Below are positions 1 to 40,511 of a stretch of DNA of 40,511 nucleotides, one piece after another (the first letter of the stretch is position 1; each line of letters starts with the position of its first letter). Position numbers and translations under genes: made by a program. This DNA comes from an uncultured Lutibacter sp. GTDB lineage: Bacteria; Bacteroidota; Bacteroidia; Flavobacteriales; Flavobacteriaceae. Below the pieces are notes generated by a model, which was given only the letters and a program-made list of their open reading frames with translations, made no database searches and had not been told where the DNA came from. The stretch lies in the NCBI RefSeq assembly GCF_937891065.1, contig NZ_CALAEQ010000237.1, positions 1-40,511 of the forward strand, given 5' to 3'.

Positions 1-1
1 T

Positions 2-61
2 ACAGCTTTTAAAACTAGAATCAATCAAATTAACGAAAAGTATAAAAACTATCTTGATTAA
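2..61 (+). CDS. 3' end of an unidentified gene (partial)
   Basis: The window opens inside a reading frame that runs for 19 codons before a TAA at 59-61. The visible peptide is hydrophilic and Lys/Asn-rich (INQINEKYKNYLD at its end), as in a helical C-terminus. Too little is present to name a product, and an open frame this short could arise by chance in AT-rich DNA. It is listed because it begins at the window edge and is in the same orientation as the next gene. Confidence 0.4.
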   Translation, partial: TAFKTRINQINEKYKNYLD

Positions 62-169
62 TAATTTGAATTTGAAAAAGTGATGTAAATGGCAAAGCCA
101 AATGTAACTGAAACTCAAATAAAAAAGGCAAAAAGCAAGTCAAAATTGTAACACTAAAAAATACAGTTT

Positions 170-601
170 ATGAAAGAATTATTTTTAAACCTATTTGGAT
201 TAATTTTTACTTACGGTGGAATTATGGCTATAAAAAAGAATCTTAATTTAAAAAAAGTTGGCATTAGAACAATTGGGACTGTAATAAGTACCAGAGCTGT
301 AAGCAGAACAAATAACAGCGTTGATGATGTTGGCCCCACAAGGTGGCTCTACAGACCAACCGTGAAATTTACAACCAAAGATAAGCAAACATTAGAAGTG
401 GAATTAGGAGATGCTAATGGAGTTGAAGATACTATTGGTAGTAAAAGAAAAATTATTTATGATCCTCAATTTCCAGACGAAGTAAAGGAGGATAATTTAC
501 TAAGTATGGTTATTGCACCTTGGCTATTTTTAGGATGTGGCCTATTTTCTTTTCTTTGGGGAATTTTAGAAATTTTCGAAGTAATAAATGTCATAAAATA
601 A
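170..601 (+). CDS. DUF3592-type small membrane protein
   Basis: This 143-residue protein has a hydrophobic segment at about 5-20, a central soluble beta-rich domain at about 30-105, and a second hydrophobic segment at about 113-133. The central domain has the DUF3592 pattern: an early GTVIS strand, then YRPTVKFTT, then a late IIYDPQFPDEV stretch resembling the usual V-x-YDP-x-P-x-x-A element. DUF3592 proteins are membrane proteins of unknown function, and no substrate or reaction can be assigned. The gene stands alone: no partner abuts it, and a terminator-like hairpin follows about 90 bp downstream. The ATG at 170 is preceded by an A-rich stretch without Shine-Dalgarno sequence. Family assignment is fairly likely; function is unknown. 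Confidence 0.75.
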   Translation: MKELFLNLFGLIFTYGGIMAIKKNLNLKKVGIRTIGTVISTRAVSRTNNSVDDVGPTRWLYRPTVKFTTKDKQTLEVELGDANGVEDTIGSKRKIIYDPQFPDEVKEDNLLSMVIAPWLFLGCGLFSFLWGILEIFEVINVIK

Positions 602-963
602 CAAGGCACATTTTATAAAAAACATTAGGACAAGTTGCTAGTTCAATTACAAAACGAGCTGATGAAATTAATTTTTGGAGTCCCTATTAAAAAAGAGTAC
701 AAATTAAGGCGCTCTTTTTTTTGTTTAAATATTTATAAAAACCCCAATAAAATCAACTTGTGAGCTAATTTGCATGATTATAAAAGTCTGATTTTCAGTT
801 ATTAAGACTAGATGCTCGTTTATTATTAAAACAACGAAATGTTAAGAACTTAGTGTCAATTGTGAATAAGTGACCTTTTTTAGTGTCTGTTTTTTTTGAA
901 TCTTTGCTTTTCTCGTTTTAACCAAAATTTTACGAATTACTAACTAAGAAAAAGCTATAATAA
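602..963. other. Intergenic region: possible gene remnant, terminator and nrdB leader
   Basis: No intact gene is seen in these 362 bp. In one frame, positions 619-690 read as a protein-like C-terminus with no start (ends ITKRADEINFWSPY then TAA), closed off upstream by a stop at 616. This may be the remnant of a decayed gene whose terminator still follows. Two copies of TTAGTGTC lie at 850-857 and 880-887, 30 bp apart, ahead of nrdB. A weak -7-like box (AATCTTTG) lies at 899-906. The rest is AT-rich and featureless. Confidence 0.4.
689..722 (+). terminator. Candidate intrinsic terminator
   Basis: An A-rich arm ending in GAG at 689-697 pairs with CTCTTTTTT at 712-720 and runs into a T tract to 722. 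The loop of about 14 nt is long and most pairs are A:T, so it is weaker than the other terminators in the window. It lies downstream of the DUF3592 gene. Confidence 0.5.
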
Positions 964-1941
964 ATGTCCTTCATTGAACCTATTTTACAAGAAAACAAAA
1001 ATCGATTCGTAATTTTTCCAATTCAACATCAAGATATTTGGGAGTGGTATAAAAAACAAGAAGCGAGTATTTGGACTGCTGAGGAAATTGATTTACACCA
1101 AGATGTAATTGACTGGGAGACAAAATTAAGTAATGATGAGCGTTATTTTATAAAGCATATTTTAGCTTTTTTTGCAGCTTCTGATGGAATTGTAAATGAA
1201 AATTTAGCAGAAAACTTTGTTAGTGAAGTTCAATATTCAGAAGCAAAATTCTTTTATGGATTTCAAATAATGATGGAAAACATACATTCTGAAGTGTATT
1301 CATTATTAATTGATACCTATGTTAAAAATGAAGTTGAGAAAAATGAATTATTTCAAGCTATTGACATTTTTCCAGCCATTAAATTAAAAGCTGATTGGGC
1401 TTTAAAATGGATTGAGAGTCCAAGTTTTGCAGAACGGTTAATTGCTTTTGCAGCCGTTGAAGGTATCTTTTTCTCAGGAAGTTTTTGCTCTATATTTTGG
1501 ATGAAAAAAAGAGGATTGTTACCAGGTTTAACTTTTTCTAACGAATTAATTTCTAGAGACGAAGGTTTACATTGCGATTTTGCCGTGCACTTACACAATA
1601 ATCATATTGTAAATAAAGTACCAAAAGAAAGAATTACTGAGATTATTGTTGATGCTTTAAATATTGAACGTGTTTTTATAACAGAGTCATTACCCGTTAG
1701 TTTAATTGGTATGAATGCTAAATTAATGACACAATATTTAGAATTTGTAACCGATAGATTATTAATGGAATTTGGATGTGACAAAGTTTACAATTCATCA
1801 AACCCATTTGATTTTATGGAAATGATTTCATTAGAAGGAAAAACTAACTTCTTTGAAAAACGAGTTTCTGAATATCAAAAAGCAGGTGTAAAAAGTGGTG
1901 GAACTGGAGCTGGAGATCTTAGTTTTGATGCTGATTTCTAA
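964..1941 (+). CDS. nrdB: Class Ia ribonucleotide reductase, small (R2) subunit
   Basis: This R2 subunit (325 aa) houses the diiron-tyrosyl radical cofactor that is passed to NrdA for reduction of ribonucleoside diphosphates in the cytoplasm. Aligning by motif to the mouse R2 pattern gives likely iron ligands D43 (WTAEEIDL), E74/E79 region, E105 and H108 (MENIHSEVY), E166 (AVEGIFF), E200 and H203 (RDEGLH). The radical tyrosine is present as Y112, which argues for class Ia rather than the tyrosine-less class Ic. The C-terminus ends DADF, as expected for the tail that docks on the large subunit. Sequence style is eukaryote-like, as is common in Bacteroidota. nrdA follows after 111 bp on the same strand, so the order is B then A. 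An oxygen-dependent enzyme of this kind indicates aerobic growth. The ATG at 964 gives the standard N-terminus. Confidence 0.97.
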
Positions 1942-2018
1942 TTAAGCAATTGCCACTATAAGCAATAGGCTTTACTTAAATTTAAAATAAATAGAACTGA
2001 TACTTGATACCAAGCGCC

Positions 2019-2032
2019 AGTTACTAGTAACT
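2019..2032. promoter_or_regulatory. Perfect 14-bp palindrome ahead of nrdA
   Basis: AGTTACTAGTAACT is identical to its reverse complement and ends 20 bp before the nrdA start codon. It could be a dimeric-repressor operator or a small hairpin in the nrdA leader. It does not resemble the NrdR box consensus. No function is established. Confidence 0.35.
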
Positions 2033-2052
2033 AAAAAAATAAAGAATAATAT

Positions 2053-4434
2053 ATGTTTGTATTAAAAAGAGATGGAAAAAAAGAACCTGTGATGTTTGAT
2101 AAAATAACATCAAGAGTTCGAAAAATGTGTTATGGTTTAAATAAGTTAGTAGATCCCGTGAAGGTTGCTATGAGAGTTATTGAAGGTTTGTACGATGGAG
2201 TTACAACTTCTGAGCTTGATAATTTAGCGGCTGAAACAGCGGCAACTATGACCGTTCAACATCCTGATTATGCAAAACTAGCAGCACGTATTGCTGTATC
2301 AAACTTACATAAAAACACTAAAAAATCTTTTTCTGAAGTTATGACGGATTTATATAATTATGTAAATCCAAGAACTGGGAAAAAAGCACCACTATTATCC
2401 AATGAAACTTATAAAGTAATTATAGATAATGCTGAAAAGTTAGATTCAACCATTATTTATAATAGAGATTTTAGTTATGATTATTTTGGTTTTAAAACCT
2501 TAGAGCGTTCTTATTTATTGAAATTAAATGGTGAAATTGTAGAACGCCCACAGCACATGTTAATGCGTGTTGCTATTGGAATTCATCAAGAAGATATTGA
2601 TGAAGCAATTGAGACCTACGAGTTAATGTCTAAAAAAATATTTACACACGCTACACCAACATTATTCAATTCAGGAACACCAAAACCTCAAATGTCATCT
2701 TGTTTCTTATTACAAATTCAAGATGATAGTATTGATGGAATTTATGATACACTAAAACAAACGGCTAAAATATCACAATCTGCAGGTGGAATTGGCTTGT
2801 CAATCCACAATGTACGTGCAACAGGTTCGTACATTAGAGGTACAAATGGGACTTCAAACGGAATTGTACCAATGTTAAAAGTGTATAATGATACTGCGCG
2901 TTATGTAGATCAAGGTGGTGGAAAACGTAAAGGTTCTTTTGCAATTTATATGGAACCTTGGCACGCAGATGTTTTTAATTTTTTAGACTTGCGTAAAAAT
3001 ACTGGAGCTGAAGAAATGCGAGCACGTGATTTATTTTACGCGATGTGGATTCCAGATTTGTTTATGAAACGAGTAGAAGAAAATGGAGATTGGACTTTAA
3101 TGTGCCCAAATGAATGCCCGCATTTATTTGATTCTTACGGAGATGAATTTGAAAAACTATATATAGGTTATGAAAAAGTTGGAAAAGGAAGAAAAACAAT
3201 CAAAGCTCGTGAACTTTGGGAAAAAATATTAGAAGCTCAAATTGAAACGGGTAATCCGTATATGCTGTATAAAGATGCAGCAAACAGAAAATCTAATCAA
3301 AAGAATTTAGGTACAATTCGTTCTTCAAACTTGTGTACTGAAATTATGGAATATACAGCAAAAGATGAAGTTGCAGTTTGTAATTTAGCATCTATAGCCA
3401 TTCCAATGTTTGTTGAAGAAGATAAGGATGGTGTAAAATTTTTTAATCACAAAAAGCTATTTAAAGTCACTAAAAAAGTGACAAAAAATTTAGATACTGT
3501 AATTGATCGTAATTATTACCCTGTAAAAGAAGCTGAAAATTCAAATGTTCGTCACAGACCAATAGGGCTTGGAATTCAAGGATTGGCAGATACATTTATA
3601 ATGTTGCGAATGCCTTTTACTAGTGATGAAGCAAAAAAACTAAACCAAGAAATTTTTGAAACCATTTATTTTGCAGCAGTAACTTCATCAATGGAAATTG
3701 CAAAATTAAAAGAATCGTATTCAACATTTAAAGGTTCACCCATGTCAAAAGGTGAATTTCAGTTTAATATGTGGGGTGTTTCTGAAGATGACTTAAGTGG
3801 AAGATGGGATTGGAAATCTCTACGAAAAGAAGTGATGCAAAATGGTGTGAGAAACTCGTTATTAGTTGCACCAATGCCTACGGCTTCAACATCTCAAATA
3901 TTAGGTAATAATGAAGCTTTTGAACCATATACTTCAAATATTTATACTCGACGTGTTTTAAGTGGTGAATTTATTGTGGTTAATAAACATTTATTAGAAG
4001 ATTTGGTTGAATTGAATTTGTGGGATAATGATATGAAAGAAGAAATTATGCGTGCCAACGGTTCAATTCAGCACATTGATGTGATTCCACAAGAATTAAA
4101 AGAGCTATATAAAACAGTTTGGGAATTAAGCATGAAAGATATTATTGATATGTCTCGTCAAAGAGGTTATTTTGTAGATCAATCTCAGTCACTTAATTTG
4201 TTTATGCAAGATGCAAATTATTCTAAATTAACATCCATGCATTTTTACGCTTGGAAAAGTGGTTTAAAAACCGGAATGTATTATTTACGTACAAAAAGCG
4301 CTGTTAATGCAATACAGTTTACAGTTTCAAAAAGTAATAAGGAAGAAATAAAACCTTTATCACCTGAAGAATTAAAAGAAATGTTAATTGCTTCGCAAAA
4401 CAATCCAGACGATTGTGAAATGTGTGGCTCATAG
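2053..4434 (+). CDS. nrdA: Class Ia ribonucleotide reductase, large (R1) subunit
   Basis: This catalytic subunit (793 aa) reduces NDPs to dNDPs together with NrdB. An ATP-cone allosteric domain occupies about residues 1-90 ([17 protein letters not shown] is its typical opening), followed by the all-alpha and barrel domains. Expected active-site residues are visible: C217 in MSSCFLL; N426, C428 and E430 in SSNLCTEI; C443 in [10 protein letters not shown]. The radical-transfer tyrosine pair is Y743-Y744 ([10 protein letters not shown]). The flexible C-terminal redox pair is C788/C791 (CEMC near the end), which thioredoxin or glutaredoxin re-reduces. Length and motif order are normal for eukaryote-like class Ia enzymes. 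The ATP cone suggests overall activity control by the dATP/ATP ratio. The gene is probably cotranscribed with nrdB, although the 111-bp gap leaves room for its own leader. Confidence 0.97.
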
Positions 4435-4517
4435 ATAATAATTAAAATTTGTAAATGTTAACATCTTGTTTATAAGATTTTTCAAAAAGAAAACTGATTA
4501 ACATAATTTTGGTGATA

Positions 4518-4627
4518 TTTGAAATATTAATATTCGTTTGAAAGAACTACTTTTTAATAAGGTTTTAAATGATTAAATAATCAGCCCAATAGCAAGAGTC
4601 TCAATTTTTAAATTGAGACTCTTTTTT
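4518..4627 (+). ncRNA. Possible small RNA between nrdA and the phosphate transporter
   Basis: The case rests only on a -7 box (TAATTTTG, 4504-4511) placed to start a transcript near 4518, and on a 13-bp terminator hairpin ending near 4627. No clear TTG/TTTG (-33) element is found at the 17-23 nt spacing. The simpler reading is that the terminator belongs to nrdBA with a long 3' UTR. Confidence 0.2.
4594..4627 (+). terminator. Strong intrinsic terminator after nrdBA
   Basis: A perfect 13-bp stem (4594-4606 with 4611-4623, core GAGTCTCAA/TTGAGACTC) closes a TTTA loop and is followed by a T run to 4627. It lies 160 bp after the nrdA stop. Confidence 0.9.
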
Positions 4628-4741
4628 GTTTTAAAAGAATTTGATTTTTTTAATTTATGTTTTTTCACATAAAAAACATGACATATATTAGCTTTTGGTT
4701 ATTGTTAACATTAACTTAATATAAACATTGAATTTTGATGG

Positions 4742-4749
4742 TAATTTTG
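4742..4749 (+). promoter_or_regulatory. -7 promoter box of the PiT gene
   Basis: TAATTTTG matches the Bacteroidota -7 consensus TAnnTTTG and lies 23 bp before the ATG at 4773. A properly spaced -33 TTG is not obvious, so the assignment rests on the -7 match and position. Confidence 0.5.
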
Positions 4750-4772
4750 CAAAATAATTTTATAAATTAAAA

Positions 4773-7034
4773 ATGGGAGATATTTACATTTTAATGCTTG
4801 TAGCGCTTGTTGTACTGGCTGTAATTGATTTAGTAGTTGGTGTTAGTAATGACGCTGTAAATTTTTTAAATTCAGCAATAGGTTCAAAAGCAGTTTCAGT
4901 TAAATGGATTTTAGTAATTGCAAGTTTAGGAGTTGCAATTGGCGCAATTACTTCAAGTGGAATGATGGAAGTTGCTAGAAAAGGAATTTTTAACCCAAGT
5001 GAATTTTATTTTAATGAAATAATGTTCATTTTTATGGCGGTAATGATTACAGATATTTTATTGTTAGACGTCTTTAACTCGTTAGGAATGCCAACTTCTA
5101 CAACTGTTTCAATTGTATTTGAACTTTTAGGCGCTGCAGTTGCAATGGCTTTAATTAAAATTTCTAATAGTGACACAGAGACAATTTCTAATTTAGGAAA
5201 ATATATAAATTCAGAAAAGGCTTTACTTATTATTACAGGTATTTTATTGTCAGTTTTTATAGCTTTTACAATAGGTGCTATAGTGCAATTTATATCGCGA
5301 TTACTGTATTCTTTTCATTTTGAAAAAAGTAAAAATTATGTAAATGCATTATTTGGAGGATTTGCAATTACAGCAATTACTTATTTTATTTTTGTGAAAG
5401 GAATGAAAGGAACTCCTTTTTATGATAGTTTTAAACATTTAATAGAAGGGAATACATTTCAAATTATTTTATATGGTTTTGTTGGTTGGACAATATTATC
5501 ACAATTAGTTATATCAATATTTAAAGCAAATATTTTAAAATTTATAATTATTATAGGAACTTTTTCATTAGCAATGGCTTTTGCAGGTAATGATTTGGTT
5601 AACTTTATAGGTGTACCAATTGCAGCTTGGAATTCTTACCAGGAATGGAGTGTTTCTGGAGTTCCTGCTAATGAATTTTCAATGGGTGTATTAGCAGAGA
5701 AAGTTCAAACGCAACCTGTCCTATTATTTATAGCTGGTTTAATAATGGTAATTACGCTTTGGTTTTCTAAAAAAGCACAATCAGTTATTGAAACGGGTAT
5801 CAACTTATCAAGACAAGGTGAAGGTCATGAAAAATTTCAATCTAATGCAGCGTCAAGAACCGTTGTTAGAGGTGCAATAATTTTTAATGAAGTAATTATA
5901 AAAGTTTTTCCACCAAAAACACTTCAGTGGATAGATTCTAAATTTCAAAAACCGGTGATAGATTTACCTAAAGATAAATCATACGAACTTCCGGCTTTTG
6001 ATATGGTTAGAGCCTCAGTAAATTTAGTTGTTGCAGGTATTTTAATTTCTGTTGGTACTTCATTAAAATTACCTTTATCTACAACCTATGTTACATTCAT
6101 GGTTGCTATGGGTACTTCTTTAGCTGATAGAGCTTGGGGAAGAGAAAGTGCAGTATTTAGAGTTGCAGGAGTGTTTAATGTTATTGGAGGTTGGTTTTTA
6201 ACTGCATTATCAGCATTTACAGTTGCTGCAGTTTTTGCTTATATTATTTATTTAGGAGAAATAGTTTCAATTGCAATTTTGTTAATTTTAGTGTTGTTTT
6301 TGTTAGGAAGAAGTACAGTGAGACACACTAGAAAAGCAAAAGAAAAGAAAGAAAAAAAGTATATTAAAAGAGCTGAATTGATTACAATTAAAGAAGTAAT
6401 AAAAGAAAGTTCAGATCACATATCAGAAGTTGTAAGACGATCAAATAAATTATTTACAAATGTAGTTGTAGATTTATCTTCTCATGATTTAAATAAACTA
6501 TCTAAAACAGGGAAACACGTTAAAAAGCTGAACATTGAAATGGATGAACTTAGAGATGAAGTTTTCTATTTTATTAAATCTTTAGATGATACAACATCAT
6601 CAATAAAAGCGAGTAGATTTTATTTATTAGTACTGGGTTATTTACAAGATGTAACTCAATCTATTGAATTTATTTCAGCAACTAGTTTTAAACACGTTAA
6701 CAACAATCATAAAAACTTAAAAAAGCCACAGATAGCTGATTTAAAAGTTATTAATGAGATGTTATCGAGCCTTTTTAATGAAATTGAAAATGATTTTAGC
6801 AAAAAGGATTTTAATAATTTATCGAAAATGGTTGAAGAAATTCAACAGCTTATTAATCATGTTTCTGATTCTATTGATAAGCAAATTGCTAGAATTAGAA
6901 CAGAAGAAACAAGCCCAAAAAACACGACGTTATATTTTGGTATTTTGTTAGAAACTAAAGATTTAGTAACAGCTTTAATGAGCTTGTTGCAATTATACCA
7001 AGAGTTTCATATACAAGAAGAAGAAACAAAATAA
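4773..7034 (+). CDS. PiT-family inorganic phosphate transporter with C-terminal PhoU-like domain
   Basis: This 753-residue inner-membrane protein probably takes up inorganic phosphate or metal-phosphate using an ion gradient. The inverted-repeat PiT signatures are visible: GVSNDAVNFLNSAIGS at 23-38 and AFAGNDLVNFIG near 269-280, plus PTSTTVS and PLSTTYVTF motifs. Hydrophobic helices fill about residues 3-511. The remaining residues, about 515-753, are soluble, charged and predicted helical, like PhoU/DUF47 coiled bundles. Classical PiT proteins are about 400-530 aa, so the extra C-terminal third is a fusion, one also seen in other Bacteroidota. The next gene is an unrelated phosphate transporter that also ends in a PhoU-like region. 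The fused domain probably gates or regulates transport (inference). A strong terminator follows, so it is likely monocistronic. Confidence 0.92.
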   Translation: MGDIYILMLVALVVLAVIDLVVGVSNDAVNFLNSAIGSKAVSVKWILVIASLGVAIGAITSSGMMEVARKGIFNPSEFYFNEIMFIFMAVMITDILLLDVFNSLGMPTSTTVSIVFELLGAAVAMALIKISNSDTETISNLGKYINSEKALLIITGILLSVFIAFTIGAIVQFISRLLYSFHFEKSKNYVNALFGGFAITAITYFIFVKGMKGTPFYDSFKHLIEGNTFQIILYGFVGWTILSQLVISIFKANILKFIIIIGTFSLAMAFAGNDLVNFIGVPIAAWNSYQEWSVSGVPANEFSMGVLAEKVQTQPVLLFIAGLIMVITLWFSKKAQSVIETGINLSRQGEGHEKFQSNAASRTVVRGAIIFNEVIIKVFPPKTLQWIDSKFQKPVIDLPKDKSYELPAFDMVRASVNLVVAGILISVGTSLKLPLSTTYVTFMVAMGTSLADRAWGRESAVFRVAGVFNVIGGWFLTALSAFTVAAVFAYIIYLGEIVSIAILLILVLFLLGRSTVRHTRKAKEKKEKKYIKRAELITIKEVIKESSDHISEVVRRSNKLFTNVVVDLSSHDLNKLSKTGKHVKKLNIEMDELRDEVFYFIKSLDDTTSSIKASRFYLLVLGYLQDVTQSIEFISATSFKHVNNNHKNLKKPQIADLKVINEMLSSLFNEIENDFSKKDFNNLSKMVEEIQQLINHVSDSIDKQIARIRTEETSPKNTTLYFGILLETKDLVTALMSLLQLYQEFHIQEEETK

Positions 7035-7053
7035 TTTTATAATTAAATTTTTT

Positions 7054-7084
7054 AAAAGCCTTCAATTTTTTTGAAGGCTTTTTT
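7054..7084 (+). terminator. Intrinsic terminator after the PiT gene
   Basis: A 12-bp stem (7054-7065 with 7071-7082, core AAAGCCTTCAA/TTGAAGGCTTT) closes a T5 loop and runs into a T tract. A TTG that would extend the next reading frame lies in the 3' arm at 7071, which argues against using that upstream start. Confidence 0.92.
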
Positions 7085-7100
7085 TATTTTAAGAAATAGA

Positions 7101-7116
7101 TGTAAGTTTACTTACA
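7101..7116. promoter_or_regulatory. Inverted repeat just upstream of the nptA-like start
   Basis: TGTAAG and CTTACA are perfect 6-bp arms around TTTA, ending 14 bp before the ATG at 7131. The element also contains TAAGTTTA, one base off the -7 consensus. It could be an operator covering the promoter or a leader hairpin. Confidence 0.35.
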
Positions 7117-7130
7117 ACAAATTAAATTTA

Positions 7131-8882
7131 ATGATTAGAAGAATTTCCTTTTTGCTTTTCTTAATACTGTTGGCAATTATACTGGTATTTAATCCAAATT
7201 TTAAAACTATTGTTGCAGGTGTTTCCATTTTACTTTTTGGTATGATTATGTTAGAAGAAGGCTTTAAAGTTTTCACCAAAGGGCCATTACAAATTATTTT
7301 AAAAAAAGCAACCAATAAGCTTTATAAAAGTATAACGGTAGGAGCTTTTGTCACAGCTTTAATACAATCTAGCTCATTGGTTTCTGTAATTACAATATCT
7401 TTTATTAGTGCAGGGTTAATAACTTTAGCAGAGGGTTTAGGATTAATATTTGGGGCAAATATTGGTACAACAGCAACAGCTTGGTTAGTTGCAGGATTTG
7501 GATTAAAAATAAACATTGCCACCTTAGCAATGCCAATGTTGGTTTTTGGTATTATTTTTTCATTTCAGAAAAAAATATATTTAAAAGGAATTGGAAGTGT
7601 ATTAGCAGGTTTAGGCTTTTTCTTTTTAGGAATACATTATATGAAACAAGGGTTTGATGTGTTTAGTAATTACATAGATTTAACCCAATATTCAGTTTCA
7701 GGATTTTTAGGAGTACTTATTTATACAGGTATAGGGATTGTTATTACAACAATACTTCAATCAAGTAGTGCAACGTTAGCTTTAATATTAACAGCTTTGG
7801 CTGCAGGTCAAATACATTATGAAAACGCTTTAGCTTTGGCAATAGGCTCAAACATTGGGACTACTATTACGGCAGTTTTAGGTGCTATTAGTTCAAATAT
7901 TTCAGGGAAAAGGTTGGCAGGAGCACATTTAATTTTTAACGTTTCCATAGGTGTTATAGCAGTTATATTTATATTTCCATTAGCTAATTTTGTAAACTAT
8001 TTATCTGAAGTAGTAGGAATTAGCTCGTCTGATTTCACACTTAAATTAGCCTTATTTCACACCATATTTAATGTTTTAGGTGTGTTAATAATGATTCCTT
8101 TTATAAGCCGTTTGGAAAAGTTCTTATTACGATTTTTTAAAGATGAAAAAGACAAAGGTATTGATGAGTCTAAATATTTAAATGAAGCCATTCTTGCATT
8201 TCCAGCAACAGTTATTTCATCATTACTAAACGAAACTAAATATTTATATAAAAACGCAATTTTTGAAATTGTTGCACATGGTTTAAATATTCATAGAGAT
8301 GATATAAACTCGAATGAAAAAATTAAAAATATTATAAAGAAATCAACAAAAAACTTACAAGTAGATGTTGAAAATTTATATTACAAAAAGGTAAAAACAA
8401 TTTATGGGGAAATCTTAAAATATGCATCAACAGCTCAAAAACAATTAAGACTTACTGAAAAACAAAACAATAAAATAACCGATATAAAAATTGCCAATCG
8501 TAAAATGGTTGAGGCTATTAAAGATGTTAAAGAACTAAATAAAAACCTAAATATAGCATTGGCGTCAGATAACAAATACTTATTAAATGAGTATAACAAT
8601 TTTAGAAAAAAGGTAATAAAAGTTATTCGCATTATTTACCTATTTAGAACTCAAGAAAACACCAAAAAGTATGCCCAGAAATTAACAGAACTTAAAAAAG
8701 AAGCAAAACAAAATAAAAAAATAAACAATAAATCGTTAGATAAATTAATTAGAGATGATTTAATTACTGTTGAAATGGCGTCTTCTTTATTTAACGATTA
8801 TGCAAATGTGAATGATATGATAAAAAAATTAATTGAAGTTGCTGAACTTTTATATGATGAAAAAGACTCATTATTTGAATAA
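7131..8882 (+). CDS. Na+/phosphate symporter (NptA/YjbB family) with PhoU-like C-terminus
   Basis: This 583-residue protein matches the type II Na/Pi cotransporter family. Two inverted repeats each carry a QSSS motif (residues 79-82 and 210-213) and a GANIGTT or GSNIGTT motif, which in this family form the Na+ and phosphate sites. About eight to ten hydrophobic helices occupy residues 3-330. Residues about 345-583 are soluble and helical, consistent with the PhoU-like domain seen in YjbB-type bacterial members. Bacterial homologues have been linked to phosphate export as well as uptake, so direction is uncertain. The ATG at 7131 is chosen over a TTG at 7071 because the latter lies in the preceding terminator and adds a non-hydrophobic extension. 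The preceding PiT transporter is unrelated in fold. A strong terminator follows. Confidence 0.92.
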   Translation: MIRRISFLLFLILLAIILVFNPNFKTIVAGVSILLFGMIMLEEGFKVFTKGPLQIILKKATNKLYKSITVGAFVTALIQSSSLVSVITISFISAGLITLAEGLGLIFGANIGTTATAWLVAGFGLKINIATLAMPMLVFGIIFSFQKKIYLKGIGSVLAGLGFFFLGIHYMKQGFDVFSNYIDLTQYSVSGFLGVLIYTGIGIVITTILQSSSATLALILTALAAGQIHYENALALAIGSNIGTTITAVLGAISSNISGKRLAGAHLIFNVSIGVIAVIFIFPLANFVNYLSEVVGISSSDFTLKLALFHTIFNVLGVLIMIPFISRLEKFLLRFFKDEKDKGIDESKYLNEAILAFPATVISSLLNETKYLYKNAIFEIVAHGLNIHRDDINSNEKIKNIIKKSTKNLQVDVENLYYKKVKTIYGEILKYASTAQKQLRLTEKQNNKITDIKIANRKMVEAIKDVKELNKNLNIALASDNKYLLNEYNNFRKKVIKVIRIIYLFRTQENTKKYAQKLTELKKEAKQNKKINNKSLDKLIRDDLITVEMASSLFNDYANVNDMIKKLIEVAELLYDEKDSLFE

Positions 8883-8898
8883 TACAGATTTTAATTTT

Positions 8899-8932
8899 AA
8901 AAAAAGCGCTAAAATTTTAGCGCTTTTTTTTT
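8899..8932 (+). terminator. Intrinsic terminator after the nptA-like gene
   Basis: A perfect 32-bp dyad (8899-8914 with 8915-8930, core AGCGCTAAAA/TTTTAGCGCT) is followed by T residues to 8932. The A tract on the other side means it could also end transcription from the minus-strand small gene at 9001-9198. Confidence 0.92.
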
Positions 8933-9000
8933 GTGAAAAATTTATATGTTTTAGTGTTTATAGATAAGAGGGGGTATTCTACTACTAATTAAAAATTAAA

Positions 9001-9198
9001 TTAATCAATTCCTAAACGTTCAAACAATCCTTGAATATCACTTGGGTACTTATTTTTTTGATTTATAGCACCATTTTCATAAGCAGTATTTTTTATGCTT
9101 TGTGAATTAGAGTTATTATTTTTTGAATTATTGTTTGGAGTTATTTTCATCTCTATTTCGGTACTTTGTTTTTTATTTTTTCTTTGTGCTTTTTTCAT
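9001..9198 (-). CDS. Small basic protein of unknown function
   Basis: This 65-residue frame is divergent from the LytTR regulator gene. It opens with a very basic stretch (MKKAQRKNKKQ), has an Asn/Ser-rich middle (NNNSKNNNSNSQS) and ends in a more ordered segment, PSDIQGLFERLGID. No domain is recognised. Points in favour of a real gene: an A-rich start context (AACAACAAATG), placement in a gap of more than 500 bp that is otherwise empty, and a plausible amphipathic C-terminus. Against: the low-complexity middle could be translated AT-rich DNA. There is no clear promoter, although TACTTTTTG just upstream is one base longer than a -7 box. Confidence 0.45.
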   Translation of the reverse strand: MKKAQRKNKKQSTEIEMKITPNNNSKNNNSNSQSIKNTAYENGAINQKNKYPSDIQGLFERLGID

Positions 9199-9257
9199 TT
9201 GTTGTTAACCAAAAAGTATTGTTGAAATAATTAATTTAATTTAACTATCAATTTTAT

Positions 9258-9268
9258 TTAGGGTTAAC
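9258..9268. repeat. Shared 11-bp motif, copy 1 (upstream of the LytTR gene)
   Basis: TTAGGGTTAAC occurs here, about 160 bp before the LytTR gene, and again at 10218-10228 in front of the small lipoprotein gene. The GTTAA core partly resembles LytTR-type recognition elements, so this may be the binding site of the adjacent regulator (inference). A further GTTAAC lies at 9204-9209. Confidence 0.4.
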
Positions 9269-9364
9269 AAAGTTTTACCTTGCCAGCATTATAATTGTAA
9301 AATTAGATATAAGAGGCTCAAACATCAGAGGTTTATCCATAAAAAAAGTGAGGACAAACCACAC

Positions 9365-9393
9365 TATATTTGTTATAAACTTTTGTAAATTTG
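9365..9393 (+). promoter_or_regulatory. Two -7 boxes upstream of the LytTR gene
   Basis: TATATTTG (9365-9372) and TAAATTTG (9386-9393) both match TAnnTTTG exactly and lie 53 and 32 bp before the ATG. Neither has a clear TTG at the usual spacing, which would fit a promoter needing an activator. The choice between them cannot be made here. Confidence 0.5.
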
Positions 9394-9425
9394 TGAAAAA
9401 CTAACTATTTGTCCCCTCCAAAATT

Positions 9426-10151
9426 ATGAGAAACTATTTTATTATTGATAACGACCCTCATACTATTCAAAGCATTAAAAATGTTTTGGAAGATTATTAT
9501 GAATTTAATTACATTGGTGCTTCTTGTGATTACAATAATGCAATGAATATTATATTAAAAGAAACTCCAGATTTGGTATTTTTTAATATTGATGCTGTTA
9601 TTGAGAATCCATTTATGTTAGCTCAGGAATTAAATTTATTTAATGATGATTTCCCTGTTTTTATAGCAATTTCTTCTTCAAAAGACAAAGTATATGAAGT
9701 TATAAAAAATGGTTTTTTCGATTTTTTATTAAACCCATTAACTGAACTAGAGATCAGAAAGTCAGTTTTAAAAGTCTTGAAAAAAATTCCTGCACAATCA
9801 AGAAAAAATATCTGTTTAAAATCTTATAAAGATTATCAATATTTAAAAACAGATGAAATTCTATTTTTAAAAGCCGATAATAATAACACTGATTTTTATA
9901 TGAGTGATGGCAATATTATTAGTGCCTTTAAAACACTTAAAACATTTGAAGATATTTTACCTAATAACTTTCATAGAATTCATAAGAGTTATATTATTAA
10001 TAAAAACTATGTTTCAAGAATTCAATATGGTAAATTCATATGTACTATTAAAAGAAATAACTATGAAGTGCCATTTACCAAAACCTATATTGGTAACATA
10101 GAAAGTATGAATAAAGACCTATCTGAATTTTCTTACCAATCCTTAAATTAA
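9426..10151 (+). CDS. LytTR-family regulator with a degenerate receiver domain
   Basis: This 241-residue protein has an N-terminal receiver-like domain (about 1-115) and a C-terminal LytTR DNA-binding domain (about 130-235; LKTDEILFLKADNNNTDFY and FHRIHKSYIINKNYV are typical). The receiver keeps its early acidic residues D8 and D10 (IIDNDP), but the phospho-acceptor position in PDLVFFNID is Asn (N54) and the conserved Lys before Pro is Asn (N103, LLNPL). Two of the core phosphorylation residues are therefore missing, so it probably works without phosphotransfer, as pseudo-receivers do. D56, two residues later, is not at the canonical position. The gene is followed by a small lipoprotein gene and a TPR kinase/regulator pair. 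It may control them through the TTAGGGTTAAC motifs (inference). No kinase abuts it directly. Confidence 0.88.
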   Translation: MRNYFIIDNDPHTIQSIKNVLEDYYEFNYIGASCDYNNAMNIILKETPDLVFFNIDAVIENPFMLAQELNLFNDDFPVFIAISSSKDKVYEVIKNGFFDFLLNPLTELEIRKSVLKVLKKIPAQSRKNICLKSYKDYQYLKTDEILFLKADNNNTDFYMSDGNIISAFKTLKTFEDILPNNFHRIHKSYIINKNYVSRIQYGKFICTIKRNNYEVPFTKTYIGNIESMNKDLSEFSYQSLN

Positions 10152-10217
10152 ATTTCCCTTTCATAAAGTAAGGTTTCACATCTGTACATGACGGTTTTAC
10201 TAAAGATGGTGTTTTAA

Positions 10218-10228
10218 TTAGGGTTAAC
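10218..10228. repeat. Shared 11-bp motif, copy 2 (upstream of the small lipoprotein gene)
   Basis: This is an identical second copy of TTAGGGTTAAC (first at 9258-9268). It lies 14 bp upstream of a near-consensus -7 box, TAATTTAG at 10243-10250, a suitable place for an activator site. Confidence 0.4.
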
Positions 10229-10373
10229 TACCTTAATTAAAGTAATTTAGTCAAAAGTTTTAATGCTTATAGCTCATTGGTTTTCTAAAAAAAACGAAAC
10301 CTTTAGCTTGAGAATTTATAAACCGAAGACAAAATTAATAACATATTTTCAATTTCCTAAAACCCTCAATATT

Positions 10374-10541
10374 ATGAAAGCAATCAAATTTATTTTCGCA
10401 TTTTCTTTATTTTTTATGGCATGTACTTCATTAACTTCTTGTACTTCTGATACTATTGCTGAAGATGAAGCTCTTTACACACAAGATCTTTTTGCTACAG
10501 GTGGAGAAGGAGCTGCTTCTGTAGATAATACAAGGGATTAA
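10374..10541 (+). CDS. Small predicted lipoprotein with a TGG motif
   Basis: This 55-residue protein begins with a basic residue and a hydrophobic stretch (KAIKFIFAFSLFFMACTSL) and has a lipobox-like LTSC with the lipidated Cys at position 23. The predicted mature part is only about 33 residues, acidic, with a Gly-rich ATGGEGAAS segment near the end. The ATG at 10374 is chosen over an in-frame ATG at 10263 because it places the signal peptide at the N-terminus. A strong terminator at 10588 ends the unit, which may start at the LytTR gene. Its position between a LytTR regulator and a sensor kinase suggests a sensed or signalling peptide, but this is inference; no family is recognised. The GG would allow double-glycine-type cleavage in principle, although the lipobox points to the general export route. 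Confidence 0.7.
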   Translation: MKAIKFIFAFSLFFMACTSLTSCTSDTIAEDEALYTQDLFATGGEGAASVDNTRD

Positions 10542-10587
10542 TAAATTATTTAAAATATAGTTAAAAAATAACTTACTATAAGTTTTT

Positions 10588-10626
10588 AAAAGCGACTGTT
10601 TAATTTTTTAAACAGCCGCTTTTTTT
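10588..10626 (+). terminator. Intrinsic terminator after the small lipoprotein gene
   Basis: The arms 10588-10603 and 10608-10623 pair with one mismatch (core GCGACTGTTTAA with TTAAACAGCCGC) and run into a T tract. It separates the lipoprotein unit from the kinase gene, whose -7 box starts three bases further on. Confidence 0.9.
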
Positions 10627-10628
10627 AG

Positions 10629-10636
10629 TAGCTTTG
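10629..10636 (+). promoter_or_regulatory. -7 promoter box of the TPR kinase gene
   Basis: TAGCTTTG is an exact TAnnTTTG match 17 bp before the TTG start at 10654. The -33 region would fall inside the preceding terminator hairpin and has no TTG. If the box is used, the leader is only about 10 nt. Confidence 0.45.
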
Positions 10637-10653
10637 TTTTCAAACTTCAATTA

Positions 10654-12711
10654 TTGAACACACTATTTAAATACAACCTGTTTTCTGGCATATTATATAT
10701 ATGCATACTATTTACGTTCATTTTTTGTAATAATAAGCGGCCTATTGATGATAAGAAAATAGTTGGAGAAATTGATAGTGTTGACAGTTGGATTCAACAA
10801 TCAAAAAATAGCAAATTTGATCTAAATGAAAGAACGAATGCTTTACAAAAAGCATTTAATTTTTCAAATGGAGTTTTATCAGATTCTATGAAAATTAATT
10901 ACTATTCAAAAATTGCTTATGAAGCAGACAATTTAAATAGTGAGCAATTATTTAAAGAAGTAAATTTTAAAGCATTTTCTTTAGCTACAAAACTTAGTGA
11001 TACCTTTAAAATTGGAGATGCACATTGGAATTATGCTTCATTTTACAATAAAAAAGAAATTATAGATAGTGCATATTATCATTATCATGAAGCTTATAAA
11101 AATTTCAAACTAGTAAAACATGAATATTTTACAGCAAAAATGTTGTACAATATGGGTTTTCTTCAAGGTCGTTTAAAAGATTATACAGGCAGCGAGGTTT
11201 TAATGTTTGAAGCCCTTACCATTTTTAAAAAATTAAACAAAAATTTAAGTATTTACCATTGTTATAATTATTTAGGGCTGATATATATGGAGTTAGAGGA
11301 ATTTGACAAAGCGATATATTACCATAATAAAGCGCTCGAGTATCTCAAAAAAGTTGATGATAAAGGGATTTTTAAAGAGTGGAGCTTAAATAATTTAGGG
11401 TTGGTATATCAAAATCTTAAAAAATATGAAGAAGCTATTTATAGTTTTGAAAAAGCACTACAAAATAGTAATTTAAAAGAGCGTAATTTAGATTTTTATG
11501 CGATATTGATTGATAATGTAGCTTACACTAAATTTTTAGATGGAGATACCACAAATGTTGTTGAAGGATTTAATAAATCATTAAAAATTAGAGATAGCAC
11601 AAAATATATTACAGGATTAACCATTGTTAAACGACATTTAGCAGAATTTTACGCTACAAAATTAGACACTTTTAAAGCTGTTCAATTTGCAAATGAGGCT
11701 TTTGGTTTAGCAGATCAAGTTGACAATAATAGAGATAAGTTAGAATCACTATTACTACTTTCAAAAGTAGATACTAAAAATTCGAGTAAATATTTAGCTA
11801 ATTATGTTCATTTAAGTGATAGTCTTCAAATTGAAGAACGTAAAATTAGAAATAAATTTACCAGAATTCGTTTTGAAACAGATGAATATATTGATAAAAC
11901 CGAGGAGCTTTCACAACAAAAAGTATTTATTTCTATTGGAGCCATTATTACATTATTATTTCTTTCGTTGGCATATTTTTTGAGGGTTCAAAGATCTAAA
12001 AATAAGGAATTGATATTTGAAAGAGAACAACAAAAATCGAATGAAGAAATTTTCTCATTAATGCTAAAACAGCAATCAAAATTAGAAGAGGGACGTTTAA
12101 AAGAGCGACATAGAATTTCAGAAGATTTGCATGATGGGGTTTTAGGGAAAATTTTCGGAACCAGAATAGGGTTAGGTTTTTTAAGCATAAAAGGAGATGA
12201 AAATGACACTAAAAAACATCAATTTTTTATCGATGAACTTCAAAATATTGAAAAAGAAATTAGGTCAATTTCACATGAATTAAAAAGTGAGGTTTTATCT
12301 TCAAAAGTAGATTTCTTTAAAATAATAGAGAATTTAATAGAACAAAAAAGTACCTTAGGAAACTTTGAATATCATATGATTGCTGATGAAGAAATTTACT
12401 GGGATAAAATTAATGATGAAATAAAAATTAATTTTTATAGAATTATACAAGAAGCATTGCAAAACATTATAAAATATGCAAACGCTACCAAAGTGAATCT
12501 TAAATTTGAATTAGAAAACAATATTCTTAAATTAATTATTAATGATAACGGAATAGGGTTTAATGCATTAGAAAAAAGAAGGGGAATTGGATTAAAAAAT
12601 ATGCAGTCAAGAACAAATAAATTGAATGGTATTTTTGAAGTTAGTTCTAAAATTAATAGCGGAACCTCTATATTTGTGTCGTGTTCAATACAAAACAAAA
12701 ACAATGAGTAA
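10654..12711 (+). CDS. TPR-containing sensor histidine kinase (HisKA_3 type)
   Basis: The predicted 685-residue membrane sensor has an N-terminal hydrophobic signal or anchor (about 9-25), a helical TPR array (about 80-390, with repeats such as YNYLGLIYMELEEFDKAIYY and NNLGLVYQNLKKYEEAIYSF), a transmembrane helix (about 424-442), a short coiled coil, a HisKA_3 dimerisation domain with phospho-His H493 (ISEDLHDGV) and a HATPase domain (NDNGIGF and GIGLKNM boxes). The TPR part should be periplasmic, so it may bind a protein or peptide there. No ATG is available near the start. TTG at 10654 gives a good hydrophobic N-terminus and lies just after a -7 box. The last 8 bp overlap the response regulator gene, so the two are translationally coupled and surely partners. 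The small lipoprotein upstream is a possible input (inference). Confidence 0.9.
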   Translation: MNTLFKYNLFSGILYICILFTFIFCNNKRPIDDKKIVGEIDSVDSWIQQSKNSKFDLNERTNALQKAFNFSNGVLSDSMKINYYSKIAYEADNLNSEQLFKEVNFKAFSLATKLSDTFKIGDAHWNYASFYNKKEIIDSAYYHYHEAYKNFKLVKHEYFTAKMLYNMGFLQGRLKDYTGSEVLMFEALTIFKKLNKNLSIYHCYNYLGLIYMELEEFDKAIYYHNKALEYLKKVDDKGIFKEWSLNNLGLVYQNLKKYEEAIYSFEKALQNSNLKERNLDFYAILIDNVAYTKFLDGDTTNVVEGFNKSLKIRDSTKYITGLTIVKRHLAEFYATKLDTFKAVQFANEAFGLADQVDNNRDKLESLLLLSKVDTKNSSKYLANYVHLSDSLQIEERKIRNKFTRIRFETDEYIDKTEELSQQKVFISIGAIITLLFLSLAYFLRVQRSKNKELIFEREQQKSNEEIFSLMLKQQSKLEEGRLKERHRISEDLHDGVLGKIFGTRIGLGFLSIKGDENDTKKHQFFIDELQNIEKEIRSISHELKSEVLSSKVDFFKIIENLIEQKSTLGNFEYHMIADEEIYWDKINDEIKINFYRIIQEALQNIIKYANATKVNLKFELENNILKLIINDNGIGFNALEKRRGIGLKNMQSRTNKLNGIFEVSSKINSGTSIFVSCSIQNKNNE

Positions 12712-13381
12712 AATATATAATGTACTAATAGTTGATGATCATCCAATAATAGCAGACGCTTATAAAAGTGCTTTTGATTTTATTAGTTCAGAAAATAATA
12801 AGCTAAAATTTAACATTTCAATTGTTCATAATTCTGATGATGCTATTAATAAAATTACTGAAGCTTCTAAAAAAAATGGTATTGATATTGTCTTTTTGGA
12901 TATTTCAATACCACCTTCAACTGACGGGAAAATATTATCAGGTGAAGATATAGGAGTTACAATTAGAAAGTTACTTCCTAAATGTAAAATTATTGTAGCT
13001 ACTACCTTTAATGATAATTATAGAATTCAAGTAATTCTTAAAAATGTGAATCCAGAAGGGTTTTTAATTAAAAACGATGTTAATAAAGACGAGTTAGTAA
13101 CTTCAATAAAAATGGTTCTAGATAACTCACCTTATTATAGTAAATCTGTATTAGAATTATTTAGAAAACAAGCATCTATAGATTATAGATTGGATAAAAT
13201 TGATCGACAATTATTATATGAAATGTCAATTGGAACAAAAATGAAAGAGCTTCCTAATATAATTCCATTGTCAATGACTGGTATAGAAAAAAGAAAAAAG
13301 AATCTTAAAGTTCTTTTTGATGTTGATGATAATGATGACAGATCATTAGTATTAAAAGCAAAAGAAAAAGGGTTTATATAA
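12704..13381 (+). CDS. Response regulator with receiver and C-terminal HTH-like domain
   Basis: This 225-residue partner of the upstream kinase has a complete receiver: D11/D12 (LIVDDHP), phospho-acceptor D66 (IVFLDISIP), T100/T101 and K123 (FLIKNDV). An insertion of about ten residues (PSTDGKILSGED) follows the phosphorylation loop. The C-terminal region (about 155-225; DRQLLYEMSIGTKMKELPNI) is consistent with a divergent LuxR/NarL-type helix-turn-helix, though the recognition helix is not typical. The ATG at 12704 overlaps the kinase stop by 8 bp; a longer frame from 12626 has no merit because it runs inside the kinase gene. The terminator that ends the operon overlaps the last codons. Target genes are not visible; the neighbouring lipoprotein gene is one candidate. 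Confidence 0.88.
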   Translation: MSKIYNVLIVDDHPIIADAYKSAFDFISSENNKLKFNISIVHNSDDAINKITEASKKNGIDIVFLDISIPPSTDGKILSGEDIGVTIRKLLPKCKIIVATTFNDNYRIQVILKNVNPEGFLIKNDVNKDELVTSIKMVLDNSPYYSKSVLELFRKQASIDYRLDKIDRQLLYEMSIGTKMKELPNIIPLSMTGIEKRKKNLKVLFDVDDNDDRSLVLKAKEKGFI

Positions 13382-13398
13382 TTATATAAACCCTTTTT
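13365..13398 (+). terminator. Intrinsic terminator overlapping the end of the response regulator gene
   Basis: A perfect 17-bp dyad (13365-13381 with 13382-13398, core GGGTTTATATAA/TTATATAAACCC) includes the last codons and stop of the gene. A T5 run closes the 3' arm. Its symmetry would allow termination in both directions. Confidence 0.88.
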
Positions 13399-13499
13399 GC
13401 TATAAAAAAAGTCTTCGGGGCTGATTTATTTATCCTTATAGCTACTTCAAACTTATAATAAATTCTAATTACAAAAAATTATATTCAATTTATTTCAAA

Positions 13500-13555
13500 A
13501 AAATACGCAATGTTTATGGTTTTGACTTCCTATTGGTATGGGAAAAACGTATTTT
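13500..13555. repeat. Nested inverted repeat in the dsbD upstream region
   Basis: Outer arms AAAATACG (13500-13507) and CGTATTTT (13548-13555) enclose a second hairpin, TTCCTAT (13527-13533) with ATGGGAA (13538-13544) around TGGT. The nested pairing would fold as RNA on either strand. No known riboswitch or element is recognised. Confidence 0.3.
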
Positions 13556-13672
13556 CAATATAAATTTTCAAAAATTTTATAATAAATCACAAGGAAGATA
13601 ATATTAAGAAAAGTTTAACAACTTTAATAATGCAAAAATGACGTACAAAACGACATAATAACTAATATTGCT

Positions 13673-13680
13673 TAATTTTG
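13673..13680 (+). promoter_or_regulatory. -7 promoter box of the dsbD unit
   Basis: TAATTTTG matches TAnnTTTG exactly. A transcript starting near 13687 would carry the 27-codon frame at 13712 before dsbD. No TTG lies at the preferred -33 spacing. Confidence 0.5.
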
Positions 13681-13711
13681 ACAAAATATAATAAAGGAAC
13701 AAATTTTTAAT

Positions 13712-13795
13712 ATGAAACGAGCCTGTCAAATGTTGATACACAACAGAATGATTAATAGCGAACAGCATATGTTACCGCTAAAAAATAAAATTTAA
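13712..13795 (+). CDS. Possible short leader ORF upstream of dsbD
   Basis: This 27-codon frame starts with ATG 31 bp after a consensus -7 box and its stop ends 4 bp before the dsbD ATG. It encodes a basic peptide opening [14 protein letters not shown], with one Cys and four Met. The tight spacing would allow coupled translation or attenuation. It could also be chance: the sequence matches nothing I recognise and is too short for coding statistics. Confidence 0.3.
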
Positions 13796-13799
13796 ACAT

Positions 13800-15782
13800 A
13801 TGAAAAAAATATTTTTACTTCTATCCCTATTAATTTTTAGTATATCAACTTTTTCTCAAATTCACGATCCTGTAAAATGGTCAACTTCGGTAGAAAACAT
13901 ATCAGATTCAGAATACGATTTAATAATACAAGCAACAATTGATAGTGGTTGGCATTTATATTCTCAAAAAGTTCCAGATAATGGGCCAATAGCTACAACT
14001 TTTGTTTTTGAAAAAAACGAGAATTATGAACTAGTTGGGAATACTTCTGAAGAAAAAGGACACACAACATTTGATTCAGTTTTTGAAATGAAAATTAAAT
14101 ATTTCGAAAATAAAGCCGTTTTTAAACAAAGAATTAAAACACTTTCTAAAAATGCTTCAGTTATTATTGGTGAAGTTGAATTTATGGTTTGTGATGATAC
14201 TAGTTGTTTGCCTCCAACATTTATAGATTTAAATTTTCAAATTTCAGATGCAAAATCTGCAGCTATAGATTTTGATAAAAAACCAGCGGAAGAAACCACT
14301 AAAGTAATTGAGTCAAAAAAGAAAGATAAATCTTCTAATAAAAGCTTATTAACCATATTTATTATTGCATTTTTCTCGGGTTTTGCGGCATTATTAACAC
14401 CTTGTGTGTTTCCTATGATTCCAATGACTGTGAGTTTTTTTACAAAACAAAGTAAAAGTAAAGCTGCAGGAATTAGAAACGCTATTATTTATGGTATTTC
14501 AATAGTTATAATTTATGTAGTGTTAGGAATATTGGTGAGTGCCATTTTTGGTGCTGACGCTTTAAATGCACTATCCACAAATGTGTGGTTCAATATTATC
14601 TTCTTTTTATTATTAGTAATTTTTGCAATCTCATTTTTAGGTGCTTTTGAAATTGTTTTACCAAGCTCTTGGGGAACTAAAGTAGATCAGCAAGCAGATA
14701 GAGGAGGGATTATTGGAATCTTTTTCATGGCCTTGGCCTTGGCAATTGTTTCATTTTCTTGTACAGGGCCAATTGTTGGCACATTGTTAGTCGAAGCTGC
14801 TGCTGGAGGAAATCAAATAGGACCAATTGTTGGAATGTTAGGATTTTCATTAGCGTTAGCAATTCCATTTGCATTATTTGCAGCATTTCCAGGTTGGTTA
14901 AATTCATTGCCAAAATCGGGTGGTTGGTTAAATACAGTAAAAGTTGTTTTAGGATTTTTAGAATTAGCATTAGCGTTTAAATTTTTATCGAACGCAGATT
15001 TAGTGTTACAATTACATTGGTTAGAACGTGAAGTATTTTTAGCAATTTGGATTGCAATTTTTGGAGCATTGGCATTGTATCTTTTTGGAAAAATTCAATT
15101 ACCACATGATTCTCCATTAACACATATTTCAGTAGGAAGATTGATATTAGGGTTAATTACATTGTCATTTACAATTTATATGATTCCTGGTTTGTGGGGA
15201 GCACCATTAAATTTAATTAGCGCTTTTCCTCCAGCTCAACATTATGCAGAATCACCATATGGTGTAGGTTTTACTAAAACTGGAGGAGAAATATCTTCAG
15301 ACAATAATCATTCTGAAATACCCGATGGAGCTCATATAATGGCACCTCATAATATTTTAGCCTTTAACGATTATGATAAAGGATTGGCATATGCTAAAAA
15401 AGTGAATAAACCTGTAATGTTAGATTTTACTGGACACGCTTGTGTGAATTGCAGAAAAATGGAGCAAAATGTATGGGCAAAAGATAAAATATTACCAATT
15501 CTTAAAAATGATGTCGTTTTAATTTCTTTATACGTTGATGATAAAAGAAAACTTTCAGAAGATGAAATAACGGATTCTAAACTTCGTCCAGGGAAAAAAT
15601 TAAAGTATATAGGGCAAAAATGGAGTGAATTTCAAACCTTAAAATATGGTGCAAATGCACAACCATTTTATGTGCTAATGAATCATAATGAGGAAAATTT
15701 AAATGAACCTGCAGCTTATATGCCTGATGTAGACGAATACTATACTTGGTTAAAAATGGGAATAACAAATTTTAAAAACTAA
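13800..15782 (+). CDS. dsbD: Thiol:disulfide interchange protein DsbD
   Basis: This protein (660 aa) carries electrons from cytoplasmic thioredoxin across the inner membrane to periplasmic thiol proteins. The order is complete: signal peptide (about 1-19, ending FSQ), N-terminal DsbD-alpha-like domain with C131 and C136 ([10 protein letters not shown]), a membrane domain of about eight helices (185-475) with the redox pair C202 ([11 protein letters not shown]) and C321 (FSCTGPIVG), and a C-terminal thioredoxin domain with C548-V-N-C551 and a Pro in NAQPFYV. All six expected cysteines are present. The window holds three TlpA/thioredoxin-like exported proteins, one immediately downstream, that could receive electrons from it or act alongside it. 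A short leader frame and a -7 box lie upstream. Transcription probably continues into the next gene 17 bp away. Confidence 0.94.
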
Positions 15783-15799
15783 AAAATAATAATAATCAA

Positions 15800-16807
15800 A
15801 TGAAAAAAATAATTTATCTATTAAGTATTGTCCTTTTAATAGTGTCATGTAAAGATGAACCAAAAGATTATGTTACTTTATCAGGGAGTATAACTGATAA
15901 AAATTCCGATTCATTAATTGTAACTTCAAAAACATATCATAAAAAAATTGATGTAAATTCTGATGGTACTTTTTCAGATACTTTAAAAATTGAAACGGGA
16001 ATATATAAATTAAATTACGGGATAAGGGGAATCACTATATATTTAGAAAATGGATATGATTTAAAAATGATTTTAGATGTAAAAGATAGAACCAAAACTA
16101 TTACTTATACAGGTGTTGGAGCTGAAGTAAATAATTATTTGTCGGAAAAAGCAATTATCGAAAAGGGAATAATTAGGAATTTAGATATTCTTAACCTCGA
16201 AAAAGAAGGATTTGATCAAAAAATAAAAGAATTAGATGAAACCTATAATACGTTACTTGATAAAATAAAAAATGCTGATTCAACTTTTGTTAAAAATGAA
16301 AGGTTAGATGTTGAGCGACAAAAAAGGAAAATTATAAGAAAATTTAAAGAAAAGCAGGAGTTAGATGTTGTTCTGAAAAGTGGCAATGTGTCACCATTAT
16401 TTATTGATTATGAAAACAATAACGGAAAGAGAACTTCTTTAAAAGATTTTAAAGGGAAGTATGTTTATATTAGTCTTTGGAGGGCTAGAAGATTTTATTC
16501 TTTCAAAAATGAGTTACCGCATATACAAACATTACAAAAAGAGTTCAGTAATAAAAATGTTGCCTTTGTATTTATTTCTCTTGATCGAGAAAAAGAATAT
16601 AATACTTGGAAACAAGTGATTATTGATAATAAATTGGGAGGGACTCAATTATATGCTAAAGAAGATCGGAGTTTTACAAAAGCTTATGGAGTAATAGAAA
16701 CACCTAGATTTATATTAATTGACCCAAAAGGAAATATAGTTGAAGCAGAAGCACCAAAACCTTCATCAAATGAGTTGAAAGTATTATTTGATAAGCTAAA
16801 ACTATAA
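15800..16807 (+). CDS. DUF4369/thioredoxin-fold lipoprotein lacking the CxxC motif
   Basis: This 335-residue exported protein has a lipobox near IVSC with Cys17, a DUF4369-like beta domain (about 24-110), a charged helical linker (about 115-190) and a C-terminal TlpA/AhpC-type thioredoxin fold (about 195-335). The fold is recognisable from KYVYISLW, KNELPHIQTLQKEF, FVFISLDRE and the conserved cis-Pro in ETPRFILID. Where related proteins have W-C-x-x-C before x-x-E-x-P, this one reads F232-Y-S-F235, so both catalytic cysteines are replaced. Ordinary disulfide exchange is therefore not expected; a binding or chaperone role is possible. The gene begins 17 bp after dsbD, likely in one operon, so loss of the cysteines next to their usual electron donor is notable. 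Confidence 0.82.
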   Translation: MKKIIYLLSIVLLIVSCKDEPKDYVTLSGSITDKNSDSLIVTSKTYHKKIDVNSDGTFSDTLKIETGIYKLNYGIRGITIYLENGYDLKMILDVKDRTKTITYTGVGAEVNNYLSEKAIIEKGIIRNLDILNLEKEGFDQKIKELDETYNTLLDKIKNADSTFVKNERLDVERQKRKIIRKFKEKQELDVVLKSGNVSPLFIDYENNNGKRTSLKDFKGKYVYISLWRARRFYSFKNELPHIQTLQKEFSNKNVAFVFISLDREKEYNTWKQVIIDNKLGGTQLYAKEDRSFTKAYGVIETPRFILIDPKGNIVEAEAPKPSSNELKVLFDKLKL

Positions 16808-16832
16808 GCTAATATTTATAAACCAGTTGAAA

Positions 16833-18368
16833 ATGAGTTTTTTGTCAAACTTTTTTAAAAAAGAAAATAAAGATTTTAATATGAGTCAGCCATCTGAATT
16901 AGAAACCTATTTTCAACAATTTAGGAAAAACATTGTAGGAATTGGTCATACATTTCAATCTCCTTTTGGTGAAAAGGAAATTATATATACAGATTGGACT
17001 GCAAGTGGGCGTTTTTACCGCCCAATTGAAGAAAAAATCCTGAATGAATTTGGCCCTTTTATAGCCAATACGCATACTGAAACTTCAATTACAGGTTCTG
17101 CAATGACAATGGCTTACCATAAAGCCAGAAATATTATTAAACAACATGTAAATGCTAGTAAAGATGATGTCTTAATAGCTGATGGAGCAGGAATGACAGG
17201 TGTTGTAAATAAATTTCAGCGTATTTTAGGTTTGAAAGTTTCTGAGAATTTAAAAAATCACACTACGGTTCCTGATGAATTAAGACCTATTGTTTTTATT
17301 TCACATATGGAACATCATTCAAATCAAACTTCTTGGTTAGAAACTATTGCAAATGTTGAGATTATTCCTTGTCAGGATTCGGGTTTAATTTGTTTTGATA
17401 GTTTTGAAAAACTATTGATAAAATATAAAGACAGACCTATAAAAATAGCTTCCGTTACAGCTTGTTCAAATGTTACAGGAATTAGAACGAATTATTATAA
17501 AATGGCAAAAATTATTCATCAACACGGTGGACTTTGTTTTGTGGATTTTGCTTGTTCTGCTCCATATGTTCACATTGATATGCATCCCAAAGATGAAGAA
17601 TCATATTTAGATGCTATTTTCTTTTCACCACATAAATTTTTAGGCGGTCCAGGTTCATCGGGCGTCTTAGTTTTTAATAAAAAATTATATAAAAATTTAA
17701 TTCCTGATAATCCAGGAGGAGGAACTGTAAACTATACAAACCCTTGGGGAGATCACGATTATGTTGATGATATAGAAACACGTGAAGATGGTGGAACTCC
17801 AGGTTTTTTACAAACTATTAAAACAGCACTTTCTATTCAATTAAAAGAAAAAATGGGTGTTGAAAATATAATTGAAAGGGAACACGAAATAAATAAAATT
17901 GTATTTGAAAAGTTAACGAAAATACCAAATTTAAACATTTTAGCTGCTCAGCATACTGATAGATTGGGTATTTTTTCATTCTATATTAAAAATGTTCACT
18001 TTAACTTAATTGTAAAGTTATTGAATGATAGATTTGGCGTTCAAACCAGAGGAGGTTGTTCTTGCGCTGGAACTTATGGACATTTTTTGTTACACGTAGA
18101 CCAGCAAACTTCAAAGGGAATTGAAAAGAAAATATTAGAAGGTTGTATGGTAGAGCGTCCAGGTTGGATTCGCATGTCAATTCATCCAACAATAACTAAT
18201 AATGAAGTTCTTTATGTTTGTGAAAGTATAAAGCAAGTTGCTGAAAATTATGAAGAATGGGCTAAAGATTACACCTATAATTCTATTAAAAACGAGTACA
18301 TTCATAATACTGCAAATCCTATTGAAATTGAATTAGTAAATAAATGGTTTGAAAGCAATAATCAGTAA
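16833..18368 (+). CDS. Class V aminotransferase / cysteine desulfurase-like PLP enzyme
   Basis: This 511-residue PLP enzyme shows the class V fold. The Schiff-base lysine is K268 in FFSPHKFLGGPGSSG, and the cofactor-ring aspartate is D238 in CFVDFACSAP. The HMEHHSNQTSW segment carries the usual His stacking region. Near the C-terminus TRGGCSCAG places C409 and C411 where SufS/IscS-type enzymes hold their persulfide cysteine loop, so desulfurase activity is plausible. It is about 100 residues longer than SufS, and no suf or isc genes are nearby. Kynureninase- or selenocysteine lyase-like activity is an alternative. The ATG at 16833 is preferred over a TTG two codons upstream; an ATG at 16881 (MSQPSE) would also serve. 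It follows the thioredoxin-fold gene by 25 bp. Confidence 0.85.
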   Translation: MSFLSNFFKKENKDFNMSQPSELETYFQQFRKNIVGIGHTFQSPFGEKEIIYTDWTASGRFYRPIEEKILNEFGPFIANTHTETSITGSAMTMAYHKARNIIKQHVNASKDDVLIADGAGMTGVVNKFQRILGLKVSENLKNHTTVPDELRPIVFISHMEHHSNQTSWLETIANVEIIPCQDSGLICFDSFEKLLIKYKDRPIKIASVTACSNVTGIRTNYYKMAKIIHQHGGLCFVDFACSAPYVHIDMHPKDEESYLDAIFFSPHKFLGGPGSSGVLVFNKKLYKNLIPDNPGGGTVNYTNPWGDHDYVDDIETREDGGTPGFLQTIKTALSIQLKEKMGVENIIEREHEINKIVFEKLTKIPNLNILAAQHTDRLGIFSFYIKNVHFNLIVKLLNDRFGVQTRGGCSCAGTYGHFLLHVDQQTSKGIEKKILEGCMVERPGWIRMSIHPTITNNEVLYVCESIKQVAENYEEWAKDYTYNSIKNEYIHNTANPIEIELVNKWFESNNQ

Positions 18369-18378
18369 TCAAATTTTT

Positions 18379-18386
18379 TATATTTG
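18379..18386 (+). promoter_or_regulatory. -7 promoter box of the HupE/UreJ-like gene
   Basis: TATATTTG is an exact TAnnTTTG match 23 bp before the ATG at 18410. A TTTG at 18348-18351 is 27 bp upstream, slightly beyond the usual spacing. Confidence 0.5.
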
Positions 18387-18409
18387 AAGCTTATAAAAAT
18401 AATGATTTA

Positions 18410-18994
18410 ATGGATAATTTGATTTTCTTCGTTAGGCAAGGTCTTTTTCATGTATTAGACTGGAATGCATACGATCATATTTTATTTTTAATTGCCCTGG
18501 CAGTTGTTTACGATTTTAAAAATTGGAAAAAAGTGTTATGGTTAATTACACTTTTTACAATTGGACATACACTTACGCTAATTTTAGCTGCTTATAATGT
18601 TGCAACAGTAAACTCGAATTGGATTGAGTTTTTAATACCTGTTACCATAATTATTACAGCTTTGGGTAATATTATATTTGTAAAAAGTATCACGAAAAAT
18701 GCAAAGACAAATATTAATTTAATTTTTGCTTTATTTTTTGGGTTAATTCACGGACTTGGATTTTCAGGGTATTTTAAAATGCTTATAGGGAGTTCAAATA
18801 GTAAATTGATACCGTTACTTGAATTTGCCTTAGGAATAGAATTTGCTCAAATAATTATAGTGTTGATAATACTTATACTAGGTTTTATTTTTCAAACTAT
18901 TTTCCGGTTTTCAAAACGAGATTGGATTCTCATTATTTCATCCATAGTAATTGGAATAGTTTTGCCAATATTAAAATCTGCCATATTTTGGTAA
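18410..18994 (+). CDS. HupE/UreJ-like membrane protein
   Basis: This 194-residue protein is almost entirely hydrophobic, with about six membrane helices. It carries His/Asp-containing motifs typical of the HupE/UreJ group: FHVLDWNAYDHILFLIAL near the start, TIGHTLTL at about 51-58, and GLIHGLGFSGYF at about 110-121. Members of this group are proposed metal (nickel) permeases, but many Bacteroidota members sit away from hydrogenase or urease genes, as here, and their substrate is unknown. The conserved intramembrane His residues fit metal binding. It has its own -7 box and is followed after 55 bp by the dCMP deaminase gene. Confidence 0.8.
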   Translation: MDNLIFFVRQGLFHVLDWNAYDHILFLIALAVVYDFKNWKKVLWLITLFTIGHTLTLILAAYNVATVNSNWIEFLIPVTIIITALGNIIFVKSITKNAKTNINLIFALFFGLIHGLGFSGYFKMLIGSSNSKLIPLLEFALGIEFAQIIIVLIILILGFIFQTIFRFSKRDWILIISSIVIGIVLPILKSAIFW

Positions 18995-19049
18995 AAATTT
19001 AACGTAGAGTTAATTAGAATCTTTTTACATTCGTGCTTATCTTTAATTT

Positions 19050-19466
19050 ATGAATAAAAAACAATTAAAATACGACCAAGCCTATATGAGAATGGCGTTT
19101 GAATGGGCAAAGTTGTCACATTGTGAAAGAAAAAAAGTTGGGGCGTTAATAGTAAAGGAAAGAATGATAATTTCTGATGGTTTTAATGGAACCCCTACAG
19201 GTTTTGAAAACTGTTGCGAGGAAGAAGATAAAACAAAGTGGTATGTATTACATGCTGAAGCCAATGCGATATTAAAAGTAGCAAGTTCAACACAATCTTG
19301 TAATAATTCTACGTTATATATAACCTTATCTCCTTGTAAAGAATGTTGTAAATTAATACACCAATCAGGAATTAGAAGAGTCGTTTATAAAGATGCCTAT
19401 AAAGACACGTCAGGGTTAGATTTTTTAGAAAAAGCAGGAGTAGAGTTAACACATCTTAAAAGTTAA
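19050..19466 (+). CDS. dCMP deaminase / ComEB-type zinc deaminase
   Basis: This 138-residue cytoplasmic enzyme has the zinc deaminase signature: H68-A-E70 (HAEANAI) with the catalytic Glu, and C96-x-x-C99 (SPCKEC) as zinc ligands. The upstream NGTPTGFENC segment and the length fit dCMP deaminase, which converts dCMP to dUMP for thymidylate synthesis. Specificity between dCMP and other cytidine compounds cannot be proven from motifs. It complements the ribonucleotide reductase elsewhere in the window. The S41 peptidase gene starts 2 bp after its stop, so the two are probably coupled in translation. Confidence 0.9.
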   Translation: MNKKQLKYDQAYMRMAFEWAKLSHCERKKVGALIVKERMIISDGFNGTPTGFENCCEEEDKTKWYVLHAEANAILKVASSTQSCNNSTLYITLSPCKECCKLIHQSGIRRVVYKDAYKDTSGLDFLEKAGVELTHLKS

Positions 19467-19468
19467 GA

Positions 19469-21097
19469 ATGACAAAAAGAAAAGCATACATACCAATTTT
19501 TATTGGATTATCCATAGCGTTAGGAATCATTATTGGTAGCACGTTTAATTATAAAAACAAATCTATTTTATTTAGTTCAAATACCAATGAAGCCAAAATA
19601 AAAAAATTGATCAACTACATACAATACGATTATGTAGATAAAGTAAATACAGATAGTTTGTTAGATGATGCAATTACGAATATGTTGGTGAAATTAGACC
19701 CACATTCTGTATACATTCCAAAAGAAGAATTGAAGCGTGTTACAGAAAGTATGCAAGGTAAATTTGTGGGTATTGGCGTTTCATTTTTAATGCATGAAGA
19801 CTCAGTTGTTGTTACCGGTGTTATTAAAGGTGGTCCAAGTGAAAAAGCAGGAATACAAGAAGGTGATAGAATTATTATTGCAGGGAAAGATACATTATTT
19901 GGAAAAAGTATTATCGCTAAAGCAAACCTTGACGATAAAGAAATAGGCACAATTTTAGGAAGTAGAAAAATTAGTGATGCAGTAATAAAATCATTAAAAG
20001 GAGAACCAGAAACAACAGTAGATATTGCTGTTTATAGACGTTCAATTGATGAAATTTTACAAATACCAATCTCTAGAGGTGAAGTTTCAATAAAAAGTGT
20101 TTCATCCTATTATATGATTAATCCTACGCTAGGATATATTAATATTGATCGATTTGCTAGAACAACTTATGATGAATTTAAAGTTGGGCTAGATGAACTG
20201 ATTTTAAATGGAATGACTTCTCTCGTTTTAGATTTAAGAGGAAACCCAGGAGGTTTTATGGATATTGCAAATAGTATTATTGATGAGTTTTTAGAAGATG
20301 GTAAATTAATTGTTTTCACTAAAAATAAAACAGGTAAAGTTGACAAATCATTTGCAACAAGTTATGGTAATTTTGAAAAAGGTAAAATTTATGTTTTAAT
20401 AGATCAAAATTCAGCTTCTGCCAGTGAAATTGTAGCGGGAGCTCTTCAAGATAACGATAAAGGAACTATTATTGGACGTCGTTCTTTTGGAAAAGGATTA
20501 GTGCAACAAGAAATGGATTTAGGTGATGGTTCGGCAGTTAGACTAACAACATCTCGTTATTATACACCAACAGGAAGGTCAATTCAAAAACCATATAGTA
20601 AAAATGATACTCAGAAATATAATAATGATTATGTAGAGAGAATTCATAATGGAGAATTAATATATAAGGACAGTATTAAAGTAGATGACCATTTAAAATA
20701 TACCACTCCAAAAGGGAAAATTGTTTACGGTGGAGGAGGTATTATTCCTGATATTTTTGTTGCTATAGACACTGCAAATACATATAGTACAAGGCTATAT
20801 AGAGGGTTAAATGATTTTGTTTTTAATTATGTTGATAATAACAGAAAAGACTTGAATTCTTGGAATTTGACTGATTTTGTTGAAAATTTTGATAAAGATG
20901 ATGCAATCTTTAAGCAATATATAAATCAATTAGACTTAAACACTCCAATTTTTCCTAAAGAAAGTATAAATTTAAAGTTATACTTGAATGCTCTTATAGC
21001 TCGAAATTTATTTGAAGAAACAGGCTATTTTATGATTACGCATAAAAGAGATCCAATGATTTTGAAAGTACTTGAATTAGAAAAAAGTATAAATTAG
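19469..21097 (+). CDS. S41-family C-terminal processing protease
   Basis: This 542-residue CtpA/Prc-type serine protease has an N-terminal membrane anchor or signal (about 8-24), a PDZ domain (about 88-170; VGIGVSF, GGPSEKAGIQEGDRI) and a peptidase S41 domain (about 205-370). The likely catalytic dyad is S317 (SASASEIVAG) and K342 (RSFGKGLVQ); their spacing of 25 residues equals that in plant D1 protease. It should act in the periplasm, trimming or degrading proteins selected by their C-termini. The C-terminal extension of about 150 residues is common in Bacteroidota homologues. The start is 2 bp after the dCMP deaminase stop. lpxH follows 39 bp downstream. Confidence 0.92.
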   Translation: MTKRKAYIPIFIGLSIALGIIIGSTFNYKNKSILFSSNTNEAKIKKLINYIQYDYVDKVNTDSLLDDAITNMLVKLDPHSVYIPKEELKRVTESMQGKFVGIGVSFLMHEDSVVVTGVIKGGPSEKAGIQEGDRIIIAGKDTLFGKSIIAKANLDDKEIGTILGSRKISDAVIKSLKGEPETTVDIAVYRRSIDEILQIPISRGEVSIKSVSSYYMINPTLGYINIDRFARTTYDEFKVGLDELILNGMTSLVLDLRGNPGGFMDIANSIIDEFLEDGKLIVFTKNKTGKVDKSFATSYGNFEKGKIYVLIDQNSASASEIVAGALQDNDKGTIIGRRSFGKGLVQQEMDLGDGSAVRLTTSRYYTPTGRSIQKPYSKNDTQKYNNDYVERIHNGELIYKDSIKVDDHLKYTTPKGKIVYGGGGIIPDIFVAIDTANTYSTRLYRGLNDFVFNYVDNNRKDLNSWNLTDFVENFDKDDAIFKQYINQLDLNTPIFPKESINLKLYLNALIARNLFEETGYFMITHKRDPMILKVLELEKSIN

Positions 21098-21136
21098 AAG
21101 GAATACGTATCTTTAAACATTATATAAGTACAAATT

Positions 21137-21883
21137 TTGATAATCAATAAAAAAATATACTTTGCTTCTGATCAACATTTTGGAGCACCTACAATTAAAC
21201 AGAGCAAAATTCGTGAGCAACAATTTGTTAATTGGTTAGATTCCATAAAAAATGAGGCAGCAATTATTTTTCTGTTGGGAGATTTATTTGATTTTTGGTT
21301 CGAATATAAAAAAGTAGTTCCCAAAGGGTTTATACGTGTTTTGGGAAAACTAGCAGAACTTAGAGATAGCGGAATACAAATTCATTTTTTTGTTGGAAAC
21401 CACGATCTTTGGATGTGCGATTATTTTGAAACAGAATTAAATATACCAACGTACCATAAACCAAAGGAATTTACATTCAATAATAAAACATTTTTGATTG
21501 GTCATGGAGATGGTTTAGGGCCTGGCGATAAAGGGTACAAGAGAATGAAAAAAGTTTTTACAAACCCTGTTTCTAAATGGTTTTATAGATGGTTGCACCC
21601 AGATATTGGTATGCAAATAGCACAATACTTATCGGTTAAAAATAAATTGATTTCAGGAGAAGAGGATGTAAAATTTTTAGGAGAAGAAAGTGAATGGTTG
21701 GTTCAATATTGCAAAAAGAAATTAACAGAAAAGCACTATGATTTTTTTCTGTTTGGACATAGACATTTACCACTTGAAATAGCAATTTCTGAAAATTCTA
21801 AATATATCAATACAGGCGATTGGATTACTCATTTTACCTATGCGGAATTTGATGGAGATCAAATGATGTTAAAATCATATTAA
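21137..21883 (+). CDS. lpxH: UDP-2,3-diacylglucosamine diphosphatase
   Basis: This 248-residue calcineurin-like metallophosphoesterase cleaves UDP-2,3-diacylglucosamine to lipid X in lipid A synthesis at the inner face of the inner membrane. Metal-binding motifs are all present: D12-x-H14 (SDQHFG), GDLFDFW with D49, GNHD at 87-90, a GHGDG loop, and GHRH near the C-terminus. The D-F-W extension and the FKNP-like KVFTNPVSKWFYRWLHPD region favour LpxH over generic phosphoesterases. No ATG is available near the start: TTG at 21137 gives MIINKKIYFASD, the expected N-terminus, whereas the first internal Met lies after catalytic motifs. A non-ATG start may keep expression modest. Confidence 0.9.
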   Translation: MIINKKIYFASDQHFGAPTIKQSKIREQQFVNWLDSIKNEAAIIFLLGDLFDFWFEYKKVVPKGFIRVLGKLAELRDSGIQIHFFVGNHDLWMCDYFETELNIPTYHKPKEFTFNNKTFLIGHGDGLGPGDKGYKRMKKVFTNPVSKWFYRWLHPDIGMQIAQYLSVKNKLISGEEDVKFLGEESEWLVQYCKKKLTEKHYDFFLFGHRHLPLEIAISENSKYINTGDWITHFTYAEFDGDQMMLKSY

Positions 21884-21998
21884 AGCTCAAGTTTGCTGCT
21901 GTTTTTTAACCAATTTTTAACAAGAAATAAAAAAAATATTCTGCTATTTGCAGTGTGTAATAAAGTGTATTAAATTCACGCGATTAAAAACCATAAAA

Positions 21999-23006
21999 AT
22001 GATTGAAGAAAATAATGTTTCGGTAGATATTAAAGCTATCAATGAAAAAATTGAAAGAGAAAGCGCTTTTGTAGATTTACTAATGTTAGAGATGAACAAA
22101 GTAATTGTTGGTCAAAAGCATATGATTGAACGTTTACTTATTGGTCTATTAGGAAATGGTCATATATTATTAGAAGGTGTTCCTGGATTGGCAAAAACAT
22201 TGGCAATTAACACACTGGCAAAAGCTATTGATGCTAAGTTTAGTAGAATTCAGTTTACACCTGATTTATTACCAGCCGATGTTATTGGTACTATGATATA
22301 CAGTGTAAAAGATAACGATTTTACGATAAAAAAAGGACCTATTTTCGCCAATTTTGTGTTGGCAGATGAGATAAATCGTGCGCCAGCCAAAGTACAATCG
22401 GCTTTGCTAGAAGCTATGCAAGAGCGTCAAATTACTATTGGTGATACTACATTTAAATTAGATGAACCATTTTTAGTAATGGCAACTCAAAACCCTGTTG
22501 AGCAAGAAGGAACATACCCTTTACCTGAAGCGCAAGTTGACCGTTTTATGCTTAAAACGGTGATTGACTATCCTAAAATGAGTGAAGAGCAACTCATTAT
22601 GCGTCAAAATTTAACTGGAAGTTATGATAAGGTAAATGCTGTAGCCTCAGTTGATCAAATTAACAGAGCAAGAAAAGCTGTAAGAGAGGTTTATATGGAT
22701 GAAAAGATTGAAAAATATATCCTTGACCTTATTTTCGCAACACGTTACCCTGAAAAATATAACTTACCAGATTTAAAAGGATTGATAAGTTTTGGAGCTT
22801 CACCTCGTGGAAGTATCAACTTAGCAATGGCAGCCAAATGTTATGCGTTTATTAGACGAAGAGGCTATGTAATTCCTGAAGATGTTCGTGCAGTAGTTCA
22901 TGATGTTTTACGTCACAGAATTGGAATTACATATGAAGCAGAAGCAGAAAATATAACTACGGAAGATATTATTAATAAAATTGTAAACGAAGTAGAAGTA
23001 CCTTAA
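21999..23006 (+). CDS. MoxR-family AAA+ ATPase of the Bat operon
   Basis: This 335-residue MoxR-type AAA+ ATPase has a Walker A at 60-67 (GVPGLAKT), a Walker B in VLADEINRAPA, a sensor 1 segment ATQNPVEQEG and an arginine-containing lid domain. MoxR proteins act as chaperone-like ATPases together with VWA-domain proteins. Here DUF58, BatA and BatB follow and are the probable partners, the VWA MIDAS sites being likely matured or loaded by it. The ATG at 21999 is chosen; an extension to a TTG at 21948 adds residues not typical of MoxR. It opens the Bat operon; an AT-rich gap of about 115 bp upstream separates it from lpxH and shows no convincing promoter. Confidence 0.93.
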   Translation: MIEENNVSVDIKAINEKIERESAFVDLLMLEMNKVIVGQKHMIERLLIGLLGNGHILLEGVPGLAKTLAINTLAKAIDAKFSRIQFTPDLLPADVIGTMIYSVKDNDFTIKKGPIFANFVLADEINRAPAKVQSALLEAMQERQITIGDTTFKLDEPFLVMATQNPVEQEGTYPLPEAQVDRFMLKTVIDYPKMSEEQLIMRQNLTGSYDKVNAVASVDQINRARKAVREVYMDEKIEKYILDLIFATRYPEKYNLPDLKGLISFGASPRGSINLAMAAKCYAFIRRRGYVIPEDVRAVVHDVLRHRIGITYEAEAENITTEDIINKIVNEVEVP

Positions 23007-23011
23007 AAAAA

Positions 23012-23034
23012 GCCTTTGGCAAATAGCCAAAAGC
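23012..23034. repeat. Intercistronic hairpin with GCCAAAA repeats
   Basis: GCCTTTGGC (23012-23020) pairs with GCCAAAAGC (23026-23034) across an AAATA loop with one mismatch, and GCCAAAA is repeated in tandem. It fills the gap between the MoxR and DUF58 genes. It lacks a T tract, so it is more likely a processing or stability element than a terminator. Confidence 0.35.
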
Positions 23035-23048
23035 CAAAAGCTTAAAAA

Positions 23049-23921
23049 ATGGATACTAAAGAAATACTAAAAAAAGTTCGAAAAATTGAAATCAAGACAC
23101 GTCGTTTGTCTGATCATATTTTTTCTGGCGAATATCACAGTTCGTTTAAAGGACGTGGTATGACTTTTTCTGAAGTGCGACAATACCAGTATGGAGATGA
23201 TGTTAGAGCTATAGATTGGAATGTAACCGCACGTTATAACGAGCCTTATGTTAAAGTTTTTGAAGAAGAACGTGAATTAACAATGATGTTGCTAGTTGAT
23301 GTAAGTGGCTCTGAATTTTTTGGAACAACAGAACAATTTAAGAGAGATACCATTACTGAAATTGCTGCAACTTTAGCATTTTCTGCAACTCAGAATAATG
23401 ACAAAGTAGGTTTATTGTTATTTTCAGAGGAAATGGAATTATATATTCCACCAAAAAAAGGAAAAAGTCACGTTTTACGAATTATTAGAGAATTAATTGA
23501 ATTTCGTCCAAAAAACACAAAAACTAATATTGCAGAAGCTTTAAAGTTTTTATCGAGTGTCATGAAAAAGAAAGCAATTGTTTTTATGTTGTCAGATTTT
23601 ATGGATGACAATTATGAGCAAACATTAAAAATTGCAGGAAAAAAACATGATGTTACAGGAATTAGAGTGTTTGATAAACATGATGTTTCAATTCCAAATT
23701 TAGGAATGGTAAATATGCTCGATGCTGAAACAGGTAAATCACTTTTAGTAAATACGGCATCAAAAAGTGTTAGAAATAGTTATAAAGAGTACTATTTAAA
23801 AACGGTTGATTATTTTGAAAAATCATTTAGTCATAGTGGCTCTGGGACTATTAGTTCTCGTATCGATGAAAATTATGTAAAAAAATTATTGGGTTATTTT
23901 AAACATAAAGGAGCAAGATAG
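23049..23921 (+). CDS. DUF58 domain protein of the Bat operon
   Basis: This 290-residue protein has the DUF58 signature (FKGRGMTFSEVRQYQYGDD then RAIDWNVTAR) followed by a VWA-like fold whose metal site is D-x-S-x-S-like (LLVDVSGSEFFG). DUF58 proteins are encoded beside MoxR ATPases almost universally and are thought to be their adaptors or substrates. No signal peptide or membrane helix is seen, so it should stay cytoplasmic, bridging MoxR and the membrane-bound Bat proteins (inference). The usual Met of the MIDAS DxSxSM is replaced here (GSEFF). The next gene follows without a gap if its first ATG is used. Confidence 0.92.
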   Translation: MDTKEILKKVRKIEIKTRRLSDHIFSGEYHSSFKGRGMTFSEVRQYQYGDDVRAIDWNVTARYNEPYVKVFEEERELTMMLLVDVSGSEFFGTTEQFKRDTITEIAATLAFSATQNNDKVGLLLFSEEMELYIPPKKGKSHVLRIIRELIEFRPKNTKTNIAEALKFLSSVMKKKAIVFMLSDFMDDNYEQTLKIAGKKHDVTGIRVFDKHDVSIPNLGMVNMLDAETGKSLLVNTASKSVRNSYKEYYLKTVDYFEKSFSHSGSGTISSRIDENYVKKLLGYFKHKGAR

Positions 23922-23954
23922 ATGATGATTTTGAATACAGTGATAATGCTACAA

Positions 23955-25541
23955 ATGAGAAAAAATTTAATATATATAGTACTATTGTTTGGTTTTATTG
24001 GGGTTGCCCAAGAAAACCCTATTTCAATAGAAACAGATACAACAACTATAAAAATTGGAGAGCAAATTCAATTTAAAATAAAGGTTGATGAAATAAATAA
24101 TGTAGTTTTTCCAAAGTTACAATTAGATAGTTTAGGGAAAGTTGAAGTAATAGAATCTTTACCTATTGACACTTTAAAAAATAGATTAGAAAAAAAATAT
24201 TTATTAACTAGTTTTGATAGTGGACATTATGTACTTCCAAAACAACTAGTACTTATTAATAACAAGCAATTTTTTACAGATTCACTTTTGGTAAATGTTG
24301 CAACGGTAAAAGTTGATACGTTAAAGCAAAAAATGTTTCCTATTAAGTCAATAAAAAAGGAACCAAAAACCTTTGATGATTATAAATATTTATTGTGGTG
24401 GTTAATTCCAATATTAATTTTATTGGCGGTAATCTTGTATTTTATTTTCAGAAAAAAAGAGAAAAAAGAAGTGCCAAAAGTAATTATTGCTCCAATTCAG
24501 GAAGCATTACAACGCTTAAAAGAACTAGATGATAAGCAACTACCTCAACAAAATAAGGTTAAAATTTATTACTCAGAATTAACAGATATTGTAAGAACTT
24601 ATATTGAGAAAGATATTAATATTCCTGCTTTAGAATCTACCACAAATGAGTTAATTGAGACTATTAGCGATTTTAATGAATCGAGTAAATTAGGAATATC
24701 AAAAGAAATTATTCAACAGTTAAAAGAAGTGTTGCAAAGTGCAGATTTAGTGAAATTTGCTAAATCTAAACCAATTATTGACGAGATAAAAAGAGATAGA
24801 ACAGCCGTTGAAGATATTCTTAAAAATACGCAACATGCGGTTCATATAAATGATGAGAAGGTTGAAAATGATGAGTTAAATGAAGAAATTTTTATTCAAA
24901 ATAAACCGAAGAAAAATAACTTAGTAAAATATATTTTAATTTTTATTGGCGTATTTATAATAGGAATTGGTGTTGCAGGTTATTTTGGATACAGCTATAT
25001 TAAAGATAAATTTATTGGGAATACCACTTCAGAAATGATAGACAAACAATGGTATACATCTACATATGGTTATCCTTCAGTAAGTATTGAAACACCCGAA
25101 ATATTACAGGCACAATCATTAGAAATTCCTGAAAATTTAAAATCAATTATTGAAGATGTCACCACTTATAATTACGGAAGTTTAATTAGCAATTTCTATA
25201 TAGAGGTAACAACAACTAGTTTTGTTAATGAATTAGAGAATTTTGATTATGAAGCAGGTATTCAAGCGTCTTTGCAACAAATGGCTCAAAAAGCTGGAAT
25301 TAATTTCACAGATTTACAAGAAGAAATTAGATTGAATAATGGTATTGAAGGTAGAATAATTACTGCTAACTATGAGTTAAAAAATGAGGTTACACAACAA
25401 TTAAACAGCAATAAATTAACTTTATTATTTTTTGTAGACACTAAAAATATTCGTCAAATAATTATCACACAACTAGCTTCTGATGAAAATGCCGAACAAG
25501 TGAGCGAACGAATCATAAAATCAGTTTCTTTAAACCCATAA
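23955..25541 (+). CDS. BatD-like two-membrane-span protein of the Bat operon, with an extra C-terminal domain
   Basis: This 528-residue protein has a signal peptide (about 1-19), a periplasmic beta-rich domain resembling the BatD N-terminus, a membrane helix (about 147-168), a cytoplasmic part containing IYYSELTDIVRTYIEK and LESTTNELIE, which resembles DUF4381 and BatD tails, then a second helix (about 323-345) and a C-terminal domain of about 170 residues. The final domain has no family I can name. Proteins at this operon position elsewhere are often shorter and end after the first cytoplasmic part, so the second helix and extra domain look like an added module. The ATG at 23955 gives a proper signal peptide; in-frame ATGs at 23922 and 23925 directly abut the DUF58 stop. 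BatA follows 3 bp downstream. Confidence 0.75.
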   Translation: MRKNLIYIVLLFGFIGVAQENPISIETDTTTIKIGEQIQFKIKVDEINNVVFPKLQLDSLGKVEVIESLPIDTLKNRLEKKYLLTSFDSGHYVLPKQLVLINNKQFFTDSLLVNVATVKVDTLKQKMFPIKSIKKEPKTFDDYKYLLWWLIPILILLAVILYFIFRKKEKKEVPKVIIAPIQEALQRLKELDDKQLPQQNKVKIYYSELTDIVRTYIEKDINIPALESTTNELIETISDFNESSKLGISKEIIQQLKEVLQSADLVKFAKSKPIIDEIKRDRTAVEDILKNTQHAVHINDEKVENDELNEEIFIQNKPKKNNLVKYILIFIGVFIIGIGVAGYFGYSYIKDKFIGNTTSEMIDKQWYTSTYGYPSVSIETPEILQAQSLEIPENLKSIIEDVTTYNYGSLISNFYIEVTTTSFVNELENFDYEAGIQASLQQMAQKAGINFTDLQEEIRLNNGIEGRIITANYELKNEVTQQLNSNKLTLLFFVDTKNIRQIIITQLASDENAEQVSERIIKSVSLNP

Positions 25542-25544
25542 ACT

Positions 25545-26549
25545 ATGATGCAGAATTTTGAATTTTTAAATCCGCAGTTTTTATGGTTTTTAATCTTAAT
25601 TCCAATATTAGCGGTTTGGTATTTTTTAATACGCAAAAATGATAGTGCAACGTTAACTATTGCAAGTACAAAAGGGTTTGAGATAAAACCTTCATTTTTG
25701 TCTAAATTAAAACCATTACTTGCTGTTTTAAGATTATTGGCATTAACCTTATTAATTGTTGCTTTGGCACGTCCAAGAAATGTTGAAGTAAGCAAAAAAA
25801 CAAAAACAAATAAAGGAATTGATATTGTAATGGCAATAGATGTTTCGGCAAGTATGTTAGCGAGAGATTTAAAACCAAACCGTTTAGAGGCGCTAAAAGT
25901 TGTTGCAACTGATTTTGTAAATCAACGTCCAAATGACAGAATAGGTATTGTTGTGTATGCAGGTGAAAGTTTTACGCGCACACCAATTACAAGTGATAAA
26001 CGAATTATTAGAAATACAATTTCAGAAATTAAATGGGGCGATTTAGATGGTGGTACTGCCATTGGTATGGGTTTAGGATCTGCAGTAAACCGTTTAAAAG
26101 AAAGTAAAGCTAAAAGCAAGGTTATTATTTTACTAACAGACGGAGTTAATAATACCGGGTTTGTTGACCCAAAAACAGCAACTGAATTAGCTGTTGGATT
26201 AGGAATAAAAGTATACACAATTGGGTTAGGAACAAACGGAACAGCATCATTTCCGTATGCAAAAGATCCACGAACAGGAAAATTACTTTTTAGAAGTTCA
26301 CCTGTTGAAATTGACGAAAATTTACTTCGTTATATAGCAAAAGAAACCGACGGGAAATATTTTAGAGCAACAGATAACTCAAAATTAAAAGCTATTTATA
26401 ACGAAATTAATAAATTAGAAAAAACGGAAGTAGAAGAGTTTAAATATTATAATTATCAAGAAAAATATAGATTATTAGTGCTTTTAGCAGGTTTTTTAAT
26501 TTTACTTGAAATAGGATTAAAACATACAATTTTCAGAAGTTTTATTTGA
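25545..26549 (+). CDS. batA: BatA, VWA-domain membrane protein
   Basis: This 334-residue protein has membrane helices at about 8-26 and 57-76, a VWA domain at about 90-290, and a terminal helix at about 307-327. The MIDAS metal site is complete: D99-x-S-x-S103 (AIDVSASM), Thr in GGTAIG, and TDG in LLTDGVNN. The Bat operon was named for aerotolerance in Bacteroides fragilis, but its biochemical role is unclear; a membrane complex of VWA proteins served by MoxR is the usual model. It lies 3 bp after the preceding gene. A palindromic repeat separates it from batB, an unusual interruption. The start may be either of two adjacent ATGs. Confidence 0.93.
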   Translation: MMQNFEFLNPQFLWFLILIPILAVWYFLIRKNDSATLTIASTKGFEIKPSFLSKLKPLLAVLRLLALTLLIVALARPRNVEVSKKTKTNKGIDIVMAIDVSASMLARDLKPNRLEALKVVATDFVNQRPNDRIGIVVYAGESFTRTPITSDKRIIRNTISEIKWGDLDGGTAIGMGLGSAVNRLKESKAKSKVIILLTDGVNNTGFVDPKTATELAVGLGIKVYTIGLGTNGTASFPYAKDPRTGKLLFRSSPVEIDENLLRYIAKETDGKYFRATDNSKLKAIYNEINKLEKTEVEEFKYYNYQEKYRLLVLLAGFLILLEIGLKHTIFRSFI

Positions 26550-26603
26550 TGTTTGTCGAAATGTTGATTTGTTTAGTCGTGTAAAAGTTAAATTGAAATG
26601 AAA

Positions 26604-26670
26604 TGTCATTCCCGTGAAGGCAGGAATCTATTCAATGATGGTTTGGATTCCTGCCTTCGCAGGAATGACA
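26604..26670. repeat. Palindromic repeat element inside the Bat operon
   Basis: Two 25-bp arms (26604-26628 and 26646-26670) are inverted copies with two mismatches, around a 17-bp centre. Each arm is itself palindromic in part (ATTCCTGC...GCAGGAAT type). A third arm-like unit lies at 40443-40467. This resembles widespread bacterial intergenic repeats with ATTCC/GGAAT arms. It is the most G+C-rich spot nearby and would form a stable hairpin in the bat mRNA between batA and batB. Confidence 0.85.
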
Positions 26671-26720
26671 AAAATGTTAAAAATTAAAATAATAGTTAAA
26701 ATTAAAACAATAATTAAAGA

Positions 26721-27773
26721 ATGTATCAAATAGAAGAACCAACATATTTTATATACCTAGCAATTATTCCTGCAATATTTGTGTTGTTTTTATTGGTGCT
26801 TTGGTGGAAAAAAAGAATTCAAAAACAATTTGCAGATCACAACTTAATTCAAAAATTAAGTCCAGAAAAATCCACTTTTAAATCATTCTTAAAAATTACA
26901 ATGATATGTTTAGGATTGGCATTTTTAATTGTTTCATTAACAAATCCTAAAATGGGAACAAAGTTGGAAACTATTAAGCGCCAAGGTGTTGATATTGTTT
27001 TTGCTTTAGACGTTTCAAAAAGTATGTTAGCTGAAGATATTGCGCCAAGCAGGTTAGATAAAGCGAAACAAATTATTACAAAAATTATAGATAATTTAGG
27101 AAGTGATCGAGTAGGAATTATTATTTATGCAGGAAATTCATATCCTTTATTGCCAATTACAACAGATCACGCAGCAGCAAAAATGTTTTTGCAAAATGCA
27201 AATCCAGATATGGTTTCAAGTCAAGGAACTGCTATTAATGAAGCTATTGAAAAAGCAATTACTTATTATGACAATGAGGAACAAACCAATCGATTTTTAT
27301 TTATAGTTTCTGATGGTGAAGACCATGAAGATAACACCATTACTCTAGCAAAAGAAGCCCAAAAAGAAGGAATTAAAATTTATACGGTTGGTGTAGGAAC
27401 CAATGCAGGAGGTCCAATTCCAATGATAGATATTGGGGGAGGAATTAGCTATAAAAAAGATAGTAAAGGAGATGTTGTTATCACTAAAATGCAAGAAGAT
27501 GTTTTAAAAGAGATTGCATATGAAGGGAAAGGAAAATACATAAATGGTAATAAAACACAAGAAACTATTACTATTATTGAAGAAGTTTTGTTAAAAGCTG
27601 AAAAAAGTGAATTTGAATCTAAACAATTTTCAGATTACAAAGATCAATTTCAATGGTTTATAGGTTTTGGCTTGCTGTTTTTAATAATAGATGTATTATT
27701 GCTTGAAAAGAAGACAAAATGGGTTCAAAAATTAAATTTATTTAATCAATCTGGAACGCCTAAAAGGAAGTAA
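26721..27773 (+). CDS. batB: BatB, VWA-domain membrane protein
   Basis: This 350-residue paralogue of the preceding BatA has the same layout: two N-terminal membrane helices (about 10-28 and 55-73), a VWA domain (about 88-290) and a C-terminal helix (about 309-327). MIDAS residues are D97-x-S-x-S101 (ALDVSKSM), Thr in QGTAIN, and SDGEDHED. It is expected to work with BatA at the inner membrane under MoxR control. It is separated from batA by 171 bp that contain a palindromic repeat, while batC follows 3 bp later. The tail after the last helix is short and basic. Confidence 0.93.
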   Translation: MYQIEEPTYFIYLAIIPAIFVLFLLVLWWKKRIQKQFADHNLIQKLSPEKSTFKSFLKITMICLGLAFLIVSLTNPKMGTKLETIKRQGVDIVFALDVSKSMLAEDIAPSRLDKAKQIITKIIDNLGSDRVGIIIYAGNSYPLLPITTDHAAAKMFLQNANPDMVSSQGTAINEAIEKAITYYDNEEQTNRFLFIVSDGEDHEDNTITLAKEAQKEGIKIYTVGVGTNAGGPIPMIDIGGGISYKKDSKGDVVITKMQEDVLKEIAYEGKGKYINGNKTQETITIIEEVLLKAEKSEFESKQFSDYKDQFQWFIGFGLLFLIIDVLLLEKKTKWVQKLNLFNQSGTPKRK

Positions 27774-27776
27774 CAA

Positions 27777-28580
27777 ATGAAAAAACAGCTAATTATATTA
27801 TTTTTATGTTTTTCAACATTGGTTTTTTCTCAGCAAAAGAACCAAAAAGTTTTGGAACGTGAAGCAAGAGAAGATGTTAGAGAAGGAAACGAACTTTACA
27901 ATCAGTTAAAATTTAAAGAAGCTGAAATTGCGTATAAGAAAGGCTTGTCTAAAAATCCAAATTACCCAACGGCTTCCTATAATTTAGGAAATTCTATTTA
28001 TCAACAAGACAGAAATAAAGAGGCTGTAAGTCAGTTTGAATTGGTTGAAAAAACCTTCAAAGAGAAGCAGAGTAAAGCAGAAGCTTATCATAATATGGGA
28101 AACTCATTTATGAAAGAAAAGCAATATGAAAAAGCAGTTGAATCTTTTAAAAATTCAATGAGAAATAATTCAAAAGACGAAGAAACGCGCTATAATTTGG
28201 CAATGGCACAAGAATTATTAAAAAAACAAGAACAGGAAAATAAAGATAACAAAGACGATAAAAAGGATAATAAAGATAATAAGGACGATAAAAACAAAGA
28301 CCAAAAGGACAAAGAAGGAGGCGACAAGGAAAAGAAAGAAGACGAAAATAAGGATAAAGACAAAGGGGAAGAAAAGGAAGATGATAAAGGAGATCAAAAG
28401 AAGGATCAAGATAAAAAGGATGAAGAAAAGAAAGACCAACAGCCAAAACCAAATCAATTGTCTCCTGAGCAAATAAAACAGTTATTAGAGGCAATGAATA
28501 ACGAAGAAAATAAAACACAGAAAAAGCTAAATGCAGAAAAGGCAAAAGGCAAAAAAATCAAACAAGAAAAAGACTGGTAG
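27777..28580 (+). CDS. batC: BatC, TPR protein with a charged tail
   Basis: This 267-residue exported protein has a signal peptide (about 1-19, ending VFSQQ), TPR repeats (about 35-150; YPTASYNLGNSIYQQDRNKE and AYHNMGNSFMKEKQYEKAVE) and then a low-complexity Lys/Asp/Glu tail (about 150-222) ending in a short ordered helix, LSPEQIKQLLEAMNN. The order and neighbours match BatC of Bacteroidota. The tail lacks hydrophobic residues and is likely disordered; the terminal helix could be a docking element for another Bat protein (inference). The A-rich DNA of the tail gives long meaningless frames on the other strand. batD begins 3 bp after the stop. Confidence 0.9.
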   Translation: MKKQLIILFLCFSTLVFSQQKNQKVLEREAREDVREGNELYNQLKFKEAEIAYKKGLSKNPNYPTASYNLGNSIYQQDRNKEAVSQFELVEKTFKEKQSKAEAYHNMGNSFMKEKQYEKAVESFKNSMRNNSKDEETRYNLAMAQELLKKQEQENKDNKDDKKDNKDNKDDKNKDQKDKEGGDKEKKEDENKDKDKGEEKEDDKGDQKKDQDKKDEEKKDQQPKPNQLSPEQIKQLLEAMNNEENKTQKKLNAEKAKGKKIKQEKDW

Positions 28581-28583
28581 AAG

Positions 28584-30350
28584 ATGAAAATGATCAAGTT
28601 TTACATACTAACTATTTTAGTGTTATTTACACATGTTATTTTTGCTCAAGTTGAGTTTAAAACTGCTGTAAGTAAAAGTAAGCTAGGAGTAAATCAGCGT
28701 TTTAGAATTGAATTTACCGTAAATAAACAAGGAGCTGATAATTTTAAACCACCGTCATTTGTTAATTTTAAAGTTGTTGGTGGGCCAAGTTCTTCTGTTA
28801 ACCAATCTTGGATTAATGGGAAAGCAAGTTATTCTCAAGCCTATATTTATATTATAGAACCTAAAGAAATAGGTGAATTTACAATTGAATCAGCAACTAT
28901 TGAATATAAAGATGAACTTATAAATTCAAATGCTGTTAAAATAACAGTTACTGAAGAAGTAGAAATACCTAAAGATCCTAATAATCCAGATTATATTGCG
29001 CAGCAAAGCATTCATTTAGTAGCTGAAGTTTCAAAATTGAATCCGTATGTTGGAGAAGGTATTTATGTAGTTTACAAATTGTATGTAAGTGAAAATATAA
29101 ATCTTTACGGCTCTCAAATTAGTGAAACACCACAATATAAAGGTTTTTGGAATCAAGATATTGAAGTAAAACAAGTGAATTTTAAAAGTGGACAGTTCAA
29201 TGGCGAAAATTATAAGTATGTTATTCTTAAAAAAGCTATTTTAATTCCACAGCGTTCAGGAAAATTAGTTATTGAACCTATTGAAATGAATTTTTCGGTA
29301 GGAATACCTACAGGAAGAGGCGATTTTTTTGGAAATATGATTACTCGGAATATCAATTATTCAACCAAATCTGCAGCAAAAGATGTGAATGTAAAAGCAT
29401 TACCAGAAGAAGGGAAACCTATAGATTTTTCGGGAGCAGTTGGTGAATTTGATTTTATAGTTTTAGCTGATAAAAATATACTGAAAGCTAATGAAGCAGC
29501 ACAAATTAATGTTGAAGTTTCAGGAAGTGGTAATTTAAAATTATTTGAAATTCCTAAAATAACAACTCCTGCTGAATTGGAAGTGTATACTCCTGAACAT
29601 AAAGAGGAAGTTGCAACTTCGTTAGCAGGTTTACGAGGAAGTATTTCAGATGCTTATACAGTAGTGCCACAATTTAAAGGAAAATATAAAATTCCGGAGG
29701 TTGCATTCTCTTATTTTAGTATAAAAGAACGAAAATATAAAACCATAACTTCTGAAGCTATTATAGTAAATGTTACTGAAGGAAAAGAATTGCCATCAGC
29801 TATAAATAATAGTAATAATACAGGAAAAAAACAAGTAGTTTCTAATGATAATAATTTTAGGTTTATAACCTTAAACACTACTTTTGAACCTGTTGTTGAA
29901 GAAGAATTCTTTAAATCTACATTATTTTATTTGTTGTTATTATTGCCATTTTTAGCAATCCCAATAGGAATTTTTATTGGTAAGAAACGCGCAAAACGAG
30001 CGGGTGATACATTTGGTAATAAAATTAGAAAAGCTGATAAATTAGCGCGTAAATACTTGTCTCAAGCTAATAAACAATTAGGAAACCAAGAAGCATTTTA
30101 TATCGCTTTAGAAAAAGCATTGCATAATTTTTTAAAGGCAAAACTTCATATTGAAACATCAGATATTTCTCAAGAAAAAATAGCTGAAATTTTAAAAGGT
30201 AAAAGTGTTGAAGTTGCAACAATTGAAGAGTTTATTTCAGTATTAAATAATTGTGATTTTGCACGTTACACACCTACAACTAGCGTAATGATGAAACAAG
30301 ATTTTGAAAAAGCTAAGAATGTAATAACTAAAATTGATAAGTATTTGTAA
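28584..30350 (+). CDS. batD: BatD, aerotolerance-related membrane protein
   Basis: This 588-residue protein has a signal peptide (about 1-22, ending FAQ), a large beta-rich periplasmic region (about 23-440) of the BatD/oxygen-tolerance family (VNQRFRIEFTVN; YVGEGIYVVYKLYVS; VEVSGSGNLK), one membrane helix (about 445-467) and a helical cytoplasmic tail. The tail (YIALEKALHNFLKAKL and the following ISVLNNCDFARYTP) is typical of the family. It probably holds the periplasmic part of the Bat complex. The gene is packed between batC (3 bp) and batE (1 bp), so translation is likely coupled. The protein at 23955-25541 is a shorter relative in overall layout. Confidence 0.92.
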   Translation: MKMIKFYILTILVLFTHVIFAQVEFKTAVSKSKLGVNQRFRIEFTVNKQGADNFKPPSFVNFKVVGGPSSSVNQSWINGKASYSQAYIYIIEPKEIGEFTIESATIEYKDELINSNAVKITVTEEVEIPKDPNNPDYIAQQSIHLVAEVSKLNPYVGEGIYVVYKLYVSENINLYGSQISETPQYKGFWNQDIEVKQVNFKSGQFNGENYKYVILKKAILIPQRSGKLVIEPIEMNFSVGIPTGRGDFFGNMITRNINYSTKSAAKDVNVKALPEEGKPIDFSGAVGEFDFIVLADKNILKANEAAQINVEVSGSGNLKLFEIPKITTPAELEVYTPEHKEEVATSLAGLRGSISDAYTVVPQFKGKYKIPEVAFSYFSIKERKYKTITSEAIIVNVTEGKELPSAINNSNNTGKKQVVSNDNNFRFITLNTTFEPVVEEEFFKSTLFYLLLLLPFLAIPIGIFIGKKRAKRAGDTFGNKIRKADKLARKYLSQANKQLGNQEAFYIALEKALHNFLKAKLHIETSDISQEKIAEILKGKSVEVATIEEFISVLNNCDFARYTPTTSVMMKQDFEKAKNVITKIDKYL

Positions 30351-30351
30351 T

Positions 30352-31104
30352 ATGAAACAACTATTTTTTAGCATAGCACTACTTTTTAGTTTGATGGTAT
30401 TTTCTCAAACTTCAGATGAATTATTTTCAAAAGGAAATAATTTATATCAAAACGGAAAATATTCTGAAGCAATTGAAATGTATTCATCAATTGAAAAACA
30501 AGGATTGATATCAGATGATTTATTTTTTAATTTAGGAAATTGTTATTACAAACTTAATAAAGTTGCTCCATCAATATATTATTATGAAAAGGCATTAAAA
30601 ATAAACCCAATACACGAAGATGCTTCTTTTAACTTAGCTTTTGCAAAGCGAATGACTATTGATGTAATTCAAGATTTACCTCAAACCTTTTTACAACGTT
30701 TTTCTTCAACAGTAATTCAAAAATTACCGTTTGATACTTGGGCAATTATTGCAATTTTAGCATCGTTTTTAGCTTCAATATTATTTTTATTATATCATTT
30801 CTCATATTCCTCTAAAAAGAAGTTATTTTATTTTAACACTTCCATATTTGCATTATTTGTACTGTTGATAACTACTTTTTTCGCATTTCAAAATTACGAT
30901 ACTGTTCAAAAAAATAGGACAGCTATTATTTTTGTAGATAAAGTTGAAATAAAAAATGCTCCTTCAACTAGTAGTGAAGCAGTTTTCGAACTTCATGAAG
31001 GAACTAAAGTGGTTATTTTAGACGAGCTTGATCTTTGGAAAAAAATTAAAATAGCGGATGGTAAAATTGGCTGGATTTATGCTGATGATTTAAAAGAAAT
31101 TTAA
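30352..31104 (+). CDS. batE: BatE, TPR and SH3 domain membrane protein
   Basis: This 250-residue last gene of the Bat operon encodes a signal peptide (about 1-18, ending FSQ), TPR-like helices (about 22-95; SEAIEMYSSIEKQGL and NLGNCYYKLNKVAPSIYYYE), two membrane helices (about 128-148 and 158-180) and a C-terminal bacterial SH3 domain (about 197-250; NAPSTSSEAVFELHEGTKV, GKIGWIYADDL). This is the standard BatE layout. The ATG at 30352 lies 1 bp after the batD stop; an upstream in-frame ATT start inside batD is not credible. The SH3 domain lies beyond the second helix and should face the periplasm, where it could bind peptidoglycan. Confidence 0.9.
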   Translation: MKQLFFSIALLFSLMVFSQTSDELFSKGNNLYQNGKYSEAIEMYSSIEKQGLISDDLFFNLGNCYYKLNKVAPSIYYYEKALKINPIHEDASFNLAFAKRMTIDVIQDLPQTFLQRFSSTVIQKLPFDTWAIIAILASFLASILFLLYHFSYSSKKKLFYFNTSIFALFVLLITTFFAFQNYDTVQKNRTAIIFVDKVEIKNAPSTSSEAVFELHEGTKVVILDELDLWKKIKIADGKIGWIYADDLKEI

Positions 31105-31236
31105 CTATTTCTTTAAACCAAGAGCTTTACATTTTTTTATAATCCTTAATGATTGGTAACGAAATCAAGAATTTTAATATAGTTTATTTAAGGTTTTAAT
31201 CCTTAGTAGAAGTTCATAAAAAAATGATTTCATTAA

Positions 31237-32355
31237 TTACTCAAATAAGGATACTACTTTTTCTTTTAATGCTATTCCATGAATATTTATGGCAACTATT
31301 TTACCTGTTGAGTCAATTAAAAAATTTGTTGGTAAAGAAGTAATGCCGTATTCAATTGAAACTGGCGTATCAAACCCTTCAACAGTTGAAACTTCAGGCC
31401 AAACTCTATTATCTTGTTTTAAAGCGTTTAACCAACGTTCCTTTTTAGAGTCTAGTGATATTCCATAAATTTCAAATCCTTTAGAATGATAAGCGCTATA
31501 TAATTCGTTTAAAAGTACACTTTCAGTTCGGCAAGGAGGGCACCAACTTGCCCAAAAATCAATTAAAGTGAATTTTCCTTTAATTGTACTTAATGAGACT
31601 AGATTATTTTCTTTATTAGGTATTTCAATGTTTGAAATGACTCCTCCTACACTTGTTTTTTTAATTAATTGAAGTTTATTTTTAAGTTTTTGAGTAATTT
31701 CTAAAGTTGGATATTTTTCTTCAAAGGATGAAACTAAATTTTGTAAAAAAGGTAAATTTTCACCACCATTCCACCGTAAAGAACTATGGTAAATAGCAAT
31801 TGAAGTTCCCATATTATTTTTTACAAATACGATTAATTCATTTAAATGCTCTTTATAACTTTCAACTTCAAGTGATCTTAAATTTGCTATTTCAGTTTCG
31901 TCAGCGCCAACTTTAATGAGTTCTTTAATTTTTTTTCTAACAGAATTAACCAATCTGTTTAGAGACGCTTTTCTAAAAGTTTCATAATCATTTAATAGTT
32001 GTGTATCAGTGGAACCTTTAACTTCAAAATCTTCAATAGTATTTCCATTAATTATAATATTCTGACCTTTATCAATGGCAAGTTGAATGATTTTTGTATC
32101 AAAAGTTAAAGTATAAATGTTAGGTTCTAAAAAATAAACAGAGTTAAATTCCCCGTTTTTATTAACCATTAAAGTATCAATTATAGTAGTCGTTTTCTTT
32201 TGAAGATCTTCAACTTTTGAAAGTATTAAATAGTTGCTGTTTAAATTAGTTATATTTCCAGAAATACTAAAAGAATTTGAGTCTTTTGGATTGCAACTAA
32301 CAAAAAATAATATTGATAAAGCTAAAAAGAATGTTAATTGACTTTTATGCGGCAT
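31237..32355 (-). CDS. TlpA-type thioredoxin-fold lipoprotein with DUF4369-like N-terminus
   Basis: This 372-residue exported lipoprotein has a lipobox FVSC with Cys21, a DUF4369-like domain (about 28-125), a helical linker (about 130-225) and a TlpA thioredoxin domain (about 235-372). Its redox motif is intact, W-C272-P-P-C275 (DFWASWCPPCRTE), with the cis-Pro in ITSLPTNFLID. Such proteins reduce or oxidise periplasmic disulfides and can be recharged by DsbD. It is convergent with batE, and only 132 bp separate the stops. It is upstream-adjacent to cvpA on the same strand (65 bp). Its layout is the same as the cysteine-less paralogue at 15800-16807, which makes a useful comparison. Confidence 0.9.
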   Translation of the reverse strand: MPHKSQLTFFLALSILFFVSCNPKDSNSFSISGNITNLNSNYLILSKVEDLQKKTTTIIDTLMVNKNGEFNSVYFLEPNIYTLTFDTKIIQLAIDKGQNIIINGNTIEDFEVKGSTDTQLLNDYETFRKASLNRLVNSVRKKIKELIKVGADETEIANLRSLEVESYKEHLNELIVFVKNNMGTSIAIYHSSLRWNGGENLPFLQNLVSSFEEKYPTLEITQKLKNKLQLIKKTSVGGVISNIEIPNKENNLVSLSTIKGKFTLIDFWASWCPPCRTESVLLNELYSAYHSKGFEIYGISLDSKKERWLNALKQDNRVWPEVSTVEGFDTPVSIEYGITSLPTNFLIDSTGKIVAINIHGIALKEKVVSLFE

Positions 32356-32420
32356 ACTAAAAATTGTTTTATTCTTCGACGTTGAACATTAATATTCCTA
32401 ACACAAAAAAGAAAATAATA

Positions 32421-32936
32421 TTAGTTAATAATCGTTTTTTCTGTTTCTTCTTCAACAACTTTTAAAAAGTTAGGGAATAACATTGGTGCTAAATTTTTAA
32501 CAGGTTCATATAAAATAGAAACCTCTTTTTGTTCAGAAGAAATAAAAGGAATGCTATTGTTTAGTTTTGTAAATATTAATAAAACAACACTTAAAATAAG
32601 ACCAATTTTAAGCGCGCCAAAAACGCCACCGAATAATTTATTAACCAAGCCTAAAGACGCAAAATCAGCAATTTTTGTAAATAATTTACCTAATAAACCA
32701 ATAGCTAAAACAATAATTGCAAAAGTAATTGCAAAAGAAATTATTGTAATATAGCGTTCTTCCCAGGAAACATATTCACTTAAAAAATTGCTAACAAAAT
32801 AGGAGAAATGAATGGCGCCATAAACACCTGCAATTAAAGCAACTAATGACGCTACTTCAACAAATAAACCTTTAAACAAACCTCTAATAAATCCAAATAA
32901 TAAAAGTGCCGAAATTATAATATCAAAAGTATTCAT
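32421..32936 (-). CDS. CvpA-family membrane protein
   Basis: This 171-residue protein has about four membrane helices and the CvpA opening (NTFDIIISALLLFGFIRGLF followed by GLFVEVASLVALIAGVYGA). The internal NKLFGGVFGALKIGLIL segment is also typical. CvpA is linked to colicin V production, bile resistance and envelope stability in other bacteria; its molecular activity is not settled. The ATG at 32936 is chosen because MNTFDII is the usual N-terminus; an upstream ATG at 32960 adds a non-hydrophobic MYIYKNSY extension. It is divergent from the gene at 33001, with overlapping promoter regions in 64 bp. Confidence 0.88.
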   Translation of the reverse strand: MNTFDIIISALLLFGFIRGLFKGLFVEVASLVALIAGVYGAIHFSYFVSNFLSEYVSWEERYITIISFAITFAIIVLAIGLLGKLFTKIADFASLGLVNKLFGGVFGALKIGLILSVVLLIFTKLNNSIPFISSEQKEVSILYEPVKNLAPMLFPNFLKVVEEETEKTIIN

Positions 32937-32946
32937 ATACGAGTTT

Positions 32947-32979
32947 TTGTAAATATACATGAATCGATTTGTATATTTG
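32947..32979 (+). promoter_or_regulatory. Promoter of the gene at 33001
   Basis: TTG at 32947-32949 and TATATTTG at 32972-32979 are separated by 22 bp, within the 17-23 bp range of Bacteroidota promoters. The ATG follows 21 bp later. The same 64-bp gap should hold the divergent cvpA promoter. Confidence 0.65.
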
Positions 32980-33000
32980 CATACTAACTAGAAATTTGAA

Positions 33001-33354
33001 ATGTCAAGAGATCAAAAATTAAAAGAAGATTACGAGCAATTACTCGAGATTTTAGCCGCTAAATTTGGTGGAGGAGAACAACTAAATTTAGATGCCATTA
33101 TTTATTTAATTGGAGTACAAGAATTAGGAAAAGGGAATGTTGAATTTAAAAAAGATGATAAGGTAAACTTAATGCATATTGCAATTTGTAGATTGTTAGA
33201 ACCTTTTGGTTATTACGAATTCGATTATTTTGATGAAGATAGCTGGCCTCATTATAAAACATTAGAAGAATTGCCCGCCTTAAAATCTGGCGAGCAAACC
33301 GTTTTAATAAAAGAAGCTATTGTTTTGTATTTTAAAGAAAAAGAAGTGATTTAG
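33001..33354 (+). CDS. Short hypothetical protein
   Basis: This 117-residue, probably cytoplasmic protein is acidic and well ordered in appearance (helical LKEDYEQLLEILAAKFGGGE, then LDAIIYLIGVQELGKG, LMHIAICRLLEPFGYYEF). I recognise it only as a protein of the sort widely annotated as hypothetical in Flavobacteriaceae, and no domain name can be given. It has a good promoter, a clean ATG and normal amino-acid composition, so it is certainly a gene. It is divergent from cvpA. A 177-bp gap without features follows. Confidence 0.8.
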   Translation: MSRDQKLKEDYEQLLEILAAKFGGGEQLNLDAIIYLIGVQELGKGNVEFKKDDKVNLMHIAICRLLEPFGYYEFDYFDEDSWPHYKTLEELPALKSGEQTVLIKEAIVLYFKEKEVI

Positions 33355-33531
33355 GAAAAAATAAATTTAATATTTTGTTTAGAAAGTTTAATTAACCAAA
33401 GATTTTCTAATTTAAGAAGAAGTACCAGTTGTACAAACAATTTTATTGGTAAAATTCAGAGGTCACTGTTTTACAAAAAATAAAAATAGTTACTTTTGGT
33501 CTGATTATTGAAAAAACAGTAAAAAAAGAGT

Positions 33532-34878
33532 ATGCTAAAAAAAATTCTATTTGTAATTGTTCTAATTTCTTACACTGTTCAAAGTCAAACTTATGTAAAA
33601 GGAATTTTAGATCCTGCACAAAATTTTAGTTGGATAGTTTTGTACCAATTAAAGGGTGCAAAACAGTTATACGTTAAAAATGTAACGATTAAAGATGGCG
33701 AGTTTTCAATTGATTTTCCCGAAAATGCTACAAAAGGAATGTATCGTTTAATGTACAGTCAACAAAATGGTGGTTTTGTAGATTTTATTTATAATAATGA
33801 AAATATTGAAGTGAAATTTAACCCAGAAAGCCCTTCTGATACAGTTGAGTTTTTAACTTCAGAAGAAAATATACAATATGCTAAGTATTTGTTTGAAATG
33901 GCCAATTGGCGACAGGAATTAGATGGACATCAAATTTCTTTTTTTAATATAGAAGATGAAAATGAAAGAACAGAATTACAAAATAAGTATTTGAATTCAT
34001 TGAAATATTTTAAGGATTTTCAAACTAAGTTTGAAGAAAATACGGAAGGAAAATTAGCGAATAATTTCATTAAATCTAGTAAAATATATTACGCACCAAG
34101 CCTAATTAAAACACCGCAAGAATATTTAAATAGTGTAAAAAAACATTTTTTTGATTTTATAAATTTTGAGGATGAAGAACTAATGAATTCTACTTTTATT
34201 AGTGAAAAAGTAACAGACTATGTTTTTTATTTAAATGGTTCAGAAGATGCTGAGGTACAAATTGTATTGTATAAAAATGCCGTTAATGAAGTATTGATAA
34301 AAATGCAAAATGTTAATTTTCAAAATGAAATCTTAACAACATTGCTTTATAATTTCGCACAATTAGAAAATACTATTTTAATTGATTTTATTATTGAAGA
34401 ATATTACAATAAACTTCCTGAAGATTTGAAAAATAAACAAATGATTCAAGATATTCAGGAAAAAGTAAAATTAGCAGTTGGGAAATTAACTCCAGAAATT
34501 ACTTGGCAAGAAAATGGCATCACTAAAAATTTATCTGAATTAGATATTGCTGAAAATTATATAGTTGTTTTTTGGAGTACAGGATGTTCTCACTGTTTAG
34601 TTGAAATTCCACAGTTATATGAATTTACGAAAGATAAATCGGACATTCATGTGTTGTCTTTTTCTTTAGAAAATGATGATATTGAGTTTAATAAGCACAC
34701 ATTAAATTTTACAAAATGGACAACAATTTTAGGCCTAAATAAATGGGAAAACCCTATTGCTAAAAGCTATCAAATAACATCAACCCCGACCTATTTTGTG
34801 TTAGACAAAAACAAAAAAATTATAGCGAAGCCTAATTACTTTGAAGATGTAAAAGCATTTTTTAAAGCTGATGAATAA
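33532..34878 (+). CDS. Exported thioredoxin-fold (TlpA-like) protein
   Basis: This 448-residue protein has a signal peptide (about 1-18, ending VQSQ), an N-terminal beta domain resembling DUF4369 (about 20-105), a long helical middle (about 110-315, possibly DUF5106-like) and a C-terminal thioredoxin domain (about 320-448). Its redox motif is C352-S-H-C355 (FWSTGCSHCLVEIP), an unusual dipeptide that should shift the redox potential from that of a CPPC enzyme. The cis-Pro is in ITSTPTYFVLD. It has no lipobox, so it is probably periplasmic and soluble. A shared terminator follows, convergent with the NifX-like gene. Confidence 0.85.
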   Translation: MLKKILFVIVLISYTVQSQTYVKGILDPAQNFSWIVLYQLKGAKQLYVKNVTIKDGEFSIDFPENATKGMYRLMYSQQNGGFVDFIYNNENIEVKFNPESPSDTVEFLTSEENIQYAKYLFEMANWRQELDGHQISFFNIEDENERTELQNKYLNSLKYFKDFQTKFEENTEGKLANNFIKSSKIYYAPSLIKTPQEYLNSVKKHFFDFINFEDEELMNSTFISEKVTDYVFYLNGSEDAEVQIVLYKNAVNEVLIKMQNVNFQNEILTTLLYNFAQLENTILIDFIIEEYYNKLPEDLKNKQMIQDIQEKVKLAVGKLTPEITWQENGITKNLSELDIAENYIVVFWSTGCSHCLVEIPQLYEFTKDKSDIHVLSFSLENDDIEFNKHTLNFTKWTTILGLNKWENPIAKSYQITSTPTYFVLDKNKKIIAKPNYFEDVKAFFKADE

Positions 34879-34949
34879 GAAATTATTTCATTTGTTTTAA
34901 TAATATAAAATATAAGAAATACGTTAATTTTGAATTGTATTTATAAAAA

Positions 34950-35013
34950 GTAAATTAGGCGCTGAATTTTTTTTGAATTTACTATTTTTAAAAAATTTCA
35001 GTGCCTAGTTTTA
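34950..35013. terminator. Bidirectional terminator between convergent genes
   Basis: Arms 34952-34966 and 34997-35011 (core TAGGCGCTGAA with TTCAGTGCCTA) form a 15-bp stem with two G-U pairs, and inner A/T tracts extend the pairing. T runs on both sides would terminate the 33532 gene and the minus-strand NifX-like gene. Confidence 0.75.
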
Positions 35014-35021
35014 TTTCAAAT

Positions 35022-35393
35022 TTAGTGACTACATTGGTGATCGTCTCCATGTTGCATACAGGTTTCTCCACTATCTGAAATTTGTCCTTCAACAAACTGT
35101 TTTATATTGGTTTCAACGCTACCTGAACAACCTCTAATTACGTCAATATTCCATTTGTTTAATACGTTAATTGCTCCAGCTCCAATTCTTCCGGCTAGCA
35201 TTATATTAACTCCGTGATTTGCTAAAACACTAGCAATATTAGATTTACATCCACAACCTTCTTCTGAAGGTAAAGTTTGCATATCTACTATTTTGTTTTC
35301 ATCAGAAACTGTATAGATTTCATAGTATTTACAGTGACCAAAATGTTCGTCTATTTGGTTGTGGTCACCAACCGGTATTGCTATTTTTCTCAT
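35022..35393 (-). CDS. NifX/NifB-type dinitrogenase cofactor-like protein
   Basis: This 123-residue protein has the small Fe-Mo-cofactor-binding fold (RKIAIPVGDHNQIDEHFGHC, then ASVLANHGVNIMLAGRIGAG). Relatives without nif genes form the MTH1175-like group and may carry iron-sulfur or other metal clusters. It has an unusual number of potential ligands: C21, C47 and C49 (EEGCGCKS), C89, and a C-terminal tail with two Cys and several His (TCMQHGDDHQCSH). No nitrogenase genes are present in the window. It lies 10 bp after the DUF134 gene and is surely cotranscribed with it. The ATG at 35393 gives the family N-terminus; one at 35414 overlaps the upstream stop. Confidence 0.85.
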   Translation of the reverse strand: MRKIAIPVGDHNQIDEHFGHCKYYEIYTVSDENKIVDMQTLPSEEGCGCKSNIASVLANHGVNIMLAGRIGAGAINVLNKWNIDVIRGCSGSVETNIKQFVEGQISDSGETCMQHGDDHQCSH

Positions 35394-35403
35394 ATTTATT
35401 AAA

Positions 35404-35814
35404 TTATAATTCATTTATATTGATTAATTCTTCAGCACAACAGATTTTCTTTTTTTTAGCTATTGATTTATTTTCAACTTCTTCAACTAATTTGTGGCAT
35501 TTTCGACATTTGTACCAATCTTTTTCAAATTCATAATTACCACCCTCAATTTCAATCGTTTTTCCTTCAATAAATGCTTTTGTAATGTTTTTTAACGCTT
35601 TGTTGTATATACGGGTTAGGGTTGGACGAGAAATATTCATATGTACAGCCGCTTCTTTTTGTGGAAGCATTTCGTAATTAACCAATCGAATGCTTTCATA
35701 TTCTTCAAGTGATAATCGAATGCTTTCCATTTTACATTGCGGAATACCATAAGGTTTAAAACCCTTCATTATTGGTGGTTGTAAGATTTTTCTATTTTTC
35801 TCTGGCCTGGCCAT
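35404..35814 (-). CDS. DUF134 helix-turn-helix regulator
   Basis: This 136-residue protein matches DUF134: MARPEKNRKI at the start, a GIPQCKMESIRLSLEEYESI region, a helix-turn-helix at about 47-76 (LPQKEAAVHMNISRPTLTRI), and a C-terminal metal-type CxxC (C103-R-K-C106) plus C125-C126. DUF134 proteins are usually encoded beside NifX/MTH1175-like proteins and are believed to be DNA-binding. Here the next gene is exactly such a partner. The ATG at 35814 is chosen; the open frame extends to 35931 but that extension overlaps the promoter. A perfect inverted repeat in the promoter spacer suggests self-repression or metal- or redox-linked control (inference). Confidence 0.88.
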   Translation of the reverse strand: MARPEKNRKILQPPIMKGFKPYGIPQCKMESIRLSLEEYESIRLVNYEMLPQKEAAVHMNISRPTLTRIYNKALKNITKAFIEGKTIEIEGGNYEFEKDWYKCRKCHKLVEEVENKSIAKKKKICCAEELININEL

Positions 35815-35849
35815 TTTTTGTAAAATTCTTTTTGATGTCAATAAAAGTA

Positions 35850-35880
35850 CAAATATAATGAACCTACGTTCATAACGCAA
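35850..35880 (-). promoter_or_regulatory. DUF134 promoter with an inverted-repeat operator in the spacer
   Basis: On the minus strand, TTG (35880-35878) and TATATTTG (35857-35850) are 20 bp apart. Between them, ATGAAC (35873-35868) and GTTCAT (35863-35858) form a perfect 6-bp inverted repeat around GTAG. A protein bound there would block RNA polymerase. The start codon lies 35 bp downstream of the -7 box. Confidence 0.7.
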
Positions 35881-35971
35881 AGTAAAATTTATATATTTTT
35901 TAATATGATCTATTCGTGCGAATTGTAACACAAATTTCTCTCTTGTGATTCATTTACTCAAATTAAATACA

Positions 35972-36011
35972 AAAAAGCCTAAACTGTATTTTAATACAGT
36001 TTAGGCTTTTT
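35972..36011. terminator. Intrinsic terminator, downstream of the J-domain/KTSC gene
   Basis: A 19-bp perfect stem (35972-35990 with 35993-36011, core AGCCTAAACTGTATT) has a minimal loop. T runs lie on both ends, so it can work in either direction; the minus-strand transcript from 36583 or further upstream is the obvious client. Confidence 0.85.
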
Positions 36012-36145
36012 GACTTCTTGTTATTCTTTTAACAGTCAAGTTGTCTTGACAAATGTTTTAGTTTCTGATTTCACTAGGTATTCATCCAAAAAGTAAAATT
36101 TACTCTAAGATATTGAGATGCTTTGTGAATTTCGTAGTCAGCTTG

Positions 36146-36583
36146 TTAAGCAGCTTTCTTTGATTTTCTGTAAAGGAAAGAGTTGTATAATTTTCTTTTA
36201 GCAAAATTAGATCGTTGACCACTATTTATGAATTTGGTAAAAAGATTTTTGTTCACACCAAAATACTCATAAGTAGTACCACAAGCAAACGTAATTTCTA
36301 AGAGCATACTTTTATGTTGAAAGTTTTCAATTTTCGATTCAGAAGTTATGCTAGTATATTCTTCTATATTAGACGCTTTAGTTTCTGGAGCGATGCTTAC
36401 TAAAAAATGATAGCCATCAATAATTTGTGTACTTATGATGCCTGCCTCAGTCTTTTTTTCTTCGTCTTGAAATTTATCTGGATGCCATTCTTTCACTAAA
36501 CTTCTATAAGTAGTTTTCAATTCTTTCAGATTAATTTCTCCTTCTATCTTGAATATTTTTTTGTACTCATTGATACGCTTCAT
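36146..36583 (-). CDS. J-domain protein with C-terminal KTSC domain
   Basis: This 145-residue protein has an N-terminal DnaJ-like J domain (about 1-70) with the Hsp70-activating H34-P35-D36 motif (VKEWHPDKFQDE), and a C-terminal KTSC domain (about 84-135; MLLEITFACGTTYEYFGV then FTKFINSGQRSNFAKRKLY). KTSC is a short domain of unknown, possibly nucleic acid-related function. The fusion suggests that KTSC picks the client and the J domain recruits DnaK (inference). A consensus -7 box at 36614-36607 falls inside the longer open frame that would begin at 36619, so the ATG at 36583 is the likely start. The C-terminus is basic (RKSKKAA). Confidence 0.82.
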   Translation of the reverse strand: MKRINEYKKIFKIEGEINLKELKTTYRSLVKEWHPDKFQDEEKKTEAGIISTQIIDGYHFLVSIAPETKASNIEEYTSITSESKIENFQHKSMLLEITFACGTTYEYFGVNKNLFTKFINSGQRSNFAKRKLYNSFLYRKSKKAA

Positions 36584-36606
36584 AAATCGTGTTTTCAAAT
36601 TTCGTG

Positions 36607-36614
36607 CAAAAGTA
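36607..36614 (-). promoter_or_regulatory. -7 promoter box of the J-domain/KTSC gene
   Basis: The minus strand reads TACTTTTG, an exact TAnnTTTG match, 23 bp before the ATG at 36583. It lies within the alternative upstream reading frame and thereby decides the start. No TTG is found at the -33 spacing. Confidence 0.5.
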
Positions 36615-36666
36615 CTCATATTTTCTGAATTAAGCCTTTGGTTTTTAAAATTGAGTACAACTTGAG

Positions 36667-37026
36667 CTAAAAATGCAAAAAAGCATCTTCCAAATGTTCA
36701 ATCTCAAAAGCATTTTTATTTTTTAAAATTGCAATAATATCAAACCGTACTTCTACATCTAAATCTTTTGAAGTCACATATTCATTGATGGCATCCACTA
36801 ATAATTGAATTTTTTTAGGATTCACAAAATCTTGTGGATTCCCAAAATAATTGGAAGAGCGAGTTTTAACTTCTACAACAGCCAAAACATCATTTTTTTG
36901 TGAAATAATGTCAACTTCAGCTTTTTTAAAGCGCCAATTACGTTCTAAAATTTTATATCCATTTTTTTGAAGAAATTCTACAGCAAGTTCTTCACCCTTT
37001 TTTCCTAATTCGTTGTGTGTAGCCAT
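36667..37026 (-). CDS. YraN/UPF0102-family endonuclease-like protein
   Basis: This 119-residue protein has the UPF0102 pattern: MATHNELGKKGEELAVEFL at the start, GYKILERNWRF, and the nuclease-like D-x(n)-E-x-K core formed by AEVDIIS and VVEVKTRSS. The family has the fold of Holliday-junction resolvase-like nucleases, but its biological role is not settled. It begins 33 bp after the LD-carboxypeptidase gene on the same strand and is probably cotranscribed with it. Length is normal for the family. Confidence 0.92.
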   Translation of the reverse strand: MATHNELGKKGEELAVEFLQKNGYKILERNWRFKKAEVDIISQKNDVLAVVEVKTRSSNYFGNPQDFVNPKKIQLLVDAINEYVTSKDLDVEVRFDIIAILKNKNAFEIEHLEDAFLHF

Positions 37027-37059
37027 TTTTTAATATTTTTACTAAACGAGATTTATGTG

Positions 37060-38076
37060 TTAATCACTAAACTCTATAATAGATTTTTGTTCGCCAACTT
37101 TCATTTTAATTTCTCTACCTAAAAAAATAGCTTTATTAGTGTCCTCATGTCCAGCTGGAAAACCAAATAAAATAGGAAAATTATATTCTTTTGTAGCTTC
37201 TAAAATAATTTGTTCAAATGTTCGTCCAAAAGGAGTGGAATTCTCTTTAATGTTAGAAATATCTCCAATAATTAATCCACTACATTCTTCAAAATAACCA
37301 CTGCGTTTTAAAGCATAAACCATTCTATCAATGCTATATAAATATTCGCCTATATCTTCAATAAATAGTATTTTTTGGTTCGTATTTATTGAAGAAACAG
37401 ATCCTAGTAAACTTTGTAAAATAGCAAGATTACCACCAACTAACTGACCTTTTGCTTCTCCTATTTTATTGTAGTTTGAACCAGCAATTTTATAATTAAT
37501 TTCTTTCCCAAAAAGCGCTTTTTTAAAGGTTTTAACAGTTTTAATTCTATCTTTTTCTTCAACTTTCATATTCACAGGCATCATAGCATGTAAAGTTTCA
37601 AAACCTAACGTATGAATATGACTGTGTAAAACGGTAATATCTGAATATCCAATTATCCATTTGGGGTTTTTTTTGAATTCGGTAAAATCTAAACCGTCAA
37701 TAATTCTAACAGTTCCATAACCACCTCTTCCACACCAAATGGCTTTTATGTTTTTAGCGTCTAAAGCACTTTGAAAATCTTCAATACGTTCATTTTCAGT
37801 TCCTGAAAAGTGAAAATTATTTCCAAAAAGATGTTTCCCTAAAATTACATGCAACCCCCAACTTTCAACAAGTTTAACAGCTTGTTCAATAGGTTCCCTA
37901 TCTTTTAAAATTCCAGCTGGAGCAACAATAGCAATAGTGTCTCCAATTTTTAAATAAGCAGGTTTTTCAAGTGGTTTAATTACCTCTAAAGGCTTAGAAT
38001 CATTAATATTTTGTGAATAGGAAAAAGGTATAAATAGGAGGCTAATAAGTAAAATTAAAAGTCGTTGGTGTAACAT
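37060..38076 (-). CDS. LD-carboxypeptidase (peptidase S66 family)
   Basis: This 338-residue protein cleaves the L,D bond of tetrapeptide stems during peptidoglycan recycling. The catalytic triad can be placed: nucleophile S145 (IIGYSDIT), E240 (LFIEDIGE) and H310 (FPAGHED), and the CGRGGYG segment at 115-121 is the family's conserved loop. An N-terminal signal (MLHQRLLILLISLLFIPFSY) indicates export, unlike the cytoplasmic LdcA of E. coli; export is common in Bacteroidota members. The ATG at 38076 is chosen; the open frame extends to 38121 but overlaps the promoter. yraN lies downstream, and metG is divergent. Confidence 0.92.
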   Translation of the reverse strand: MLHQRLLILLISLLFIPFSYSQNINDSKPLEVIKPLEKPAYLKIGDTIAIVAPAGILKDREPIEQAVKLVESWGLHVILGKHLFGNNFHFSGTENERIEDFQSALDAKNIKAIWCGRGGYGTVRIIDGLDFTEFKKNPKWIIGYSDITVLHSHIHTLGFETLHAMMPVNMKVEEKDRIKTVKTFKKALFGKEINYKIAGSNYNKIGEAKGQLVGGNLAILQSLLGSVSSINTNQKILFIEDIGEYLYSIDRMVYALKRSGYFEECSGLIIGDISNIKENSTPFGRTFEQIILEATKEYNFPILFGFPAGHEDTNKAIFLGREIKMKVGEQKSIIEFSD

Positions 38077-38091
38077 AGTTAGTCTTTTTAG

Positions 38092-38122
38092 TAAAAATAC
38101 TATTATTATATAGAAAGCCAAA
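38092..38122 (-). promoter_or_regulatory. Promoter of the LD-carboxypeptidase gene
   Basis: On the minus strand, TTTG (38122-38119) and TATTTTTA (38099-38092, one base off TAnnTTTG) are 19 bp apart, the preferred spacing. The ATG is 15 bp beyond. This placement argues for the 38076 start. Confidence 0.55.
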
Positions 38123-38190
38123 TGTAAGACAATGAAAGATTTTATATGTAATTCAACACTTAAACAAATCTAAAAATCAACATTAATCCT

Positions 38191-38198
38191 TATTTTTG
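38191..38198 (+). promoter_or_regulatory. -7 promoter box of metG
   Basis: TATTTTTG is an exact TAnnTTTG match 21 bp before the metG ATG. A -33 TTG is not found at the usual distance. Confidence 0.5.
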
Positions 38199-38219
38199 TG
38201 CTTTCTTAAATAAAATTTA

Positions 38220-40277
38220 ATGAGCAATTCGCAAAGATATACTATTACAGCAGCTTTACCTTATACTAACGGACCGGTTCATATTGGGCATTTAGCAGGT
38301 GTTTATGTGCCAGCAGATATTTATGCAAGATATTTGCGTAACACTGGAAATGATGTGATTTACATTTGTGGATCTGATGAACATGGTGTGCCAATTACTA
38401 TAAAAGCAAAAAAAGAAGGTGTTTCACCACAAGATATTGTAGATAAATACCACACAATTATTAAAAAGTCTTTTCAAGATTTTGGAATTTCTTTTGATAA
38501 TTATTCAAGAACCACTGCAAAAATACATCACGAAACTGCTTCAGAATTTTTTAAGAAATTATACAATGAAGGTAAATTTATTGAAGAATCTAACGAACAA
38601 TTATATGATGCAGAAGCAAATCAGTTTTTAGCCGATAGATTTGTTGTTGGAACCTGTCCAAAATGTGGAAATGAAGAAAGTTATGGTGATCAATGTGAAA
38701 GTTGCGGAACAAGTCATAATGCAACAGATTTAATAAACCCAAAATCTGCAATTACAGGAAATGTACCAACAACCAAAATAACAAAACATTGGTATTTACC
38801 TTTAGATAAATACGAAAAATGGCTACGGGAATGGATTGTTGAAGGGCATAAAAACGATTGGAAAACAAATGTTTTAGGACAAGTGAAATCGTGGTTAGAT
38901 GATGGCTTAAAACCTAGAGCAGTAACTCGTGATTTAGATTGGGGGATTCCTGTACCAGTAGAAGGAGCTGATGGAAAAGTATTATATGTTTGGTTTGATG
39001 CGCCTATTGGTTATATTTCATCAACTAAAGAATGGGCTGCGCGTGAAGGAAAAGATTGGGAGCCTTATTGGAAAGATGAAAAAACGAAACTAATTCACTT
39101 TATTGGCAAAGATAATATTGTGTTTCATTGTATTATTTTCCCAGCTATGTTAAAAGCTGAAGGAAGTTATATTTTACCAGAAAATGTACCTGCTAATGAA
39201 TTTTTAAATTTAGAAGGCAACAAGATTTCTACATCTAAAAATTGGGCTGTTTGGTTGCATGAATATTTAGAAGATTTTCCTGATAAACAAGATGTATTGC
39301 GTTATGCATTAACTGCAAATGCGCCAGAAACAAAAGATAACGATTTTACTTGGAAAGACTTTCAAGCTAGAAATAATAATGAGTTAGTAGCTATTTTTGG
39401 AAACTTCATAAATAGAGTAGTAGTATTAACCAATAAATATTATGATGGAATTATTCCTGAGCCAAATGAGTTTTCTGATGTTGATAATGAAACCTTAGAA
39501 AAATTGCAAAAATTTCCATCAGTTATTTCAAGTTCAATTGAGCGTTACCGTTTTAGAGAAGCTTCTCAAGAATTAATGAATTTAGCTCGTTTAGGTAATA
39601 AATATTTAGCGGATGAAGAACCTTGGAAAGTTATAAAAGAAAACCCTGAACGTGTAAAAACAGTGCTATATGTTGCTTTACAAATTGCAACAGGTTTATC
39701 AATAGTATGTGAGCCATTTTTACCGTTTACGTCTGCTAAATTAGAAGGTATTTTAAATATCTCCAAAAATGTAGCTTGGGATGATATTGAGAAAACAAAT
39801 GAATTAATTGCTCCTAATCATAAAATTGGAAAAGCAGAATTGTTATTTGCGAAGATTGAAGACGAAGAAGTTCAAAAACAACTAGACAAGTTAGAAGCTA
39901 CCAAACAAGCCAACGAAGCAGAAAACAAAGTGGTTGAACCTCAAAAAGAAACTATTGAGTTTGATGATTTTACAAAATTAGATATTAGAGTTGGAACAAT
40001 TTTGGAAGCTGTAAAAATACCAAAAACAAAAAAATTATTACAACTAAAAGTTGATGTTGGTTTAGATATACGAACCATCGTTTCAGGTATTGCCGAAAGC
40101 TTTAAACCAGAAGATATTATTGGCCAAAAAGTAACAGTTTTGGTTAATTTAGCGCCTCGAGTTTTAAAAGGAATTGAAAGTCAGGGAATGATTTTAATGA
40201 CTGATACTCCTGATGGAAAATTAGCATTTATTGAACCAGAAAATGATTCGGTTGCTAATGGTGAGCAGGTGAGTTAA
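38220..40277 (+). CDS. metG: Methionyl-tRNA synthetase
   Basis: This 685-residue class I aminoacyl-tRNA synthetase charges tRNA-Met. The HIGH motif is exact (H21-I-G-H24 in [11 protein letters not shown]) and the KMSKS loop reads K335-I-S-T-S339. A zinc knuckle (C146, C149, C159, C162) lies in the connective domain, as in MetG1-type enzymes. After the helical anticodon-binding domain and a charged linker (about 545-580), a C-terminal tRNA-binding/dimerisation OB domain runs from about 580 to the end ([18 protein letters not shown]). Length and order are normal for Bacteroidota. It has its own promoter and terminator. Confidence 0.97.
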
Positions 40278-40298
40278 AATCAATAAAAAAATATATTT

Positions 40299-40330
40299 TG
40301 AACCCTGAACTTGTTTCGGGGTTTTTTGTT
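40299..40330 (+). terminator. Intrinsic terminator after metG
   Basis: AACCCTGAA (40301-40309) pairs with TTTCGGGGTT (40314-40323) with one G-U pair, followed by a T-rich run to 40330. It lies 22 bp after the metG stop. Confidence 0.8.
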
Positions 40331-40350
40331 AAATCGGATTTGAATAAAAA

Positions 40351-40430
40351 TGTCATCCTAACGACTTCAAGGAAGTGAAGAATCTCTATTACTCCTCAAA
40401 GAAGCTGAACTTCCTTAAGTCGTTCAGAAT
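40351..40430. repeat. Long imperfect inverted repeat downstream of metG
   Basis: The arms AACGACTT-C-AAGGAAGT (40360-40376) and ACTTCCTTAAGTCGTT (40409-40424) are complementary apart from one bulged base, around a 32-bp centre containing GAAGAATCTC. The left end TGTCATCCTAACG resembles intergenic repeats that are common in Flavobacteriaceae genomes. It is non-coding. Confidence 0.65.
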
Positions 40431-40442
40431 CAAAAAAGAAAT

Positions 40443-40467
40443 TGACATTCCTGCGAAGGCAGGAATC
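40443..40467. repeat. Third unit of the palindromic repeat found in the Bat operon
   Basis: This 25-bp unit matches the arms at 26604-26670 at all but one position for the better-matching arm. Its centre is a perfect hairpin: ATTCCTGC (40447-40454), GAAG loop, GCAGGAAT (40459-40466). A possible inverted partner would lie beyond the window edge. Confidence 0.8.
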
Positions 40468-40511
40468 TATAGAAAGTTTATTGCAATTCAAATTACAATG
40501 TATGGATACCT

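Follow-up and report, generated by a model that had tools for sequence, protein, structure and literature searches.

A conserved Flavobacteriaceae gene set of LytTR regulator, small secreted protein, TPR-sensor kinase and response regulator: a candidate peptide-signalling module

The window, the whole 40,511-nucleotide stretch of DNA of an uncultured Lutibacter sp. that was analysed, contains genes for a LytTR regulator, a small lipoprotein, a histidine kinase with a TPR sensor and a response regulator (Table 1). These four genes are real and their order is conserved beyond chance in the 21 of 38 genomes of the genus (relatives named Lutibacter) that carry an ortholog of the LytTR gene. The computation showed, besides the gene set, direct repeats linked to LytTR, a terminator-like hairpin, peptide repeats under protein-level selection in relatives, and covariation of the small protein with the TPR domain. 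The reading we favour, with moderate confidence, is a peptide-signalling two-component module in which the small protein would be the ligand, or ligand precursor, of the TPR kinase and its gene would be under LytTR control; both the binding and any signalling between cells are inferences.

Table 1. Features of the four-gene set and their positions in the window
Feature	Coordinates	Strand	Basis
LytTR-type transcription regulator, degenerate receiver (Asp->Asn54, Lys->Asn103)	9426..10151	+	Pfam, residue counts, orthologs
Direct repeat GGTTTCAC-N13-GGTTTTAC, period 21, candidate LytTR site for the small gene	10172..10200	+	Lag-21 excess at loci with LytTR
TAATTTAG, possible small-gene -7 element, one mismatch to TAnnTTTG	10243..10250	+	TAnnTT block in genus alignment
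55-aa lipoprotein, mature part ~33 aa (CTSDTIAEDEALYTQDLFATGGEGAASVDNTRD), proposed to be the ligand or its precursor	10374..10541	+	ORF, genus conservation
Candidate intrinsic terminator (hairpin and T-run) in the small gene-kinase gap	10588..10626	+	Conserved hairpin, fold score
TAGCTTTG, possible kinase-gene -7 element, fits TAnnTTTG	10629..10636	+	Putative, consensus match
Sensor histidine kinase: membrane helix, TPR superhelix (43-372), second membrane helix, HisKA_3/HATPase_c	10654..12711	+	Pfam, model
NarL/LuxR-type response regulator	12704..13381	+	Pfam, invariant receiver residues, fold

All four genes named in the initial annotation were found on the plus strand at the same coordinates. 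The first product met the criterion for a LytTR DNA-binding domain (Pfam LytTR 3.9e-15, 56.3 bits against a cut-off of 22.6) and also matched Response_reg (3e-07). The small protein has a signal peptide and, by eye, a lipobox LTSC with the lipid-bearing Cys23; it matched no Pfam family, and a PHROGs search gave no match. The sequence at the lipid cysteine, CTSDTIAEDE, is acidic and, as judged by eye, differs from the LES export consensus, which is C-X-K-(D/E)2 in C. canimorsus and of SDDFE type in F. johnsoniae (PMC5080379). The kinase gene has a TTG start, and its product matched TPR_12 (3.7e-23) and HATPase_c (7e-09), with H493 invariant in 41 kinases. The regulator gene overlaps it by 8 bp (12704-12711), which confirmed the claimed overlap, and the regulator retains the receiver residues D12, D66, T100 and K123 (invariant in 24 sequences), with LiaR, spr1814 and RcsB as top Foldseek matches. 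The criteria of a HisKA_3 kinase and NarL/LuxR two-component system were met, HisKA_3 itself scoring 23.3 bits, below its cut-off of 24.

The AlphaFold model of the kinase (mean pLDDT 85, pTM 0.56) consists of a helix at 3-25, TPR-type helix pairs at 43-372, a long helix at 377-508 and an ATPase domain; the core gave a TM-score of 0.84, by target length, with the ATPase domain of VraS (4gt8). A periplasmic location of the TPR part is inferred from the helices, without a topology prediction. Asn205, Asn247 and Asn288 are conserved in 121, 125 and 124 of 131 kinases, and all three are in the top six of 340 TPR positions by conservation. An asparagine common to five helices was rejected, positions 126 and 166 not being conserved (N in 56 and 68 of 131). 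Foldseek matches include LGN and Rap, several with a bound peptide; TPR repeats are generic, however, and Foldseek would return LGN and Rap for many TPR arrays.

In all 21 genus genomes the small-protein gene adjoins the LytTR ortholog (frameshifted in one) and is followed by the kinase gene, once beyond an 8-kb insertion. Among the loci gathered, the kinase is preceded by a small secreted ORF in 101 of 110 TPR-kinase/regulator pairs, compared with a background of 33/680 other genes and 1/31 regulators without a kinase. A lipobox was found by pattern match on the upstream ORF for 89 of 110 kinase pairs and 2 of 680 background genes; such pattern-based counts contain errors (L115, L118, L120, L209, L212 and L215 miscounted; L097, L113 and L180 missed). 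Five of the nine pairs without the small ORF form one kinase clade; at L072 the small gene lies 8 kb away across an insertion, at L080 it is frameshifted, and at L089 and L155 none was found at the locus. The claim of one module was thus supported, the gene order being kept and the small gene standing upstream in 101/110 pairs. Neither of the findings named beforehand as refuting it, the lipoprotein gene without the kinase or the kinase among unrelated neighbours, occurred: every true small gene of the genus accompanies the kinase, and the same 101/110 pairs answer the second. One correction is that LytTR is more than 1 kb away or missing for 62/110 kinases.

The small gene, the kinase, the regulator and LytTR are likely not one plain operon, because a terminator-like hairpin stands 3' of the small gene in 79 of 95 homologous small gene-kinase gaps (5.8 expected). 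The RNA fold of the window gap had a z of -4.08; a stricter terminator scan did not list this hairpin. Inside the four-gene set of the window there was no further immunity or export gene, no enzyme-sized gene (a maturation enzyme nearby would be expected for a RiPP precursor) and no membrane inhibitor protein of the type found in LytTR regulatory systems (LRS).

The initial annotation described LytTR as not phosphorylatable in the normal way. This is true in the window, where Asn54 and Asn103 replace the phospho-acceptor and the usual Lys and make the domain a pseudo-receiver. At the phospho-acceptor position, 32 of 55 distinct LytTR neighbours of the module (duplicates excluded) have N, 17 have D and 6 have another residue; of the 21 genus sequences, 16 have N and 5 have D. 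Since part of the neighbours retain D, the pseudo-receiver is not a property of the module; it is lineage-specific.

LytTR sites consist of direct repeats of 9 bp, in most cases spaced by 12 bp (PMC6193735), and the criterion of direct repeats about 21 bp apart near the target promoter was met. Upstream of the small gene, 250 lag-21 repeats were counted at 47 loci with an adjacent LytTR against 16.9 expected (60 shuffles, maximum 41), and such repeats are present in 27 of these loci (6.5 by chance). When the genus orthologs were set aside, the remaining 30 LytTR loci, which include four genus paralogs, still gave 49 against 6.1 (maximum 15); there was no enrichment at 54 loci without LytTR (20 vs 21.4 expected). 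In the sister genus g100, probably Flavobacterium, 91 loci gave 107 against 20.6 (maximum 34). Lag 21 was likewise raised at ten g100 loci without an adjacent LytTR (25 vs 3.2, maximum 14; 5/10 loci); nine of these were re-fetched, and LytTR was found further upstream in seven, one begins at a contig end, and L348 has no LytTR in 18 kb. Lags 10-12 were raised in g100 as well (73-78 vs 22). Because the 21-bp-period repeats accompany an adjacent LytTR gene, LytTR is inferred to control the small gene, in support of the earlier proposal that it sets the lipoprotein level; there are no LytTR binding data. The lag-21 peak is absent upstream of the LytTR gene itself, and with it this sign of autoregulation. 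The exact pattern of the window repeat occurs once in its own genome (it was derived from that site). Allowing the degenerate repeat up to 3 mismatches gave 111+93 matches, and the reversed control gave 62+57, an excess which was not resolved into target genes; a wider regulon was not accepted. The Bacteroidetes -7 consensus, with which the candidate promoter elements were compared, is TAnnTTTG. By eye, TTAGGGTTAAC was spotted ahead of the LytTR gene as well as ahead of the small gene.

In the genus the small protein evolves at a pN/pS of 0.62 (15 loci). Outside g100, a hand count of the main set found a lipobox in 88 of 102 small proteins, and the 14 without it all belong to one kinase clade; in g100 it is missing in 99/101, the kinase and regulator being retained. 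The lipid anchor is therefore dispensable, and the claim of a lipoprotein is true of the window and not universal. Most g100 loci were chosen by similarity to one small protein. A repeated 9-mer occurs in 61 of the 101 distinct g100 small proteins, against 0.02 in shuffles, and 41 have three or more repeat units. Unit identity has a median of 0.94 inside one protein and 0.20 between proteins of different loci. The repeat codons differ by 537 silent and 293 replacement changes (pN/pS 0.17), the silent share being 0.65 compared with 0.34 in a neutral simulation under the same filter, which shows protein-level selection on the repeated peptides. Outside g100 peptide repeats occur in 1/103 and in none of the window's genus; the multi-copy precursor is a feature of g100 and of locus L125, not of the window.

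Given the kinase distance, the distance of the mature part correlates with that of the TPR domain both in g100 (r 0.34, p 0.001, n=72) and in the other loci (r 0.50, p 0.002, n=100), and that of the signal peptide does not (r -0.001 and -0.017). The mature part, unlike the signal peptide, thus covaries with the TPR domain more than kinase divergence alone would give. The partial correlation could be inflated, because the TPR domain changes more quickly than the kinase domain (p-distance 0.556 vs 0.369) and tracks recent divergence better. The converse relation, mature part against kinase given TPR, is weak in g100 (0.124, p 0.011); for lipoproteins alone it is 0.177 (p 0.002), with a TPR value of only ~0.20. 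Charge complementarity remains no more than a hint: the raw Spearman coefficient of -0.44 between the net charges of the small protein and TPR domain fell to r -0.24 (p 0.018) after phylogenetic correction, with p 0.11 per length and p 0.069 for lipoproteins alone. Phylogenetic contrasts, for which several cuts were tried, gave r -0.29 (p 0.004) for TPR helices alone, -0.26 (p 0.0095) for inner and -0.19 (p 0.052) for outer helices. Tandem near-identical peptides in g100 and this covariation support the claim that the small protein is the TPR ligand; binding is untested and inferred.

In the favoured reading, LytTR would bind the direct repeats of 21-bp period that lie immediately 3' of its own gene, and would set transcription of a short, separately terminated mRNA encoding the Sec-exported small protein. 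The latter is a lipoprotein with a single acidic unit (..ATGGEGAASVDNTRD) in the window's genus and a soluble protein, often with several near-identical peptide units, in g100. Either the exported protein itself or peptides released from it may sit as an extended chain in the asparagine-lined TPR groove, and the kinase would then phosphorylate its NarL-type partner, which would control target genes. LytTR binding, TPR topology, ligand binding, processing and the direction of the response are inferences. Against this reading, there are no binding, expression or phenotype data, and five kinases of one clade together with L089 and L155 manage without the small gene.

It is tempting to go further and propose a family-wide peptide-pheromone system of Flavobacteriaceae, in which species-specific peptides from often multi-copy precursors would be read by TPR-sensor kinases at the surface or in the periplasm, with LytTR controlling supply, as an extracytoplasmic counterpart of RRNPPA; we hold this bolder version to be rather more doubtful than sound. 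The choice between a signal exchanged among cells and one by which a cell monitors its own envelope rests on inference. In the envelope-sentinel alternative, the small protein would report lipoprotein trafficking or outer-membrane stress, meeting the TPR domain only when mislocalised, so that the cell senses its own envelope, not its neighbours. NlpE and RcsF are models for such behaviour. The lipobox in 88/102 small proteins outside g100 speaks for it, as does the resemblance of the regulator and kinase core to LiaR, RcsB and VraS, whose systems are envelope-stress systems. It is nevertheless unlikely: the anchor was lost in a kinase clade of 14 loci and 99/101 g100 proteins with kinase and regulator kept, and a sentinel has no need for tandem near-identical peptides. 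Still less probable is that the small protein is an output, an antimicrobial, surface or matrix peptide under the neighbouring regulators, the kinase sensing something else. The separate, terminated transcription unit with LytTR-type repeats would fit, and the LytTR regulators HdrR and BrsR control bacteriocin genes (PMC6193735); however, the small ORF is coupled to the kinase and not to the regulator (101/110 vs 1/31), its mature part covaries with the sensor domain, and the window's set lacks an extra immunity or export gene. Chance, or hitchhiking of a conserved neighbour without functional link, suggested by the weak purifying selection on the genus lipoprotein (pN/pS 0.62), is all but excluded by the low background (33/680), the kinase-less rate (1/31) and the pN/pS of 0.17 in the g100 repeats.

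The peptide-signalling reading finds its nearest likeness in the RRNPPA systems of Firmicutes (Rap, NprR, PlcR, AimR), which likewise have a TPR superhelix receptor, here a putative one, beside a small Sec-exported propeptide. Several RRNPPA subfamilies carry multiple mature-peptide copies, with export via SPI or SPII, and the receptors are called cytoplasmic (PMC9765709); the terms Bacteroid and Gram-negative are absent from the main text of that paper. The propeptide criterion was met here by a small Sec-exported precursor beside the receptor, multi-copy in some members. The cytoplasmic location and HTH or Rap effector part were not: here, in Flavobacteriaceae, the TPR array would serve a histidine kinase as its sensor outside the cytoplasm, with membrane helix, TPR, membrane helix and kinase core in order (topology inferred). 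Direct repeats of 21-bp period are shared with LytTR peptide quorum sensing of the AgrA and ComE type (PMC6193735), and AgrA binds direct repeats (PMC4227749). Agr and Com LytTR regulators occur near a small exported product, as here. In the present module, by contrast, LytTR has no adjacent kinase of its own and often lacks the phospho-acceptor; a phosphorylatable receiver is not met in the window, though D occurs in 17/55 distinct neighbours. The LRS criterion, a membrane inhibitor with autoregulatory repeats upstream of the LytTR operon, was not met, the repeats here lying at the neighbouring gene. LiaS, VraS, UhpB and NarX/NarQ have the same kinase core, their matches beginning at about residue 481 and leaving the TPR sensor uncovered. 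FimS-FimR of Porphyromonas gingivalis, like the module as read here, is a two-component system with a periplasmic TPR sensor kinase; membership of FimS was rejected (NCBIfam NF053520, 45.2 bits against 600 required). The FimS signal is stated to be unknown, and a polypeptide bound by the TPR motifs has been suggested (PMC11053733). No description of the module was found in the open-licence PMC literature searched, which does not show its absence from print.

If the favoured reading is true, a TPR sensor kinase would gain a candidate ligand, FimS being a kinase of like architecture. Flavobacteriaceae would gain a peptide-signalling system whose signals could be taken from genome sequences and made synthetically for direct testing, and the loci would represent a large natural set of species-specific ligand-receptor pairs.

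A small secreted ORF was found 5' of the kinase in 101 of the 110 kinase-regulator pairs with sufficient upstream sequence (24 genus, 39 family and 47 named), against a background rate of 33/680 genes of the same loci, and upstream of only 1 of 31 regulators lacking a kinase. The positional link between small gene and kinase, noted by the initial annotation, held across the Flavobacteriaceae loci gathered. The distinct pairs numbered 111 and came from genus loci, 51 wider family regions and 80 named loci, the last including Lutibacter, Tenacibaculum, Polaribacter, Kordia, Psychroserpens and others; a LytTR gene lay at most 1 kb from the kinase in 48/110 pairs. The regulator was present at E ≤ 1e-10 in 66/100 family genomes. 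A phylum-wide draw with the regulator alignment (E ≤ 1e-35) gave 38/41 same-family genomes as listed and 0/354 genomes outside the family. In the kinase tree a single clade holds all 14 non-lipid small proteins, and another holds five kinases that lack a small gene.

Six kinase-less regulator relatives (L102, L108, L109, L111, L112, L138) are followed by a common run of ORFs of 134-143 aa, 157-162 aa and at least 344 aa, the third truncated by the locus end, which is regarded as a separate conserved neighbourhood. In many of loci L114-L141 (second kinase clade) genes of about 165 aa (-) and 119-158 aa (+) recur 3' of the regulator and could be targets or partners.

All four genes were found in the window as the initial annotation had described them, including the 8-bp overlap of kinase and regulator. 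The small protein reads MKAIKFIFAFSLFFMACTSLTSC and continues in a tail ending in ATGGEGAASVDNTRD. The window LytTR has Asn at the phospho-acceptor position 54 and Asn at 103 in place of the usual Lys, so that the claim that it cannot be phosphorylated normally held for the window; among 55 distinct LytTR neighbours of the module the acceptor varies (N 32, D 17, other 6).

Additional features in and around the module in the window
Feature	Position	Strand	Remark
PHO4-type and Na/Pi-cotransporter-type phosphate carriers	4773-8882		adjacent; upstream of module
Basic ORF	9001-9198	-	65 aa; no Pfam family
TTAGGGTTAAC, 5' of LytTR	9258-9268
TTAGGGTTAAC, 5' of small gene	10218-10228
Kinase/regulator overlap	12704-12711		regulator start within final codons of kinase

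LytTR was matched at E ≤ 1e-30 in 24 of the 38 genus genomes searched, 21 of which carry an ortholog at ≥64% identity; the regulator was found at ≥61% in 20 genomes, the difference being G116 alone, whose contig stops within the kinase. The small gene adjoins LytTR in 21/21 ortholog genomes (20 intact, L080 frameshifted) and the kinase comes directly next, except in G102 (L072), which has an insertion of about 8 kb. In five genomes (G112, G113, G117, G125, G129; L083-L087) the set has diverged: LytTR matches at 38-40% and is accompanied by a small lipoprotein and a kinase; the regulator was found in 4/5, with none seen in G117. A further genus kinase-regulator pair, L089, is without a small gene. 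Among 29 genus loci fetched for the small protein (L033-L061), LytTR is followed by the small gene in 17, with the kinase inside the fetched 1.5 kb for 16; the other 12 are longer ORFs with likeness limited to the N-terminus.

In a large sister genus of the same family (g100), which we take to be Flavobacterium, the equivalent position encodes a secreted protein. The kinase was present in 107/110 g100 loci, LytTR with kinase in 96/110 and the small secreted ORF in 103/110; the lipobox Cys is missing in 99 of the 101 distinct proteins. Many are built of peptide repeats: IIGGNATGGNMKLD six times in L322, VSGSGAARSTKLD five times in L246 and FAIGGRSSQGE about six times in L325. A repeated 9-mer occurs in 61/101 proteins (0.02 in shuffles) and at least three units in 41, with unit identity of 0.94 within and 0.20 between proteins. 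Other small ORFs of the loci have a repeat in 38/1625 cases, some of which are likely alternative frames of the same DNA. Codon differences among repeat copies are chiefly silent (537 silent, 293 replacement; pN/pS 0.17), the silent share being 0.65 versus 0.34 in a neutral simulation with an identical filter. Twenty g100 loci picked via the regulator, independently of the small protein (L230-L249), contained the small ORF in 19, with repeats in seven. In one of these 20, L248, three tandem near-identical lipoprotein genes (..TTDSYDAD...TDPIIIPKKD) precede the kinase.

Outside g100, 91 of 102 small proteins match the lipobox pattern, with a median mature length of 34 aa and median net charge of -7. 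TG[GDES] occurs in 66 of these 91, where shuffles give 13.5, and 38 have a basic-acidic C-terminus, against 6.0 by shuffling. Peptide repeats were found only in L125 (three TGGGVDERD units).

Direct repeats of 21-bp period (lag 21) are located between LytTR and the small gene. In the genus the score was 197 versus 9.6 shuffled (maximum 32, 100 shuffles; 14/19 loci), with no peak upstream of LytTR or in the small gene-kinase gap. All loci with LytTR gave 250 versus 16.9 expected (27/47 loci versus 6.5), and the 54 without it no signal (20 versus 21.4). Described LytTR sites are 9-bp repeats mostly 12 bp apart (PMC6193735). The g100 score was 107 versus 20.6 expected, and 10 g100 loci without adjacent LytTR also gave 25 versus 3.2; of nine re-fetched, seven were doubled arrays headed by LytTR, one was cut at a contig end and one lacked LytTR within 18 kb. 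The doubled arrays (L340-L346) begin with LytTR, regulator and first kinase; a repeat-peptide gene comes next, then another kinase and another regulator. L340-L344 also have, ahead of the first kinase, an ORF for a secreted product of about 115-127 aa. A hairpin with T-run follows the small gene in 79/95 gaps of 30-420 bp versus 5.8 expected in simple shuffles (six gaps of other length were left out). The small mRNA is therefore probably separately made and ended, a transcription unit of its own. The window gap folds with a z of -4.08; its hairpin was not among the results of a stricter scan.

With kinase-domain distance fixed, the distance of the mature small protein followed TPR distance in g100 (r 0.34, p 0.001, n 72) and elsewhere (r 0.50, p 0.002, n 100), whereas the signal peptides encoded by these genes showed no such relation (r -0.001 and -0.017). 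With TPR fixed, a weak link to the kinase remained in g100 (0.124, p 0.011). A large share of the 0.50 is due to the non-lipid clade; for lipoproteins alone the value was 0.20 (p 0.002), and TPR specificity is weak there because the kinase link is similar (0.18). Since label permutation ignores tree structure and the TPR evolves faster, the covariation is supportive, short of proof.

The kinase model predicts a TPR superhelix flanked by two membrane-type helices. Asn205, 247 and 288, conserved in 121, 125 and 124 of 131 kinases, are spaced about 41 residues apart, each in the first helix of consecutive TPR units, and from TPR anatomy would line the groove. Asparagine ladders of O-GlcNAc transferase grip the peptide backbone. 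Foldseek ranked LGN complexes first and Rap proteins next, some peptide-bound.

The individual parts of the module are of known kinds; their combination, in which a kinase with a putatively extracytoplasmic TPR sensor is linked to a proposed peptide precursor, often of several copies and probably controlled by LytTR, was undescribed in the open-licence literature searched. The RRNPPA systems, peptide-pheromone receptors of Firmicutes, are closest in working, but their receptors are cytoplasmic (PMC9765709), whereas the TPR kinase is inferred to be extracytoplasmic. No exporter was seen within the four-gene set, and Sec export by itself ends in the periplasm; signalling between cells is a possibility that the data leave undecided. 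In the absence of binding data, the coupling to the kinase, the repeats under protein-level selection, the divergence between species and the covariation with the sensor are most simply explained by inferring that the small protein is the ligand of the kinase or the precursor of that ligand.
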